This document shows, in pieces, positions 1-64,000 of a DNA stretch of 64,000 nt; the first letter of the stretch is position 1, and each line of letters begins with the position of its first letter. The DNA is taken from contig NZ_JPNB01000001.1 of the NCBI RefSeq assembly GCF_000732725.1, positions 992,001 through 1,056,000 on the forward strand, written 5' to 3'. The position numbers and the translations under genes are program-made. The notes beneath the pieces were generated by a model, which had not been told where the DNA came from, did no database searches, and saw only the letters and a list, made by a program, of their open reading frames with translations. This DNA comes from Kineothrix alysoides (GTDB lineage Bacteria; Bacillota; Clostridia; Lachnospirales; Lachnospiraceae).

Positions 1-1
1 C

Positions 2-523
2 ATTCGCGACGCATATGGAGAAAAAATCAATATCTGCACGGTCATCGGCTTTCCTTTAGGTTATAGCGTAACAGCGGCAAAAGTGACAGAAGCCAGTGAG
101 GCAATAAAGGACGGTGCACGCGAAATCGATATGGTGGTAAATATCAGCGATGTGAAAAACGGTCTGTTCGATAAGGTGGAGGAGGAAATCCGCACGATAA
201 AGATGGCTTGTGGCGGGCACATTCTTAAAGTAATCATCGAGACCTGCTATTTGACAGAGGAGGAGAAAATTGCACTTTGCAAGGCAGTGACGGCAGCAGG
301 TGCAGATTACATCAAGACTTCAACCGGTTTCGGAACGGGTGGCGCGACGCTTGCAGATGTGAGATTGTTCAAGGACCATATCGGAGCAGATGTAAAAATT
401 AAGGCTGCGGGCGGAGTGAAGACGAGAGAGGATTTGGAAACATTCCTGGAGGAGGGCTGTGAGCGCATCGGAACATCCTCTGCAGTAGGGATATTGAATG
501 ACGGAAAGGCAGAGAGCTATTGA
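2..523 (+). CDS. deoC: Deoxyribose-phosphate aldolase, 5'-truncated by the window edge
   Basis: The reading frame is open from base 2 with no start codon in view, so the N-terminus lies outside the window. DeoC cleaves 2-deoxyribose-5-phosphate to glyceraldehyde-3-phosphate and acetaldehyde in deoxynucleoside salvage. The visible part carries family signatures: [11 protein letters not shown] near the left edge, then EIDMVVNI, and [12 protein letters not shown], in which the lysine of the KTSTGF motif is the Schiff-base lysine of class I DeoC. A second conserved lysine is in IKAAGGVKT. The C-terminus is of normal form. The stop overlaps the next start (TGATG), so the gene is probably cotranscribed with the aminopeptidase that follows. 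The family call is secure; only the missing 5' end is unknown. Confidence 0.95.
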
Positions 524-2316
524 TGATTCAGGACAGACTTACAAGACTGCGGGACCGTATGAGTGAGAAGGGAATCGATTTTTATATGATTCCTACCTCG
601 GATTTTCATGGTTCCGAGTACGTGGATGATTATTTTAAGGTGAGAGAATACTTTTCCGGCTTTACGGGCTCTAACGGCACTCTTGTAGTAGGGCACAATA
701 TGGCGGGGCTATGGACGGACGGAAGATATTTCATTCAGGCTGAAAACGAGCTTGAAGGAAGCGGAATCGAGCTGTTTCGAATGATGGAAGAGGGCGTACC
801 CGATATTCCTGATTTCCTGGGGGAAAATATGAAGAGCGGACAGACTCTGGGCTTCGACGGGCGGACGGTGAGCTGCAAAGAAGGAAAAGAGCTGGAGCAG
901 AAACTTAAAAGTATGGATATCCGTATCTTTTATGAGGAGGATATGGCGGGAGATTTGTGGAAGGAGAGGCCCCTTCTTCCTAATCACCAGGTCATAGTCC
1001 TTCCGGAAGAAATAAGCGGGCAGAGCATGGAGGAGAAGCTTCTTGCAGTCAGGGAAAAGATGAAAGCATCGGGAGCATTATATTTTACGCTGAGCAAGCT
1101 GGACGATTTGATGTGGCTGATGAATATAAGAGGAAACGATGTGGCCTGCAACCCGGTGGCGCTCTCCTATAGCTTTCTTACGCCTGAGGAGTTGTATCTT
1201 TTCATACAGCCTCAGGAGGTGACGAAGGAGTTCACAGAATATGCCTTAAAAAACCATATTATCATTAAAGATTATAAAAATATTGCAGAATTCCTTAACG
1301 GTTATGATTATAAAGGGAAGGTGCTTCTGGATAAAGGGAATATCAATTATGCTTTATATAAGATTTTGTCGGACAAAGCGGAATGTGTCTTCGAAAGCAA
1401 TCCTACGGAAGCTTTAAAGGCAGTAAAAAACAAGACCGAGCTTTCCCGGATGGAAGAGGTATATCTTAAAGATAGTGCTGCCGTTATAAAATTTATTTGC
1501 TGGCTTAAGAAAAACGTGGGAAAAGAGAAGATTACGGAGCTTACGGCCGCGGAGCATTTAGACGGACTGCGAAGAGAAATCCAAGGTTTTCTGGATTTGT
1601 CTTTTCCGACTATCAGCGCTTATAAAGAAAACGCCGCTATGATGCATTACGAGGCACTTCCTGAGAGCGCGAAGGAAATAAAGGCGGAAGGAATGCTGCT
1701 GGTGGATTCCGGAGGGCAGTATATGGGCGGAACCACGGACGTGACGAGAACCATCGCTTTAGGGGAGATCAATCCGGAGATAAAAAAGCACTTTACTAAG
1801 GTTGCCGTAGGCATGTTACAGCTTACGCAGGCCCGATTTCTCTACGGCTGTACGGGAAGAAATCTGGACATATTGGCGAGACAGCCGTTATGGGACATCG
1901 GAATCGATTATAAATGCGGAACGGGACATGGAATTGGCTATATTCTCAATGTACATGAAGGCCCTCAGAGCATTCGCTGGCGTTTTGCCAAAGGAGCTGC
2001 AGAAGCAATTATCGAGGAAGGAATGGTTATTTCCAACGAGCCGGGCGTTTATATCGAAGGCAGCCATGGAATACGCACGGAAAATGTCATTGTGGCTAAG
2101 AAGGGCGAAAAGAATGCGGACGGTCAGTTCATGTTTTTTGATACGCTCACCTTCGTGCCTATCGATAAAGAGGCCATTGATACGACCTGCATGCAGCCAA
2201 TAGATGTGGAAAGACTGAACCGGTATCATGAGCAGGTTTACCTCCGGACAGAAGGCCTTTTGACGGCACAGGAGAGGGAATGGCTAAAGGAAGCTACAAG
2301 TCCCTTGAGAATATAG
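523..2316 (+). CDS. Xaa-Pro aminopeptidase (M24B, aminopeptidase P family)
   Basis: This cytosolic metallopeptidase removes N-terminal residues that precede proline. The first ~310 residues hold the two creatinase-like N-terminal domains (IPTSDFHGSEY near the start, LWTDGRYFIQAE). The C-terminal half is the pita-bread catalytic domain. Its metal-ligand motifs are visible: the Asp pair in VDSGGQYMGGTTDVTRT (about residues 393-409), the His in GTGHGIGYILNVHEGP (about 465), the Glu in EGMVISNEPGVYIEG (about 498) and the Glu in HGIRTEN (about 515). At 597 residues it has the length of the long bacterial and eukaryotic APP1-like form. ATG at 523 overlaps the deoC stop; TTG at 520 is an alternative start one codon upstream. 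Confidence 0.95.
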   Translation: MIQDRLTRLRDRMSEKGIDFYMIPTSDFHGSEYVDDYFKVREYFSGFTGSNGTLVVGHNMAGLWTDGRYFIQAENELEGSGIELFRMMEEGVPDIPDFLGENMKSGQTLGFDGRTVSCKEGKELEQKLKSMDIRIFYEEDMAGDLWKERPLLPNHQVIVLPEEISGQSMEEKLLAVREKMKASGALYFTLSKLDDLMWLMNIRGNDVACNPVALSYSFLTPEELYLFIQPQEVTKEFTEYALKNHIIIKDYKNIAEFLNGYDYKGKVLLDKGNINYALYKILSDKAECVFESNPTEALKAVKNKTELSRMEEVYLKDSAAVIKFICWLKKNVGKEKITELTAAEHLDGLRREIQGFLDLSFPTISAYKENAAMMHYEALPESAKEIKAEGMLLVDSGGQYMGGTTDVTRTIALGEINPEIKKHFTKVAVGMLQLTQARFLYGCTGRNLDILARQPLWDIGIDYKCGTGHGIGYILNVHEGPQSIRWRFAKGAAEAIIEEGMVISNEPGVYIEGSHGIRTENVIVAKKGEKNADGQFMFFDTLTFVPIDKEAIDTTCMQPIDVERLNRYHEQVYLRTEGLLTAQEREWLKEATSPLRI

Positions 2317-2385
2317 ATAAAGCGTTTTTTTCTTAAAATTCCTTATTTTTCCATAAGTCTAGAAAGGGAATTAGGAAATTAACAG

Positions 2386-2414
2386 TTGTATTTTATATGT
2401 AGGTTGGATATAAT
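2386..2414 (+). promoter_or_regulatory. SigA-type promoter of the 6S-like RNA
   Basis: TTGTAT at 2386-2391 and a perfect TATAAT at 2409-2414 are separated by 17 bp. The predicted start of transcription is about 2421, exactly where the 6S-like sequence begins. Confidence 0.75.
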
Positions 2415-2420
2415 AATAGT

Positions 2421-2625
2421 ATCCTGAAATGTTCGATAACTCTTGTTATTTTGAACCTACAGATACTTTAAACGGGATTCCTACATCGCCTTATCGCTGT
2501 CAAGCCCCCACTCGAAAGAGGATTGGAGGGGAAGGCAAAAGTAAGGTTGCGGTCACCCACCTAGCTTTGCTAGGAGTCAAAGTACAAGAACCGGCATTTT
2601 GGGGATTTATGTAGTATGCTACGAA
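2421..2625 (+). ncRNA. ssrS: Probable 6S RNA
   Basis: 6S RNA binds the housekeeping RNA polymerase holoenzyme and mimics an open promoter. This ~205-nt stretch has its own strong promoter, no credible protein and a strong intrinsic terminator straight after it. Its 5' part (ATCCTGAAATGTTCG, then TTATTTTGAACC) and its central block (GGTTGCGGTCACCCACCTAGC) match what I recall of Firmicute 6S RNAs. The ends can pair (TCCT near 2422 with AGGA near 2625; CTACAT near 2480 with ATGTAG near 2610), giving a long rod with a large internal bulge. A 61-codon ORF crosses it but has no ribosome binding site. The assignment is from memory, not a covariance-model search. Confidence 0.7.
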
Positions 2626-2627
2626 GG

Positions 2628-2656
2628 AAAAAAGCAGCCGTATTGGCTGCTTTTTT
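2628..2656 (+). terminator. Intrinsic terminator of the 6S-like RNA
   Basis: AAAAAAGCAGCC and GGCTGCTTTTTT form a hairpin with a short loop, followed by a T run. It closes the ncRNA unit before the SpoIID-like gene. Confidence 0.9.
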
Positions 2657-2732
2657 CCAATAAAAAATTATGATTTACGAGACGGCGTATTCCGGCGTCA
2701 CCGTGTAAAAATAGAAGACCGGGAGATTTTTA

Positions 2733-5048
2733 ATGAATAAAAATGTAAGAATGTTTTTGAAAGTATTGTTTTGCGTTATCGGCTTGTTTATCATCATCTA
2801 CATATTGGCTGTAAGCGTCCGCATGGGGAGGATAAAACAGCCGGAAGGAGAATACATAAGACTTCAGGACGCTCTGCTCCTTAGCGAGGCGCTGGAAGTG
2901 GGGGACGGGGCAGAAGCGGCCTTTTCAGCACTTAAGGGTGAGCTTTCTGCGGATTCGGAAGCGGTTTTAAGCTACGAACAATTTTTAATCCTGTTTTCCG
3001 CAATCGTGCCGCAGGACGCTGCATCTGCGTATGAGAAGGAATATGAAGAGAAGTATAGGGAAGGCTTCTTTTTTTTGAAGGACGACTGGTATCGCCTCTA
3101 CGACAGCCTGCTTACCTATTATGATATGAGAGAGAGAATTGTTTTTGATAGTGTGACCATACTGGGGACGGGGCAGGAGGTACGGGACGAGAAAGGAAAT
3201 TCGCTTGCAGAAAAGGAAATGCTTACGGAGAAAGGGAAGTTTTCTTATGCCTCAGATTCGTTTACCGAGTATAAATATCAGGCAATCAAGGCCTATAAGA
3301 AGGATGAAGTATTCCTTACGGTCTATCAGGTAGTGAGCCGTGGATATAGTTTACATAATGTATGGATTGTAGAAGCGCAGGACAGCATCTTAAGCGTTTT
3401 CGTGCAAGGATACGAAATAGAACTCCCATACGGGAAGGCTGAGCAAGCGCAGAGGGAGCAGATTGCCGATATGGAATTTGCGGACGGAAGCTTGCAGTCA
3501 GTGAAAATTAAGAATGAAAAGATAAATGGAAAGTTATTAAGCTTCGGAGATGGCAGCATTGAAATTGAAGGCTATGGAAAATATCCTTATGAGGAAGGGC
3601 TGAAGGTTTATAAGCTGTACGGAATGTTGAGTGAGTGCGGGCAGGAGGATCTGCGGATTGGTTATAACTTTACGGATTTCGTTTTGGAGGACGGAGTGAT
3701 TTGCGCCGGACTCATCACCAGGGATGAAGCTATGGAAAATATCCGTGTGCTCATAAAAAATACGAACTTTGGCAGTGTTTATCATGAAAAGCTGGAGCTT
3801 ACGGCAGATACGGATTTCGTGGTAAGCTACGGCAATTATGACGATTTGAAGAGAGAAGAGCATAAGGCGGGAGAAAAAATTGTCATCGGCGGGGACAGCG
3901 AATACTTTACAGGAGAAAGGGTTTATATAGAGCCTACGGCACTGACCGGAAGAATCCAGCTATTGTCCGTGGATCGTGCGCAGGGAACTCCTGCCTATCG
4001 AGGCAAGCTGGAGATATCTCATACGCAGGATGGCTTGGTAGTTGTGAATGAAGTCCTGCTAGAGGAGTATTTGTATTCCGTGGTTCCAAGCGAGATGCCG
4101 GCTTCCTATCCGTTAGAGGCGCTGAAGGCGCAGGCGATATGCGCCAGAACTTATGCCTACAGGCACATGTCCCATTCGGGAGTCGCCCAGTTCGGAGCGC
4201 ATGTGGATGACAGCGCCGGATATCAAGTTTATAATAACATTGCGGAAAATGCTCAGACTACCAAGGCGGTAAAGGAGACGACAGGAGAACTATTGTTTTA
4301 CGGCGAAGAGCTGTGCGGTTCTTATTATTATTCCACCTCCTGCGGTTTCGGTTCGGACAGCAATATATGGAAATCGGACTCCGGGGAGGATACTTCCTAT
4401 CTCGTGGCCAAGCGGATAGGAGAAGACGGGGACGAATATAGCGGAGAAGAAATGACAAAGGAGGAAGTATTCGATTCTTTCATCGGTCAATCTTTCGATT
4501 CCGATTATGAAAGAGAGGAAGCTTGGTACCGGTGGAGCTATAAGGTGGAACATGCGGACTCTGAGAAAATTCTTGCTTCAATTCAAAAGCGCTATGAAGC
4601 AAATGAAAAACTCGTCCTGACCAAGGAAAAGGATGGAAGCTTTACGAGCGAGCCCGTAAAGAAGCTGGGAGAAATAAAAAATATCTATATTGAAAAAAGA
4701 AACAGCGGCGGCGCGGCGGATGAGCTCATCGTAGAGGGGACAAAAAAAACTTATAAAATTATATCGGAACACAATATAAGATATGTATTGAGCGATGGCG
4801 AGAGCATGGTGGTCAGGCAGGACGGAAGTGAAGTAGCGTCACCCTCTCTGCTTCCCAGTGCCTACATGACAATTATGACTAGTAAAGAAGAGGGTGTTGT
4901 GGTAGGATATACCTTAGCCGGAGGCGGATACGGGCACGGCGTAGGAATGTCACAGAACGGCGCGAAAGCTATGGCGGCCAAAGGCTTTGATGCGCAGGGC
5001 ATTCTGTCGTTTTTCTATCAGACCTGCGAAATAAAAAATGCATATTAA
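2733..5048 (+). CDS. Large SpoIID/LytB-domain protein, membrane-anchored
   Basis: SpoIID/LytB domains bind or cleave peptidoglycan glycan strands; SpoIID is a lytic transglycosylase of engulfment and LytB enhances amidases. Residues about 7-28 form one uncleaved-looking membrane anchor (FLKVLFCVIGLFIIIYILAV), so the rest is likely outside the membrane. The SpoIID domain fills the C-terminal part. Diagnostic motifs are EEYLYSVVPSEMPASYP (about 443), LKAQAICARTYAYRH just after it, and GYGHGVGMSQNGAKAMA (about 732). At 771 residues it is more than twice the length of B. subtilis SpoIID. The ~400 residues before the domain are rich in Glu, Tyr and Ser and I do not recognise them. It is followed after 22 bp by the BrkB-family gene, probably in one transcript. 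Confidence 0.88.
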   Translation: MNKNVRMFLKVLFCVIGLFIIIYILAVSVRMGRIKQPEGEYIRLQDALLLSEALEVGDGAEAAFSALKGELSADSEAVLSYEQFLILFSAIVPQDAASAYEKEYEEKYREGFFFLKDDWYRLYDSLLTYYDMRERIVFDSVTILGTGQEVRDEKGNSLAEKEMLTEKGKFSYASDSFTEYKYQAIKAYKKDEVFLTVYQVVSRGYSLHNVWIVEAQDSILSVFVQGYEIELPYGKAEQAQREQIADMEFADGSLQSVKIKNEKINGKLLSFGDGSIEIEGYGKYPYEEGLKVYKLYGMLSECGQEDLRIGYNFTDFVLEDGVICAGLITRDEAMENIRVLIKNTNFGSVYHEKLELTADTDFVVSYGNYDDLKREEHKAGEKIVIGGDSEYFTGERVYIEPTALTGRIQLLSVDRAQGTPAYRGKLEISHTQDGLVVVNEVLLEEYLYSVVPSEMPASYPLEALKAQAICARTYAYRHMSHSGVAQFGAHVDDSAGYQVYNNIAENAQTTKAVKETTGELLFYGEELCGSYYYSTSCGFGSDSNIWKSDSGEDTSYLVAKRIGEDGDEYSGEEMTKEEVFDSFIGQSFDSDYEREEAWYRWSYKVEHADSEKILASIQKRYEANEKLVLTKEKDGSFTSEPVKKLGEIKNIYIEKRNSGGAADELIVEGTKKTYKIISEHNIRYVLSDGESMVVRQDGSEVASPSLLPSAYMTIMTSKEEGVVVGYTLAGGGYGHGVGMSQNGAKAMAAKGFDAQGILSFFYQTCEIKNAY

Positions 5049-5070
5049 CAGGTGAAAGTGAGGAGGAGAA

Positions 5071-5916
5071 GTGTTTAAAAGAATCCTTTATATCTTCAAT
5101 GATTTCAATAGACAGACGAACAGAAAAAATATCAGCGCTTTTGCGGCAAGTACGGCATTTTTTCTTTTTTTATCGTTAATCCCCATGTTGATTTTACTTT
5201 GCTCTATCATTCCGTATACGACCATTACGGAGGCGAATCTCATGACCTTTATGACAGATATGACACCGGATATGGTAGATTCTCTCGTGGTATCGATCAT
5301 AGAAGATGTGTATGCCAAATCGGCGGGAGTCATTTCCATCGCGGCAATTGCCACACTCTGGTCGGCAGCTAAGGGAATGCTGGCCCTTATTCGGGGCTTG
5401 AATGAGATTAACGATGTAGATGAGGACAGAAATTATGTAGTGCTTCGGGCAATCGCCGCTTTCTATACGATACTTATGCTCTTAGTCCTGATTTTGTCTT
5501 TGGTAGTAATGGTATTTGGCAACTCTTTGGTAAACGGCGTAATCAGAAATGTGCCGGAGACAAAAAAGATATTCGACTTTTTGATGCATTTCCGATTGCT
5601 GTTTTCTTTTGCTATTATGATCTTAGGATTTACCATGATTTATGCCTATATACCGAATAAGAAATTGAAATTCACACTGCAGATACCCGGGGCCGTTTTC
5701 TCTGCAGTCGTTTGGAACTCGTTTTCGTGGGTTTTTTCCATCTATGTGGGAGGGGTGAATGATTTCAGTACCTATGGCAATCTGGCGACCATTGTCGTTA
5801 TCATGCTTTGGTTGTATATGTGCATATATATCATTATGATAGGTGCCTATATCAACAGATATTTTGGGCCTGCTTATAAATTTCTATTCAGTCCGCGGTC
5901 TCATAGCAGCAATTGA
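5071..5916 (+). CDS. YihY/BrkB-family inner membrane protein
   Basis: This is a polytopic membrane protein of the YihY/BrkB (UPF0761) family. The molecular function is unsettled; older names such as ribonuclease BN were wrong. It has the conserved N-terminal pattern with ISAFAASTAFFLFLSLIPML at about residues 22-41, the IATLWSAAKGMLALIRGLN stretch, and about six hydrophobic segments up to the GAYINRYFG end. The start is GTG, placed 6 bp after AGGAGGAG. 281 residues is a normal length. It lies just downstream of the SpoIID-like gene, which suggests an envelope role, but that is inference. Confidence 0.88.
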   Translation: MFKRILYIFNDFNRQTNRKNISAFAASTAFFLFLSLIPMLILLCSIIPYTTITEANLMTFMTDMTPDMVDSLVVSIIEDVYAKSAGVISIAAIATLWSAAKGMLALIRGLNEINDVDEDRNYVVLRAIAAFYTILMLLVLILSLVVMVFGNSLVNGVIRNVPETKKIFDFLMHFRLLFSFAIMILGFTMIYAYIPNKKLKFTLQIPGAVFSAVVWNSFSWVFSIYVGGVNDFSTYGNLATIVVIMLWLYMCIYIIMIGAYINRYFGPAYKFLFSPRSHSSN

Positions 5917-5940
5917 TGCATAGAAATAAGGCAAGGCAGC

Positions 5941-6073
5941 GTTACTGTTCACTCCGTTCTCAGTAACGCATGATTTCTGCATTTAAATTCGCTCTGCGAA
6001 GCAGAAGTCATCTCTTGAATCACGTTCTTACGTAGCTTACCAGCAAGTGTTAAGCTACTGTATGAAAAGTAAC
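5941..6073 (+). mobile_element. Repeat A copy 1: 133-bp MITE with exact 8-bp target duplication
   Basis: The element begins GTTACTGTTCACTC and ends TTTTCA-type sequence closing in GTAAC, so its ends are inverted repeats. AAGGCAGC flanks it directly on both sides (5933-5940 and 6074-6081), an exact 8-bp target site duplication. Three internal hairpins are visible: GTTACTG/CAGTAAC (5941-5947 with 5961-5967), TGATTTCTGC/GCAGAAGTCA (5971-5980 with 6001-6010) and GTAGCTTA/TAAGCTAC (6032-6039 with 6051-6058). It has no coding capacity. It sits 24 bp after the BrkB-family stop. Confidence 0.9.
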
Positions 6074-6112
6074 AAGGCAGCATTTAGCACATATGTGTGA
6101 AAAAGAAGAGGC

Positions 6113-6141
6113 TTGACATTTTTAAAAAGATTCTCTACAAT
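6113..6141 (+). promoter_or_regulatory. SigA promoter of the pheST T-box transcript
   Basis: A perfect TTGACA (6113-6118) and TACAAT (6136-6141) are spaced by 17 bp. The predicted transcription start is about 6148, roughly 45 nt before the base of T-box stem I. Confidence 0.9.
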
Positions 6142-6147
6142 GGGAAT

Positions 6148-6465
6148 CAGTTAGTATGTTATAAGATAAATATATAACAAGAAATGCTATGAAGGCGTTA
6201 GTAGAGTTACATTTTCTGTCAGAGAGAGGAAGTCACCGGCTGAAAGCTTCCCCCAGTTCAAATGTCGCTTGAGATTCCCGCCGGAGCATCCTGCATGAAA
6301 ACATATCGCTTAGCTGTTTTATATTTTTGAAAAGCGTAAATTAGTGTAGGACGTAGGTCACACGTTACGTGAGAAGAGAGTCTGTTATCTAACAGGAATT
6401 CGGGTGGTACCGCGGAATAAATTTCGTCCCTGACATTATGAGAGTAGTGTCAGGGATTTTTTGAT
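6148..6465 (+). promoter_or_regulatory. T-box leader, phenylalanine-specific, controlling pheST
   Basis: A T-box senses uncharged tRNA and chooses between a terminator and an antiterminator. The conserved T-box core GGTGGTACCGCGG ends at 6415, and its UGGT bulge matches a tRNA with discriminator A73. The terminator is CCCTGACA (6428-6435) paired with TGTCAGGG (6448-6455), then TTTTTT. The base of stem I is GGCG (6194-6197) with CGCC (6279-6282). The specifier loop has AGTAGA on its 5' side and GAGA-TTC on its 3' side, which puts TTC, a Phe codon, at 6275-6277. This fits the downstream gene. A 15-nt piece identical to repeat B (6464-6478) follows the terminator. Confidence 0.95.
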
Positions 6466-6515
6466 GTAATAGGAAAGTAATTCGATTCCCTGACAGCTAA
6501 AAGAAAGGAAAAGCA

Positions 6516-7535
6516 ATGAAAGAAAGATTAGATCAGATCAAAGCAGAAGCCATCAGACAGATAGAAGCCAGCGATGCGCTTGAAAAATTGAATGAGATTC
6601 GTGTAAACTACTTGGGGAAAAAAGGAGAACTCACGGCAGTCTTGAAAAGTATGAAGGATGTCGCACCGGAAGACAGGCCCAAGGTGGGACAGTTCGTCAA
6701 CGAGACGAGAGAAGAGATAGAAAAAGTATTGGAAGAATGCAGAGTGAAAATGGAACGTGCCCTGCGGGAATCCAAAATGAAAGCAGAGGTCATCGACGTG
6801 ACTCTTCCTGCCGGGAAGAATACTATGGGGCATCGTCATCCCAATACGATAGCGTTGGAGGAAGTGGAAAGAATCTTCGTAGGCATGGGATATGAGGTTG
6901 TGGAAGGACCGGAAATTGAAAAGGATTACTATAATTTCGAGGCGCTGAACATCCCTGAAGGACATCCGGCGAAGGATGAGCAGGATACCTTCTATATCAC
7001 CGGAGATATTCTCCTAAGATCACAGACTTCCCCTACTCAGGTACATGAGATGGAAAAAGGACATCTGCCTATTCGTATGCTGGCTCCGGGAAGAGTGTTC
7101 CGCTCCGATGAAGTGGATGCTACCCATTCTCCGTCCTTTCACCAGATTGAAGGCTTGGTCATCGATAAGAATATTACGTTCGCTGATTTGAAGGGAACTC
7201 TTGCAGTGTTTGCAAAGGAGTTGTTCGGAGAGAGCACCGAAGTAAAATTCAGACCTCATCATTTCCAATTTACGGAACCCAGCGCGGAAATGGATGTTTC
7301 CTGCTATAAATGCGGCGGCAGAGGCTGCCGGTTCTGCAAAGGCTCCGGCTGGATTGAAATATTGGGCTGCGGGATGGTACATCCTCATGTGCTGCAGATG
7401 AGCGGTATCGACCCCGAGAAATATACCGGCTTTGCTTTCGGCATAGGCTTGGAGCGTATTGCACTTTTGAAATATGAAATTGATGACATGCGTCTGCTTT
7501 ATGAGAACGATATTCGTTTCCTGAAACAATTTTAA
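6516..7535 (+). CDS. pheS: Phenylalanine--tRNA ligase, alpha subunit
   Basis: This is the catalytic subunit of the alpha2-beta2 enzyme that charges tRNA-Phe in the cytosol. An N-terminal coiled-coil (about residues 1-85) binds tRNA. The class II core follows, with GHRHPNTIALEEVERIF (about 105), the motif 2 region LRSQTSPTQVHEM, RVFRSDEVDATHSPSFHQIEG, and motif 3 GFAFGIGLERIALLKY near the end. 339 residues is the normal length. The start follows AAAGGAAAAG. It is separated from pheT by 63 bp and both should be controlled by the upstream Phe T-box. Confidence 0.98.
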   Translation: MKERLDQIKAEAIRQIEASDALEKLNEIRVNYLGKKGELTAVLKSMKDVAPEDRPKVGQFVNETREEIEKVLEECRVKMERALRESKMKAEVIDVTLPAGKNTMGHRHPNTIALEEVERIFVGMGYEVVEGPEIEKDYYNFEALNIPEGHPAKDEQDTFYITGDILLRSQTSPTQVHEMEKGHLPIRMLAPGRVFRSDEVDATHSPSFHQIEGLVIDKNITFADLKGTLAVFAKELFGESTEVKFRPHHFQFTEPSAEMDVSCYKCGGRGCRFCKGSGWIEILGCGMVHPHVLQMSGIDPEKYTGFAFGIGLERIALLKYEIDDMRLLYENDIRFLKQF

Positions 7536-7598
7536 CGATTGCTTTTTAAAAAATAGAAAAAAGGCGGCATACGTGTGTAGAATGAAGGAGAATAGAAG

Positions 7599-10019
7599 AT
7601 GAACACAGCATTATCATGGATCAAAGCATATGTACCGGAACTGGAATGTACCGATCAGGAATATTGCGATGCGATGACACTGTCGGGAACGAAGGTGGAA
7701 GGCTATGAAAGATTGGATAAGAATCTGGAGAAAATAGTAGTAGGTCAAATTGAAAAGATAGAGAGGCATCCTGATGCGGATAAACTGATCGTATGTCAGG
7801 TAAACGTAGGGAGAGAAGTGATACAGATCGTTACGGGCGCTCCTAATGTCAAAGAAGGAGATAAAGTACCGGTTGTATTAGACGGAGGAAAAGTGGCGGG
7901 AGGGCATGACGGCGGTCCGCTTCCTGAAAACGGGATTGAAATCAAGGCAGGCAAGCTTCGCGGCGTTCCCTCTTACGGTATGATGTGTTCTATCGAAGAG
8001 CTGGGAACTACGAGGGAAATGTATCCGGAGGCACCCGAACACGGTATTTATATTTTCGGAAACGATGTGGAGGTAGGTTCCGATGCAGTGGAGGCTTTGG
8101 GCCTAAGGGACACTGTATTTGAATACGAGATTACTTCCAATCGCGTGGACTGCTATAGTGTACTGGGCATCGCGCGCGAGGCGGCGGCAACTTTTAGAAA
8201 GCCTTTTGTCTTTCCGGCAGTCGAAGTGAAGGAAAATGGCGAAAGTGTGGAGAGCTATATTTCTGTGGATGTAAAGGACCCGGATCTGTGCTCCAGATAT
8301 ATTGCGAGAGTATGTACCAATATTAAAATAGGACCTTCTCCTAAATGGATGCAGAGACGTCTGGCGGCCAGCGGTATCCGTCCGATCAACAATTTGGTTG
8401 ACATAACTAACTACGTAATGGAGGAATATGGACAGCCGATGCACGCCTTCGATTTGGATACGATAGCGGGTCATAAAATCATAGTTCGCCGTGCGAAGGA
8501 CGGAGATGAGTTCCAGACCTTGGACGGCCAGATGAGAAGGCTGGACAAAGAAATGCTTATGATATGCGACGCCGAAAAGGAAATCGGCATTGCAGGAATC
8601 ATGGGCGGCGAGAATTCTAAGATTACGGATGAGGTAAAGACCGTTTTGTTCGAGGCAGCAACCTTCAACGGCACGAATATCCGTAAATCAGCTAAGAGAA
8701 TCGGGCTTCGCACCGATGCTTCCGGCAAGTTCGAAAAGGGTTTGGACCCTCATAATGCGGAGGCAGCAATCAATAGAGCCTGCCAATTAATACAAGAGCT
8801 GGGCTGCGGAGAAGTAGTAAGCGGAATGATAGACGTTTGCGTTCCGATGAAAGAAGACGTTCAGATACACTTCGATCCGGAGAAGATCAATAAACTTTTA
8901 GGAACTGATATTTCAAAAGAAGAAATGCTTCGCATCTTCGAGATGCTGGAGCTTAAATATGAGAAAGAAACGAATATGCTGGTAGTGCCGTCCTTCCGTC
9001 AGGATATTGAGTGTGCAGCGGATGTGGCGGAGGAAGTAGCTAGATTCTACGGATACGATAAGATACCGGTATCGCTTCCAAGCGGCGAAGCGACGACGGG
9101 AAAACTTCCTTTCAAACTGCGAATCGAGCAGAAAGCGAGAGATATTGCACAGTTTTGTGGATTCTCTCAGGGAATGTGCTATTCCTTCGAAAGCCCGAAG
9201 GTATTCGATAAATTGCTGCTTCCTCTGAACAGCGATTTGAGGAAAGCGATTACTATAGCGAATCCATTGGGAGAAGATTTCTCCATTATGAGGACGATTT
9301 CCCTTAATGGAATGCTAACGAGCCTTTCTACGAATTACAATAGAAGAAATAAAGATGTAAGGTTGTATGAGCTTGGAAATATTTATATTCCCAAGGCGCT
9401 GCCGCTTACGGAGCTGCCTGATGAGAGAATGCAGTTTACGTTTGGTATGTACGGTGAGGGAGATTTCTTCACGATGAAGGGTGTCATAGAGGAGTTCTTT
9501 GACAGTATCGGTCTGAGAAAGAAGCCTTCTTACGACCCGGAGGCGGGAAAGCCCTTCCTTCATCCGGGACGTCAAGCGGGAATTGTATATGAGGGCACAT
9601 TGGTAGGCTATCTGGGTGAGGTACATCCTGAGGTATGTGATAACTACGATATAGGAACGAAGGTGTATATCGCTGTTCTGGATATGCCGCAGATAGAGCC
9701 TTTTGCTACCTTTGACAGAAAATATGAGGGTATTGCGAAGTATCCTGCGGTATCCCGCGATATTAGTATGGTGGTACCGAAGAATATTCTCGTGGGCCAG
9801 ATAGAAACAATGATCGAACAGCGCGGAGGAAATCTTCTGGAGGCTTATAATCTGTTCGATATTTATGAAGGAGCGCAGATCGAAGAGGGCTATAAGTCAG
9901 TAGCTTATTCTATTACGTTCAGGGCGAAGGATAGAACGCTGGAGGAGAATGATGTTGCTTCAGCTATGAAGAAGATATTGAACGGACTGGAGAGCATGGG
10001 AATAGAGCTGCGCCAGTAG
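7599..10019 (+). CDS. pheT: Phenylalanine--tRNA ligase, beta subunit
   Basis: The beta subunit edits mischarged Tyr-tRNA-Phe and binds the anticodon. The order of domains is normal: B1, then the OB-fold tRNA-binding EMAP-like domain (VGQIEKIERHPDADKLIVCQV, about residues 48-68, within the first 150), the B3/B4 editing domain (about 210-385, with IRKSAKRIGLRTDASGKFEK), B5, a catalytically inactive class II-like core, and the C-terminal anticodon-binding FDX-ACB domain (KYPAVSRDISMVVPKN). 806 residues is standard. The start is preceded by GAAGGAGAA. No fault is visible. Confidence 0.98.
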   Translation: MNTALSWIKAYVPELECTDQEYCDAMTLSGTKVEGYERLDKNLEKIVVGQIEKIERHPDADKLIVCQVNVGREVIQIVTGAPNVKEGDKVPVVLDGGKVAGGHDGGPLPENGIEIKAGKLRGVPSYGMMCSIEELGTTREMYPEAPEHGIYIFGNDVEVGSDAVEALGLRDTVFEYEITSNRVDCYSVLGIAREAAATFRKPFVFPAVEVKENGESVESYISVDVKDPDLCSRYIARVCTNIKIGPSPKWMQRRLAASGIRPINNLVDITNYVMEEYGQPMHAFDLDTIAGHKIIVRRAKDGDEFQTLDGQMRRLDKEMLMICDAEKEIGIAGIMGGENSKITDEVKTVLFEAATFNGTNIRKSAKRIGLRTDASGKFEKGLDPHNAEAAINRACQLIQELGCGEVVSGMIDVCVPMKEDVQIHFDPEKINKLLGTDISKEEMLRIFEMLELKYEKETNMLVVPSFRQDIECAADVAEEVARFYGYDKIPVSLPSGEATTGKLPFKLRIEQKARDIAQFCGFSQGMCYSFESPKVFDKLLLPLNSDLRKAITIANPLGEDFSIMRTISLNGMLTSLSTNYNRRNKDVRLYELGNIYIPKALPLTELPDERMQFTFGMYGEGDFFTMKGVIEEFFDSIGLRKKPSYDPEAGKPFLHPGRQAGIVYEGTLVGYLGEVHPEVCDNYDIGTKVYIAVLDMPQIEPFATFDRKYEGIAKYPAVSRDISMVVPKNILVGQIETMIEQRGGNLLEAYNLFDIYEGAQIEEGYKSVAYSITFRAKDRTLEENDVASAMKKILNGLESMGIELRQ

Positions 10020-10048
10020 AAGCGAAAAAAAGAAAGGAGAGGCCGTAT

Positions 10049-11491
10049 ATGCGGCCGGGATCAGTTATGGAGAATAAGAATATTTGGGGGATATATAGTG
10101 CAGAGCAGCTTACGGAGCTAGAGGAGCATGCAAAGGAATATATGGACTTTTTGGATAATGGGAAGACGGAGAGAGAGTGCATCGATACTATTGTCAACAG
10201 GATTGAGAAGGACGGGTATCAGGAGCTGCAATCTCTGATTAAGAAGAACAATGTGCTGAAGGAAGGCGATAAGGTTTATTCCGTTTGGATGAATAAGTCT
10301 ATCGTTATGTTTCAAATAGGAAAAAAACCGATGGCCGAGGGAATGAATATCCTTGGGGCACATTTGGACTCTCCAAGGCTCGATATTAAGCAGAATCCAG
10401 TATATGAGGACGGAGGATTCGCTTACCTGGATACGCATTATTATGGCGGGGTGAAGAAGTATCAGTGGGTGACGATTCCGCTTTCCATTCACGGTGTGGT
10501 AATTAAGAAGGATGGAACGACGGTTGAGATCAATGTGGGAGAAAATGAGGATGATCCGGTATTTTTTGTGTCGGACCTGCTCATTCATCTTGCGGCGGAA
10601 CAGCTTGAAAAGAAGGCATCCAAGGTTATTGAAGGAGAGGCTTTGGATATTATTGTGGGTAATAAACCTCTTGTAATAGAGAAAAAAGGGGAAAAAGGGG
10701 AAAAGAATAAAGGGAAGGACGGTAAGGATGCAGTGAAGAAAGGTATCCTTGCTATTTTGAAAGAAAACTATGATATAGAGGAAGAGGATTTTATCTCTGC
10801 GGAGCTGGAGGTCGTTCCTGCCGGAAAGGCGAGGGAAGCAGGCTTTGATAGAAGCATGATTCTGGCCTATGGGCAGGATGACAGGATTTGCGCATTCTCT
10901 TCTTTGAAGGCTATGCTTGAGGTAAAGGAGACAGAAAGGACTGCCTGCTGTATTTTAGTGGATAAGGAAGAGATAGGCAGCGTGGGAGCAACGGGCATGC
11001 AGTCTAAGTTCTTCGAAAATGCGGTTGCGGAAGTGATGAATCTGGCAGGAGATTACAGTGAGCTTAAGGTGAGAAGATGTCTGGCTTCTTCCTGCATGTT
11101 GTCCTCTGATGTGAGCAGTGCCTTTGACCCGGCTTTTGCTTCCTGTTTCGATAAGAAGAATGTGGCGTATCTGGGAAATGGAATGGTATTCAATAAGTTT
11201 ACCGGTTCTCGGGGAAAGTCCGGCTCCAACGATGCGAATGCGGAATATATGGGACACATCAGAGCGATTTTCGACAAGGAAAAGATACATTTCCAGACGG
11301 CAGAGCTGGGGAAAGTGGATGTTGGCGGCGGCGGAACTATCGCTTATATCCTCGCTTTGTACGGCATGAATGTTATTGACAGCGGGGTGGCTGTAATGAA
11401 TATGCACGCGCCCTGGGAGGCTACCAGCAAGGCGGATGTATATGAAGCGAAACGGGGATATGTAGCATTTTTGAATAATGCGTCCTTGTAA
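10049..11491 (+). CDS. M18-family aminopeptidase
   Basis: This is a cytosolic dinuclear-zinc aminopeptidase of family M18 (aspartyl aminopeptidase and yeast aminopeptidase I type). Metal-site motifs are GAHLDSPRLDIKQNP (about residue 112), DKEEIGSVGATGM (about 305), and MHAPWEATSKADVYEA near the C-terminus. Residues about 207-235 are a Lys/Gly/Glu-rich low-complexity stretch (EKKGEKGEKNKGKDGK), probably a surface loop between the two halves of the peptidase fold. The start was chosen because AAAGGAGA lies 8 bp upstream; ATG at 10067 is a possible alternative. It is 29 bp downstream of pheT and may be partly read through from there. Confidence 0.93.
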   Translation: MRPGSVMENKNIWGIYSAEQLTELEEHAKEYMDFLDNGKTERECIDTIVNRIEKDGYQELQSLIKKNNVLKEGDKVYSVWMNKSIVMFQIGKKPMAEGMNILGAHLDSPRLDIKQNPVYEDGGFAYLDTHYYGGVKKYQWVTIPLSIHGVVIKKDGTTVEINVGENEDDPVFFVSDLLIHLAAEQLEKKASKVIEGEALDIIVGNKPLVIEKKGEKGEKNKGKDGKDAVKKGILAILKENYDIEEEDFISAELEVVPAGKAREAGFDRSMILAYGQDDRICAFSSLKAMLEVKETERTACCILVDKEEIGSVGATGMQSKFFENAVAEVMNLAGDYSELKVRRCLASSCMLSSDVSSAFDPAFASCFDKKNVAYLGNGMVFNKFTGSRGKSGSNDANAEYMGHIRAIFDKEKIHFQTAELGKVDVGGGGTIAYILALYGMNVIDSGVAVMNMHAPWEATSKADVYEAKRGYVAFLNNASL

Positions 11492-11531
11492 ACGAGACAA
11501 GTGGATATAAAAGAAAGATATGTGAAGCGTT

Positions 11532-12599
11532 ATGGAAGAATTTAAAAAGTCTGATTTTTATTTTGAGTTGCCTGAAGAGCTTATTGCACAGGATCCGCTC
11601 GAGGATCGTTCCGGTTCCAGACTTCTCATGCTGAATAAGGATACGGGAGAGATGATGCACCGGATTTTCCGGGATATTATTGATTATTTGGAGCCGGGAG
11701 ATTGCCTTGTGCTAAACGATACAAAGGTAATTCCGGCCAGGCTGCTGGGAACGAAGGCGGATACCGGAGCGGCAACCGAAGTACTGCTTTTAAAGAGGCG
11801 GGAAAACGATATATGGGAAGCGTTAGTCAAGCCCGGCAAGAAGGCGAGGCCAGGAAGCGTTATTAGCTTTGGTGATGGTATTTTGACGGGAGAAGTCTTA
11901 GACGTGGTGGATGAGGGCAACCGGTTGATTCGGTTTCGTTACGAAGGTATCTTCGAAGAAGTGTTAGACCGGCTGGGAGAGATGCCCCTGCCTCCCTATA
12001 TCACTCATAAGCTTCAGGACAAGAATCGTTATCAGACCGTATATGCCAAATATGAAGGCTCGGCGGCTGCACCTACGGCAGGTCTTCATTTTACAAAGGA
12101 GCTGCTTGGTAAAATAGAAGAGAAGGGTGTGAAAATCGCCTATGTAACCTTACATGTAGGCTTGGGAACGTTTCGCCCGGTAAAGGCGGATAATATATTG
12201 GAGCACCATATGCACTCGGAATATTATCAGGTAACGAAGGAAGCAGCAGATACGATAAACGATACGAAGCGGGGCGGGAAACGGGTTATTTGTATCGGAA
12301 CTACCAGTTGCCGTACGGTGGAAAGCGCTGCGGATGAAAACGGTGTACTGCATGAGGGCTGCGGCAATACAGAGATATTTATTTATCCGGGATACCGCTT
12401 TAAAATATTGGACGGCCTGATCACCAACTTCCATTTGCCGGAGTCTACATTGGTCATGCTCGTATCGGCGCTTGCCGGAAAAGAGCATGTACTGGCGGCA
12501 TATGAGGAAGCAATAAGGGAAAAGTACCGTTTTTTCAGCTTTGGAGATGCAATGTTCATCACAGATGTTACTGTTCACTCCGTTCTCAGTAACGTATAA
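11532..12599 (+). CDS. queA: S-adenosylmethionine:tRNA ribosyltransferase-isomerase, C-terminus altered by a MITE
   Basis: QueA transfers the ribosyl part of SAM to preQ1 in tRNA to make epoxyqueuosine. Family motifs run the full length: [18 protein letters not shown] at the start, [39 protein letters not shown], and the terminal [11 protein letters not shown]. After FITD the last ten residues ([10 protein letters not shown]) are encoded by repeat A copy 2, which begins at 12567. Removing the element and one copy of its TCACAGAT duplication restores the reading FITD-SFTK-stop, 349 residues. The changed tail lies beyond the conserved core, so activity is probably kept, but that is inference. 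Confidence 0.96.
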
Positions 12600-12699
12600 T
12601 TTCTGCATTTAAATTCGCTTCGCGAAGCAGAAATCATCTCTTGTATCACGTTCTTACGTAGCTTAACAGCAAGTGTTAAGCTACTGTGTGAACTGTAAC
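12567..12699 (+). mobile_element. Repeat A copy 2: 133-bp MITE inserted in the 3' end of queA
   Basis: Same three-hairpin element as copy 1, same orientation and length. It is flanked by exact 8-bp direct repeats TCACAGAT at 12559-12566 and 12700-12707. The left end is GTTACTGTTCACTC; the right end read inward is GTTACAGTTCACAC, 12 of 14 matching. Its first 33 bases supply the new 3' end and stop codon of queA. Confidence 0.93.
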
Positions 12700-12710
12700 T
12701 CACAGATTCC

Positions 12711-12739
12711 TTTACAAAATAAATATAATGTTATATAAT
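12711..12739 (+). promoter_or_regulatory. SigA-type promoter upstream of the PilZ gene
   Basis: TTTACA (12711-12716) and a perfect TATAAT (12734-12739) are 17 bp apart. The -35 lies just outside the right target duplication of repeat A copy 2, in old flanking DNA; the first two codons after the reconstructed TCACAGAT junction overlap it, so this promoter originally overlapped the end of queA. Confidence 0.75.
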
Positions 12740-12804
12740 TCAGCTATGTATTCAGATATAGTTTAGGCGTAATATAACTATATTGTTTTCTTACGAAAGG
12801 GGAA

Positions 12805-13188
12805 ATGTGCCAGAGATACAGGTGCAGAAAGACAGAAGACATGGGTGTTGAAAAACTGAGAAAATGCAGACGTATGGATTTGAATTCGAAGCTCGTTGTG
12901 AAGAGGATAGACGACGGCGAGAATGAGATGGTCACTATTAATATTTTCGATATTTCCAAGTCAGGAATGGGGTTTCATTGTACGAAAGAGTTGGAAATGG
13001 ACTCTGTCTATGAATCGCATATCATGATTTGGACGAGGGAAGTGATACATGTTCTTCTTAGAATTGTCCGGGTGGAGAAGAAGGAAGAAAGATACGAGTA
13101 CGGTGCAATATTTATGGGACTTTCCGAGGTCGACGCATTTAGAATCGAAGTATGGGATGCGATGGAACAGGCATCAGGCGAGTGCTGA
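12805..13188 (+). CDS. PilZ-domain protein
   Basis: PilZ domains bind cyclic di-GMP and pass the signal to motility or envelope targets. The protein is a single PilZ-like fold: a basic entry (KLRKCRRMDLN) followed by NIFDISKSGMGFHC, a variant of the D/NxSxxG half of the motif. The first half, normally RxxxR, is represented by RKCRR. The start is uncertain. ATG at 12805 lies only 2 bp after AAAGGGG. ATG at 12841, starting MGVEKLRKCRR, better fits the domain edge but has a weak ribosome site. No output domain is present. It has its own promoter and is not obviously in an operon. Confidence 0.8.
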   Translation: MCQRYRCRKTEDMGVEKLRKCRRMDLNSKLVVKRIDDGENEMVTINIFDISKSGMGFHCTKELEMDSVYESHIMIWTREVIHVLLRIVRVEKKEERYEYGAIFMGLSEVDAFRIEVWDAMEQASGEC

Positions 13189-13255
13189 AAAATGAAACAA
13201 AGCAAATAATTGAATAATATGAATAATAAGTTAACCTTAAGTCAAGAAAAATAAA

Positions 13256-13270
13256 GGGGCTGTTGCAAAA
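13256..13270 (+). repeat. Terminal inverted-repeat end, GGGGCTGTTGCAAAA
   Basis: This 15-mer is the exact reverse complement of 17055-17069. A one-base variant in direct orientation is at 17028-17043. It resembles the ends of IS1182-type elements as I remember them, and it lies 30 bp outside the stop codon of a decayed transposase read on the minus strand, as expected for an IS end. Confidence 0.7.
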
Positions 13271-13300
13271 TAACTGAGTTTTAGTTATAGAGCGGCAGCC

Positions 13301-13640
13301 TCATTCTATGTCAATTGGAAGCGGACAGAAAATCCTTGTTTCTGGATTTTTTTGGATTCCTGTTTCGTTTAGTTTGTGCGGACAGTCTTTACAATTCTCA
13401 TATTCGTATACCGTCACATCGGTTCCTTATCATAAGCCATGTTTTTCCGTTTACTGATACGAAGTGATTGTTATGCCTGTCATACAATAACTGAGATCAA
13501 GAAATCTTCGGAATAACTCATAGTATCGCTTAGGGCCGGACGTATGCTTTCCATGCTCATGCACAAAGAAACCCCTTGCTTCTGGCAGTATCTATTTAAA
13601 AATCAAAGATGTTTTATGAATAAGCATAGGTCAGGATTTT
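13301..13640 (-). pseudogene. Decayed IS1182-family transposase remnant
   Basis: Read on the minus strand, pieces of an IS1182-type DDE transposase can be recognised in several frames: SDTMSYSEDF (compare ADxGYxSEEN), then ISKRKNMAYDKEP in the next piece, then after a frame change VTVYEYENCKDCPHK, the family's Cys-rich signature, and a stop at 13301-13303. Stop codons and frame changes separate the pieces, and the segment between NMAYD and VTVYE is shorter than in intact relatives, so the gene is dead. The match is from memory of the family. The upstream limit of the remnant is not sharp. Confidence 0.6.
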
Positions 13641-13930
13641 GAACATGACCTTTGGGTCCGCTGTTGGATTTCTGTCTTTGGCAGAGTAAAGGTAATAGGT
13701 AACATTACAGATAATCCGGAACTAATTGATTGGTAATTTAAAACTTATCGTTCGGGCTAACTCCCCATTGCCAGGAGTGGTTTGGGTTTTTTATCATATT
13801 CTAAAAATGGTCAGTTAGCACTTGTATAAAAAAGTGGACATTTTGATTGACGTTTATTCCGGTTTAAGCCTTCCTGAATATAATAAATTAGGCACCAAAT
13901 TGTGCCAAAACATTTAAAGGAGGAAGTTTT
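13641..13930. other. Gene-free leader region before the collagen-like gene
   Basis: No coding frame is convincing here. The last 100 bases carry TTGACG (13847-13852) and TATAAT (13879-13884), but the 26-bp spacing is wrong for SigA, so they may belong to a different sigma factor or be chance. CTCCCC-ATTGCCA-type inverted sequence near 13760-13790 followed by TTTTTT could be a weak terminator. AAAGGAGG at 13916-13923 is the ribosome binding site of the next gene. Confidence 0.4.
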
Positions 13931-15601
13931 ATGAATTACGAAGAATTTCAAGGAATAAACAAATACCATTGTGGCAACACCCCTGAAAGTTTATCAAATA
14001 GATGCTCCAACCGAGATAAAGTAAATTGTGGACCATGTACCCCCTCTATTCCAAGACCGTGTCAATGCCGTTGTTGTGTAGGACCAATCGGCCCCGAGGG
14101 GCCTACAGGCCCTACTGGAGCAACCGGAGCTACAGGCCCTCAGGGTTCCATTGGCCCTACTGGAGCCACAGGTCTGCAGGGCCCGACTGGAGCAACTGGA
14201 GCTATAGGCCCTCAGGGTTCCATCGGCCCTACTGGATCCACCGGTCTGCAGGGCCCGACTGGAGCAACTGGAGCCACAGGAACTACAGGCCCTCAAGGTT
14301 CCACAGGCCCGACTGGAGCCACAGGTCCTCAAGGTTCCACAGGCCCGACTGGAGCCACAGGTCTGCAGGGCCTGACTGGAGCAACCGGAGCTACAGGCCC
14401 TCAGGGTTCCATTGGCCCTACTGGAGCCACAGGTCTGCAGGGCCCGACTGGAGCAACTGGAGCCACAGGAACTACAGGCCCTCAAGGTTCCACAGGCCCT
14501 ACTGGAGCCACAGGTCTGCAGGGTCTGACTGGAGCAACCGGAGCTATAGGCCCTCAGGGTTCCATCGGCCCGACTGGAGCCACAGGTCTGCAGGGCCCGA
14601 CTGGAGCAACTGGAGCCACAGGAACTACAGGCCCTCAAGGTTCCACAGGCCCTACTGGAGCCACAGGTCTGCAGGGCCCGACTGGAGCAACTGGAGCCAC
14701 AGGAACTACAGGCCCTCAAGGTTCCACAGGCCCTACTGGAGCCACAGGTCCGCAGGGTTCCACTGGCGCAACTGGAGCTACCGGTCTGCAGGGAGCAACT
14801 GGAGCAACCGGAGTTACAGGCCCTCAGGGTTCCACAGGCCCTACTGGAGTCACCGGGGCTACAGGCCCTCAAGGTTCCACAGGCCCGACTGGAGCCACAG
14901 GTCTGCAGGGAGCAACTGGAGCAACCGGAGCTACAGGCCCTCAAGGTTCCACAGGCCCTACTGGAGCCACTGGTCTGCAGGGAGCAACCGGAGCTACAGG
15001 CCCTCAGGGTTCCACAGGCCCTACTGGAGCCACCGGTCTGCAGGGTCCTACTGGAGCCACAGGCCTGCAGGGCCCGACTGGAGCAACTGGAGCAACCGGA
15101 GCTACTGGAGCCACAGGTCCGCAGGGTTCCACTGGCGCAACTGGAGCTACCGGCGATATAGGCCCGACAGGCCCGACCGGTACCGCTGGATTATCCGAAT
15201 ATGCCTATATTTTTAATCTGGATGCCCAAGTAGTTGCTTTAGAAGCAGATATATTATTTAGTACCAATGGGATTATCGTAGGTACTATTGCACATGCGCC
15301 TGGAACATCTACCATTCAACTTGGCAGTGCTGGTGACTACGCAGTTTGGTTTTACGCGGCAGGCGTTGAGCCGAATCAATTTACTGTGTTCCAAAATGGA
15401 GCTCCCGTTGTCGGGGCAGTATATGGCTCAGGGGCCGGTACTCAAGCGAATCCGGGTATGGTCATTATTACTGCCGCCGCGTTTGATGTTTTAACGATAC
15501 GGAATCACACTAGCGCTGCTGCGGTTACGCTACAAACTTTAGCAGGAGGAACGCAAATAAATGCTAATGCTTCAGTATTAATTCAAAAAATAAGTTCTTA
15601 G
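13931..15601 (+). CDS. Collagen-like (GXT-repeat) surface protein, BclA type
   Basis: Three parts are visible. Residues 1-50 are a Cys-rich head (CGPC, CQCRCC) without a classical signal peptide. Residues 51-420 are about 123 unbroken Gly-X-Y triplets, almost all with Thr or Gln in Y ([18 protein letters not shown]). Residues 420-556 form a compact Ala/Gly/Val-rich domain ([19 protein letters not shown]) that resembles the C-terminal trimerising domain of Bacillus and Clostridium BclA-type spore filaments. Thr-rich collagen regions in BclA are glycosylated. A spore-coat or cell-surface filament is the best inference. It lies alone inside an island bounded by IS ends and has a strong AAAGGAGG site. 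Confidence 0.9.
14081..15187 (+). repeat. Minisatellite encoding the collagen triplets
   Basis: The DNA is a nested tandem repeat of 9-base (GGAGCCACA-like) and longer 27-90-base units such as the block beginning GGCCCTACTGGAGCCACAGG. Several long blocks recur almost unchanged (for example from about 14240, 14440, 14590 and 14670), which shows recent expansion by slippage or recombination. Copy number is likely to vary among strains. Confidence 0.95.
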
Positions 15602-16188
15602 GAATATATGATCTTTCAGATAGTGCATCACCAAAGCAGTTGAGTTAAGCTATTGTAAGATGGTTTTGGTTAAATTATATCTGAGATTAGAAGTTAGCCG
15701 GGTACCGGTTGGTGCTGCGGGATAGCCGTGAAATAGATGCGGACGATTGGAGAGGCCGGTAAAAGTAAAATGCAGCAAAAGGAGAAAACACCTATAGAGC
15801 AACATAAACAAAAAATGGAAAAGCTAAGGAAACTGTAAAAGATTTAATAATCATGGATATCGTAGATTTGGTAAAGCGTTATGGTCACTAATTTAAAGCT
15901 TGCAAATAATTGTCAAGCTTTAATTGATTAAAAATTTTTTAAAAGGGAGTAACATTTAATAAACAGTACACAAATGATGAAATGGAATGACTCTTTGAGT
16001 GTTCGTCATCACTTCATCAAGCAGGTTTGCCATTTGAACACGGGCTTTTACTTTTGTAGAAATACAAGGATTGTACTGTCTGAAAAAAACCATATTATTT
16101 TTAAATAATATATTACTTTTGTAAAATATCAAAAATATAAAGATAAAAAAGAATAATATTTTAATTTAATATATAATTAGTTAAAGTA
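15602..16188. other. AT-rich gene-free region after the collagen-like gene
   Basis: No gene can be supported. Two short open frames are present: a 22-codon one starting MQQKEK (near 15770) and a 44-codon one (15974-16108) starting MMKWND. Neither has a well-placed ribosome site or a recognisable product. AAAGCTTG (15895-15902) and CAAGCTTT (15914-15921) make a small hairpin followed within 12 bp by an A/T run, a possible weak terminator. The very low G+C is unlike the neighbouring core genes and supports an accessory origin. Confidence 0.5.
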
Positions 16189-16218
16189 CTTACAAAAAGT
16201 CATAAAATTTGTTATAAT
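16189..16218 (+). promoter_or_regulatory. Promoter upstream of the CarD-like gene
   Basis: CTTACA (16189-16194) and a perfect TATAAT (16213-16218) are 18 bp apart; TTACAA one base later gives 17 bp. The predicted start of transcription is about 16225, 227 nt before the CarD-like start codon. Confidence 0.65.
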
Positions 16219-16258
16219 ACTAAATATAGAATAAACAATAATTGATTACTGGGTAAAC

Positions 16259-16308
16259 GGAAGGGATATAGTTCACTCTAATTGACTGAGTGTAATGATT
16301 CCTTTTTT
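16259..16308 (+). terminator. Hairpin plus T-run in the CarD-like leader: attenuator or end of a short RNA
   Basis: CACTC (16274-16278) pairs with GAGTG (16288-16292), extended outward by GGAA (16259-16262) with TTCC (16299-16302), followed directly by TTTTTT. It lies about 35 nt after the predicted transcription start and about 145 nt before the coding region. Transcription that stops here would give an RNA of about 85 nt. Confidence 0.5.
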
Positions 16309-16451
16309 ATTTATATTAATATTGATGTATGGTGTTATGATACTGAAAAAGCAATTAAGGGAGATAGAAGAAATGAATCGAATGAGATTACAGCATGGAA
16401 ATTATTTAAATTAGTTTAATAACAATCAGATAAGAATATAGGAGTGACTAA

Positions 16452-16961
16452 ATGTTTAAAATTGGTGATTATGTAGTAGTCAACGCAAATTATGGATTAT
16501 GTAAAATCGAAGATATTGCATGTTTAGATATTTCTATGGCTATCAAGGGTGAGCTTTATTACCTTATGATTCCATTGGAAGAAATAGATGCAAAATTATA
16601 TATTCCTGTGAATGGAACTAAACATAAAATTCGCAAAGTGATTAACGAAGAGGAAGCGTGGGAAATAATCGGTGAAGTTCCTGAAATAGAAGAAATGCTG
16701 ATTGATAGTAGTAGATTGTGCGAAAAGAAATATAAAGAAGCCATCCAAAGTTGTGAACCTAGAATATTAATCAGTATTATTAAAAGCATGTATTATAGGA
16801 GGAGAAAAAGGGATGCACAAGGAAAGAAAAATACTGTTATAGATGAACGTTACTTTAAGATTGCAGAGAATAAGCTATATGAAGAGCTGGCCTTTGCTTT
16901 AGGAAAAAATAAAAATGAAATGCAGAAATTAATTATGAATAGGATTAAAAAAAACAAATAA
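16452..16961 (+). CDS. CarD-like (CdnL/TRCF RNAP-interaction domain) regulator
   Basis: CarD/CdnL proteins bind the RNA polymerase beta subunit and steady open promoter complexes. The N-terminal 60 residues have the domain pattern: MFKIGDYVVVNANYGLCKIE, then YYLMIPLEE and LYIPV. The remaining ~100 residues are helical and basic (YYRRRKRD, IMNRIKKNK), as in the DNA-binding C-terminal part. 169 residues is typical. AGGAGTGA is the ribosome site. The A+T-rich codon use fits the island around it rather than the core genome. It may regulate the collagen-like gene or be independent; nothing in the sequence decides this. Confidence 0.85.
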   Translation: MFKIGDYVVVNANYGLCKIEDIACLDISMAIKGELYYLMIPLEEIDAKLYIPVNGTKHKIRKVINEEEAWEIIGEVPEIEEMLIDSSRLCEKKYKEAIQSCEPRILISIIKSMYYRRRKRDAQGKKNTVIDERYFKIAENKLYEELAFALGKNKNEMQKLIMNRIKKNK

Positions 16962-17022
16962 TTTTATTAATAACATACTTTTTAGCATTGATAAATTTTA
17001 AGATATAATATTTATTAATAAG

Positions 17023-17074
17023 AAAAAGGGGCATGTTGCAAAATTACTCAATTGTTTTGCAACAGCCCCTTTTT
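17023..17074. terminator. Long palindrome made of two IS-type ends; bidirectional terminator
   Basis: AAAAAGGGGC-A-TGTTGCAAAA faces its complement TTTTGCAACAGCCCCTTTTT across an 11-base loop. The arms match the inverted end at 13256-13270. With A and T tails it should terminate both the CarD-like gene and the minus-strand chemotaxis gene, whose stop is 50 bp away. Confidence 0.75.
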
Positions 17075-17123
17075 AAATTAGTAAATTTCTAACTGGAAAC
17101 ATTTCTGATTTTTAATATACCTG

Positions 17124-19229
17124 TTAATCGAGGGTAAAATTATTTACCATTTCTTTCAGCTTGTCCGATTGTGCCAGCGTTGTTTCCACCATATGATAAG
17201 TGTCTGCCGTAAGAGCTGCTGTCTGCGCGTTATTGGTAGCGACTACGCTGACGCCCTGGGTGGTTTCGTTGATAGCGATATTGATCTGATGAATGGAATC
17301 GGCTATCTTTATCATCATATTATTCAAATCATCGATGGACAAATCGATATCTGACATCGTTCGGTTAATAAATCCGGCATCCTGTGAATACTGTTCACTG
17401 ACGGTAACGAAGCTTTGATAGTCCGCAAGTACCGTCCGGTTCAGGAAATCCAAGGTTGCCGTCAAGCTGGAAGTCATCTTGTCGATTGCAGTATTGACTT
17501 CGGCCACTATAGCTGTGATGTTGGTAACTGTCTTGGAGGACTGGTCCGCGAGTTTCCCGATTTCACTGGCTACAACAGAGAAGCCTCTGCCTGCTTCGCC
17601 TGCCCTTGCTGCTTCAATGGAAGCATTTAAAGAGAGGAGACTGGTCTGACTGGAAATTTCCATGATTGTTTTAGTCATTTCGTTGATTTTTGAAACGGAT
17701 TTGGAACTGTCGATGGCGGACTGTGTATCCGCTTTTACCGTTTCATACATTGCCTTTGTTTTTTCGGTGGCTGCGAGAGTACTTTCGCGAAGGGCGATAG
17801 CACGTTTCATGATCTCATCCGAAAAACCTACTCCCTGCGTCGCCTTTTCATTGATGGAAGCGGTATTCCCGCCCATTGCCTGAATCTGCCTGCTGATGGA
17901 TTCCGTATTCTCCGCAGTGGATTCCATGCTGGAAGAAAGCTGTTCCGCTGCGCTGGAGGTAGTGCTGGCGTTATCGTTCATCGTATTTGCTATATCTAAC
18001 AGCCTCGATGAATTCGTATTGATTATGTCTGAAGTGGAAGAAATATCGTGCATCATGCTGCTGAAAGCCTGGCGCATCTTAGATACGGCGCGTCCCATAG
18101 AGCCCGTCTCATCCTTCTTTTTCAAAAGATAATGATAGGAGTCGTCCTGAGAAATATCGAGGTCTGCCGTCTTGCGGACGATCTTGGTGATGACCTTGAT
18201 GGGAGTCGTAATCGTAGTGGCAAATATGTATCCCAGCACCGACATGATGATAACGATGATAATGCTGATATTTACCGAGCTTTGACGCATCTCATCGATA
18301 GGAGCGAGCACAGAGTCCTGATGAACGGCAATACAAAGAATCCAGTGATTGAGATTGGAAATGTTGTAAGCGATATACTGCCCCGTAGAGTTGTCGGTTA
18401 CTACCTTGGCCTCGGGAATCGTTCCTTTTCCTATGTCGGCTACAAGCTGGCTGATCAAAGGCGTATCCGCACGCTTGCCGATAAGCTCCTTGTCAGGATG
18501 GTAAATATAAGTCCCGTTGGTATCCAGCAGATAAGCGTAGCTTGTATCGGAATTGAACACTCTGATATCGGATAGGGTATCCGAGAGAAGAGATGCTTTC
18601 ACAGTGGTAAACATCACTCCGGATTGAGTATCCTCGTCGATATGGCTGGCTTGGGGCACTCCGATGGAAATAAGAGGTTCTCCCGTAGCGTCATCTAAGA
18701 AGACGTTGCTTTGCGCAGGTTTACGATTTTCCATTATGTAATTGATAAATACCTCGCCTGAATAATCGGTGCCTTCCTTATCAGTATCGGTGCTCCCCAA
18801 GAGAGACAAGGTCTCCGCATCTACGAAATTGATGCTTTCATGAGTTGGATTCTGGGTCATGTACTTGTTCAAAGCGGCATGGACTTCTTTGTAATACCTT
18901 TTGCCGTGATTGGTGTTGTACACATAGAAATTTTCCGAACCGTTCAGGTAAGTGAGCGTAGAATTATATTTTTCGATGGACTGCTCGATATAATTATTCT
19001 GTGCTTCTACGATTTCCAGCAAGGTAGCTTCCGTGTAGCTCGTTAAAGTATCCTTTGAAAGGTTACTGAGATAATTGTAGTTAACCGAAACGGATAAAAG
19101 GATAAAAATAACGAGAACAAAAGTTATTTTTGTTCTGATGGAGAGAAAAAAATCTTGTTTTCTTTTTTTGCCTTCCGGCGGTTTTGGTTGGACATTCCTT
19201 TCTTTTTTTGCTTTCGTATTAAGTTTCAT
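17124..19229 (-). CDS. Methyl-accepting chemotaxis protein with extracellular Cache domain
   Basis: This is a transmembrane chemoreceptor that signals to CheA/CheW. The order is a basic cytoplasmic tail of ~30 residues, TM1 (about 33-50), an extracellular Cache sensor of about 265 residues ([33 protein letters not shown]), TM2 (about 316-338), a HAMP linker, and a signalling domain ending at residue 701. The hairpin tip reads [20 protein letters not shown] followed by [15 protein letters not shown]. The start at 19229 was chosen over an upstream in-frame ATG (19319) because AGGGGGTA lies 9 bp before it and the longer N-terminus looks non-coding. The ligand is unknown. Confidence 0.95.
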
Positions 19230-19377
19230 TTTTGTAGTACCCCCTGTTCTTAAAGCATGATCAAGTTGTTCTACACCTATTATTATGATAATTGTAGCAT
19301 TCTTTGTCGGAAAATACAATTAGCCTAAGCAAAATGAGCAAGTTGTACATGAAAACTAAAAAATAGTGGTAAAGTTG

Positions 19378-19491
19378 AACAAAAGTGTGCTTCGTGCACT
19401 CTCGCGGCCCAATATTTTGACAGCACAGCTTTTGTTCCGCGCTCAGCTGCGCATCTATCTTTCTTTAATAGAAGGTTTTCCTATTAAAGAA
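19378..19491 (-). repeat. Repeat B, single copy downstream of aroA
   Basis: Read on the minus strand it starts with the hairpin TTCTTTAATAG/CTATTAAAGAA (arms at 19481-19491 and 19461-19471), then GATGCGCAGCTGAGCGCGG, AACAAAAGCTGTGC, and ends in GCACGAAGCACACTTTTGTT. It begins 19 bp after the aroA stop and has the same orientation as aroA. Confidence 0.85.
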
Positions 19492-19509
19492 CAAAGCCAT
19501 GGCGATTCT

Positions 19510-20784
19510 TTATCCATATAGATTCCGTAAATCTGAGTAAAAGGACGGGTAACTGATGGATACTATGTCGCTGTTTAGGATCTCAGTTTCTCCTTCGGCA
19601 ACGAGCGAAGCAATGGCAAAACTCATTGCAATGCGGTGATCTGCATGAGGGTCAATGATACTGCCCGTCAAGGGACGGCCTCCCTCGATGATCATACCGT
19701 CCTCGGTGCCTGTTATGCAGCAGCCCATGGAAGAGAGATATTCTACCATGACATCAATACGATTGGACTCTTTTACCTTGAGCTCGGCGGCGTCCTTTAT
19801 CACGGTGGTACCTTGAGCGGCAGCAGCCATGACGGCGATAACGGGAAGCTCGTCGATTAATGTGGGAATAATATCCCCCTCAATGGTGATGCCATGCAGC
19901 CTGCTGTAGGTAACGTGAAGGTCAGCAGTGGGCTCGCCTACGTGGTTGACATTCAGAAGCTCGATATTTCCGCCCATAGCTTTCGCCACCTTCAGGATAC
20001 CGTCACGGGTTGGATTAATGCCCACATTTTTAATGAGAATATCGGAGCCGGGAACGACAAGGCCGGCAGCGATGAAATAAGCGGCGGAGGAAATGTCGCC
20101 GGGAACGTTGATTTTTGCACCCTTTAAAGAAGGGCGGGGTTCGATGAAGGCGGTAGTGCCCTTCGTCCATACCTTTGCACCGAAGGTGCCCAGCATGATT
20201 TCCGAATGATTCCGGCTGATCACAGGTTCCGTCACTTCGGTGACTGTATCGGCGTAAAGTCCGGCCAGAAGGATCGCGGATTTTACCTGCGCAGAGGCCA
20301 CTTTAGAACGGTAGTGGATACCGTGCAGCTTTTTGCCTGTAATCCGAAGGGGGGCGCAGTCGTTGCCGTTTAAGCTCACGATATCCGCTCCCATCATGGT
20401 CAAGGGTTCCATGATTCGTCTCATCGGACGGCTTTTTATGGAATCGTCTCCGGTCAGCACGCTTTCGAATGGCTGTGCGGCGAGAATGCCGGAGATAAGG
20501 CGGGTAGTAGTGCCGCTGTTACCTGCATCCAGGATAGAAGAGGGGGCAGACAGCCCATCCAGCCCCTTTCCGTGTATTGTAATTTTCTCAGGTCCGTTTT
20601 TAATTTCGATGCCGAGGCGGCGGAAGCAGTCAATGGTGGAAAGGCAATCCGCCCCTTGCAGGAAGTTGGTGACTTCCGTGGTACCCAGAGCGAGAGAACC
20701 GAACATAACCGCTCTATGGGAAATGGACTTATCGCCGGGTACAGAAAGCTCTCCTTTTAGTTCCTTTGTCTTATGAAATTTCAT
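19510..20784 (-). CDS. aroA: 3-phosphoshikimate 1-carboxyvinyltransferase (EPSP synthase)
   Basis: AroA joins shikimate-3-phosphate and PEP in the cytosol, the sixth step of the shikimate pathway. It is a two-domain inside-out alpha/beta protein. Conserved sites are GDKSISHRAVMFGSLALG (about residue 17), GNSGTTTRLISG (about 88), SRPMRRIMEPL, the DELP near 315, KESNRIDVM, and DPHADHRIAMSFA. The GDKSISHR and LDAGNSGT patterns are intact. 424 residues is normal. It is last in the minus-strand operon aroF-tyrA-aroA, 14 bp after tyrA. Confidence 0.97.
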   Translation of the reverse strand: MKFHKTKELKGELSVPGDKSISHRAVMFGSLALGTTEVTNFLQGADCLSTIDCFRRLGIEIKNGPEKITIHGKGLDGLSAPSSILDAGNSGTTTRLISGILAAQPFESVLTGDDSIKSRPMRRIMEPLTMMGADIVSLNGNDCAPLRITGKKLHGIHYRSKVASAQVKSAILLAGLYADTVTEVTEPVISRNHSEIMLGTFGAKVWTKGTTAFIEPRPSLKGAKINVPGDISSAAYFIAAGLVVPGSDILIKNVGINPTRDGILKVAKAMGGNIELLNVNHVGEPTADLHVTYSRLHGITIEGDIIPTLIDELPVIAVMAAAAQGTTVIKDAAELKVKESNRIDVMVEYLSSMGCCITGTEDGMIIEGGRPLTGSIIDPHADHRIAMSFAIASLVAEGETEILNSDIVSISYPSFYSDLRNLYG

Positions 20785-20798
20785 GGATGGAATCCTCC

Positions 20799-21899
20799 TT
20801 ACTTTTTTTCATAGATAACATAACCGCGGCTTTTTAATATTTCGCGGGCGGTTTGAATGGCAGCTTCTTCGTAGAATTCAATACGAAGGGCTCCCTCTTC
20901 CAGCTCTCTGTTATGCACGATGCCAATATTCTTGATGCTGATATTATTGAGAGCGAGCATGGTGGCGATGGAAGCCAAAGCGCCTGCTTCATCGGCGATA
21001 TCTATGGTGAGGGAATAGGATTTCTTAATGGGACCGCTGGAAGTCTCAATGAAGGAATCACGGTATATACGGGCCTCGTCGAAGAAGCGGTAAAGAAACT
21101 GTGCATCCTTTTTGTAAAGCTGTTCTTTGATCCGTATGAGGGCCTCTACATAATCTTCCAGTAAAGATGCGATATTTCCCGTGTTGGTCAGGCAGATTTG
21201 CTGCCACATATCGGGAGAGGACGAAGCGATTCTTGTGATGTCCTTGAAGCCCCCTGCAGCTATCATTTTCATGATTCCATCTTTTGAGTCAGAATCTTTG
21301 ACAAGATTTACCAACGAGGAAGCGATGATATGAGGAAGGTGGCTGACAGCCGCCGTTACGTAATCGTGCTGTTCGTCGTTTAGAACGAGGGGAATGGCCC
21401 CCATCGCAGTGACGAGCTGCCTGAAATCCTCTACTCTTTTCTCAGAAACGCAAGGGGGGGGAGTAAGGATATAGTAAGCGTTCTCCAAGAGGATGGCTTT
21501 GGAATTGATATAGCCAAAGCGCTCACTTCCAGCCATGGGATGCCCGCCGATAAACTGGCCGGAAAGTCCGGCTTCCTCGATATGGCGATGAATATCTCCC
21601 TTTACGCTGCCCACATCTGTAAGAGTGCAGGAGGGTGTAAGGAATTGTTTTAAGACTTTTAGGTTCTCATCGTTTTTGGAAACCGGCGCACATAAAAAGA
21701 TATAGTCACAGGCTGAAAAAGAGGCATCGATAGAGGATGAGATGCGGTCCGCGATTCCTTCCTCCATTGCAAGAGCCAGAGTACTGCCGTTTATATCATA
21801 TGCGATTATAGAGATCTCAGGGCATGCTGCTTTCAGCGCTTTGGCGATGGAACCGCCGATAAGCCCCAGACCGATAAAACCCAAGGTCAGTTGTTTCAT
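20799..21899 (-). CDS. tyrA: Prephenate dehydrogenase with C-terminal ACT domain
   Basis: TyrA oxidatively decarboxylates prephenate to 4-hydroxyphenylpyruvate for tyrosine synthesis. A Rossmann NAD site opens the protein (GFIGLGLIGGSIAKAL, about residues 8-23). The prephenate-binding helical domain has GGHPMAGSERFG and the catalytic-region His in VSHLPHIIASSL. Residues about 295-366 look like an ACT domain (LTIDIADEAGALASIATML), which usually mediates feedback by tyrosine. 366 residues fits the dehydrogenase-ACT form of Firmicutes. The start overlaps the aroF stop by 4 bp (ATGA), showing translational coupling. Confidence 0.95.
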   Translation of the reverse strand: MKQLTLGFIGLGLIGGSIAKALKAACPEISIIAYDINGSTLALAMEEGIADRISSSIDASFSACDYIFLCAPVSKNDENLKVLKQFLTPSCTLTDVGSVKGDIHRHIEEAGLSGQFIGGHPMAGSERFGYINSKAILLENAYYILTPPPCVSEKRVEDFRQLVTAMGAIPLVLNDEQHDYVTAAVSHLPHIIASSLVNLVKDSDSKDGIMKMIAAGGFKDITRIASSSPDMWQQICLTNTGNIASLLEDYVEALIRIKEQLYKKDAQFLYRFFDEARIYRDSFIETSSGPIKKSYSLTIDIADEAGALASIATMLALNNISIKNIGIVHNRELEEGALRIEFYEEAAIQTAREILKSRGYVIYEKK

Positions 21900-22924
21900 A
21901 GAATTATCCCCGTAAATTCCCGTCCCACTAAATCACAGAGCGGTTTGAGCTCCTTTGTCAGCTTGTCGAACTTTTCGAAGGTCAGGGACTGCGGACCGTC
22001 CGAAAGCGCGCAGGCAGGGTTGTCATGTACCTCTATCATCAGCCCGTCCGCGCCGCAGGCAACCGCCGCTTTTGCCATGGGCGGCACATATTTGTAAGCG
22101 CCCGTGGAATGGGAGGGATCTGCGATAACCGGAAGGTGAGTTCTTTCTTTTAAAACGGGGACAGCGCTTAAGTCCAAGGTGTTCCTCGTGGCAGTTTCAA
22201 AGGTGCGGATACCTCTTTCGCATAGTACCACGTTTGGATTACCCTCGGCGATAATATATTCGGCAGCGTTCAACCATTCATCGATGGTAGCGCACAGTCC
22301 TCTTTTAAGTAAGACGGGAAGACCGGAACGCCCTGCCTCCTTAAGCAGGATAAAATTCTGCATATTTCTTGCGCCAATCTGAATCATATCTACGTATTTA
22401 ACGGCAGCTTCTATCGCTTCGTTGCTCACCACTTCGCAGATAGTGGAGAGGCCGGTTTCTTTCTTAGCCGTCTGCATATAACGAAGACCCTCTTCCTCCA
22501 GCCCTTGGAAGGAATAGGGAGAGGTTCTTGGTTTGTAGGCGCCTCCGCGCAGAATCGTAGCGCCGGACTTTTTCACCGCCCGGGCGATACACATAAGCTG
22601 TTCCTCTGTTTCCACGGCGCAGGGACCTGCCATAATGGTCATGTTGTCCGGGCCGATCAGAGTATTTCCAACCTTTACGACGGAGGGATCGGGATGGAAC
22701 TTCCTGTTAGCCAGCTTGTAGCTTTCCGTAACCGGCACGATGCGGTCCACATCTTTGAAGCTGATTAGGTTTTCCGTAGGAAGTTTCGTCTTATCGCCGA
22801 CAATACCGATGATGGTAACCTCCTCTCCTTTTGAGAGATGAGTTTGCAAGCCATTATTTTCGATATAAGAAACGACCGACTCGATACTTTTTAGCGCGGC
22901 ATTCGGTTTCATTACAATAATCAT
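21896..22924 (-). CDS. aroF: 3-deoxy-7-phosphoheptulonate synthase, type I-beta
   Basis: This enzyme condenses PEP and erythrose-4-phosphate, the entry step of the shikimate pathway. It is the beta type related to KDO8P synthase. Residues 1-~75 form the ferredoxin-like regulatory domain (MIIVMKPNAALKSIESVV) seen in Thermotoga-type enzymes, where it mediates feedback inhibition. The barrel has MAGPCAVE, GATILRGGAYKPRTSPYSFQ, LCERGIRTFE and ADPSHSTG. The start at 22924 was chosen because AGAGGAAA precedes it and the barrel plus regulatory domain begin there; the longer frame to 23041 runs through the promoter. Gene symbol follows common use; aroG or aroH would also be used. Confidence 0.95.
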   Translation of the reverse strand: MIIVMKPNAALKSIESVVSYIENNGLQTHLSKGEEVTIIGIVGDKTKLPTENLISFKDVDRIVPVTESYKLANRKFHPDPSVVKVGNTLIGPDNMTIMAGPCAVETEEQLMCIARAVKKSGATILRGGAYKPRTSPYSFQGLEEEGLRYMQTAKKETGLSTICEVVSNEAIEAAVKYVDMIQIGARNMQNFILLKEAGRSGLPVLLKRGLCATIDEWLNAAEYIIAEGNPNVVLCERGIRTFETATRNTLDLSAVPVLKERTHLPVIADPSHSTGAYKYVPPMAKAAVACGADGLMIEVHDNPACALSDGPQSLTFEKFDKLTKELKPLCDLVGREFTGIIL

Positions 22925-23031
22925 ATTTTTTTCCTCTTTCTTTTTTATTTTTATATTAATATCTGTGTGACTTTTGCATATACTTTTACTGTGTGTTTCC
23001 CATGTGGATACATACGGCAATTCACATTGAT

Positions 23032-23060
23032 AATATAACACTTCAACGTATGAAAGTCAA
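23032..23060 (-). promoter_or_regulatory. Promoter of the aroF-tyrA-aroA operon
   Basis: On the minus strand TTGACT (complement of 23055-23060) and TATATT (complement of 23032-23037) are 17 bp apart, giving a leader of about 100 nt before aroF. No T-box or other riboswitch was seen in that leader. Confidence 0.75.
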
Positions 23061-23258
23061 CGCGGCGGCCTGAGATATTGAGGTGTAATTTTGCTGCGTT
23101 TTGGAATAAAACAAAAAACATGTGCAGAATGTTTAAATTGACTTGTAAAATTTATGAGCTTTTAGTAAAATATACACATGGGAGTAAAAGGGCAATGTAT
23201 GACTCAAATTACGGCCTAGAAAAAATGCCCAAAAACTGCGAAAATTGGAGGAATTTAT

Positions 23259-25346
23259 ATGAATGTTTACACAACTGACAAGATTAGAAACGTAGTATTG
23301 CTCGGACACGGGGGAAGCGGCAAGACAAGTCTGGTTGAATCGATGGCATATTTATCTGGTATTACCTCGAGAATGGGCAAGGTAACCGATGGCAATACAG
23401 TAAGCGATTTCGGAAAAGAAGAGCAGAAAAGACAAATATCTATTTCCTCTTCGGTAGTTCCTATCGAATGGGAAGGGATTAAGATAAATATATTAGATAC
23501 GCCGGGATTTTTTGATTTTGTAGGAGAAGTGGAGGAAGCAGTCAGCGCGGCAGATGCAGCCATTATCGTAGTATCGGGCAAGGCCGGAGTGGAAGTCGGA
23601 GCGGAAAAAGCATGGGAGCTGTGCGATAAATATAAGCTGCCCCGTTTTATTTTCGTAACGGATATGGATGTGGACAATGCCTCCTTCCGTCAGGTCGTAG
23701 AGGATATGACGAATACATATGGCAAGAAGATGGCGCCTTTTCATCTGCCCATTCGTGAAAATGAGAAATTCGTAGGTTATGTCAACGTTATTACTGAGAC
23801 CGGTTACCGCTGGCAGGGGAAGGACGTTGTGGAATGCGAGGTACCGGAATACAGCAAGGCGAATCTCCAGCTTTACAGAGATACGTTGTTAGAAGCGGTG
23901 GCGGAGACCAGCGAAGAGTTCATGGAGAGATATTTCGGCGGAGATACCTTTTCGGAGGCGGAAATAAGGGCGGCCCTTCGTACGAATGTCATTGACGGAA
24001 CAATTGTTCCCATGACCATGGGTTCCAGCATTTTATGTCAGGGAATCTACACGCTGCTGGACGACATCGTGAAATATATGCCCAGCCCGGAGAATAAGGA
24101 AATTGCCGGAATTAATTTGAAGACTAACGAGATTTTCCAAGCGAACTATGATTTCTCGAAAGCGAAATCCGCATATATTTTTAAGACCATCGTGGACCCG
24201 TTTATCGGGAAGTATTCCCTGGTGAAGATATGCTCGGGCGTATTTAAGACCGATGATCTCATATACAACTGCGATAAGGACGTAGAGGAGAAGGTGGGCA
24301 AGCTCTATGTTCTTCAGGGAAGTAAACCTTTAGAGGTAAACGAGCTCCATGCAGGGGATATCGGTGCAATAGCCAAGCTCACTGCAGCCAGAACAGGAAA
24401 TACGCTCTCCACCAAGGCAACCACTATCAAATATGGAAAAGCGGAGATTTCCGTTCCTTACACATATATGAGATATCATGCGAAAAATAAAGGTGATATC
24501 GATAAGATTTCCCAGTCTTTGCAGAAGATGATGCATGAGGATCAGACGCTTAAGGTAATGAACGACGCGGAGAACAGACAGATGCTTCTCTACGGAATGG
24601 GAGACCTGCATCTTGAGGTAGTTATCAGCAGACTGCAGAACGAATACAAGGTAGAGATAGAGCTGACACAGCCTAAGGTAGCCTTCCGTGAGACAATAAA
24701 GAAGACCTCAGACGTAGAATATAAATATAAAAAGCAGTCCGGCGGACACGGTCAGTACGGCCATGTTAAAATGAGATTTGCTCCTTCCGGAGATTTACAG
24801 ACTCCTTATGAGTTCGCGCAGGAAGTTGTAGGCGGTGCTGTGCCGAAGAACTTTTTCCCTGCGGTAGAAAAGGGCTTACAGGAATCTGTCCTGAAAGGAC
24901 CGCTTGCGGCGTACCCGGTAGTAGGAGTGAAGGGCATTCTGTACGATGGCTCCTATCATCCGGTGGATTCTTCGGAAATGGCGTTTAAGATGGCTACCAT
25001 TCAGGCGTTCAAGAAGGGTTTTATGGAAGCAGGCCCTATTTTGTTAGAGCCTATCGCGTCCTTGAAAGTAACAGTTCCCGACGCTTATACCGGTGATGTT
25101 ATGGGCGATCTCAACAAGAGGCGGGGGCGTGTGCTCGGTATGAATCCGGTAGGAGGCAAGCAGGTAATCGAATCGGATATCCCTATGACGGGATTATTCG
25201 GATACTGTACGGACCTGCGTTCCATGACCGGAGGAAGAGGTACCTTCGCTTATGAATTCTCCAGATATGAGCAGGCACCCAGCGATGTGCAGGAGAAAGA
25301 GGTTGCAGCAAGAGCCGCCAAGGTAGCGGAAGGCAGCGAAGAATAA
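23259..25346 (+). CDS. EF-G-like translation GTPase (FusA2-type paralogue)
   Basis: This is a five-domain EF-G homologue of 695 residues. G1 is GHGGSGKT (residues 16-23) and G3 is DTPGF (80-84). The G4 motif, normally NKxD, reads TDMD at 134-137, so the Asn and Lys are both missing while the Asp is kept. Later domains are complete: ARTGNTLSTK in domain II, MGDLHLEVVISRL in III, SGGHGQYGHVKMRF in IV and DVMGDLNKRRGRVLGMNPVG in V. These features place it with the EF-G-like paralogues common in Clostridia, not with the main fusA of the str operon. Its exact cellular role is not known. GGAGGA is the ribosome site. Confidence 0.9.
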   Translation: MNVYTTDKIRNVVLLGHGGSGKTSLVESMAYLSGITSRMGKVTDGNTVSDFGKEEQKRQISISSSVVPIEWEGIKINILDTPGFFDFVGEVEEAVSAADAAIIVVSGKAGVEVGAEKAWELCDKYKLPRFIFVTDMDVDNASFRQVVEDMTNTYGKKMAPFHLPIRENEKFVGYVNVITETGYRWQGKDVVECEVPEYSKANLQLYRDTLLEAVAETSEEFMERYFGGDTFSEAEIRAALRTNVIDGTIVPMTMGSSILCQGIYTLLDDIVKYMPSPENKEIAGINLKTNEIFQANYDFSKAKSAYIFKTIVDPFIGKYSLVKICSGVFKTDDLIYNCDKDVEEKVGKLYVLQGSKPLEVNELHAGDIGAIAKLTAARTGNTLSTKATTIKYGKAEISVPYTYMRYHAKNKGDIDKISQSLQKMMHEDQTLKVMNDAENRQMLLYGMGDLHLEVVISRLQNEYKVEIELTQPKVAFRETIKKTSDVEYKYKKQSGGHGQYGHVKMRFAPSGDLQTPYEFAQEVVGGAVPKNFFPAVEKGLQESVLKGPLAAYPVVGVKGILYDGSYHPVDSSEMAFKMATIQAFKKGFMEAGPILLEPIASLKVTVPDAYTGDVMGDLNKRRGRVLGMNPVGGKQVIESDIPMTGLFGYCTDLRSMTGGRGTFAYEFSRYEQAPSDVQEKEVAARAAKVAEGSEE

Positions 25347-25370
25347 AGCATGAAAAAGGGTTGATAATAG

Positions 25371-25416
25371 AAAACGGGATGTCGTAATGCGCGAAGCATA
25401 CGGCATCCTGTTTTGC
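25371..25416 (+). terminator. Intrinsic terminator after the EF-G-like gene
   Basis: AAAACGGGATGTCGTAATGC and GCATACGGCATCCTGTTTT pair almost fully across a five-base loop, followed by a T-rich end. Confidence 0.85.
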
Positions 25417-25442
25417 ATCGGCTTAATGAAAGGTAATCTGCA

Positions 25443-25575
25443 GTTACTGTTAACACAGTAGCTTAACACTTGCTGTTAAACTGCGTAAGAATGTGATTCA
25501 AGAGATGATTTCTGCTTCGCGTAGCGAATCTGCATGCAGAAATCATGTGTTACTGCAAACGGAGTGAACAGTAAC
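25443..25575 (-). mobile_element. Repeat A copy 3: 133-bp MITE with exact 8-bp duplication
   Basis: Reverse orientation of copies 1 and 2. AATCTGCA flanks it directly on both sides (25435-25442 and 25576-25583). Both ends are GTTACTGTT-type inverted repeats. It lies between the EF-G terminator and the leuS promoter. Confidence 0.93.
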
Positions 25576-25613
25576 AATCTGCAACAGAATAAAAGAGAAA
25601 AGGGTTGCAAACC

Positions 25614-25642
25614 TTGACATAGTAAGGGAAAAAGTATAAAAT
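25614..25642 (+). promoter_or_regulatory. SigA promoter of leuS
   Basis: A perfect TTGACA (25614-25619) with TAAAAT (25637-25642), 17 bp apart, gives a leader of ~78 nt. That is too short for a T-box, and no T-box core is present. Confidence 0.75.
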
Positions 25643-25726
25643 TATCGGTGTTTTATAAAATAATGTACTTAAAATATGTTTTGCGCCTTCTGGCGTAAAA
25701 TTTTTAAAAAATGTGAGGAAGAGAAG

Positions 25727-28144
25727 ATGGCACAACCGTATAACCACAGAGAGATTGAAGAAAAATGGCGCAAGGAATGGGAAAATAAGCCCGTGAACGT
25801 TAACGATGGAAAAAAGCCTAAATATTACTGCCTGGATATGTTCCCGTATCCGTCTGGAAACGGACTTCACGTAGGGCATTGGAGAGGATATGTGATTTCT
25901 GACGTATGGAGTCGTTATAAGATGTTGAACGGCGGACACTATATCATTCATCCCATGGGTTGGGACGCTTTCGGTCTTCCGGCGGAGAATTATGCGATTA
26001 AGATGGGTGTGCATCCTGCGAAGTCCACAGCACAGAACGTGGCGAATATCAAGAAACAGATCAATCAGATAGCGGCGCTCTATGATTGGGATATGGAGGT
26101 CAATACGACGGATCCTGATTTTTATAAGTGGACGCAATGGATATTTGTGAAGATGTTCAAGGAAGGGCTGGCCTATCAGAAAGAGATGCCGATTAACTGG
26201 TGTCCTTCCTGCAAGACCGGACTCGCTAACGAAGAAGTAGTAAACGGACAGTGTGAGCGCTGTGGTTCGGAAGTGACCAAGAAGAATCTGAATCAGTGGA
26301 TGCTGCGCATTACCAAATATGCGGACCGTCTCCTTGAGGATCTGGATAAACTGGATTGGCCGGAGAAGGTTAAGAAGATGCAGTCCGAATGGATCGGGCG
26401 TTCTTACGGGGCGGAAGTGGATTTCAAGGTAGATGGAAGCGAGGAAGCGATTACCGTCTATACCACAAGGCCGGATACCCTTTACGGGGCGACATTCATG
26501 GTACTGGCACCGGAACACAAGCTGGCAGCAGGTCTGGCAACTCCGGATACGAAGGCGGCTGTGGATAAGTATATTCAGGATGCTGCTAATAAATCCAATG
26601 TGGACAGACTTCAGGACAAAGAAAAGACGGGTGTATTTACGGGCTCCTATGCCGTGAATCCGTTAAACGGCGCCAAGACTCCGATTTGGCTCTCAGATTA
26701 TGTGCTGGCAGACTACGGAACGGGAGCTATCATGTGCGTACCCGCTCACGATGACCGTGATTTTGAATTTGCTACCAAGTTCAATATTCCGATTGTTCAG
26801 GTTATTGCCAAGGACGGAAAAGAAATAGAAAATATGGCCGAGGCGTATACCGAGGCGGTGGGAACGATGATCAATTCCGGCGAATGGAACGGCATGGAGT
26901 CTGCCGTTTTAAAGAAGGAAGCTCCGATTATGATCGAGGAGCTTGGCTTTGGTCATAAGACGACGAATTATAAGCTCCGCGACTGGGTATTCTCACGTCA
27001 GCGTTATTGGGGGGAACCGATTCCGATCGTGCATTGCCCTAAGTGCGGCTGTGTGCCTGTGCCGGAGGAGGAATTGCCGCTGCTTCTGCCGGAGGTGGAG
27101 TCTTACCAGCCGACAGGAACCGGCGAATCACCGCTTGCGGGCATTGATGAATGGGTAAATACCACATGTCCTGCCTGTGGTGCGCCTGCCAAGAGAGAGA
27201 CGAACACCATGCCCCAGTGGGCAGGATCTTCATGGTATTTCCTGCGTTACGTGGACAGCAAGAACGATAATCAGCTGGTGAGCAGAGAAAAGGCTGACAA
27301 ATTCCTTCCGGTAGATATGTATATAGGAGGCGTGGAGCATGCGGTACTTCATTTGCTTTATTCCAGATTTTATACGAAGTTCCTGTGCGATATCGGGGTT
27401 GTCGACTTCGACGAACCCTTTACCAAGCTGTTCAATCAGGGAATGATTACCGGAAAGAACGGTATTAAGATGAGTAAATCCAAAGGAAATGTAGTGTCAC
27501 CCGACAATCTGGTGAATGACTATGGCTGCGATTCCTTAAGATTATATGAGCTTTTCGTAGGGCCGCCGGAATTGGATTCGGAGTGGGACGACAGAGGAAT
27601 CGACGGAGTGTATCGCTTTATTACGCGCTTCTGGAATCTCGTAACGGAAAATAAGGATAAGAATGTGGAAGCGACCAAGGAGATGCTGAAGGTTCGCAAC
27701 AAGATGATTGCCGATATCTCACAGCGCTTGGAGAATTTCAGCTTGAATACGGTAGTATCCGGCTTTATGGAATACAACAACAAGATGATCGATATGGCCA
27801 GAAACGGGGGAATCGACAAGGATACGCTAAAGACAGCCGTTATCCTGCTATCTCCCTTTGCACCTCATATCGGCGAGGAGCTGTGGCGTCAGTTAGGCGA
27901 GGCAGATTCCGTATTCCATGCGGTATGGCCTGTGGCAGATGAAAGCGCGATGGTAGATGATGAAAAGGAAATTGCCGTACAGATGAACGGCAAGACGAAG
28001 ATTGTCATTAAGATGCCCGTGGATATTACGAAGGAAGCGGCGATTGCCGCGGGTAAGGAAGCGCTGGGAACGAAGCTTGCGGGGGAAATCGTAAAAGAAA
28101 TTTATGTTCCCGGGAAAATTGTCAATATCGTAGTAAAGCCATAA
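25727..28144 (+). CDS. leuS: Leucine--tRNA ligase
   Basis: LeuS charges tRNA-Leu in the cytosol and edits mischarged products. The class I signature HIGH appears as HVGH in PYPSGNGLHVGHWRGY (about residues 42-57). The CP1 editing domain spans about 220-415 (TTRPDTLYGATFMVLAPEH, and CVPAHDDRDFEFA). Zn-ribbon-like Cys pairs are CPSCKTG...CERCG. The second signature is KMSKS in GIKMSKSKGNVVSPD. 805 residues is normal for the bacterial form. The start follows GAGGAAGAG; an in-frame ATG at 25676 would add residues from within the leader and is less likely. Confidence 0.98.
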   Translation: MAQPYNHREIEEKWRKEWENKPVNVNDGKKPKYYCLDMFPYPSGNGLHVGHWRGYVISDVWSRYKMLNGGHYIIHPMGWDAFGLPAENYAIKMGVHPAKSTAQNVANIKKQINQIAALYDWDMEVNTTDPDFYKWTQWIFVKMFKEGLAYQKEMPINWCPSCKTGLANEEVVNGQCERCGSEVTKKNLNQWMLRITKYADRLLEDLDKLDWPEKVKKMQSEWIGRSYGAEVDFKVDGSEEAITVYTTRPDTLYGATFMVLAPEHKLAAGLATPDTKAAVDKYIQDAANKSNVDRLQDKEKTGVFTGSYAVNPLNGAKTPIWLSDYVLADYGTGAIMCVPAHDDRDFEFATKFNIPIVQVIAKDGKEIENMAEAYTEAVGTMINSGEWNGMESAVLKKEAPIMIEELGFGHKTTNYKLRDWVFSRQRYWGEPIPIVHCPKCGCVPVPEEELPLLLPEVESYQPTGTGESPLAGIDEWVNTTCPACGAPAKRETNTMPQWAGSSWYFLRYVDSKNDNQLVSREKADKFLPVDMYIGGVEHAVLHLLYSRFYTKFLCDIGVVDFDEPFTKLFNQGMITGKNGIKMSKSKGNVVSPDNLVNDYGCDSLRLYELFVGPPELDSEWDDRGIDGVYRFITRFWNLVTENKDKNVEATKEMLKVRNKMIADISQRLENFSLNTVVSGFMEYNNKMIDMARNGGIDKDTLKTAVILLSPFAPHIGEELWRQLGEADSVFHAVWPVADESAMVDDEKEIAVQMNGKTKIVIKMPVDITKEAAIAAGKEALGTKLAGEIVKEIYVPGKIVNIVVKP

Positions 28145-28263
28145 AGCAATAAATCAGGAAAAGTACGCGCAGTTGCGTATCGTTTGCCCGGAGGGATTTT
28201 TAGATTATTGGAAGGAAAAACATTCACATGTTAAGTCAGCAAAGTTTTTCCTATGATATAAGA

Positions 28264-28303
28264 AAACAGCGTATGCAGGGAATAAAGCCTGCATACGCTG
28301 TTT
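28264..28303. terminator. Perfect 16-bp-stem terminator between leuS and the convergent minus-strand genes
   Basis: AAACAGCGTATGCAGG (28264-28279) and CCTGCATACGCTGTTT (28288-28303) are exact complements across an 8-base loop. The stem abuts the stop of the minus-strand gene and can serve both directions. Confidence 0.85.
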
Positions 28304-28576
28304 CTAATGTTTTCTCTTTAAAGCCATGAGTTTACTTATCTTCTCAGCTTCCTCAGGGGAGGAGTATTTGCGAAGAGTGGCGGCAATTACGGCGATTTCT
28401 TCATCGTCGAATAAAATATTATTCATCCTTCCCTTTTGCGATACAGACATAAGAAATGGGATTAACTGTTCGCGGGACAGGTTCCGGCTCTCGAAGACGA
28501 GGGTTTGTAAAAATTGCAGTTTATCCCTGTCGATGCCGGCAACGAGGGGATCATCCATCCATTCGTTCTGATTCAT
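28304..28576 (-). CDS. Small acidic protein of unknown function
   Basis: I do not recognise this 90-residue protein. It is charged and helical-looking with no signal peptide, membrane segment or Cys. An EEIAVIAATLRKYSSPEEAE-like C-terminal half suggests helix-turn-helix packing but no known motif. The start at 28576 was chosen because GGAGGTAAC lies just upstream; the longer frame to 28600 would start inside the previous gene without a site. It overlaps the end of the upstream gene by 26 bp, so the two are translated from one mRNA. Confidence 0.7.
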   Translation of the reverse strand: MNQNEWMDDPLVAGIDRDKLQFLQTLVFESRNLSREQLIPFLMSVSQKGRMNNILFDDEEIAVIAATLRKYSSPEEAEKISKLMALKRKH

Positions 28577-29105
28577 AGTTGTTACCTCCAAACATTTCAA
28601 ACATCGCCTTCTGCTCGGGAGAAAGCATGTTCATGAGCATGTCGGCCATATTCATAGTCGAGTGATTATTCGCGGAATAACCGTCGGGATCCGGGGTGGG
28701 CTGCGGGGGCGCTCCAAAAGGGAAACCGCCCTCGAAGCTTTCCGGAAACAGTTCTTTCATCGCTTCGAAGGTGCTGAACATTTCCTTATACATATCCATC
28801 GAACGGAAAAGACCTGCGATTTGTTCTACCTTTTGTTTTTCTTCCTGTGTACAATAGGGAAGAATCTCGGAGCATATTTTACTGATATTGAATTCTTCTT
28901 TCTTAATCGCGCAGCTGCGCAGTTCATAAGAATGTGACTGATAATAAGAAAGGGTATGCTGCAGCTCAAGAAACTTTATATAAATTGCTAATTGTTTCTG
29001 TAGCGGGCTGTCGAAATAAGGGATAATAATTTTTAACATCTGAATATGATTGCTTGTAGATAGGACATCGAAAGATGTTATTTTGTCTTGCTTTTTTTCT
29101 TCCAT
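28551..29105 (-). CDS. Conserved-looking cytosolic protein of unknown function
   Basis: 184 residues starting MEEKKQDKITSFDVLSTSN. The first ~125 residues are predicted helical (KIIIPYFDSPLQKQLAIYIK). The tail is Pro/Gly/Asn-rich and ends in a Met-rich segment (MNMADMLMNMLSPEQKAMFE). The overall plan, a helical body plus a C-terminal short amphipathic Met-rich peptide, is shared with other unannotated Lachnospiraceae proteins as far as I recall, with no assigned function. The start at 29105 was preferred over 29240 because the longer N-terminus runs through non-coding-looking sequence. It is first of a two-gene unit with the 90-residue protein. Confidence 0.7.
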   Translation of the reverse strand: MEEKKQDKITSFDVLSTSNHIQMLKIIIPYFDSPLQKQLAIYIKFLELQHTLSYYQSHSYELRSCAIKKEEFNISKICSEILPYCTQEEKQKVEQIAGLFRSMDMYKEMFSTFEAMKELFPESFEGGFPFGAPPQPTPDPDGYSANNHSTMNMADMLMNMLSPEQKAMFEMFGGNNYESERMDG

Positions 29106-29273
29106 AAAATCCCTTACCCCTTTGTTATCATAAAATCTTATGTACATAAAAGTGAAAATATACGTATTTCCATGCGTATAATAGCATTGCTGCATGGTAG
29201 GACTGATAGATAGCAGTATTGCTATAACAATATTGTACACATCGGTACCGCAGAGGGTAAGTCCTCATCGGAC

Positions 29274-29302
29274 AAGAGAAAATAGGCTCAGGAGAGCCTA
29301 TC
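29274..29302 (-). terminator. Terminator of the Cys/Gly-rich gene
   Basis: On the minus strand GATAGGCTC, TCCT, GAGCCTAT then TTTTCTCTT form a short stem with a 4-base loop and T run. The remaining sequence between this point and 29105 holds no gene that I can see; it should contain the promoter for the two unknown genes. Confidence 0.7.
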
Positions 29303-29369
29303 TTCAAGATGTGTAGTTGAAATCAGAAAAGCTCTAACTTTGCATTTTTCATCTGATTCCGTAGGGGCT

Positions 29370-29606
29370 TTAGCAGAAGGAATTCCCTCCGCAGCAGCTA
29401 AGGATAAGCAGGATAAATATGATGCTGTCGCAGCCACCGTTAGAATTTCCGCCTAAGATGCCGCCGCCACAGCCGCCGCCGCAGCCACTATTGTTGTTTC
29501 CGCCGCATACGCAGAGCAAAAGAATTATCCAAAGTATAGAATTACATCCGGAGTTGCTATCGCTTACTCCGCCACAGCCACATCCTGTTGCTGTTAAATC
29601 ACTCAT
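29370..29606 (-). CDS. Cys/Gly-rich small hydrophobic protein (chorion-class high-cysteine HCB-like)
   Basis: 78 residues built as two similar halves: a CGCGG or CGGGCGGG cluster and a hydrophobic stretch ending in cysteines (SILWIILLLCVCGG, SIIFILLILSCCGG). About a dozen residues are Cys. Proteins of this design are widespread in Clostridia and often carry the odd automatic name chorion class high-cysteine HCB protein 13. Their function is not established; a spore-coat or membrane-associated role is only a guess. GGAGGC precedes the start at 29606; an in-frame ATG at 29621 is less likely. Confidence 0.78.
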   Translation of the reverse strand: MSDLTATGCGCGGVSDSNSGCNSILWIILLLCVCGGNNNSGCGGGCGGGILGGNSNGGCDSIIFILLILSCCGGNSFC

Positions 29607-29837
29607 AAATTTTGCCTCCAAAAAAATTTTATTTATGGTTTATACTATGATGGATAGCATGTTTTTGTTTCCTGAATTATTAAAAAGAAATATAGAAATT
29701 TTTTTAAAAAAATAGTACTATAAATCGACAAAATACTTGAATTAATTGCGTGGTATTAGTAATATGTTAGTATATGTTATTTTATAATTCGGGGAATATA
29801 TAGCATAACAGATAATTGATACAAAGGAGACAGGCAA

Positions 29838-30995
29838 ATGGCAGCGGAAAGGCAGACAGTTTCGGGCAGGCAATTCCGTACGAAAGCAGATTATGAAGCC
29901 GCACTCAGGGATAAGAAGAAAATAGACATCATTAGATCTAAGACAGATTTGAAAAATCCAAAGGAAGTATTCGCCTTATATGAACAGATGCGGGGCGGAA
30001 TCTACCGGTTCGAGACGACAGTAGGCAACGACTTCGATGATGAAATATATGAACTGGTAGAGCATTACAAAAAGCAGGTAAACAATGGAAAGGGGAAAAA
30101 TAAAAAGAAAAGAAATAAAAGCCATAAAGCGATTAAAGGTGGTAAGAAGATTTCTCTGGAAGACTTCGATGAGGATATGCGCCGGGAAATAGAAGCCCAG
30201 CTGAAGGTGGCAGAGAAGCGCAGGAAGTTAACAGTGATGTTATGTTCTCTGTGTGCTTTAGCCTGTTTTGGATATTTCTTCGTATATTATTTCTTTGCGG
30301 AGAGGACCAGCGCGGATTATGAGCAGTTAGCAGCGCTTAAGGACAGTCAGGTACTTGCCGATTTAGGAGAAAGGGTAATTGTAGTCCGGGGGGAACAGGA
30401 GGAAATAGAACTTCCGGATGTGCTCGATAAATATAAAACTTTACATAATAAGAATAAAAAGCTAATCGGATGGCTAAAAATTGACGATACAATAATAGAT
30501 TATCCTGTAATGCAGACATCCAATAACGAATATTATCTTACGTATAATTTTAATCAGGAATACGATAAGAATGGCAGCATTTTCATGGATTATCAGTGCA
30601 AGGCGTTTCCGCGCTCCCAGAATCTGATATTGTATGGGCATCACATGAAGTCCGGCAAGATGTTCGGTGACTTGGAAAAATATGTGAAAGAGTCTTACTA
30701 TAAAGAGCATAGTGTGATACAATTTGATACGATATATGAAAAAGGCACCTATCAGGTTATGTATGTGTTCAGGGCAAAGGTCTTAAAGGAGAACGATGTT
30801 TCTTTTAAATATTATCAGTTCATAAATGCGAATTCAGCGGAAGAATTCAATTCTTATATGAAAGAGATGGCACAGATGTCTCTGTACGATACCGGGGTAA
30901 CAGCCGAGTACGGTGACGATTTACTGACGCTGTCAACCTGTGACAACTCACAGACGGACGGTAGGTTCGCGGTGGTTGCCAAGAGGATTCAATAA
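29838..30995 (+). CDS. Class B sortase with long cytoplasmic N-terminal extension
   Basis: Sortases cut a C-terminal sorting motif and join the protein to the cell wall. The catalytic domain is at the C-terminus. The His is in YGHHMKSGKMFG (His268), the Cys in LSTCDNSQTDGR (Cys368) and the Arg is Arg376. YPVMQTSNNEYYL is typical of class B. One membrane segment is at about 131-153. Before it lies an unusual 130-residue cytoplasmic region with a KKKRNKSHK basic patch; usual sortases have only a short tail here. AAAGGAGAC is the ribosome site. The stop is 29 bp before the LRR gene, which ends in a sorting signal, so the two form an operon and probably an enzyme-substrate pair. Confidence 0.93.
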   Translation: MAAERQTVSGRQFRTKADYEAALRDKKKIDIIRSKTDLKNPKEVFALYEQMRGGIYRFETTVGNDFDDEIYELVEHYKKQVNNGKGKNKKKRNKSHKAIKGGKKISLEDFDEDMRREIEAQLKVAEKRRKLTVMLCSLCALACFGYFFVYYFFAERTSADYEQLAALKDSQVLADLGERVIVVRGEQEEIELPDVLDKYKTLHNKNKKLIGWLKIDDTIIDYPVMQTSNNEYYLTYNFNQEYDKNGSIFMDYQCKAFPRSQNLILYGHHMKSGKMFGDLEKYVKESYYKEHSVIQFDTIYEKGTYQVMYVFRAKVLKENDVSFKYYQFINANSAEEFNSYMKEMAQMSLYDTGVTAEYGDDLLTLSTCDNSQTDGRFAVVAKRIQ

Positions 30996-31023
30996 AATCG
31001 TTTTACGGCGGAGGAGAGTAGCG

Positions 31024-34000
31024 ATGGCTAAGGGTAAAGATACAAAGAAGAAGAACTTAAAATTACGGAGGCAGCTTAGGAAGACGCTGGGATGTCTGTT
31101 TATGGTTTCGGCGATTATTGTGACGACGATTCCGGTCCAGCCGGTGGAGGCTGAGAGTATACTGGCTTTAGGGAAGTGGATTGTAACGACTGATGCAAAT
31201 ACCAATATTCCTAAAGTTCTTCCCGGTGAAAAGATATATCAGACGGGGGATAGCAATTTCCGGTTTGCCTATGTTGGTTCGACCAATGATAAATATGCGG
31301 TTATAGTTGGGTATAATAAAGAACAAACTTTAAATGGCGGTAATCTTACGATTCCCAATGAAGTGGATGCATATGTAAAATATTCTGATACCGAAGGAAC
31401 GTCAAGGGGATATGCGGCGGCAGCGAAGGACGGAACACCTCTATTTTATGCCAGTGCCACACATAAAGAAACAATTTATATAGATGAGGAGCAATCGGAT
31501 GGGCATGGTGGAACTGTAATCGTAAAGGTAGAAGCCGGCTCAAAGACGGTAATCGATGCATGGAGTCCTTGTTACTATGAGACCTATTCCGTTTGGCATA
31601 ACGCAGTAGATAACACGGATGTACAGCTATATTACCAGGTTATCGAAGATGGTAAAGAGAAGTATGTAGAAATAGACCCCACACGTGACCGTATCCGCTC
31701 TGCTAAGGTAAAGTATATAGGAAGCCAGACTGCGGTGTATGACACTACCGATGGCTATAAGATAGCAGCTGATGGCAGCGCAAGTACTGAGACAGATAGT
31801 GTTTTCGGCGGTAAGAAATTAACGGCATCGAACATTATTAATCTTACAATTGGACCGGATTTGCTGGGTATAGGAAGATATGCATTCTACAATTGTAATA
31901 ATATCAAAAGTATTACCTTTGGAAATGGTTTAAATACGATAGAGCAATATGCGTTTGCTGATTGCGGCAGTTTGAATTTTGTTACTATGCCGATAGAAGC
32001 CAATATTACAATGCTTGGTGATCATGCATTTTACAATTGCGGCAGGCTTCAAAGCTTTGATGTGCCGAGTACCACACAGGCGATTGGAGATTCTTGCTTT
32101 GAAAATTGTAACAGTATGACTAAGATTAATTTAGTTCCTTCGGATAAGATGATCGCATCGAATTTAAGAGCAATAGGATATGATGCGTTTAAAAATTGCA
32201 CCTCTTTGACTGAATTGGTATTGCCGGAAAAATTTTCAGGAGAATGGGAAGGTGCGAGCAACAAAAATAAGTTTCACTTGTCGACAGTAAAGGGATGTAC
32301 AAGTCTCACAAGAATTATGACATATAGTGAAGAATTAGAATTTGTGTCAGATACCGATATTTATACCTTTGCTGATTTTAAAAATGAAGTAGGCAAGAAG
32401 TTTTATCTTGAGGCTCCAGGCTATAAAAGCGGAACCAATAATCAGACAAAAACTCCTACGCATATAATCGCCAATACAGAGCACATAGCATTTAAATACC
32501 TCGGCGTAGACAAATATGAAATTGTTGAGGTGGAGAAGGATGTTAGCAATGTTTATACGGATATTATTTATGCGATTAACCAATACGGAGAGCTGATAAC
32601 CTTTGAAGTCAAAGACAAAAAAAAGGTGCCGAGCATTACGATGCCGGAACAAATCGGTCCATATGGTATTACGGCGATACAAGACGGAAGCTTCAGCGAT
32701 AATTGCTGGATTCAGAAAGTTACAATTCCTGCATCTGTGCTTGATATTCGTAAAGGAGCATTCAGAGGGTGTCATAATTTAAGAGATGTAATTTTTACAA
32801 ATGCTAAAAATGTACAGATGATTGAAGACGGAGCGTTTGCGACACAAACAATTAGGACAACTGCACCTGCACATCTCGCGGGCGACGAGGGAATAAATAA
32901 TGGTTTCTGTGGCGATAATACCTTCTTAAATACCAGCAAGACGATTCCGGCGCCGTATTTGAGTTTCTCAGGTGATATTGTAAATGATTCCGGAGTGAAT
33001 ACCCAGCCATTTAAATATGCTATGAAGGCATCGAATTTTATTAATGTTACGACACAGCCTGATACATATATTACTTATTTCAGCGGCTGGCCTACAAACT
33101 TAACGGTGCAATATAACTTTGTATCAGGGCAGGCGGAATTGATTGGCTATCCGACGAAAGCTGACTTGGTTGCATCTTATGAAAAGGGCGAGGTAGGGGC
33201 GAAAGAAGACATGTTTCCGTACTTGACCGCTGATAGAAAGGCCGCAGCGAGCGGTGCCTTGGCTGCATATAATGGTTGGGATAAGGTGGCAGGTTCGTCC
33301 ACCCAGCCGACAAGCGAACAGCTTGCAATTGTTAATGCAGTTTATAACATGATTATTCCCAGTGGTGTGACTGCTATTAAGACAGGGCTCTTTTCCGGAA
33401 GAGACGCTAATAACAACGTGTTAAGTGAGTATACGTATAAGGATGCCTCTGATAATATAATTATAATAAAGAATGACGAGGTAAAATCCATTACTCTGAT
33501 GAGTATCGATAAGGTAGAGTCGTATGCGTTCTCTAATTTGACCAGTTTGGAAACTTTTAACATGAACGGCGGAACTGCTATCGGCAGTTATGCATTTGAT
33601 AATTGTGACAAGTTAACTTCGGTATCTATAGGACCGAGCGTGATGACTATGGGAATCAGGCCCTTTAAGTCTTGTGCCTTATTGAAGAATGTGTCGATAC
33701 CAAGCAGCGATTATTTGTCCAGCAATAATGCAATTATTTATGGAAAGACAAATGGGGTTAATACAAAGATAATCGAATGCCTGGAGACGAGAGGTGATAA
33801 GAGCGGAAGCACCACGATTGGGCCGGATGAGCTTTCTGGAATTACAAGTATTGAAAAAGAAGCGTTTATGAACTGTGATGGTATTGGTGCGGTAGATTTA
33901 TCCAAATCTACGGTAAAAACTATTCCGGAAAGGTGCTTTGCTGATTATGAATCGGATCCGGATAATCCGACTCAGGGAACCAGGGATAATCGATTAGGAA

Positions 34001-35889
34001 GCGTTATTCTTCCGGCAGGAGCTACGAATATATCCGCGGGAGCATTCTGGAACAGCAATGTATATAGCGTCAGGATTCCGTCAACCGTTAGCTATATAGA
34101 ACCTAACGCATTCTCTTATACGAAAGGTACGGTGGGTGAGTCTGCTCAGCCATGGAATGACAGTACGAAACAGCCTCTTTTTGATGATTCAGAACATAGC
34201 CAGATTACATTTATCTGTTTGAATGAGTCTCCCGCTGCTATTTATGCGGAAAAATATACTTATATCAATACGGAAGAATCCAGCGATTTAAAGGCTAGAT
34301 ATACTGTTTATTTCTTTGATGCGGTAGATCCTCTTAATCCTAAGCCTATTGAAGAACAGTTAGTAATTTCCGGAGATGATGCGACACTGCCTACTCCTCC
34401 GACGCATACCGGATATACGTTTTCACAATGGTATCCGTCAGATGCATATAAGGCTGTTTCGAGAGATATAGAAATCAGCGCTTTGTATACGAAATCGGAT
34501 GCGACGACCTATACCGTAAGATTCTTCAATTATAACAAAGAATTGATGAACGATTATACACAGCAGGTAGTGGAAGGCAAGGATGCGGTGCCGCCTGCCG
34601 CAGACAAGATGGTGGTAGAAGGAAAGGTATTTACCGGTTGGGACAGATCCTATTCCAATATTACATCAGCAGTGGATATTTATGCTACTTACGTAGATAA
34701 AATAGCGGGAACCTATACGGTAACGTTCTGGGCAGATATGGAAATGACAACCATGGTAGGTAAGCCTCAGCAGGTGGCATCCGGAGATAGTGCGATAGAA
34801 CCGGCACATCCCACTAAGACGGGATATACCTTCAGCGGATGGTATCCGGCAACGGCATGGCAGAAAGTGACGAAGGATCTGGATGTTGTTGCGATGTTTA
34901 CGTCCGGCAGCGGTACTGATGATAATGGCAATAATAATGGTAATAATGGTAATAACAATAACGGCAATAATAGTGGAGGCAATAACAGCGGAGGCAATAA
35001 CAGCGGAGGAAGTAGTAGCAACAATTCCGTTTCCGGTAACAGTACGAAATATACAGTTACGGTTAGCGGAGGAAGCGGAAGTGGCGACTATACGCCGGGT
35101 ACCATTGTTAATATCAACGCATATGCGACTGCGGACGGTCAGGTGTTCGATAAGTGGACGAGCTCTTCGGCAGGAGTAGGATTTGTAAATGCGAGTGCGA
35201 TATCCACATCATTTACTATGCCGGCAAACAATGTGGCAATTACAGCGAACCAAAAAGCAGGAAAAGCTTCCTCTTCTTCTGTATCGGGCAATGCAAGAAA
35301 CACGCTTCGCAATTCGACGACAGGTGTCGATGTGACAAAGAGCGGTATCTCTAATACGGATTTGGTGTCGGCAAATGTGAACGGCTCTTCAGACAATTAT
35401 GTGATTAGAATAACGGAGGATGCGCAGGCGACAGCGGCTGTTATAGCGGCTTTGGAAGCGAAGTATGGGGATCTCAGCAACATTGCTTACTGGCCGATGG
35501 ACATCAGTTTGTACGATGAGACGGGACAGACTAAGATAACGGATATAAGCGGAGTAACGGTAGATATTACGTTACCGCTGCCGGATGAACTGATTCAGTA
35601 CGCCGGTAACAACAAGGCTGCAAGCGTAGTAAATTCCCAACTGGAAGAGTTGGGAGCGAAGTTCACAACGATTGACGGAGTACCTTGTATTCAGTTTACG
35701 GCAACACATTTCTCGCCGTACACGATTTATGTAGATAAAGCGAACCTTACGGAAGGACTGGTCGATGCGACGCCTAAGACCGGAGATCCGATTCATCCTA
35801 AGTGGTTCCTTGCAATAGGACTTGCATGCGTTTCTGTTATTTTGTTTGCGAAGAAGGATAAAATACAGCCAAAGGTAAAAACGGCTTAA
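31024..35889 (+). CDS. Giant BspA-type LRR surface protein with InlB-like repeats and PKTGD sorting signal
   Basis: A 1621-residue secreted, wall-anchored protein. A long basic n-region and hydrophobic core end at about residue 45 (VQPVEAES), the likely signal-peptidase site. Several blocks of BspA/LRR_5 repeats follow (GRYAFYNCNNIKSITFGNGL, AFADCGSLNFVTMP, AFKNCTSLTELVLP). Near 1080-1290 are three InlB B-repeat-like units (YTFSQWYPSD, YTFSGWYPATAW), then an Asn/Gly/Ser linker of about 45 residues, a beta-rich module and the terminal domain shared with the next gene. The end is TPKTGD, a hydrophobic segment (WFLAIGLACVSVILFA) and a basic tail, a sorting signal for the adjacent sortase. GGAGGAGAG precedes the start at 31024; the in-frame codon at 30940 lies inside the sortase gene. 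Confidence 0.9.
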   Translation: MAKGKDTKKKNLKLRRQLRKTLGCLFMVSAIIVTTIPVQPVEAESILALGKWIVTTDANTNIPKVLPGEKIYQTGDSNFRFAYVGSTNDKYAVIVGYNKEQTLNGGNLTIPNEVDAYVKYSDTEGTSRGYAAAAKDGTPLFYASATHKETIYIDEEQSDGHGGTVIVKVEAGSKTVIDAWSPCYYETYSVWHNAVDNTDVQLYYQVIEDGKEKYVEIDPTRDRIRSAKVKYIGSQTAVYDTTDGYKIAADGSASTETDSVFGGKKLTASNIINLTIGPDLLGIGRYAFYNCNNIKSITFGNGLNTIEQYAFADCGSLNFVTMPIEANITMLGDHAFYNCGRLQSFDVPSTTQAIGDSCFENCNSMTKINLVPSDKMIASNLRAIGYDAFKNCTSLTELVLPEKFSGEWEGASNKNKFHLSTVKGCTSLTRIMTYSEELEFVSDTDIYTFADFKNEVGKKFYLEAPGYKSGTNNQTKTPTHIIANTEHIAFKYLGVDKYEIVEVEKDVSNVYTDIIYAINQYGELITFEVKDKKKVPSITMPEQIGPYGITAIQDGSFSDNCWIQKVTIPASVLDIRKGAFRGCHNLRDVIFTNAKNVQMIEDGAFATQTIRTTAPAHLAGDEGINNGFCGDNTFLNTSKTIPAPYLSFSGDIVNDSGVNTQPFKYAMKASNFINVTTQPDTYITYFSGWPTNLTVQYNFVSGQAELIGYPTKADLVASYEKGEVGAKEDMFPYLTADRKAAASGALAAYNGWDKVAGSSTQPTSEQLAIVNAVYNMIIPSGVTAIKTGLFSGRDANNNVLSEYTYKDASDNIIIIKNDEVKSITLMSIDKVESYAFSNLTSLETFNMNGGTAIGSYAFDNCDKLTSVSIGPSVMTMGIRPFKSCALLKNVSIPSSDYLSSNNAIIYGKTNGVNTKIIECLETRGDKSGSTTIGPDELSGITSIEKEAFMNCDGIGAVDLSKSTVKTIPERCFADYESDPDNPTQGTRDNRLGSVILPAGATNISAGAFWNSNVYSVRIPSTVSYIEPNAFSYTKGTVGESAQPWNDSTKQPLFDDSEHSQITFICLNESPAAIYAEKYTYINTEESSDLKARYTVYFFDAVDPLNPKPIEEQLVISGDDATLPTPPTHTGYTFSQWYPSDAYKAVSRDIEISALYTKSDATTYTVRFFNYNKELMNDYTQQVVEGKDAVPPAADKMVVEGKVFTGWDRSYSNITSAVDIYATYVDKIAGTYTVTFWADMEMTTMVGKPQQVASGDSAIEPAHPTKTGYTFSGWYPATAWQKVTKDLDVVAMFTSGSGTDDNGNNNGNNGNNNNGNNSGGNNSGGNNSGGSSSNNSVSGNSTKYTVTVSGGSGSGDYTPGTIVNINAYATADGQVFDKWTSSSAGVGFVNASAISTSFTMPANNVAITANQKAGKASSSSVSGNARNTLRNSTTGVDVTKSGISNTDLVSANVNGSSDNYVIRITEDAQATAAVIAALEAKYGDLSNIAYWPMDISLYDETGQTKITDISGVTVDITLPLPDELIQYAGNNKAASVVNSQLEELGAKFTTIDGVPCIQFTATHFSPYTIYVDKANLTEGLVDATPKTGDPIHPKWFLAIGLACVSVILFAKKDKIQPKVKTA

Positions 35890-35903
35890 TCGCAGGGGGG
35901 CCT

Positions 35904-38483
35904 ATGAATAAAAAAAGTAAGATTCTTTTAGGAGTGTTGCTCTTTGTTGCAATAGCAGCACTCCGGCTTCCAATGTCTCAGGTGGAAGCGGAATCATCAT
36001 CTGCTTCTGATTTCCAGATGAAGGGCGATACACTGGTAAAGTATACGGGTACGGCCAGCGCGGCGTCCATTCCGGTATCAGTGAAGCACATTGGAAAAGA
36101 GGCTTTTTCAGGACATGCAGAGCTCAAGAAGGTCGAAATTCCGGGATATGTGGAAAGCATTGATTATAATGCGTTCAGCGGATGCAGTTCGCTAGAAAAT
36201 GTTGTTATACCCGATACGGTTACGGCAATCGGTAACGGGGCATTCAGTGGATGCAGCAGCCTGAAAATAGTAACAATAGGAAAGAAATTGGATACCCTCG
36301 GCAATGGAGTATTTGCGGATTGTGCGGCTCTTAGTGAGATTAAGCTGAGTAAGAATAATACGGATTTTGTTTATGATTCCGGTGTGATTTACAGTAAAGA
36401 TAAGACGATCGTGTACGCCATGATTCCGGGATATGCTCAGGGAGCATATAAGATGCCTTCCACGGTGAAGGAAATTAAGAGTAATGCCTTTTGGGGATGT
36501 ATGAACCTCGAAAAAGTAGAAATAGGAAGCAATGTTAAGAAGATACCGGATTATGCCTTTGCAAATTGTCAGAAGCTGGGAAAGGTTCTGTTTCCGTATT
36601 CTGTGACTACGATAGGCATTGGGGCTTTTTCAGATTGCATTAACTTGGGAAGCATCGAAATACCGCTATCTGTTTCTTCGATACATGAGACGGCCTTCGA
36701 AGGTTGTCCGAAGCTTGTCATTATTGCGCCGGAGGGTTCTTATGCGGCGGAATATGAATCGAAGCGTGATAAATCCCAAGTGGCTCAAAGCGAATATCAG
36801 GAGGTGACAAAGGCCTCAGGAGAGAGCGGGAGTGAAGGCGGGCAGGGCGGAACGGATAATGCGGATGCGGATACCGGGACTACACTGGGACAAAGCAGGA
36901 TTGTGGGTGGTAACGCAGTAGTGTTCATAGACAACAGTCGTTCCAAGGTGTTGTCCGGGAATGTGCAGACGGAAGATAAACAGGGCAGTACTGCATCCTC
37001 GGAGGTAATGGGAGGCGGGCAGACTGCAGGGGCCTATTCTAAGTATACGATTGTAAACGACAAGAAAATTGCAGCTCAGGCATATTATGGAAATACGGCA
37101 TTGACCGAATATGAGATACCCGAGACGGTAGAGGAAATAGGAGATTTCGCTTTTGCAAGAACGGGACTCACCATTGTTACGATACCGGACGGTGTGATAA
37201 CCATCGGATACGGAGCATTTTACCATGCGGATGACCTGGCTTCGGTATCCATTCCGGATACGGTAACGACGATAGAGCCTTCCGCCTTCGATAAGACAAA
37301 GTGGATGGAGAATTGTCTGGTCAACAGAAGAAATCCATTTACAGTAGTAGGAGACGGCATTTTAATCGCTTATGGAGGTGTCGGTGATAAAGTGGAGGTG
37401 CCGGAGGGCGTAAAGCAGATAGGAGCGGAAGTATTTAAAGGACATACCGAGATAACTGTGGTTACCCTGCCCAGTACCTGTACTGTTGTGGGAGAGGACG
37501 CTTTTGCCGGATGCAATAAGCTGACCAGCATATCCGGCGGTGATAACTTAAAGGAAATAAAGGATAGGGCATTTTCAGGATGTCCGATCAGTACCATAAA
37601 GATTCCTTCTTCTGTGGAGAAAATAGGTTTAAAGGCTTATGACATAACTGGCACGACAAAAGAGGGCGGAAGCAAAGTTGCTGTTTTCCTGGGCAAGAGT
37701 ATACCAGGTGTATCTTATGAGAAGACGGCTACCAGATTGATAAACGAAGAGGACAGAGGTTCTGTGCTGAAGGGGGTAAACGTTGCGATTGTAAACGACA
37801 GCGTAACACCTGAGAACGTGAGGGGCACCGCTTTGGATTATGATACAGGCGGATTCAGGGGACTCGTCTGCAGTGTGGAACAGGCAGCGGAAGACGGCAA
37901 GCAAGGACGGTTAAGGCTTAAATTTATCGTGATGCGCGAAGAGGATGTAAACGATAATACGATTCCCAGTCAGGTAACGGTATATGGTAAGAGCTATAAG
38001 ATATCCAACCCGAGAGAAGTCGTAGAGTACGTCTCCGGCAGCAAAGCGGAGGTTTTGGGACAAGGAATGGTATCGGTAGAGGTAGATAGTGCCACCTTAT
38101 CCGGAACATTGGCTGCAACAGCGCAGTTGTCGGGAATCAATGAAAATTACGTTTTAAAAATCAGTGATAATGCCGGCGCAGGAAGCACCATAAGCGCGGC
38201 ATATAAAAAAGCGGTGCCGGGCGGCAAAATCGTGAGCCTGCAAGTCTATGATTTCACCTTGTACGATGCAAAGACGATGATTCCCATCAGTAAGGCGGGA
38301 AAACAGCAAATGACGGTGACCATACCCAAGCCCATGGGAGTGGCGCAGGATGCTCTTCAGATTGCATGTCTGGATGAGGATGGACAGTTAGAAAAGATAG
38401 ACTTCCATTTGGTAACGGTAGACGGGGTGTCCTGCATACAGTTTAACGTGCAGAGATTTACTACATACGCATTTTTTAATTAA
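35904..38483 (+). CDS. Second BspA-type LRR secreted protein, no wall anchor
   Basis: 859 residues with a signal peptide (ILLGVLLFVAIAALRLPM, cut near VEAES). Two runs of BspA-type LRRs are present, at about 50-290 (AFSGCSSLENVVIPDTVTAI, VFADCAALSEIKLS) and about 390-600 (AFAGCNKLTSISGG), joined by a Gly/Ser/Asp-rich linker. The last ~110 residues are homologous to the end of the neighbouring giant protein: YVLKISDNAG against YVIRITEDAQ, and VTVDGVSCIQFNVQRFTTY against TTIDGVPCIQFTATHFSPY. The PKTGD sorting tail is missing, so it is probably released or held by another contact. It starts 14 bp after the upstream stop, with AGGGGGG upstream. Confidence 0.9.
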   Translation: MNKKSKILLGVLLFVAIAALRLPMSQVEAESSSASDFQMKGDTLVKYTGTASAASIPVSVKHIGKEAFSGHAELKKVEIPGYVESIDYNAFSGCSSLENVVIPDTVTAIGNGAFSGCSSLKIVTIGKKLDTLGNGVFADCAALSEIKLSKNNTDFVYDSGVIYSKDKTIVYAMIPGYAQGAYKMPSTVKEIKSNAFWGCMNLEKVEIGSNVKKIPDYAFANCQKLGKVLFPYSVTTIGIGAFSDCINLGSIEIPLSVSSIHETAFEGCPKLVIIAPEGSYAAEYESKRDKSQVAQSEYQEVTKASGESGSEGGQGGTDNADADTGTTLGQSRIVGGNAVVFIDNSRSKVLSGNVQTEDKQGSTASSEVMGGGQTAGAYSKYTIVNDKKIAAQAYYGNTALTEYEIPETVEEIGDFAFARTGLTIVTIPDGVITIGYGAFYHADDLASVSIPDTVTTIEPSAFDKTKWMENCLVNRRNPFTVVGDGILIAYGGVGDKVEVPEGVKQIGAEVFKGHTEITVVTLPSTCTVVGEDAFAGCNKLTSISGGDNLKEIKDRAFSGCPISTIKIPSSVEKIGLKAYDITGTTKEGGSKVAVFLGKSIPGVSYEKTATRLINEEDRGSVLKGVNVAIVNDSVTPENVRGTALDYDTGGFRGLVCSVEQAAEDGKQGRLRLKFIVMREEDVNDNTIPSQVTVYGKSYKISNPREVVEYVSGSKAEVLGQGMVSVEVDSATLSGTLAATAQLSGINENYVLKISDNAGAGSTISAAYKKAVPGGKIVSLQVYDFTLYDAKTMIPISKAGKQQMTVTIPKPMGVAQDALQIACLDEDGQLEKIDFHLVTVDGVSCIQFNVQRFTTYAFFN

Positions 38484-38484
38484 A

Positions 38485-38546
38485 AAAAGTACCAAGACGG
38501 CGGGGCCTGGAAAATCGGTGAGGACTTGCTGCTTGGTACTTTTTTA
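38485..38546 (+). terminator. Terminator of the sortase-LRR operon
   Basis: AAAAGTACCAAG (38485-38496) pairs with CTTGGTACTTTT (38532-38543) over a structured 35-base loop, followed by T residues. Repeat B begins directly at its T-run. Confidence 0.85.
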
Positions 38547-38894
38547 TGTAATAGGAAAGTGTTCCTATTACATAAAAATGGATGCACAGCTACGCGCGCG
38601 GAACAAAAGTTGTGCTGGCGAAGTATTTAATCACGAAAGTATGTGAAGCACACTTTTGTTTATATAATAGGAAAGTGCACCTATTACATAAAAATGGATG
38701 CGCAGCTACGCACGCGGAACAAAAGCTGTGCTGGCGAAGTTATTTAATCACGAAAGTATGTGAAGCACACTTTTGTTTATATAATAGGAAAGTGCACCTA
38801 TTACATAAAAATGGATGCGCAGCTACGCGCGCGGAACAAAAGCTGTGCTGGCAAAGTTATTTAATCACGAAAGTATGTGAAGCACACTTTTGTT
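38546..38894 (+). repeat. Repeat B, three tandem copies (periods 116 and 117 bp)
   Basis: Units begin at 38549, 38665 and 38782 (TAATAGGAAAGTG) and are nearly identical. Each holds three hairpins: TAATAGG/CCTATTA; GCGCAGCT/AGCTGTGC around a GCGCGCGG stretch; and ACGAAAGTATGTG/CACACTTTTGT. An ORF of 112 codons (38582-38920) runs through the array only because 117 is a multiple of 3; it has no ribosome site. The array follows the LRR operon terminator and has the same orientation as the upstream gene. Confidence 0.92.
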
Positions 38895-38923
38895 CCCATC
38901 TGACAAAAAGTAACGAATAACGA

Positions 38924-38955
38924 CTCCCGGCATAAATTAATTAAAAAGCCGGGAG
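38924..38955 (+). promoter_or_regulatory. Hairpin that sequesters the subtilase ribosome binding site
   Basis: CTCCCGGC (38924-38931) and GCCGGGAG (38948-38955) are exact complements across a 16-base A/T loop. The only Shine-Dalgarno candidate for the next gene, GGGAG, is the 3' arm of this stem, 6 bp before ATG. The stem followed by CGTTTT could also act as a terminator. Confidence 0.6.
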
Positions 38956-38961
38956 CGTTTT

Positions 38962-39894
38962 ATGTTTAGAGTCAGACAACAGGTGGGCTGTACGGATGAG
39001 CTCGTAGCATCCTGCAATATTGGAAGAAATGGTGAAGTAGATGATATAAGGGTGGCGGTGCTTGATACCGGAGTAGGCAGCCATCCGGATTTAGACGGCA
39101 GAGTAGAGGCTTTTTATGATTTTCTTCATGGGGGAAGGGCTGCTTATGATGATAGCGGTCACGGGACCCACGTTATCGGTTGTATCGGAGGAAGCGGAAA
39201 AGCTTCCGGAGGAATGTATAAAGGAATTGCCCCTTATTGCCGCCTGATCGTAGGAAAAGTATTAGATGAGAACGGTGATGGCAATATAGATAATATGAGG
39301 AAAGGAATAGAGTGGGTACTGGATAACAGGGAAAGATATAAAATAAGAGTGCTTAACATTTCCATCGGAATAGGGCATATCGATGATAAAAGCAGGATGA
39401 ATGAACTGATCCGCACGGTAGATGCAGCTTGGGACAGCGGAATCGTGGTGGTCTGTGCCGCAGGGAATATGGGACCGGAGCCGATGACGATATCCCCCCT
39501 TGGCGCCAGCAAAAAGGTAATAACGGTGGGATGCCACGAAGGAGGGTTCTTCAGCGGGAAGAGCTCGTTATGCGAGGATTACTCGGGCAGAGGACCGTCA
39601 CCCTATGCGGTAAAAAAACCGGATGTGGTTGCTCCCGGCACGGATATCATCTCCTGCAACGTAGCCTGCCGTTCTACGTTCCGGGGATATAAGAACTCTT
39701 ATACGAAGAAAAGCGGGACCTCCATGGCCACACCTATCGTTTCGGGGGCGGCGGCCTTGCTTTTGCAGAAGTATCCATACCTTACCAACGAGCAGGTAAA
39801 AAGGAAAATTAATTACAGCGCTACCGATCTACATGAACCGTGGACGAAGCAGGGGTGGGGAATGGTAAATATAGGAAGAATGCTCTCACTTTAA
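38962..39894 (+). CDS. Subtilisin-family (S8) serine protease, intracellular type
   Basis: A 310-residue serine protease with an intact catalytic triad: Asp35 in VAVLDTGVGSHPDL, His67 in DDSGHGTHVIG, and Ser254 in KKSGTSMATPIVSGAAAL. The oxyanion Asn region is VVCAAGNMGPEP. There is no signal peptide and only a ~28-residue leader before the catalytic core, so it resembles the intracellular serine proteases, which act in the cytosol. The start ATG follows a GGGAG that sits within a stable hairpin. It stands alone between the repeat B array and the citrate-synthase-like promoter. Confidence 0.93.
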   Translation: MFRVRQQVGCTDELVASCNIGRNGEVDDIRVAVLDTGVGSHPDLDGRVEAFYDFLHGGRAAYDDSGHGTHVIGCIGGSGKASGGMYKGIAPYCRLIVGKVLDENGDGNIDNMRKGIEWVLDNRERYKIRVLNISIGIGHIDDKSRMNELIRTVDAAWDSGIVVVCAAGNMGPEPMTISPLGASKKVITVGCHEGGFFSGKSSLCEDYSGRGPSPYAVKKPDVVAPGTDIISCNVACRSTFRGYKNSYTKKSGTSMATPIVSGAAALLLQKYPYLTNEQVKRKINYSATDLHEPWTKQGWGMVNIGRMLSL

Positions 39895-39907
39895 TACAAT
39901 TTATATA

Positions 39908-39936
39908 TTGACATGAATAGTATGATTGTATACAAT
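39908..39936 (+). promoter_or_regulatory. SigA promoter of the citrate-synthase-like gene
   Basis: Perfect TTGACA (39908-39913) and TACAAT (39931-39936) are 17 bp apart, 14 bp after the subtilase stop. Confidence 0.88.
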
Positions 39937-39972
39937 AATACCTAGCGTTTCAAAGAGGAGGCGCCTTGCCGC

Positions 39973-41409
39973 ATGTCAGGGCAGAATGGAGGTACTATGA
40001 GAGAAAATAACAGCACATTTGAGAACCGTCCGGTGACGATGAATGAAAAAAATAATCTTCTTGAAATCGAGGAGCATATGTACATTTTGGATGACGTGGA
40101 AAAACCCAATGTCTTCCGCAATATGTTCCCCTATTCGGAAATCCCCAAGATTCCTTTCAATGACAGAATCGTACCGCATAATATGCCGAAGGAAATATGG
40201 ATTACGGATACGACGTTCCGCGACGGACAGCAATCCAGAGCGCCTTATACAACGGAGCAGATTGTGACCATTTATGACTATCTCCACAGGCTCGGAGGTC
40301 CTAATGGATTAATCCGTGCCAGTGAATTTTTCCTATATAGCAAGAAGGACAGAGATGCTGTTTACAAATGTATGGAGCTGGGCTATCAATTTCCTGAGGT
40401 AACGAGCTGGATACGCGCGAGCAAGGAAGACTTTAAGCTGGTAAAGGAAATTGGAATGAAGGAGACGGGCATTCTTGTAAGCTGCTCCGACTATCACATT
40501 TTCTTAAAGCTTAAGATGACGAGAAGGCAGGCAATGGAGCATTACTTAAGCGTTATCCGCGAGTGCTTGGAGGAGGGAATCAGCCCCAGATGCCATTTGG
40601 AAGATATAACGAGAGCCGATATTTATGGATTTGTAGTGCCGTTTTGCGTGGAATTGATGAAATTAATGGAGGAATACAATATTCCTATTAAAATACGGGC
40701 TTGCGATACGATGGGATATGGTGTAAACTATGCGGGGGCAGTAATTCCCAGGAGCGTGCAGGGAATCATCTATGCGATTCATACGCATGCAGGCGTTCCT
40801 CATGCACTGATTGAATGGCATGGGCATAATGATTTTTATAAAGCGGTAGCTAATTCTACCACTGCATGGCTGTACGGCTGTGCAGGTATAAATACATCGC
40901 TGTTCGGTATCGGAGAACGTACAGGCAACACTCCGTTAGAGGCGATGGTATTCGAATATGCACAGTTGAAGGGTACCTTAGACGGTATGGATACGACCGT
41001 TATCACGGAGCTGGCAGATTATTTCGAGAAGGAAATCGGATACGAGATACCTCCCAGAACGCCGTTTGTCGGTAAGAATTTCAACGTTACCAGAGCAGGA
41101 ATCCATGCGGACGGTTTACTGAAAAATGAAGAAATATACAATATATTTGATACGGAGAAGTTTTTAAACAGGCCGGTACTTTGTTCAGTAAGCGATACCT
41201 CCGGTCTGGCAGGAATCGCTCACTGGATGAATACGTATTTCAAACTTCACGGCGATAAGCAGGTAGATAAGAACTCTATGCTTGTGCAGGAAGTGAAGAA
41301 GTGGGTGGATGAAGAATATGCCGGCGGACGGATTACGGTCCTTACGGACGAGGAGTTGATCGAGCAGATCAATGCGGCATGTGAAAAACTGAACCTTACA
41401 ATCGGCTGA
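39973..41409 (+). CDS. Isopropylmalate/homocitrate synthase-family enzyme, probable Re-citrate synthase
   Basis: A DRE-TIM barrel acyl-CoA condensing enzyme. Active-site motifs are TTFRDGQQSRAPYT (about residue 78), HLEDITRAD, the metal-binding HGHNDF, and GIGERTGNTPLEAM. 478 residues without the C-terminal LeuA regulatory domain fits homocitrate or Re-citrate synthases rather than LeuA. Anaerobic Clostridia that lack ordinary citrate synthase use such a protein (shown in Clostridium kluyveri) to make citrate for glutamate synthesis. The isocitrate dehydrogenase gene two places downstream supports this reading. Two starts are possible: 39973, after GAGGAGG 11 bp away, and 39997, 4 bp after GGAGG. 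The substrate cannot be proved from sequence alone. Confidence 0.78.
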   Translation: MSGQNGGTMRENNSTFENRPVTMNEKNNLLEIEEHMYILDDVEKPNVFRNMFPYSEIPKIPFNDRIVPHNMPKEIWITDTTFRDGQQSRAPYTTEQIVTIYDYLHRLGGPNGLIRASEFFLYSKKDRDAVYKCMELGYQFPEVTSWIRASKEDFKLVKEIGMKETGILVSCSDYHIFLKLKMTRRQAMEHYLSVIRECLEEGISPRCHLEDITRADIYGFVVPFCVELMKLMEEYNIPIKIRACDTMGYGVNYAGAVIPRSVQGIIYAIHTHAGVPHALIEWHGHNDFYKAVANSTTAWLYGCAGINTSLFGIGERTGNTPLEAMVFEYAQLKGTLDGMDTTVITELADYFEKEIGYEIPPRTPFVGKNFNVTRAGIHADGLLKNEEIYNIFDTEKFLNRPVLCSVSDTSGLAGIAHWMNTYFKLHGDKQVDKNSMLVQEVKKWVDEEYAGGRITVLTDEELIEQINAACEKLNLTIG

Positions 41410-41448
41410 TGAATTGTTTATAAGCTACGGGAAAGGCATGGTTAGAGA

Positions 41449-42144
41449 ATGGCGAATTATGATGTAAAGCAGGAGGTCACTGACAAATATTCCTTGAGGG
41501 GACGGGTATTCAATAAAATACGGGAAGATATATTGGACGGAAAATATAGAGACCATGAGGAACTGAAGGAAATTGCCATCGGTGAAGAATTGGGCGTAAG
41601 CAGGACTCCGGTCAGGGAGGCGTTCCGCCAGCTGGAGCTGGAGGGACTGATTCAGATCGTACCGAACAAGGGCGCTTATGTAACCGGAATTACCGCTAAG
41701 GATGTTCAGGATATCTATATGATTCGCTCTCTTTTAGAGGGGCTTTGCGCCAAATGGGCAACGGAAAATATTACCAGGGAACAGCTCGAGGAGATGGAGG
41801 AGAATGTATATCTGGCTGATTTTCATGCATCCAAGGGACATCTGGATCAGATGGCGGATTTAGACAACCGCTTTCATCATATTTTATATGAGGCATGCAA
41901 CAGCAAGCAGTTGGAGCGCCTGCTCGTTGACTTTCACGAATATGTGCTGAGGGTCAGGAAAAAGACGCTGACTAACGGAGGAAGAGGAAAGACTTCCAAT
42001 GACGAACACAGGAGCATTATGGAAGCCATTAAGGAGAATGATAAGGACAAAGCGCAAGAGCTTGCGAATGAACATATCATCAATGCTTATGACAATATGG
42101 TAAAGAACGGACTGTACAATATCTATGGTACGAACGAAAATTGA
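41449..42144 (+). CDS. GntR-family transcriptional regulator, FadR/FCD subfamily
   Basis: An N-terminal winged helix-turn-helix (about residues 15-78; IGEELGVSRTPVREAFRQLE is the recognition region) is followed by an all-helical FCD effector domain (about 85-220), with metal-ligand-type residues in DLDNRFHHILYEACN and DEHRSIMEAI. FCD domains bind small carboxylates such as citrate. It lies 39 bp after the citrate-synthase-like gene and before isocitrate dehydrogenase, so control of that pathway by citrate or a related acid is a reasonable inference. 231 residues is normal. The ribosome site is weak (GGGAAAGG). Confidence 0.92.
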   Translation: MANYDVKQEVTDKYSLRGRVFNKIREDILDGKYRDHEELKEIAIGEELGVSRTPVREAFRQLELEGLIQIVPNKGAYVTGITAKDVQDIYMIRSLLEGLCAKWATENITREQLEEMEENVYLADFHASKGHLDQMADLDNRFHHILYEACNSKQLERLLVDFHEYVLRVRKKTLTNGGRGKTSNDEHRSIMEAIKENDKDKAQELANEHIINAYDNMVKNGLYNIYGTNEN

Positions 42145-42191
42145 CTGTACAAAAATGCCGGCAGATAGTAAGATAATAGGCGGAAAGATTA

Positions 42192-42257
42192 GTGTACCGT
42201 CCCGTTCATAATCAGCTAAACAATACTGTTTAGCTAAAGGTGAACGAGACAGCACAC
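42192..42257. promoter_or_regulatory. Large nested palindrome in the icd leader
   Basis: The outer arms are GTGTACCGTCCCGTTCA (42192-42208) and TGAACGAGACAGCACAC (42241-42257), 14 of 17 paired. An inner stem GCTAAAC (42215-42221) with GTTTAGC (42228-42234) lies in its loop. It sits 20 bp before the icd start. There is no T-run, so it is not an intrinsic terminator. Confidence 0.7.
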
Positions 42258-42277
42258 CAGATATAAGGAGTGTAGGA

Positions 42278-43483
42278 ATGGACAAGATTAAAATGGTAAC
42301 TCCCCTTGTAGAAATGGACGGGGACGAGATGACGAGAATTCTCTGGCAGATTATTAAAGAGGAGCTTTTGCTTCCCTTTATCGATTTGAAGACAGAGTAC
42401 TACGACCTTGGTTTGGAACACCGCAATGAAACAGATGATCAGGTAACGACAGATTCTGCGGAAGCTACGAAGAAGTATGGGGTGGCGGTAAAATGTGCAA
42501 CGATTACGCCCAATGCGGCGCGGATGACGGAATATCATCTGAAGGAAATGTGGAAAAGTCCTAACGGGACGATTCGTTCCATTTTGGATGGTACGGTATT
42601 CCGTGCACCTATTGTAGTGAAAGGTATTGAGCCCTGTGTAAAGAACTGGGAAGAACCGATTACTATAGCACGTCATGCGTACGGCGATATTTATAAAAAT
42701 GTTGAAATGAAGATACCGGGGGCAGGTAAGGCGGAATTAGTTTTTACGGCTGCAGATGGAACGGTAACGAGGGAAGTAATCCATGAATTTAAAGGCGAAG
42801 GTATTTTGCAGGGCGTACATAATACGGATGCTTCCATAGAAAGCTTTGCGAAAGCGTGCTTTAACTATGCGCTGGATACGAAGCAGGATCTTTGGTTTGG
42901 AGCGAAGGATACGATTTCAAAAAAGTATGACCATAATTTCAAGGATATTTTTCAGGAAATATATGAAAAGGAATATAAAGAGAAATTTGAAGCGGCAGGA
43001 ATTGAATATTTCTACAGCTTAATCGATGATATCGTAGCCCGCGTTATGAAGGCGAAAGGCGGCTTTATATGGGCGTGCAAGAACTATGATGGGGATGTGA
43101 TGAGCGATATGGTATCCTCCGCCTTCGGTTCTCTCGCTATGATGACCTCCGTGCTCGTATCTCCTACCGGAGTATACGAATATGAAGCGGCTCACGGTAC
43201 GGTGCAAAGGCATTATTACAAGCACTTGAAAGGGGAAGAGACCTCTACCAATTCTGTGGCGACTATTTTCGCATGGACGGGAGCTCTCAGGAAAAGAGGA
43301 GAGCTGGACGGAACTCAGGAACTGGTATCCTTCGCAGATAAACTGGAAAGAGCGACGCTGTCTACCATTGAAGAAGGTAAGATGACAAAGGACCTTGCAC
43401 TGATTACGACGCTTAAGGGTGTAACTGTGTTAAATAGCGAAGACTTTATTAAAGCGGTTCGGAAGACATACGAAACGATATAA
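42278..43483 (+). CDS. icd: NADP-dependent isocitrate dehydrogenase, eukaryotic-like subfamily
   Basis: Converts isocitrate to 2-oxoglutarate with reduction of NADP. It is of the homodimeric subfamily II, like mitochondrial and cytosolic [22 protein letters not shown], and a C-terminal [12 protein letters not shown] in the NADP site. Family landmarks are [11 protein letters not shown] at the start, [32 protein letters not shown] and [10 protein letters not shown]. 401 residues is typical. AAGGAG lies 9 bp upstream. With the citrate-synthase-like enzyme it gives an oxidative route to glutamate; no aconitase gene is in this window. Confidence 0.96.
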
Positions 43484-43501
43484 GCGTAAAAAGAATAATA
43501 T

Positions 43502-43546
43502 AAAGCCGGTATGCCTCATTACGATGTAAAGCATACCGGCTTTTTT
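43502..43546 (+). terminator. Terminator of icd
   Basis: AAAGCCGGTATGC (43502-43514) and GCATACCGGCTTTTTT (43531-43546) form a strong stem with a T-run. Repeat B starts in the T-run. Confidence 0.92.
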
Positions 43547-43612
43547 CTGTAATAGGAACACTTTCCTATTGCAGAAAAAATGGATGAGCAGCTATGCGCG
43601 TCAAGCAAAAGA
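43545..43612 (+). repeat. Repeat B, truncated copy after icd
   Basis: The first hairpin is TTCTGTAATAGGA with TCCTATTGCAGAA (43545-43557 and 43564-43576), followed by the conserved AAAATGGATG-AGCAGCTATGCGCG stretch. The match fades after AAGCAAAAG; the third hairpin is missing, probably lost where the convergent ABC-F gene ends. Confidence 0.75.
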
Positions 43613-43628
43613 TGGGAGGTCTATCCAA

Positions 43629-45539
43629 TCAATCCTCGGATTCAAGCTCCTCCCAGCGGTTCATCAGGTCTTCGATTTCCTTAGCAATGCTTTCCTTTTC
43701 CGTGGAAAGCTCCTGAAGCTTGGCTACGTTCGTACAAACATCGGGCAGAACCATAAGCCCGTCGATTTCGGCGTCACGATTTTCCAATGTTTCTATTTTG
43801 TTCTCTATTCGTTTCAGTTCGCTTTCTTTTTTTCGCTGCTTTGCCTGCTGTTCCTTTTGCTCTTTCCAATCCTGCTTGGAGATAGAATCGCTCTCCGGGG
43901 AGGAAGGCACGGAGATAGAGTACAAGGATGCAAGCTGAGGTTTTTTCTCCAAATAGTAGTCGTAATTTCCCAGATAGTTGATGAGTGAGCCGTTTGTCAG
44001 TTCCAGAATGCGGGAAGCAGTTCTGTTGATGAAATAACGGTCATGGGATACGTAGAGAACCGTACCCGTATAGTTATTTATGGCATCCTCTAAAATTTCC
44101 TTGGAGGCAATGTCCAGATGGTTGGTAGGCTCGTCGAGGATGAGAAAATTGGATTCCGAAAGCATTAATTTAGCTAAAGAAACCCGTCCTCTTTCGCCGC
44201 CGCTCAAATCGGAGATACGCTTGAATACATCATCGCCGGTGAAAAGAAAGGCGGCCAGGGTGTTTCGTATTTCCGTATTGTTCAAGGTTGGATAATCATC
44301 GGAAATCTCTTCAAAAAGGGTCTTGTCCTGATGCAGCACGTTGTGCTCCTGATCGTAATAGCCGATGTGAACGTTGCTGCCGGTTTTTAAGGTGCCTGAA
44401 TCGGCAGGGAGCAGGCCGTTGATGATTTTCAGGATAGTGGTTTTCCCTGTGCCGTTGTCGCCGATGATAGCCATATGCTCTCCGCGCTTTATATCGAAAC
44501 CGATGTTGCGAAAGAGAGAGAGAGAGCCGAAGGCTTTGGAGAGGTTCTCTCCGCAGAGAACGTCGTTGCCGCTTATATATTTAGGCTCCAGGCGGATGTT
44601 CATATCGGTAGAAGCTTCCGTGGGTTTTTCCAAAACCTCGATTTTATCTAACATCTTTTCGCGGCTTTCGGCGCGTTTGATGGATTTTTCACGGTTGAAG
44701 GACTTTAGTTTCTGGATGACCTCCTCCTGGTGTCTGATTTCCTGCTGCTGGTTCATGTAAGCTTTCAGGGCAGCCGTACGAATCTGTTCCTTTTTCACGG
44801 CATAGTCGCTGTAATTGCCGGAAAATACGGATGCCTTTGTCTGGTCGATTTCAATGATCTTATTTGAAATGCGGTCGAGAAAATAGCGGTCGTGGGATAC
44901 GATGATGACCGCACCTTTGTAGTTCAGCAGATAAGTTTCCAGCCATGTAATAGAGGACATGTCCAGGTGGTTGGTGGGCTCATCGAGCATGATCAAATCC
45001 GGCTTCAATAAAAGAAGCTTACCTAAAGCAACACGCGTCTTCTGCCCTCCGGAGAGGGTGGATACGGATTTGGTAAAGTCACTTTCTGCAAAACCCAGGC
45101 CTTTTAATACTCCGGTAAGCTCGCTGCGGTATGCGTAGCCGCCGCCCTGCTCGAATTGATGGGTGAGCAGAGAATAAGATTCCATCAGCTTTTCCAGATC
45201 TTTTCCGGAGGAAGCCTTCATTTGAAGTTCCGTCTGGCGAAGCTGGGCTTCAATAAGAATCAGTTCCTTTTTGACGGACAAAAGCTCGTCATAAATGGTG
45301 TTGCCGCTGTCTACGGATTGATGCTGGGAGAGATAGCCGAAAGTTTTATCCTTGGAAAAAGCGACAACGCCCTCATCGGCTGACATTTCCCCGACAATGA
45401 TTCTAAGGAGCGTGGTTTTTCCCGCGCCGTTGATTCCGACGATTGCCGCCTTATCATAGTCTTCTATGTGAAAGGATATATTTTTTAATATGCTTTTTTC
45501 ATTGAATGCTTTGCTTATATTTTGACAAGATAATATCAT
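43629..45539 (-). CDS. ABC-F family ATPase
   Basis: A soluble protein with two ABC ATPase domains and no membrane part; ABC-F proteins act on the ribosome. Walker A sites are GINGAGKTTLL (about residue 36) and GDNGTGKTTIL (about 358). Signatures are LSGGQKTRVALGK and LSGGERGRVSLAK, and each domain has LDEPTNHLD. The linker between the domains is long and charged. The last ~80 residues form a coiled coil (KESELKRIENKIETLENRD), as in Uup and YdiF. 636 residues fits that group; there is no specific sign of an antibiotic-resistance type. The start at 45539 follows GAGGAGAA; a longer frame to 45617 enters repeat A. Confidence 0.93.
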   Translation of the reverse strand: MILSCQNISKAFNEKSILKNISFHIEDYDKAAIVGINGAGKTTLLRIIVGEMSADEGVVAFSKDKTFGYLSQHQSVDSGNTIYDELLSVKKELILIEAQLRQTELQMKASSGKDLEKLMESYSLLTHQFEQGGGYAYRSELTGVLKGLGFAESDFTKSVSTLSGGQKTRVALGKLLLLKPDLIMLDEPTNHLDMSSITWLETYLLNYKGAVIIVSHDRYFLDRISNKIIEIDQTKASVFSGNYSDYAVKKEQIRTAALKAYMNQQQEIRHQEEVIQKLKSFNREKSIKRAESREKMLDKIEVLEKPTEASTDMNIRLEPKYISGNDVLCGENLSKAFGSLSLFRNIGFDIKRGEHMAIIGDNGTGKTTILKIINGLLPADSGTLKTGSNVHIGYYDQEHNVLHQDKTLFEEISDDYPTLNNTEIRNTLAAFLFTGDDVFKRISDLSGGERGRVSLAKLMLSESNFLILDEPTNHLDIASKEILEDAINNYTGTVLYVSHDRYFINRTASRILELTNGSLINYLGNYDYYLEKKPQLASLYSISVPSSPESDSISKQDWKEQKEQQAKQRKKESELKRIENKIETLENRDAEIDGLMVLPDVCTNVAKLQELSTEKESIAKEIEDLMNRWEELESED

Positions 45540-45590
45540 GCTTATTCTCCTCATACAAAAACTGCCTGATAGAAACGGCAGAACATATTT

Positions 45591-45723
45591 ATTACTGTCC
45601 ACACAGTAGCTTAACACTTGCTGTTAAACTACGTAAGAACGTGGTTCAAGAGATGATTTCTGCTTCGCGAAGCGAATTTAAATGCAGAAATCATGCGTTA
45701 CTGCGAACGGAGTGAACAGTAAC
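45591..45723 (-). mobile_element. Repeat A copy 4: 133-bp MITE between divergent genes
   Basis: Reverse orientation. Its flanks, ACATATTT (45583-45590) and ATTTATTT (45724-45731), agree at 6 of 8 bases, consistent with an old, decayed target duplication. The left terminal base is A instead of G. All three hairpins are retained. It lies in the shared upstream region of the ABC-F gene and rex. Confidence 0.85.
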
Positions 45724-45760
45724 ATTTATTTTACATAGGATAAAAGACTCTGTCAATTCA

Positions 45761-45789
45761 TTGACATTATTTTAACAGTTTTATATAAT
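45761..45789 (+). promoter_or_regulatory. SigA promoter of rex
   Basis: Perfect TTGACA (45761-45766) and TATAAT (45784-45789), 17 bp apart, are followed by a short leader. Confidence 0.9.
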
Positions 45790-45820
45790 AAGAGATAACT
45801 ATCGAATAGGGGGAAGTGTC

Positions 45821-46465
45821 GTGGAAGAAAAAGAAATTTCTCAAGCGGTAATAGGCCGTCTACCCAGATATTTCAGATATCTGAGCGAACTTAAGTATGC
45901 GGGAATCGAAAGAGTTTCCTCACAGGAGCTAAGCGATATCATGAAGGTGACCGCTTCGCAGATCAGACAGGATTTTAATAATTTCGGTGGATTTGGACAG
46001 CAGGGATACGGATATAACGTTGAATTTCTCCATAATGAAATCGGGAAAATATTAGGATTAGATAGAACACACCATCTGATTATCATCGGAGCAGGTAATC
46101 TTGGACAAGCACTTGCTAATTATGTGAACTTCGAGCGCAGAGGTTTTTTGTTCCGTGGACTTTTCGACAACAATTCCGAACTTCACGGGAAGAAGATATG
46201 GGGTATCGAGGTGCAGCCCATGGAGAATATGGAAGTGTTCGTCAAAGAAAACAATATCGATATAGCGGTTCTTACCATACCGAAGACAGAAGCTGTTACG
46301 GTGGCGGAGCAGCTTGTGGAGTATGGCATTAAGGGTATCTGGAATTTTGCCCATGTGGATTTGAATGTACCGGAGAATATTCAGGTAGAAAATGTCCATT
46401 TGTCGGACAGTCTGATGAAGCTGTCTTATAACATCAGCCGGTTTGAATCGGATAATACGAAATAG
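45821..46465 (+). CDS. rex: Redox-sensing transcriptional repressor Rex
   Basis: Rex is a dimer that senses the NADH/NAD+ ratio and represses fermentation genes when NADH is low. The N-terminal winged helix (about residues 1-80) includes LSDIMKVTASQIRQDFNNFGGFG. The Rossmann domain has GAGNLGQALANY (about 91-102). The C-terminal swapped helix carries SDSLMKLSYNISR. 214 residues is normal. The start is GTG, after GGGGGAAG, with a perfect promoter upstream. I saw no clear Rex operator (TTGTTAA-type inverted repeat) at its own promoter. Confidence 0.97.
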   Translation: MEEKEISQAVIGRLPRYFRYLSELKYAGIERVSSQELSDIMKVTASQIRQDFNNFGGFGQQGYGYNVEFLHNEIGKILGLDRTHHLIIIGAGNLGQALANYVNFERRGFLFRGLFDNNSELHGKKIWGIEVQPMENMEVFVKENNIDIAVLTIPKTEAVTVAEQLVEYGIKGIWNFAHVDLNVPENIQVENVHLSDSLMKLSYNISRFESDNTK

Positions 46466-46476
46466 GGGTGAAGGGT

Positions 46477-47169
46477 ATGTCGCGTTCAGAGGAAGTATAC
46501 AAGGCGGCGTTGGCCGGAAAAGAAATTCCGCTTTTAACGTTGGATAATAAATGGCATCAGCTTTTCACACAGGCGCAGACTGAAATTTCAGGGGAGATCA
46601 AGCGCAATGAGGAGAAGCTGAACGAGCTGGTCAAGAGGCAGGGCAAGCTGAATACGGAGTCTAAGGACATCAGACGGCTGAAGAAGAAGCTGATGGGCGA
46701 GATCATGGAGATGGCAGAATCTTTAGGGGACAATCCCGATGTAAAGACGGAGAAAAAATTGGATGAGAACAGGCGCCTTATCAATGATTGTAACGAGAAG
46801 CTCGAGGCTTATCAGGAGGAACTGCGCCTTTTGCCCGAAGAAATAAACAGTGTGAATTATAAGCTTATGCTGGATACCATGGACGTTTGTTATACGAGAA
46901 TCGCACAGAATACGAAAGAAATCGAAACAATTAATGAATGGATAAAAAATATCCGCATGGAGATTAAAAAGAATCTTGTACACAAAGAGGAAAGCGAAAA
47001 AGCGAATTTCGACTTATATTCTTATATGCATGATATCTTTGGCGCGGAAGTAATCGAGATCTTTGATATGAAATATAATCCGGAAGAAAGAAAAAGGGCT
47101 CAGGAGGAACGGGCGGCAAAGAAGGAAGCTGTTCCTCCTAAGACCATTATAGTAGACAAGGGAGAATAA
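46477..47169 (+). CDS. Coiled-coil cytosolic protein of unknown function
   Basis: About 230 residues with no signal peptide or membrane segment. After a short conserved-looking head (SRSEEVYKAALAGKEIPLLT) most of the chain is charged heptad-like helix (IKRNEEKLNELVKRQGKL, then ENRRLINDCNEKLEAYQEEL), ending in a Lys/Ala-rich tail. I do not recognise a catalytic motif. The start at 46477 was chosen because AGGGGTGAAGG is just upstream; GTG at 46468 is an alternative. It begins 11 bp after rex and is likely cotranscribed with it. Confidence 0.8.
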   Translation: MSRSEEVYKAALAGKEIPLLTLDNKWHQLFTQAQTEISGEIKRNEEKLNELVKRQGKLNTESKDIRRLKKKLMGEIMEMAESLGDNPDVKTEKKLDENRRLINDCNEKLEAYQEELRLLPEEINSVNYKLMLDTMDVCYTRIAQNTKEIETINEWIKNIRMEIKKNLVHKEESEKANFDLYSYMHDIFGAEVIEIFDMKYNPEERKRAQEERAAKKEAVPPKTIIVDKGE

Positions 47170-47278
47170 GCGGTAAATGGGAATGCGTCAGAACGATTGT
47201 TTTTGGCGCATTTATGCTTAGGCGGACAGGCATATCCGCATAAGACCTCTGGATTTGAAAAGGAGCATGAACGTAAAT

Positions 47279-48841
47279 ATGGAAAAAAAGTATTTTGTAA
47301 CCTCTGCAGAAATGAAAAAATACGATAAAACTACGATAGAGCATTTTGAAGTGCCTTCTTTGGTGCTTATGGAGCGTGCCGCACTGGAGACAGCGGAAGA
47401 AATCGAAAAAAGATTCAAGAAGGGAAGCAGAGTACTGGTGATTTCGGGCACGGGAAATAATGGCGGTGACGGCATCGCAGTTGGACGGATTCTCATGCAG
47501 CGGGGCTATGAGGTGGATTTTGTCCTCATAGGCGAACAGGCAAAGTGCAGCAAAGAGACAAGGCGGCAACTGGATATCATTGCAAAATATGAATGTCCTA
47601 TGAAAAGCAAAATTGAAAGTATGGAATATGATATAATTATAGATGCGCTGTTTGGAATCGGATTGTCGAGAAACGTAGAAGGAATATATAAAAACTGTAT
47701 TGAGACGATGAATGATATATGTGGCTTCATCGTCTCTGTAGATATTCCATCCGGGATAAATGCCGATACGGGCGAAGTGATGAATGCAGCGGTAAAGGCG
47801 GATATCACCGTTACCTTCGCCTATGAAAAGCTAGGTCATATCCTATATCCGGGCTGCGAATACTGCGGTGAAGTGCTTTGTAAAGATATCGGGATTACGG
47901 ATGAGAGCTTTTTGGGGGAAGAGCCCTTGGTATATTCCTATGCCGACCGTTATAAAGAGCAGGCTGCAGCGCTTATGCCGGCAAGAAACCGGGGAGGAAA
48001 TAAGGGAACCTTCGGCAAGGTATTGGTGGTTGCAGGAAGCAGGAATATGAGCGGTGCCTGCGAGTTATGTGCAAGAAGCGCATATCGGATCGGTGCAGGC
48101 ATGGTAAAGATTGTTACTCCGGAGGAAAACCGGGAAATCATACAGAAAAACCTGCCGGAGGCGCTGCTTTCTACTTATTCAGATGCGGAGAAGCCAGAGG
48201 CATGGGAGGTGTTTTCACAAGACTTAAAAGAAAGCATGAAATGGGCGGACTGTATCGTGATTGGGCCGGGAATCGGCAAGAGCGGCACAGCTCACCGCCT
48301 GTTTGAATACACAGTGAAAGAATCTGCGAAGGACCTTGTTATCGATGCGGACGGACTGAATCTTCTGGCAGAATCTGAAGAACTGCAGGAGAGTTTGCGT
48401 ACCGCGGCATTAAGGGAAGGCAGGCAGATTATTATAACTCCTCATGTGGCAGAATTTGCAAGGCTGTACGGCTGCAAGCCAGAGGAGGTAAAGAAGGATA
48501 TTATAAGCAAGACCAAGAAACTGGCCGACCGATTATGCGGTACCGTGGTATGCAAGGATGCAAGAACGGCAGTGGCTCATTATGAGGAAAGGTGCGTTTA
48601 CTTAAATGTTACGGGCAATGACGGCATGGCCACTGCAGGTTCCGGGGATGTGTTAGCAGGTATTATCGCCGGGCTTTTAGCGCAGGGAGGAAAGGGAAGA
48701 GAGGCGGCCTTGACGGGAGTATTTCTCCATGGAAGGCTGGGCGATCTGGCGGCGGAGAAGACAGGGCGGTACGCGGTGATGGCGGGCGATCTGACGGAGC
48801 AGTTAAAGTACATTTTGAGTGATGAAGGGAAACGAAGATGA
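47279..48841 (+). CDS. nnr: Bifunctional NAD(P)HX epimerase/dehydratase
   Basis: Repairs hydrated NADH and NADPH. The N-terminal YjeF epimerase domain (about residues 1-215) has SGTGNNGGDGIAVGRIL and VDIPSGINADTG. The C-terminal ADP-dependent dehydratase domain, of ribokinase-like fold (about 225-520), has GTFGKVLVVAGS, DADGLNLLA, TPHVAEFARL and the catalytic NDGMATAGSGDVLAGIIAGL. AAAAGGAG lies between two possible in-frame ATGs, at 47267 (1 bp away) and 47279 (13 bp away); the second aligns better with family N-termini. The gene order nnr-alr-mazF is a known Firmicute arrangement, here without acpS. Confidence 0.93.
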   Translation: MEKKYFVTSAEMKKYDKTTIEHFEVPSLVLMERAALETAEEIEKRFKKGSRVLVISGTGNNGGDGIAVGRILMQRGYEVDFVLIGEQAKCSKETRRQLDIIAKYECPMKSKIESMEYDIIIDALFGIGLSRNVEGIYKNCIETMNDICGFIVSVDIPSGINADTGEVMNAAVKADITVTFAYEKLGHILYPGCEYCGEVLCKDIGITDESFLGEEPLVYSYADRYKEQAAALMPARNRGGNKGTFGKVLVVAGSRNMSGACELCARSAYRIGAGMVKIVTPEENREIIQKNLPEALLSTYSDAEKPEAWEVFSQDLKESMKWADCIVIGPGIGKSGTAHRLFEYTVKESAKDLVIDADGLNLLAESEELQESLRTAALREGRQIIITPHVAEFARLYGCKPEEVKKDIISKTKKLADRLCGTVVCKDARTAVAHYEERCVYLNVTGNDGMATAGSGDVLAGIIAGLLAQGGKGREAALTGVFLHGRLGDLAAEKTGRYAVMAGDLTEQLKYILSDEGKRR

Positions 48842-50055
48842 TAGAAAAGTACAGCAGAGTTTATGCGTCGGTTGACTTGGACGCCATACATTCCAACATG
48901 GATCACATGAAGGCGAATATTGAGCCTGAGACGAAAATAATAAGTGTCATCAAAGCAGACGGATACGGCCACGGGGCTGTGCCGATCGCGCGAGAGTTAG
49001 AATCGCTTGATTATATCTTTGGATTTGCTACAGCGACGGTGGAAGAGGCTTTCATACTGCGCCACAGCGGGATTACCAAGCCGATTTTAATATTGGGATA
49101 TGCGTTTCCTTATTGCTATGAGGAAATGATAAGAGAGAAAATTACCCCGACGGTATTTCGCAATGATACGCTGGAGGAGCTTTCCCTCTGCGCTTTGAAA
49201 ATGAGGAAAGAGGCGGAGAAGGACGGCATAATGCCTGATAATATTCGCGTTAAGATCCATATCAAGGTGGATACCGGAATGTCCAGAATCGGAGTATCGC
49301 CTGATGAGGAGGGGCTTGAATTGGTGAAAAAGGCGCTTTCTATGCCGGAGATCGAGGTGGAAGGAATCTTTACACATTTCGCCAGAGCAGATGAGGCCGA
49401 TAAAACAGCGGCAAAGCAGCAGATGAACACATTCAAGACTTTCATAGAAAAAACGAAAATGGAGACCGGATATGAAATACCGGTATGCCACTGTTCCAAC
49501 AGTGCGGGGATTATTGGACTAAGGGAAGCAAATATGAATGTGGTCCGTGCCGGAGTGACCACGTACGGATTATGGCCGTCCGGCGAGGTGGAGCGGGATA
49601 TCGTCCGCCTGATGCCGGCAATGGAGCTTAAGAGCCATATCGTATATATTAAGGAATTGAAGGCCGGAGCGGCGATAAGCTACGGCGGTACTTTCGTAAC
49701 GAAGAGGATGACAAAGGCTGCAACGATACCGGTAGGTTATGGGGACGGTTATCCGAGAGGACTGTCCAATAAAGGATATGTTTTGGTGCGTGGACAGAAG
49801 GCACCGATTATCGGACGCATCTGCATGGATCAATTTATGGTGGATGTAACGGATATTCCGGAAGTGATAGAAGGCGATGAAGTAACATTGATAGGAAGAG
49901 ATGGCGGAGAGAGTATCACGATGGAGCTTTTAGGGGAGCTGTCCGGCAGATTTAATTATGAACTCGCCTGCTTGATCGGCAAAAGAGTACCGAGAATTTA
50001 TTTGAAAGAGGGAAAGGTCGTATTAACGAGGGATTATTTTCTCGATTTTGAGTAA
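48838..50055 (+). CDS. alr: Alanine racemase
   Basis: PLP enzyme that makes D-alanine for peptidoglycan. Lys39 in VIKADGYGHGA is the PLP lysine. The second catalytic residue, a Tyr, is in AISYGGTFVTKRM, and the substrate-binding Tyr-Gly-Asp-Gly motif is VGYGDGYPRGLSN, with GRICMDQFMVDVT following. 405 residues is slightly longer than average because of the C-terminal beta domain end. The start overlaps the nnr stop by 4 bp (ATGA), so translation is coupled. Confidence 0.97.
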   Translation: MIEKYSRVYASVDLDAIHSNMDHMKANIEPETKIISVIKADGYGHGAVPIARELESLDYIFGFATATVEEAFILRHSGITKPILILGYAFPYCYEEMIREKITPTVFRNDTLEELSLCALKMRKEAEKDGIMPDNIRVKIHIKVDTGMSRIGVSPDEEGLELVKKALSMPEIEVEGIFTHFARADEADKTAAKQQMNTFKTFIEKTKMETGYEIPVCHCSNSAGIIGLREANMNVVRAGVTTYGLWPSGEVERDIVRLMPAMELKSHIVYIKELKAGAAISYGGTFVTKRMTKAATIPVGYGDGYPRGLSNKGYVLVRGQKAPIIGRICMDQFMVDVTDIPEVIEGDEVTLIGRDGGESITMELLGELSGRFNYELACLIGKRVPRIYLKEGKVVLTRDYFLDFE

Positions 50056-50139
50056 TAATTGAATACCTTCGGATAAACTGGCAATAATGTAACCTATAAA
50101 AGGTTTGCCATATATAAGTTTAAATGAAGGGTGAGAACT

Positions 50140-50481
50140 ATGAAACGTGGAGACATATATTACGCGGACTTGCGGCCTGTGATTGGTTCAGAACAGGGCG
50201 GAGTGAGACCGGTACTTATTATACAGAACGATATAGGGAATAAGTATAGCCCCACCGTAATCTGTGCGGCGATTACATCGAAGATGAACAAGGCGAAGCT
50301 GCCCACACATATTGAGTTGAACGCAGAGAAATGCGATATGATGAAAGATTCGGTCATCTTGTTGGAACAGCTAAGGACGATAGACAAGAAAAGACTGAAA
50401 GACAGGGTATGCCACCTGGACGGCGAAATTATGAATAAAGTGAACGAAGGACTTCTTATCAGCCTCGATTTGAATACATAA
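50140..50481 (+). CDS. MazF/PemK-family endoribonuclease (EndoA type), no antitoxin gene beside it
   Basis: 113 residues of the MazF fold: [21 protein letters not shown] at the start, [33 protein letters not shown]. It is close in form to B. subtilis EndoA (NdoA), which cuts mRNA at specific sites. The [10 protein letters not shown] and TSK motifs that hold the active-site Arg and Thr are present. In B. subtilis the antitoxin gene ndoAI lies between alr and ndoA; here only 84 bp separate alr from this gene and no antitoxin frame is present. ATG at 50140 fits the fold; GTG at 50131 is an alternative. Confidence 0.92.
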
Positions 50482-50566
50482 GAAAGGGCTTAAACTTGAC
50501 GATAAGAAAGTAAAATGATATAGTTTAGTGTGATATTTTATGAAGTACAAAAGGAGATGGAAAAGT

Positions 50567-51973
50567 ATGGATGATGCTGGGCCTACTGCCAGTATAATTA
50601 TTTTTGTCGTATTACTATTGATCGATGTGTTTTTTTATGGATTCGGTTCGGCAATTCACTGCCTGAATATAAAGGACGTGGAAAAAAGGGCGAAAGAGGA
50701 AAAAAATCAAAGATCCAAACGCCTTTATTCCATTATGGGAGATTCTGCGAAGTATGTGAGCACGGTGCAGTTAGTTTCCATTTTGATACACATCCTCATG
50801 GGCGGGCTCTTTCTAAGAATATGGATGCGAGGCATCCGCCAGTTTATGGATGGCTACCTGGGAACGGAAGCGACGGGGGTCCATTTGTTGGGGGCGGAAG
50901 CAATAAGTGTGATATCGCTTATTTTAACGACGGCGGCTTTGATTTACATATTGCTGACCTTCGGCGTGCTGCTTCCTAAAAGGCTGGGAGCAAGATATTC
51001 AGAGAAGTGGGCATATTTATGCATCAATCCGGTATACTACGCGACCAAAGCGCTATCTCCCTTTACAGGGTTGGCAGCGGTAACAGCCGGCGGTATCCTG
51101 CGTTTGTTCGGGATGAAAGAGGATAAAGACGTAAGCGATGTGACGGAAGAAGAAATCATATCTATGGTGAATGAAGGTCACGAACAAGGCGTTCTTCAAG
51201 CAGCGGAAGCGGAAATGATCACGAATATTTTCGAATTTGGCGATAAAGAAGCACAAGATATTATGACGCACAGAAAAAACATTGTTGCGGTAGAGGGAAC
51301 CATGTCCTTAAAAGAAGCGATAAGCTTTATGATGGACTCCCATAACAGCAGGTTTCCTGTATATGAGGAAAACATTGACCATATTATTGGAATCGTGCAT
51401 ATGCGGGATGCGATGAGACTGCATAATTCCCGGGCAAAGGCGAATCTTCCGATCAAGGAAATCGATGGGCTTTTGCGGGCACCGGTATTCATTCCGGGGA
51501 CCAAAAATATAGACGGGCTGTTTCAGATGATGCAGTCCACAAAGACACAGATGGTCATTATTGTGGATGAGTATGGGCAGACGTCGGGACTGTTGGCGAT
51601 GGAGGATATTTTGGAGGAAATCGTCGGAAACATTATGGATGAATATGATGAGGACGAAGAATATATAGAAGAGACGGACAATGAAGATGAGTATATCATT
51701 GGCGGGCAGACTCCCTTAGAGGAGTTGGAGGAGCGGTTTGACATTTCCTTCGAGGAAGAGGAATTCGATACGCTCAACGGCTTTATTATTTCAAAGCTGG
51801 ACAAGATTCCCGAGGAGGGCGAAGAGTTTGCTATCGACGTTGGAGGATATAATTTTAAAATATTGTCCGTGGAAAGCAAGATGATCTTAAGCGTTCTGGT
51901 AAGGAAAATCAAGGAGCCGGAACCGGAAGCTGTGTCTGAAGAAGATGAAAAGGAAAAAAAGGAGAAAAGTTAA
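50567..51973 (+). CDS. CNNM/CorC-family membrane protein with CBS domains
   Basis: Members of this family are linked to magnesium and cobalt handling. The N-terminal DUF21/CNNM membrane domain (about residues 1-180) has three or four hydrophobic segments (ASIIIFVVLLLIDVFFYGFG; ISLILTTAALIYILLTFGVL). A CBS-pair domain follows (about 205-330; DIMTHRKNIVAVEG, SRFPVYEENIDHIIGIVHMR, VDEYGQTSGLLAMEDILEE). The end is the CorC_HlyC domain (about 355-440; FDTLNGFIISKLDKIPEEGE) and an acidic Lys/Glu tail. The start at 50567 follows AAAGGAGA; an ATG at 50540 has no site. The stop abuts yebC. Confidence 0.92.
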   Translation: MDDAGPTASIIIFVVLLLIDVFFYGFGSAIHCLNIKDVEKRAKEEKNQRSKRLYSIMGDSAKYVSTVQLVSILIHILMGGLFLRIWMRGIRQFMDGYLGTEATGVHLLGAEAISVISLILTTAALIYILLTFGVLLPKRLGARYSEKWAYLCINPVYYATKALSPFTGLAAVTAGGILRLFGMKEDKDVSDVTEEEIISMVNEGHEQGVLQAAEAEMITNIFEFGDKEAQDIMTHRKNIVAVEGTMSLKEAISFMMDSHNSRFPVYEENIDHIIGIVHMRDAMRLHNSRAKANLPIKEIDGLLRAPVFIPGTKNIDGLFQMMQSTKTQMVIIVDEYGQTSGLLAMEDILEEIVGNIMDEYDEDEEYIEETDNEDEYIIGGQTPLEELEERFDISFEEEEFDTLNGFIISKLDKIPEEGEEFAIDVGGYNFKILSVESKMILSVLVRKIKEPEPEAVSEEDEKEKKEKS

Positions 51974-52702
51974 ATGTCAGGACATTCAAAATTCGCGAAT
52001 ATAAAGCATAAGAAGGAAAGGAACGACGCAGCTAAGGGAAAGATTTTTACCATTCTGGGAAGAGAAATTGCAGTATCGGTAAAGGAGGGAGGCCCGGATC
52101 CGTCGAACAACTTTAAGCTGTCGCAGGTAATCGCAAAGGCGAAGGCGAATAATATGCCTAATGATACGATTGACAGAGGAATTAAAAAGGCGGCGGGAGA
52201 TGTAGGAAATGTAAACTATAAATATGTTACCTACGAGGGTTATGGCCCTAACGGCATTGCGATTATCGTAGATGCTCTTACCGACAACCAGAACCGCACA
52301 GCAGCTAATATAAGAAATGCTTTTACAAAAGGGCAGGGAAGTATTGGAACGCCGGGATGCGTATCGTTTATGTTCGACCAAAAGGGACAGATCATTATCG
52401 ATAAAGAGGAATGCGAGATGGAAGCGGACGACCTCATGATGATTGCTCTCGATGCGGGAGCGGAGGACTTCTCCGAAGAGGAGGATAGCTACGAGATTCT
52501 GACGGACCCGGACAGCTTCGATGCGGTGAACAAGGCGCTTGCACAAGCAGGAGTTGACATGGTATCCGCGGAGGTAACCATGATACCTCAAAACTATGTG
52601 GAGCTTACGGATGAAACCGCGCTTAAAAATCTTCAGAAGACCTTGGATCTTCTCGATGAAGACGATGATGTACAGGCAGTTTATCACAACTGGAACGAAT
52701 AG
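51974..52702 (+). CDS. yebC: YebC/PmpR-family protein
   Basis: YebC-type proteins were long called DNA-binding regulators; recent work links members to relief of ribosome stalling at proline runs. The N-terminus is diagnostic: MSGHSKFANIKHKKERNDAA, then GREIAVSVKEGGPDP and NNMPNDTIDRGIKKAAGD. VTYEGYGPNGIAIIVDALTD and NRTAANIRNAFTKGQG follow. 242 residues is normal. Start directly follows the previous stop, with AAAGGAG 9 bp upstream. Confidence 0.96.
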   Translation: MSGHSKFANIKHKKERNDAAKGKIFTILGREIAVSVKEGGPDPSNNFKLSQVIAKAKANNMPNDTIDRGIKKAAGDVGNVNYKYVTYEGYGPNGIAIIVDALTDNQNRTAANIRNAFTKGQGSIGTPGCVSFMFDQKGQIIIDKEECEMEADDLMMIALDAGAEDFSEEEDSYEILTDPDSFDAVNKALAQAGVDMVSAEVTMIPQNYVELTDETALKNLQKTLDLLDEDDDVQAVYHNWNE

Positions 52703-52726
52703 TTTCTACAAAGAGGATAGAAAAAT

Positions 52727-53497
52727 ATGAAAGAAACGCTGAAAAATATAGCACCACTTTTTGAAGAGATGGAAGTCCAGATTCGTGGATTTAAAAAAGA
52801 TACATACAAAGATTTGCTGAACGCATATCTGGAGAAGAACCATGACTTTTTTGAGGAACTGAATCAAATGCTCGTTTCTGAAGAGGAGGAAGACGCCATA
52901 GGAGAATTTGCGGACTTTCTCGTTTCCTATGTGGCAGGTGTGTTGGAGGAAGAGAAGAATAAGGTGAAAAGAAGTAATCAGCAGTTGAACTTCAACATGT
53001 TCATGGCGATATATTTCATGCCTGCCGTTCTGGAGGGCAAGCAGGTGAAGGCACCGATTCTTACGGATACGATATGTGAAAGATGGGCAGTCAGGTTCAA
53101 AGGAAACAATATAAAAACTGCGGATGCAGCAAGCATTCAATCGGGATTTAAGAGCAAGCTGTGCTATGTGACTACGGCTGTATGCAGAAGCCTGAACAAG
53201 CCGGAGGATTGCTATGAGTTGAATCTTTTAAGGGACTACAGGGATAATTATCTTGCATTGACCGAAAATGGAGGGGCGTTAGTAAACAGATATTATGATA
53301 TTGCGCCCACCATCGTAAAGAGGATCGATAAATCGGACCATGCGGAGGAAAAGTATCGTTATATATGGGAGAGATATTTGAAAGCGTGTATTGCCTATAT
53401 CGAAACGGGCGAGAAGGAACAGTGCGGCAGAGAATATATAAAAATGATGGAAGAATTGCAGGAGCAATATATAATAACGGCGAAAGATAAGAAATAG
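52727..53497 (+). CDS. Protein with CFI-box-like C-terminal domain
   Basis: 256 residues, cytosolic, no signal peptide. The first ~145 residues are acidic and helical (a helix of EEEEDAIGEFADFLVSY). The region about 145-200 has CYVTTAVCRSLNKPEDCYEL, then LLRDYRDNYLALTENGG, VNRYYDIAPTIVKRI. This pattern (C-x-x-T/A-T-A, then LRxFRD, G, YY, AP/SP, I) is the CFI-box seen at the C-terminus of many otherwise unrelated proteins; its role is unknown. YebC lies 24 bp upstream and metY follows 24 bp after. The family call is from memory. Confidence 0.72.
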   Translation: MKETLKNIAPLFEEMEVQIRGFKKDTYKDLLNAYLEKNHDFFEELNQMLVSEEEEDAIGEFADFLVSYVAGVLEEEKNKVKRSNQQLNFNMFMAIYFMPAVLEGKQVKAPILTDTICERWAVRFKGNNIKTADAASIQSGFKSKLCYVTTAVCRSLNKPEDCYELNLLRDYRDNYLALTENGGALVNRYYDIAPTIVKRIDKSDHAEEKYRYIWERYLKACIAYIETGEKEQCGREYIKMMEELQEQYIITAKDKK

Positions 53498-53521
53498 ACA
53501 TGCCGTACGGGAGGGTATAAA

Positions 53522-54805
53522 ATGAGCGGCGGATACGCAAAGGAAACGATATGTATTCAATCGGGCTGGAAGCCTAAGAACGGGGAGCCCAGAGTACTGC
53601 CGATTTATCAGAGCACTACATATAAATACGAGAGCTCCGAGCAGATGGGAAGACTGTTCGATTTGGAGGAAAGCGGCTTTTTTTATTCCAGGCTGCAGAA
53701 TCCCACCAATGAGTTCGTAGCACAGAAAATCTGCGAGCTGGAAGGCGGTGTAGCGGCTATGCTGACGTCCTCCGGTCAGGCGGCGAGCTATTATGCGGTA
53801 TTTAATATATGCGAGGCCGGTTCTCACGTGGTGCTTTCTTCCACGGTATATGGAGGAACGTTCAATCTTTTGACTGTTACTATGAAAAAGATGGGCATCG
53901 AGTGCACCGTGGTAGACCCCGATGCTTCGGAAGAGGAGTTAAATAAGGCATTTAAGGAGAATACGAGATGCGTGCTGGCAGAAACGATTGCCAATCCGGC
54001 GCTGGTCGTTTTGGATATAGAAAAATTCGCCCGTTTAGCGCACTCTCATCAAGTTCCTTTGATTATAGACAATACCTTTGCCACGCCCATTAACTGTACC
54101 CCGTTTCAGTGGGGAGCGGATATCGTGATTCATTCCACGACTAAATATATGGATGGTCATGCTATGTGTTTGGGTGGAGCGATTGTGGATTCCGGCAATT
54201 TTGACTGGAGTAAGTATCCTGACAAATACCCCGGACTCTGTCAGCCGGATGAATCTTATCATGGCATTACCTATACGGAGAAATTCGGCAAGCTGGCATA
54301 TATTACGAAGGCGACTTCACAGCTCATGCGCGACCTGGGCTCTGCGCAGTCTCCACAAAATGCTTTTTTGCTGAATATAGGGCTGGAAACTCTGCATCTT
54401 AGAATTCCCAGGCATTGTGAGAATGCCCAGAAGGTGGCTGAGTATCTGGAAAAGCATGAAAAGATAGCTTGGGTAAATTATCCGGGACTTAAGGGAAATA
54501 AATATTATGAGCTGGCACAAAAATACATGCCGAAGGGAACTTGCGGAGTTATCGCCTTCGGGCCAAAGGGAGGACGCAGCGCGGCTTCCGGAATGATGGA
54601 TTACCTGAAACTGGCGGCCATCGTGACGCATGTGGCAGATGCCAGAACATGTGTGCTGCATCCGGCCAGTCATACTCACAGGCAGATGTCGGATGCTCAG
54701 CTTGTGGAAGCGGGAGTCGCTCCCGATTTGATTCGTTTCTCGGTAGGAATTGAAAATGTTGATGATATTATAGCGGATTTGGAGCAGGCACTTAGGAAAA
54801 TATAA
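53522..54805 (+). CDS. metY: O-acetylhomoserine sulfhydrylase (Cys/Met metabolism PLP enzyme)
   Basis: Makes homocysteine from O-acetylhomoserine and sulfide. The PLP lysine is Lys208 in HSTTKYMDGHA. Other family marks are LPIYQSTTYKYES, FFYSRLQNPTNEFV, TSSGQAASYYA, ETIANPALVVLDI, and the C-terminal HPASHTHRQMSDAQL with RFSVGIENVDDI. 427 residues is the usual MetY size, larger than MetB/MetC. GGGAGG lies just upstream. It may share a transcript with the CFI-box gene; no riboswitch for methionine was seen in the 24-bp gap. Confidence 0.95.
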   Translation: MSGGYAKETICIQSGWKPKNGEPRVLPIYQSTTYKYESSEQMGRLFDLEESGFFYSRLQNPTNEFVAQKICELEGGVAAMLTSSGQAASYYAVFNICEAGSHVVLSSTVYGGTFNLLTVTMKKMGIECTVVDPDASEEELNKAFKENTRCVLAETIANPALVVLDIEKFARLAHSHQVPLIIDNTFATPINCTPFQWGADIVIHSTTKYMDGHAMCLGGAIVDSGNFDWSKYPDKYPGLCQPDESYHGITYTEKFGKLAYITKATSQLMRDLGSAQSPQNAFLLNIGLETLHLRIPRHCENAQKVAEYLEKHEKIAWVNYPGLKGNKYYELAQKYMPKGTCGVIAFGPKGGRSAASGMMDYLKLAAIVTHVADARTCVLHPASHTHRQMSDAQLVEAGVAPDLIRFSVGIENVDDIIADLEQALRKI

Positions 54806-54863
54806 GGAATACCTTTTTGACGGAAAGTATAAGATGGTATAAACCGTAAGGAAACGAAAGAAC

Positions 54864-56615
54864 ATGAAGATGAAGAAAACATGGTTTAGTTATCTGTTAT
54901 GGTTGCTTTATATGGCAATAACAGGTATCTTGCTCGCGACCTGCATAATTACCATAAGCATCTATACGTGGGAGCTGAGCAATTATTTTGCGGCGGCGTG
55001 CGTGTGCCTGTTTTTTGCCGGTGTTGCGGGATTGTGGCTTGCCGGTTCAAAAATCGCGGCATATGCGGCCGATAGAATACCGAAGGATAAGCATTTTGCA
55101 AATATGTGGGAATGCTTTGTTGCCATGTGCATATTTGCCGGAGCTGTTTTATATCGTATTTATTATTTGCTGCATGCCGGTGAGGCGGTGGAGCGGAATC
55201 TGTTTTATGAAATGGCACAAGTGACGGATGGAGGAGGGATTCCCAATATCACTCACGGAGCCTCATATGTATATACGGCGCTTTTGTCCGCTGTATTTTC
55301 TTTTATGGGAAATAAAGCGGAAGCGGGAGTGGGATTACAGTTCGTCTTGCAGTTGCTTTCGATGCTCTTTCTTTATTTTGGAATTCGTCTGTTGTCAGGC
55401 AGGGTAACTGCTCTTTGTGCGACAGCTTTTATGGCGGTTTCTCCGGCATTTGTGACGAATATGTTCAGCCTTACTCCACAGGGGTTATATCTGCTTTTAT
55501 ATGCGGCTGGGCTTTGGATGACGGGTTTATATTTGCGCGGACTGGTAAAGGGCGGTTATAGAAGGGCGGGAAGTTATTTCTCTTTCTTGCTGCTGGGAAT
55601 TTACATAGGAATGATATCCTATTTGGATATTTTGGGAATTACGCTTTTCTTTTTTGCCGGTATGTGCTTTGTGGCGGTAAAAGGAAGCGGAAGGGGTTCG
55701 AAGGAAAGCAAAAATATCGGTGTTGGAATACAGTTTATCGTGATCCTTATTGCAGCATTGCTTACGGCAGCGGGGATTATAAAGCTGGATGCAGTATATT
55801 CGGGACAGAGTTTCGAGGATATAGCCGCCGTATGGGCCTTGCAGTATAGCGATAACATCCACCCCCACTATTCCATTCCGGGACCGGATGTGCAGCCCGT
55901 TGTCAGTCTGGTCGTATGTTTTATCGCGGCTCTTGGTGCAGTAGGATTCTTGATGCGGAGATATCAGAAAATGGATGCCTGGGTACTGTTTCTTGCTGCG
56001 CTTACTGCTATAAGCTTTTCAGGAATCGGACGGATGGATTACGGAATTTTTGCAGCCGTTATATGGGGGACGTTGGCAGGACTGGGACTTTGCTCTATGG
56101 GAGCAGAGGCAGAAGAAAAAGCTGAGATTTCTCCGGCGGCAGAAAAGCTGCGGATTAATGAAATAGAGGTCGAAGAGATACAGGTGGACAATGCGCCGGA
56201 AAGCGATACACAAGCAGAAATTGTGCGAGTGGAAGATATACAGAAAAGTGATGTGCAATCAAAGGCAGCGCTGGAAGAAACTGTGCAGAAAGATGATATG
56301 CCGTTGGAAACTGTGCCAATAGAAGTTGTGCAAAAAGATGATATGCGCACAGAAGCTATACCGTCAAAAGGAATTGAGCAATCAACGATAGACGGCAACC
56401 TGGTGAGAATAGAAAGCATAAATATAGATAAGGAAGCGTTAAGCGAGGAAAGGGGAGGAAAAGAAGAGATTAAGAAAGAAATAAAATTTATAGAAAACCC
56501 TCTCCCCCTTCCGAAAAAGCATGTAAAGAAGGATATGGATTACGCCATAGAGGTATTGTCCGAACAGATGGATTACGATATTTCCCCTAAGGAAAACGAT
56601 GATTTCGATATTTGA
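54864..56615 (+). CDS. Polytopic membrane protein with long acidic cytosolic-type tail
   Basis: 583 residues. The first ~415 hold about ten membrane helices (LLWLLYMAITGILLATC, ALLSAVFSFMG, YLLLYAAGLWMTGLYLRG, ISYLDILGITLFFFAG). The arrangement is reminiscent of GT-C glycosyltransferases, but no clear Asp-Asp or DxE active-site motif was found in the first loop, so I do not assign that activity. Residues ~416-583 form an acidic hydrophilic tail with imperfect repeats (VQKDDMPLETVPIE then VVQKDDMRTEAIPS) and a basic last segment. The start is at ATG 54864, after AAGGAAACG. Function unknown. Confidence 0.82.
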   Translation: MKMKKTWFSYLLWLLYMAITGILLATCIITISIYTWELSNYFAAACVCLFFAGVAGLWLAGSKIAAYAADRIPKDKHFANMWECFVAMCIFAGAVLYRIYYLLHAGEAVERNLFYEMAQVTDGGGIPNITHGASYVYTALLSAVFSFMGNKAEAGVGLQFVLQLLSMLFLYFGIRLLSGRVTALCATAFMAVSPAFVTNMFSLTPQGLYLLLYAAGLWMTGLYLRGLVKGGYRRAGSYFSFLLLGIYIGMISYLDILGITLFFFAGMCFVAVKGSGRGSKESKNIGVGIQFIVILIAALLTAAGIIKLDAVYSGQSFEDIAAVWALQYSDNIHPHYSIPGPDVQPVVSLVVCFIAALGAVGFLMRRYQKMDAWVLFLAALTAISFSGIGRMDYGIFAAVIWGTLAGLGLCSMGAEAEEKAEISPAAEKLRINEIEVEEIQVDNAPESDTQAEIVRVEDIQKSDVQSKAALEETVQKDDMPLETVPIEVVQKDDMRTEAIPSKGIEQSTIDGNLVRIESINIDKEALSEERGGKEEIKKEIKFIENPLPLPKKHVKKDMDYAIEVLSEQMDYDISPKENDDFDI

Positions 56616-56637
56616 TTAATAACTTTTCCTGATTTTC

Positions 56638-56690
56638 AGACCGCTTTGCGGCTTTGGCAGATGCCGGAGCGAAAGCGGTCTTATTTATCT
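56638..56690 (+). terminator. Terminator after the polytopic membrane protein
   Basis: AGACCGCTTT (56638-56647) and AAAGCGGTCT (56672-56681) are exact complements across a structured loop, followed by T-rich sequence in which repeat B begins. Confidence 0.85.
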
Positions 56691-56812
56691 TATAGGAAAA
56701 TACGTCCTATAAGATAAAAGCCCTTCGGGCAGGATGCGCAGCTGCGCGCGCGGAACAAAAGCTGTGCTATCGAAGAGTCTGGTCACAAGAGTATGTGAAG
56801 AACACTTTTGTT
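56686..56812 (+). repeat. Repeat B, single copy with an extra GC hairpin
   Basis: The first hairpin is TATCTTATAGGA with TCCTATAAGATA (56686-56697, 56705-56716), followed by an additional GCCC-TTC-GGGC hairpin, the GATGCGCAGCTGCGCGCGCG stretch, and the GAGTATGTGAAGAACACTTT hairpin at the end. Same orientation as the upstream gene. Repeat A copy 5 begins at its 3' border. Confidence 0.88.
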
Positions 56813-56944
56813 GTTACTGTTCACTCCGTTCTCAGCAACGCATGATTTCTGCATTTAAATTCGCTCCGTGAAGCAGAAATCATCCCTTGAATCACTTTCT
56901 TACGCAGCTTAACAGTAAATGTTAAGCTACTGTGTTACAGTAAC
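56813..56944 (+). mobile_element. Repeat A copy 5: 132-bp MITE inserted at the edge of repeat B
   Basis: Starts GTTACTGTTCACTC and ends GTTACAGTAAC. Flanks CTTTTGTT (56805-56812) and CGTTTGTT (56945-56952) match at 7 of 8 bases. The left flank is the terminal motif of repeat B, so this MITE landed in an existing repeat B. Confidence 0.9.
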
Positions 56945-57015
56945 CGTTTGTTCTATGTATAAAAAAATGAATTCCATGCAAACTAAGGACAGAAATTGTA
57001 AAACTGGAGGCAACT

Positions 57016-57783
57016 ATGGGAAATCAAAAGTCAAAGGATATCGAAAAGGAAGAAAAGGATGTGGACAAAAAAGCGGAGGGCGAAAAGCACCGCGATGAAA
57101 GAATCGAAAGAACCGGCCAGATTACGCTGGATAAAAACGATAAGAAGCATAAAATTCATCTGATTACCATTATTGGAGAAATAGAAGGGCATGAAAATCT
57201 AAACGGCAGCTCCAAGACGACCAAGTATGAGCATATTTTACCGGAACTGGCAGCGATCGAGGACAGTAATGAAATCGATGGAGTATTAGTTTTGCTCAAT
57301 ACGATGGGAGGAGACGTGGAGGCTGGGCTTGCCATAGCGGAGATGATAGCCTCTTTAAGCAAGCCAAGCGTATCTCTCGTTCTGGGAGGAAGTCATTCCA
57401 TCGGCGTGCCGATTTCAGTGAGCACCAATTATTCCTACATTGTTCCTACGGGAACGATGGTCATTCATCCGGTAAGGATGAATGGAATGGTCATTGGCGT
57501 GCCCCAGACTTTCGATTATTTCAAACAAATCCAAAACCGTATCACCGGATTCGTATGCAGCCATTGCAAGATCAGTAAATCCAGGTTCGAAGAGCTGATG
57601 ATGGAGACCGGAGTGCTGACAAAGGATGTAGGAACGATTCTCGTCGGGCAGGAGGCAGTGAATGAAGGAATCATTAACGAGGTAGGCGGAGTAAAGGAAG
57701 CCATGGAGCATTTACACAGCATTATAGATAAAGAAAAAAGTAAAAATACCGGTAAGGCCGAGAATAAAAAAAGAAATGTATGA
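57016..57783 (+). CDS. tepA: ClpP-like serine protease, TepA family
   Basis: 255 residues with a ClpP/crotonase fold. The N-terminal ~40 residues are a highly charged Lys/Glu/Asp tail. The core has LLNTMGGDVEAGLAIAEMI (about residues 94-112), GGSHSIGVPISVS, in which the Ser after GGSH is in the position of the ClpP nucleophile, and GTMVIHPVRMNG with the His. In B. subtilis tepA (named for an effect on protein translocation) lies next to spoIIIE, and here ftsK/spoIIIE follows after 73 bp, which supports the assignment. GGAGGC is the ribosome site. The exact substrate is unknown. Confidence 0.88.
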   Translation: MGNQKSKDIEKEEKDVDKKAEGEKHRDERIERTGQITLDKNDKKHKIHLITIIGEIEGHENLNGSSKTTKYEHILPELAAIEDSNEIDGVLVLLNTMGGDVEAGLAIAEMIASLSKPSVSLVLGGSHSIGVPISVSTNYSYIVPTGTMVIHPVRMNGMVIGVPQTFDYFKQIQNRITGFVCSHCKISKSRFEELMMETGVLTKDVGTILVGQEAVNEGIINEVGGVKEAMEHLHSIIDKEKSKNTGKAENKKRNV

Positions 57784-57856
57784 GGATGACAACTTTCATT
57801 TTAGATGCTATACTATATAAGTTCAGTAAATTACGCAGACTTAGGGGGCATATAGT

Positions 57857-60481
57857 ATGGCATCCGGACAAGGAAATAGAAAGGGAACGGCTAAGAAAAG
57901 TTATTCCCGCAATACGTCTTCGGGAAAACGAAAGACGACGAATTCAAAATCCTCCAGACAAAGTGAACCTATGGACAGCGCAATCAAAAATGAAGTAATA
58001 CTGATAGGTGTGTTTGCGCTGGCAGTCTTTTTGTTCTTGTGTAATTTCGGTATTGTCGGTGTATTCGGAGACTCAATCAGCAGTATGCTGTTCGGTCTCT
58101 TCGGGCTGACAGCTTACATAGCGCCGGTGGTATTGTTCCTTACAGTTGCCTTCGGCATCTCCAATCGGGGAAATAGGATTGCAACGAGGAAATTAGTAGC
58201 GGCAGTACTTCTTTTTCTCTTAGTCGGTATGTCCTGCGATTTATTCGCCGGAGCATGGACGCAGGATTCGCTTTATAACGTAAAGGAAATATATGAAAGA
58301 TGCAGTGAAAGTAAGAATGGCGGAGGCGTAATAGCCGGAACGCTTACCTTCCTTAGCTATCATTTTTTGTCCATGGTGGGTACCGTGCTTATGATTATCG
58401 TGCTGGCAGTGATTTGTCTGGTAATACTCACGGAGAAATCGCTGGTGGGCAGTGTACGAAGCAGCGGACAGAGAGTCTATGAGAGGACAAAGGAAGATGC
58501 TTACGTAAGAAAAGAGCGGGTTCAGGAGAAACGGGCCAAGCAGGAGCAGTTGCGCAGGACGAAGGAAGAGGAACGCAGGCTTCGGGCGCAGGAGAGCGAG
58601 GACGAGAAGATTCTTCGCATGGATAAAAAGGTTACCGGTGTTATGCTGGATACAGCGCTTATGTCCAAGGAAGAGGAAAAGGAAAGCGCGCCCAGCGACG
58701 ATATTCATGAAATTACATGGACGGATTTCGACACGAACGATATAAAAGAGGTGGATGTGACCGTAAAAAATTCAGGAGAAAACGTTCACGCCATCGATTT
58801 CGACAAAATACATATTACTTCGGCACAGCAAATGGATATGTTCGAGGAGGAAGAGGATGAGGAAGAAATACATCAGGAGCAGGTAAGGGCTTCGTCCGAT
58901 GTAATAGACCCTCTTCGAGCTGCCGACTCAGTGAAAAAGAACGATATATCTCAGAACATGGAGAACATGATAAAGGCTCAGGAAAAGGGCGGCACGAAAA
59001 AGTATGTCTTTCCGCCGCTTAGGCTTCTGCAAAAAGGTGCGGCCAAAGGAACTGCGGATTCCGCTGCTCAATTGAAGGAGACGGCAATGCACTTGCAGCA
59101 GACTTTGGCTACCTTCGGCGTAAAGGTTACGATTACCGATATCAGTCAGGGACCGGCGGTAACCAGATATGAGATGCAGCCGGAGCAGGGCGTTAAGGTA
59201 AGCAGGATCGTAGGGCTTTCGGATGATATCAAGCTGAATCTGGCGGCTACGGACATTCGAATTGAGGCACCGATTCCAGGAAAAGCAGCGGTGGGAATAG
59301 AAGTGCCCAACAAAGAAAATTCGGCGGTATCCCTCAGAGATTTGCTGGAATCGAAGGAGTTCAAGGAATTCCCTTCCAAGCTGGCATTTGCGGTAGGTAA
59401 GGATATCGGCGGCAAGACGGTGGTTGCGGACATCGCTAGGATGCCCCATATGCTTATTGCAGGGGCTACCGGTTCCGGCAAGTCGGTCTGCATCAATACG
59501 CTTATTATGAGTATTTTATATAAAGCCCATCCTGATGAGGTCAAACTCATCATGGTGGATCCCAAGGTCGTGGAGCTTAGCGTTTATAACGGGATTCCCC
59601 ACCTGCTCATTCCGGTGGTGACCGATCCGAAGAAAGCGGCGGCGGCACTTCATTGGGGTGTTGCGGAAATGACCGAAAGATATAAGCAGTTTGCAGATTA
59701 CAATGTACGCGATCTAAAGGGCTTCAACAAAGCCGCAGAGGAAAGAAGGGCAAAAGGAGAGGCGGATGTTCCGGCTCCCATGCCTCAGATTGTGATTATT
59801 GTAGACGAGCTTGCGGACCTTATGATGGTAGCTCCCGGAGAAGTGGAGGAATCTATCTGTCGTTTGGCGCAGCTAGCCAGAGCGGCCGGCATCCATTTGA
59901 TCATAGCGACGCAGCGGCCCTCTGTAGATGTTATTACAGGTCTTATCAAAGCGAATATGCCAAGCCGCGTGGCCTTTGCGGTATCCAGCGGCGTGGATTC
60001 CCGTACTATTTTGGATATGAACGGTGCGGAGAAGCTGTTAGGAAAGGGCGATATGCTCTTTTACCCTCAGGGCTACCCCAAGCCGGCGAGAATACAAGGC
60101 GCCTTTGTCTCGGACAAGGAGGTGTCGGATGTGGTGGATTACTTGAAGAATCAGGCGATTGGCAATATTTACAGCGAAGATGTGGAAGAGAAGATACAGA
60201 ATATGGGTACGGCAAGTCAAGGCTCTGCCGGTGCGGGAGAAGATGGCACAGGCAGCAGCAGAGATCAGTATTTTGTGGAGGCAGGAAAATTTATTATAGA
60301 CAAGGATAAGGCCTCTATCGGAATGCTGCAAAGAGTTTTTAAAGTAGGGTTTAACCGGGCGGCACGCATTATGGACCAGTTGTGCGATGCAGGTGTGGTA
60401 GGTGAAGAAGAAGGCACCAAGCCGAGGAAAGTATTAATGAGTATGGAAGAGTTTGAGCAGCTCATCGAGGAAGAAATATAG
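57857..60481 (+). CDS. ftsK: DNA translocase FtsK/SpoIIIE
   Basis: A septal motor that pumps chromosome ends or the forespore chromosome. After a basic Ser/Arg/Lys tail come about four membrane helices (residues ~48-200; [16 protein letters not shown]). A charged linker (~200-400) follows. The motor has the alpha domain, Walker [13 protein letters not shown] (about 536), Walker [14 protein letters not shown] (about 640), and [18 protein letters not shown]. The C-terminal gamma winged helix has [20 protein letters not shown], which reads KOPS/SRS-type DNA marks. 874 residues is normal. It shares a junction with fhs. Confidence 0.97.
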
Positions 60482-60515
60482 GGCAGGGCTCGTAAAGAAA
60501 GGACAGGTCATCGGG

Positions 60516-62186
60516 ATGAAAACTGATATTCAAATAGCACAGGAGGCCGTTATGAAGCCTATCGCCGAGGTGGCGGCAGGATTGCATATCGATGCGGAGG
60601 AATTGGAGCTATACGGAAAATATAAAGCGAAGATTTCCGACGAATACTTGGAAAAGATAAAGGTGAATCCGGACGGGAAGCTCATATTGGTAACGGCAAT
60701 CAATCCTACGCCTGCAGGCGAGGGGAAGACGACTACCAGCGTAGGATTAGGTCAGGCCTTCGGAAAGCTGGGTGAAAAGGCGATCATCGCCCTCAGGGAG
60801 CCGTCTTTGGGTCCCTGCTTCGGAGTAAAAGGAGGTGCCGCAGGCGGCGGTTATGCACAGGTCGTTCCTATGGAGGATTTAAACCTGCACTTTACGGGAG
60901 ATTTCCATGCCATAACTTCTGCTAACAACCTTTTGGCAGCGATGCTGGATAATCATATTCAGCAGGGGAACGAGCTGGGCATCGACACGAGACAAGTGGT
61001 CTGGAAAAGATGTCTGGACATGAATGACAGAGTTCTTAGGAATATAGTAGTGGGTCTTGGAAACAAAGCGGATGGAACGGTGAGAGAAGATCATTTCGTT
61101 ATTACGGTAGCTTCAGAAATCATGGCGGTACTCTGCCTTGCGTCCGATATGGAGGATTTGAAGGCGAGACTTGGGAGAATGGTGGTTGCCTATAACTTTT
61201 CGGGAGAGCCGGTAACGGCGGGGGCTTTGCAAGCCACGGGAGCGATGGCAGCTTTGCTTAAGGATGCATTAAAGCCCAATCTCATTCAGACGTTAGAGCA
61301 TACGCCTGCGCTGATTCATGGAGGTCCCTTTGCCAATATCGCCCACGGTTGCAATTCGGTAAAGGCAACGAGAGCAGCTCTTAAGATGGCGGATTATGTC
61401 ATCACGGAAGCGGGTTTCGGCGCGGATTTAGGAGCTGAGAAGTTTTTCGACATAAAGTGCCGGATGGCGGGGTTAAAGCCGGATGCGGTCGTGCTTGTTG
61501 CGACGGTCCGTGCGCTCAAATACAACGGCGGAGTTGCCAAGGTGAATCTGAGCGGAGAGAATCTGGCCGCCTTGGAAAAAGGCATCGTTAATTTGGAAAA
61601 GCATATTGAGAATTTGCAAAAATACGGAGTGCCCGTAGTGGTGACATTGAATTCCTTTATTACGGATACTCAGGCGGAGACTTCTTATGTGAAGAGGTTT
61701 TGCGAAGAGCGGAACTGCGAATTTGCCATTTCCGAAGTATGGGAAAAGGGCGGAGAAGGCGGCATTGCTCTTGCAAAAAAGGTAATAGAGACACTGTGTA
61801 CGAAGGAAAGTCATTTTAAGGTGCTGTATGAGGACGAGTTGCCCCTTGCAGGGAAAATCGAAGCTGTAGCGAAAGAGATTTACGGTGCGAAGGACGTAAG
61901 CTATTCTCCGGCAGCGCTAAAACAGTTGGAAAAGCTGGAACAGCTAGGCTTCGGAATGCTTCCGGTATGTATGGCGAAGACCCAGTATTCCTTATCGGAC
62001 GACCCGGTTCTTCTTGGCAGGCCGGAAGGTTTCACTCTCAATGTGCGTGAGGCTTATGTATCGGCAGGAGCCGGTTTTGTGGTAGTTCTTACCGGAGCGG
62101 TAATGACTATGCCGGGACTTCCGGCGTCTCCTGCAGCTTGTCGCATTGATGTAACAGAGGATGGAATGATTACCGGATTGTTCTAA
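60516..62186 (+). CDS. fhs: Formate--tetrahydrofolate ligase
   Basis: Makes 10-formyl-THF from formate, THF and ATP, part of one-carbon metabolism and, in acetogens, of the Wood-Ljungdahl methyl branch. The ATP-site motif is [20 protein letters not shown] (about residues 60-79), followed by [20 protein letters not shown] and [38 protein letters not shown] and [15 protein letters not shown] near the end are also signatures. 556 residues is standard. The start at 60516 follows AAAGGACAGG; a longer frame to 60453 overlaps ftsK and is unlikely. The next gene, folD, is its metabolic neighbour. Confidence 0.97.
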
Positions 62187-62224
62187 ATTAAGCGTTTGGA
62201 ATTTGGGAAAAAAGAAAGGCAAAG

Positions 62225-63079
62225 ATGCATATGACACAGATAATCGATGGAAAAGCAATTTCGGCACAGATAAAGGATGAATTAAAAACAAAAGTAGCGG
62301 CGATGAAGGCGGAAGGAACACAGGTAACTCTGGCAGTAATTCAGGTGGGCGATGACCCTGCCTCCAGTGTCTATGTAGGAAATAAGAAAAAAGCCTGCGA
62401 ATACATAGGGATCAAATCTCTGGCTTACGAATTGCCGGAGGAGACCCCGGAAAAGGAACTTCTTTCCCTTATAGAAGAGCTGAACAAAAAAGTGGATGTA
62501 AACGGCATTCTCGTACAGCTTCCATTGCCGGAGCATATCGATGAGGATAAGGTGATTGCGACCATCAGCCCTGAAAAGGATGTGGACGGCTTTCATCCTC
62601 AGAGTGTGGGCGCTTTATGTATCGGACAGCCCGGCTTTGTGTCCTGTACACCGGCGGGAATCATTCAGCTTCTCAAACGCTCGGGAATCGAAATCTCAGG
62701 AAAGGAATGCGTGGTAATCGGAAGAAGCAATATTGTGGGGAAGCCCATGGCGCTTTTGATGCTTCGAGAAAATGCTACGGTAACGGTAGCTCATTCCAGA
62801 ACGAAAGATTTAAAAGAGGTGGCTAAGCGCGCCGATATCTTAATCGTAGCGATTGGAAAGCCGAAGATGATAACGAAGGAATATGTAAAAGAAGGAGCCG
62901 TAGTAATCGACGTAGGCATCCACCGCGATGAAAACAAGAAACTGTGCGGGGATGTGGACTATGAAGATGTTGCGGCAGTTTGCAGCTGGGTTACGCCTGT
63001 TCCGGGAGGAGTGGGACCTATGACGATCGCAATGCTGATGAATAACTGTGTGGAGTCTGTGGGACTAGAGGCGAGGTAG
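62225..63079 (+). CDS. folD: Methylene-THF dehydrogenase / methenyl-THF cyclohydrolase
   Basis: Bifunctional enzyme that interconverts 5,10-methylene-THF, methenyl-THF and 10-formyl-THF in the cytosol. Motifs are [14 protein letters not shown] (with the catalytic Lys of YxxxK), [50 protein letters not shown], the NADP site, and [15 protein letters not shown]. 284 residues is normal. Two in-frame ATG codons lie two codons apart (62225 and 62231); the first has AAAGG 6 bp upstream. It is 38 bp downstream of fhs. Confidence 0.98.
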
Positions 63080-63093
63080 AAAGGTATTTGCTT

Positions 63094-64000
63094 ATGAAAT
63101 GTCCAAAATGCGGATATGAGCTGGCAGAGGGTTATTTGTATTGCGATAATTGCGGAGAAGAAATCAGGATTGTTCCGGATTTTGAACCCGAAATTGAGCA
63201 AGAAATGAATGAGACTTTATCCACGCTTTTTGTCGAACTGGCAAAAGAAGAAATGCCCAATATACCAACGGATGAGGATGAGATAACGGAAAGCGAAAAG
63301 AAAGCGTTGTTAGGCGAACCACAAAATAAGCCGGGACGCGGACGAAAGATAGGTGTTTTACTGACAGCAGTCATTATCGCTCTGATATTGTGTGCCGCAG
63401 GATATTCCTTGTATCGTAATTATTCGGTTCCTTATCAGTTGGCAAAGGCGAAGGAATATGCAGCGCAGGGAAAATATACGCAGGCAATCGGATATCTGGA
63501 GAAGGTACACGATTTGGAGGCGGATAATGTGGATGTCATGTTTTTGATGGCAGATTACTACTATATTCAGGAAAAATATGATTTTGCGGTATATACGCTG
63601 CAGCAGATCATAGAAGCAGCGGATGTATACAAGGAAGTGGACTTGGAAGACGCTTATGACAAGATCATATCCATTTACAAAACGCAGGAGAATTATCAGG
63701 CAATTAACGAATTGTTGCTTTCCTGCCCCGATGAAAATATCGTCAACACGTTTCAGCGATACATTGCTAAGCCGCCGGAATTCAGTTATGTGGAGGGGAA
63801 TTATGAGGAGGTCATTCCGCTTAAGTTAAGCGCGAACACCTCCGGGAAGATTTATTATACCTTAGACGGCAGCGAGCCGGATGCAGATAGCGACGTATAT
63901 ACGGCCCCGATTTTTCTGGAGACCGGAAATTATACGGTAAAGGCTTATTTTGTCAACGATTACGGAATTAAGAGCGATGTGGTGGATAACACCTATCGGA
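63094..64000 (+). CDS. Zinc-ribbon, single-pass membrane, TPR-like protein, 3'-truncated by the window edge
   Basis: The frame runs open to the last base with at least 302 codons. MKCPKCGYELAEGYLYCDNC is a zinc ribbon (two CxxC pairs, residues 3-20). An acidic linker leads to a membrane segment (IGVLLTAVIIALILCAAGY, about 87-105). A helical region with TPR-like AKEYAAQGKYTQAIGYLEKV (about 118-137) and repeats follows. From about residue 230 there is an Ig-like beta domain of the chitobiase C-terminal type (ANTSGKIYYTLDGSEPDADS, then APIFLETGNYTVKAYF). The ribosome site is weak. Such architectures are common in Lachnospiraceae and have no assigned function. Confidence 0.85.
   Translation, partial: MKCPKCGYELAEGYLYCDNCGEEIRIVPDFEPEIEQEMNETLSTLFVELAKEEMPNIPTDEDEITESEKKALLGEPQNKPGRGRKIGVLLTAVIIALILCAAGYSLYRNYSVPYQLAKAKEYAAQGKYTQAIGYLEKVHDLEADNVDVMFLMADYYYIQEKYDFAVYTLQQIIEAADVYKEVDLEDAYDKIISIYKTQENYQAINELLLSCPDENIVNTFQRYIAKPPEFSYVEGNYEEVIPLKLSANTSGKIYYTLDGSEPDADSDVYTAPIFLETGNYTVKAYFVNDYGIKSDVVDNTYR

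Follow-up and report, generated by a model that had tools for sequence, protein, structure and literature searches.

Why would a class B sortase carry a folded domain ahead of its only membrane helix, and which proteins does such an enzyme anchor? The question is raised by three adjacent genes of Kineothrix alysoides, which lie in the 64,000-nt stretch of contig NZ_JPNB01000001.1 analyzed here (the window). To our knowledge, cytoplasmic positioning and regulation of sortases are poorly understood. We consider it probable that the locus encodes a dedicated Lachnospiraceae wall-anchoring sortase with a new cytoplasmic domain through which the enzyme docks to a partner inside the cell.

A class B sortase next to two LRR protein genes

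An earlier note, based on the letters of the window and its open reading frames, had described a sortase with an N-terminal region, a single helix and a Lys-rich patch, followed by a gene for a 1,621-aa LRR protein ending in TPKTGD. Open reading frames and domain matches bore out this description (Table 1). The start of the LRR gene (LRR1) was set to the ATG at 31024, which has a good ribosome site, while the mechanical ORF begins with GTG at 30940. The order sortase-LRR1-LRR2 recurred in all 13 further loci of the genus that extend far enough to reveal it; the arrangement is, therefore, not due to chance. Besides the LRR proteins, the sortase has an S8 protease among its neighbors in the window. 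An Rfam scan of positions 28000-39500 gave no match at gathering scores, and promoter and terminator scans gave counts no higher than in shuffles.

Table 1 Features of the sortase-LRR locus, in window positions
Feature	Position	Strand	Remark
Class B sortase, 385 aa	29838..30995	+	ORF present
N-terminal domain, residues 4-80, probably cytoplasmic; beta hairpin and three helices	29847..30077	+	
Lys/Arg-rich linker, residues 81-130	30078..30227	+	
Sole transmembrane helix of the sortase, residues 131-149	30228..30284	+	predicted
Sortase B catalytic domain	30420..30992	+	
LRR1, 1,621 aa, BspA-type LRR surface protein; signal-like N terminus, Flg_new repeats, C-terminal sorting signal	31024..35889	+	
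LRR1 C-terminal beta-sandwich domain	35284..35769	+	
LRR1 sorting motif TPKTGD	35770..35787	+	
LRR2, 859 aa, secreted LRR protein that lacks an anchor here but has one in other genera	35904..38483	+	
LRR2 C-terminal domain, homologous to that of LRR1	38034..38480	+	

The sortase exceeded the curated cutoff of the class B model TIGR03064 (160.9 versus 153.75 bits), as did the only two relatives scored (L086, 153.9 bits; L104, 159.6 bits), and its PDB sequence matches were SrtB enzymes, including 1ng5, 1qx6 and 4lfd. H268, C368 and R376, which we take to be the catalytic residues, were invariant in 45 aligned sequences. A Lys/Arg-rich stretch (residues 77-130) precedes the one hydrophobic helix. 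Inserted by this helix alone, the enzyme would have its N terminus and N-terminal domain on the cytoplasmic side and its catalytic domain outside the membrane.

Staphylococcus aureus SrtB acts on an NPQTN motif, functions in haem uptake and has NEAT-domain neighbors. The window sortase resembles it in the catalytic domain (1ng5, 1qx6, 4lfd) but does not match this type, given the motif TPKTGD, the absence of NEAT neighbors in the window and the presence of the N-terminal domain. The LPKTxSAVK-specific SrtB model NF040525 was likewise not reached (54.6 bits, curated cutoff 200). For Clostridioides difficile SrtB, a (S/P)PXTG sortase, PPKTG and SPKTG are reported as substrates (PMC5118464); the window enzyme shares the sortase B catalytic domain and a PKTG-type motif but has a domain of ~80 residues and a Lys-rich linker ahead of its helix, and its TPKTGD motif lies in the neighboring gene. 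Most SrtB enzymes of Mediterraneibacter gnavus (SrtB1-6) are described as forming their own clade, separate from known SrtB, with potential targets in nearby genes (PMC13121745), and the window sortase is similarly a Lachnospiraceae SrtB with a candidate target encoded nearby. A positively charged domain flanking the helix has been cited as a sortase localization signature (PMC3516528). The basic stretch on the presumably cytoplasmic flank of the window sortase is reminiscent of it, but here a folded domain precedes the basic stretch.

The N-terminal domain and its carriers

The domain in question (N-domain) is an ~80-residue folded region ahead of the Lys-rich linker and the membrane helix, with a predicted fold of pLDDT 86 and pTM 0.67. 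Scanning 98 members against Pfam and NCBIfam at E values up to 0.01 retrieved no consistent family; each family seen matched only one member (best E value 0.0022). With no convincing match in either database, we regard the N-domain as undescribed. A PDB sequence search with the N-domain profile gave a best E value of 0.09, and fold searches against PDB and viral models yielded no clear match and no clue to function (for PDB folds, best Foldseek E value 1.6 and VIA-align Z scores of at most 3.5). A literature search, mainly of openly readable papers, returned no folded N-terminal domain named on class B sortases; in the main text of the M. gnavus SrtB paper, ‘N-terminal’ occurs 0 times (PMC13121745).

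Among 299 Lachnospiraceae genomes, one per genus and including the K. alysoides genome itself, 114 contained the N-domain, and sortases headed by it were present in 41 other genera sampled. Conservation across relatives rules out an idiosyncrasy of this genome, and the region that the earlier note had singled out is thus kept across genera. Of 44 long-ORF loci fetched, 42 were sortases as judged by the catalytic motif and BLAST to the window sortase. Beyond Lachnospiraceae, the samples searched held a single strong match (L220, family f11). Four of five weak matches outside the family were examined (L221-L224; G786 was left out): those in L221 and L222 form part of large proteins, which may be distantly related, that in L224 is doubtful and that in L223 did not recur on re-examination.

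The N-domain is not restricted to sortases. It also heads a ~190-aa single-pass membrane protein, whose gene lies immediately before that of a response regulator in 38 of the 41 loci of this kind, and it was found on a MatE/MurJ-like transporter. Occurrence on several kinds of membrane protein is as expected of a docking module. The N-domain precedes one predicted helix, the only one, in all 56 domain-bearing sortases, likewise in the window sortase, and in all 41 non-sortase proteins examined, a position that would also suit a mere topogenic or stability segment, that is, a compact tail keeping the N terminus inside during insertion without any specific partner. Such a segment would also fit a relative (G019) with a TPKTGE-bearing LRR neighbor, whose sortase lacks the N-domain although nested among domain-bearing sortases; the domain is, therefore, dispensable for the sortase-LRR pairing. 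We nevertheless regard a purely topogenic role as unlikely: the predicted fold is specific, F13, F58 and G63 are conserved in sortases and non-sortase proteins alike, D25 is present in all 57 sortases while 83% of the non-sortase proteins have Glu at this position, and two other sortases of the same genome manage without the domain. A docking role appears the better reading. The ~80 N-terminal residues would most likely dock the sortase to an intracellular partner and so determine the site or timing of anchoring; the Lys-rich linker would help to keep the domain at the membrane. The Lys-rich patch is not family-wide, as the linker is short and near-neutral in some sortases with the domain.

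A rival reading starts from the company of the stand-alone form. The N-domain could act as an adaptor in two-component signaling, with the stand-alone copy serving the adjoining response regulator and kinase and the sortase having borrowed the domain, which would bring wall anchoring under the sensing or control of that pathway. Besides the adjacency of the regulator, this would agree with the finding of at least two N-domain genes in 39 of the 41 genera with a confirmed sortase form, compared with any N-domain gene in 72 of 257 other genomes (hand count, own genome left out), figures that take no account of shared ancestry; moreover, some of the 72 genomes may contain a sortase form that fell under the threshold of the match list. 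In the window’s lineage (G000, G009 and G007), however, the stand-alone gene has been lost, although its companions (regulator, kinase and lipoprotein) are still present and the domain persists on the sortase. Furthermore, sortase and non-sortase N-domains are separated by only three changes on the tree, compared with 31.5 in shuffles, indicating that recent exchange is rare. An adaptor of this kind is, on balance, doubtful. No further N-domain gene was found in the K. alysoides genome, and a partner common with the stand-alone form, therefore, need not exist in this genome. Broader, and still tentative, is the possibility that the N-domain is a new cytoplasmic docking module, nearly confined to Lachnospiraceae in the samples searched, that plugs envelope proteins unrelated to one another (the sortase, the two-component accessory protein and others) into one intracellular partner, with anchoring placed or controlled from the cytoplasm.

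In many genera of gut-dwelling Lachnospiraceae, a sortase is fused to an uncatalogued domain that is reused beside a two-component pair. Its presence on the sortase and on a small membrane protein beside a signaling pair may shed light on the placement or control of wall anchoring, and the ~80 residues offer a defined handle on what steers it.

Sorting signals in the neighborhood and in the genome

LRR1 combines BspA-type LRR_5, Flg_new and Flg_new_2 repeats with the terminal TPKTGD motif, a hydrophobic stretch and a KKDK tail. LRR2 has LRR_5 repeats and an N-terminal hydrophobic, signal-like helix but no anchor. LRR_5 scored well above its cutoff in both (249.8 and 301.9 bits, cutoff 27.7). 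Both proteins thereby resemble BspA-like proteins such as HupY/LrrG, but at 62.2 and 124.7 bits they stay far below the HupY cutoff of 1,250.

Sorting-signal proteins are near-constant neighbors of domain-bearing sortases. Outside the genus, 37 loci had an intact gene downstream of the sortase; all of them encoded a PxT[G/A] sorting-signal protein within three genes of it, and in 34 this was the immediate neighbor. Neighbor genes were also studied in a second set of 80 named loci, the best 80 of 208 found with patterns, of which 76 lie outside the genus. Two of these patterns (DKKKIDII and DFDDEIYE) lie inside the N-domain, and this choice, together with the best-80 selection, means that the 80 of 80 loci with the domain represent no fair frequency; the set was used for neighbor genes only. 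Five of its loci repeat the first set (L259-L262 are four same-genus loci, and L329 is L088). LRR1 was anchored in 62 of 62 out-of-genus loci with a complete LRR1, including L299, where the frame is split into two ORFs, and the motif was TPKTGD in 59. The co-occurrence of the N-terminal region with tagged substrates, raised in the earlier note, thus held in both sets. In the remaining 14 of 76 out-of-genus loci, the first three ORFs did not include a complete LRR1: four were cut by a contig or stretch end (L266, L270, L278, L279), two had nothing downstream (L295, L329) and eight had other genes next (L286, L291, L300, L316, L318, L319, L332, L338). In L316 and L319, ORFs of 1,702 and 1,812 aa, which we read as LRR1-like by sequence, follow further down and are cut by the stretch end. 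Six of the 76 loci showed no sorting-signal protein in the downstream stretch examined and speak against adjacency being constant.

A single PxTGD sorting signal, that of LRR1, was found in the genome. The genome has 69 PxT[G/A]D pattern sites; those read comprised 30 of the 31 on contig 1 and 20 of the 38 on contigs 2-3. Of the other 19, two are interrupted by an in-frame stop within the motif and 17, which were left out, are PxTAD sites, such that every PxTGD site was either read or has a stop. Among the sites read, only LRR1 has a C-terminal hydrophobic stretch and basic tail. A PITGD site (L179) has hydrophobic codons after it, yet its frame is open for only four codons before the motif, and it was taken as no gene. 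The genome’s two other sortases, both without the N-domain, have a VKTGD and an AKTGD protein as neighbors, and the eight sites of the pattern KTGDxxP included the signals of these neighbors and none else of that kind. Several sortases sharing PKTGD substrates, an ambiguity that the earlier note had considered, were not seen among the sites read. Sortase-substrate adjacency as such is not special to the N-domain sortase, as both others show it. The sortase would be paired with LRR1 as its substrate, cleaving TPKTGD in the product of the next gene and joining LRR1 to peptidoglycan. The cluster, conserved in Lachnospiraceae, predicts a dedicated enzyme-substrate set for displaying giant LRR proteins.

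The last ~150 residues of LRR2 are common to LRR1, as noted earlier. A profile of this domain matched LRR2 and LRR1, both part of its training set, at E values of 2e-51 and 8e-74. The two terminal domains are 27% identical, with a BLAST E value of about 5e-14 between relatives. The earlier note had further read the sortase, the anchored LRR1 and the free LRR2 as a set suggestive of a surface complex. Outside the genus, 52 of 53 complete LRR2 copies carry a [TS]P[DN]TGD signal of their own, compared with none of 13 same-genus copies (0 of 3 in the second set, which draws on the same loci and is not independent), so the unanchored state is a derived loss. A purpose-built trio of sortase, anchored LRR and free LRR as the ancestral design was, therefore, discarded. 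Ancestrally, the sortase probably also served LRR2 through this signal, lost in this genus.

The conserved gene order and the shared C-terminal domain might also point to a single surface assembly of sortase, anchored LRR1 and free LRR2 held together by that domain. We regard this as very improbable in view of the anchoring of LRR2 elsewhere and of the many genera in which one shorter substrate, and no LRR pair, follows the domain-bearing sortase. In addition, a weak match to the domain occurs in the protein encoded next to another of the genome’s sortases (E value 1.5e-5 in a small set, 5.3e-4 genome-wide); it, therefore, looks like a general pre-anchor domain and not the docking module of an LRR1/LRR2 pair that had been proposed. 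In structural comparisons, it gave middling beta-sandwich matches to ZU5 (best Foldseek E value 3e-3) and to the C-terminal beta-sandwich of GH66 dextranase (best Z score 6.6, r.m.s.d. 3.3, 97 aligned residues).

The sortase and its gene cluster

In the window, a sortase, the TPKTGD-tagged protein LRR1 and a third protein, LRR2, are encoded with spacers of 28 bases (sortase/LRR1) and 14 bases (LRR1/LRR2). The sortase scores 160.9 bits with a class B model (curated cut-off 153.75), solved SrtB structures are sequence matches of its catalytic part, and His268, Cys368 and Arg376 are invariant across 45 aligned sequences. A single membrane helix is predicted at residues 131-149, preceded by a Lys/Arg-rich linker. 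Residues 4-80 form a new domain (N-domain) that can be aligned to other sortases in the genus and to ~200-aa proteins from three other genera. LRR1 combines BspA-type and Listeria-Bacteroides repeats and ends in TPKTGD, a hydrophobic stretch and a KKDK tail, while LRR2 has a signal-like N-terminus and repeats without an anchor. Their homology spans the last ~150-165 residues, a C-terminal domain modelled as a beta sandwich (pLDDT 84, pTM 0.78), for which fold searches gave middling matches to ZU5 and to dextranase C-terminal domains. Within the Kineothrix alysoides genome, LRR1 and LRR2 carry this domain, and a VKTGD protein beside another sortase matches it weakly.

Features of the sortase cluster and of related loci
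Feature	Location	Strand
Cys/Gly-rich small protein, two hydrophobic blocks	window 29370-29621	-
Sortase gene, 385 aa	window 29838-30995	+
LRR1 gene, 1621 aa	window 31024-35889	+
LRR2 gene, 859 aa	window 35904-38483	+
117-bp unit, three tandem copies	window 38543-38894	
S8 serine protease, 310 aa, no evident signal peptide	window 38962-39894	+
Response regulator, kinase, DUF4352-like lipoprotein, no N-domain gene	L357:7299-10482 (own C1, ~125 kb downstream of window)	
557-aa ORF, alpha-glucosidase-like by eye (G012)	L360:4057-5730	+
N-domain fused to MatE/MurJ-like transporter	L220:2430-4547	-
N-domain-like start, cysteine-rich zinc-ribbon-like stretch, then helix	L226:3049-3990; L227:3695-4399	

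Three sortase matches were found in this genome, each with one giant neighbour, and only the window's sortase carries the N-domain. The neighbours of the other two (L217 and L218, C2) are a 1521-aa protein ending in VKTGD and a 1914-aa protein ending in AKTGD. PKTGD occurs twice, the second time opposite an ABC transporter gene and not as a C-terminal signal. Every PxTGD site was read or carried an in-frame stop, and no PxTGD sorting signal besides that of LRR1 was found in this PxT[G/A]D survey, which left out 17 PxTAD sites.

Among 15 other genomes of the genus, 14 have a sortase match including the N-domain, the exception being the 65% complete G014. The order sortase, LRR1 (TPKTGDPIHPKW), LRR2 is kept in 13 of 13 loci of sufficient length; a sorting signal on LRR2 was found in none of the 13 loci showing the full cluster, and an S8 protease homologue follows LRR2 in 12 of them. 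This protease also adjoins the cluster in many other genera. The tandem repeat lies between the LRR2 and protease genes, and the small Cys/Gly-rich protein is kept upstream of the sortase in three of six genus relatives examined (L036, L038, L045).

Distribution of the N-domain and sorting-signal neighbours

With one genome per genus, a profile search found the N-domain in 114 of 299 Lachnospiraceae genomes, own included. The profile matched 5 of 398 genomes in a phylum-wide sample, all five in this family, and 33 of 246 in an order-wide sample, 27 of these in the family. Matches outside the family in the latter comprised one strong (L220) and five weak. No Pfam or NCBIfam family matched more than one of 98 N-domain members. 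AlphaFold2 models a beta hairpin and three helices (pLDDT 86, pTM 0.67), with which fold searches returned no clear match. F13, F58 and G63 are near-invariant in sortase and non-sortase N-domains alike. Position 25 is an invariant Asp across 57 sortase rows, and 83% of 41 others have Glu there; favoured residues of helix 3 also differ between the two kinds.

Catalytic motif and BLAST to the window sortase identified 42 of 44 fetched long-ORF matches, from 41 genera, as sortases (the others being L109 and L125); the class B model, applied to L086 and L104, placed both just above cut-off. We read 42 out-of-genus loci, of which L088, L090, L093, L098 and L110 lack an intact downstream gene. In 37 of the 37 others, a protein with PxT[G/A] ahead of a hydrophobic stretch is encoded at most three genes away, immediately next to the sortase in 34 (not in L095, L106 and L123). 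By hand count, 23 of the 37 motifs have Lys at the third position, and 25 contain TG and 12 TA. Many of these genera have a shorter substrate protein and no LRR pair.

A second set held 76 out-of-genus loci, from the best 80 of 208 found with patterns, two of them inside the N-domain. A complete LRR1 lies among the first three ORFs in 62 of 76 and is anchored in all 62 (59 TPKTGD, 2 TPQTGD, 1 TPSTGD; L299 frame split). Among the remaining 14, the downstream sequence is cut or empty in six, a long LRR1-like ORF, itself cut, lies further down in two, and in six a sorting-signal protein was absent from the fetched downstream stretch. Since [TS]P[DN]TGD anchors 52 of 53 complete LRR2 copies in this set, the lack of an anchor on LRR2 in the window's genus is a derived loss.

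The stand-alone form and two-component genes

The N-domain also occurs on ~190-aa single-pass membrane proteins; one helix is predicted in all 41 non-sortase proteins (41 loci examined). A response regulator lies directly downstream in 38 of these loci (36 by a distance rule, plus L142 and L148 with longer regulator ORFs; not in L125, L139 and L150); under that distance rule, 29 of the 41 have a kinase. In the sole pair classified, at L053, the regulator is PhoB-like, and the best model for the kinase, WalK, gives 227 bits (cut-off 725). By hand count among the matches listed, uncorrected for ancestry, at least two N-domain genes occur in 39 of 41 genera with a confirmed sortase form, 37 of these having an ORF of 179-296 aa among those matches, and any N-domain match in 72 of 257 other genomes.

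A less likely, rival reading makes the N-domain an adaptor of a two-component pathway, borrowed by the sortase. Of the 16 genomes in the genus, 12 contain the stand-alone form, which is missing from G000 (own), G009, G007 and G003. The first three of these retain regulator, kinase and lipoprotein and have lost the N-domain gene alone; sister species (L360, L361) keep the gene missing at L357. That the sortase there keeps its N-domain speaks against the adaptor reading. No kinase match was found in G003 or in G011, which has the stand-alone gene, both assemblies being fragmented. At L360, the alpha-glucosidase-like ORF lies between response regulator and kinase.

Ancestry, proposed role and further architectures

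A quick tree made from 66 catalytic domains requires 4 changes for the labels with and without N-domain, versus 13.7 in shuffles; on a tree of 98 N-domains, with few columns and many unresolved forks, the two kinds need 3 versus 31.5. With so few label changes on both trees, fusion and separation of the N-domain look old and rare. The G019 sortase, without N-domain and with a TPKTGE-bearing LRR protein encoded after it, nests in a group of 27 domain-bearing sortases (SH-aLRT 95; several rows long-branched), making loss of the domain likely.

Sequence comparison establishes the N-domain, its fusion, the neighbourhood and the motif. Sortases in general cleave between T and G. C. difficile SrtB acts on PPKTG/SPKTG (PMC5118464), and by analogy TPKTGD should be cut between these two residues by the window sortase. 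Because a basic linker precedes the one helix, we infer that the N-domain is cytoplasmic, where it probably acts as a docking module for a putative intracellular partner. Other work reportedly deals with SecA and the septal secretion of sorted proteins. In PMC3516528, a positively charged domain flanking the helix is named as a signature of sortase localisation. For M. gnavus, PMC13121745 reports eight putative sortases, with most SrtB proteins in a separate clade with candidate targets nearby; family-specific SrtB-target pairs are therefore already published. No description of the N-domain was found in the literature searched.

Further architectures include the transporter fusion at L220, from another family and beside a site-specific recombinase-like gene, and the zinc-ribbon-like proteins at L226 and L227.
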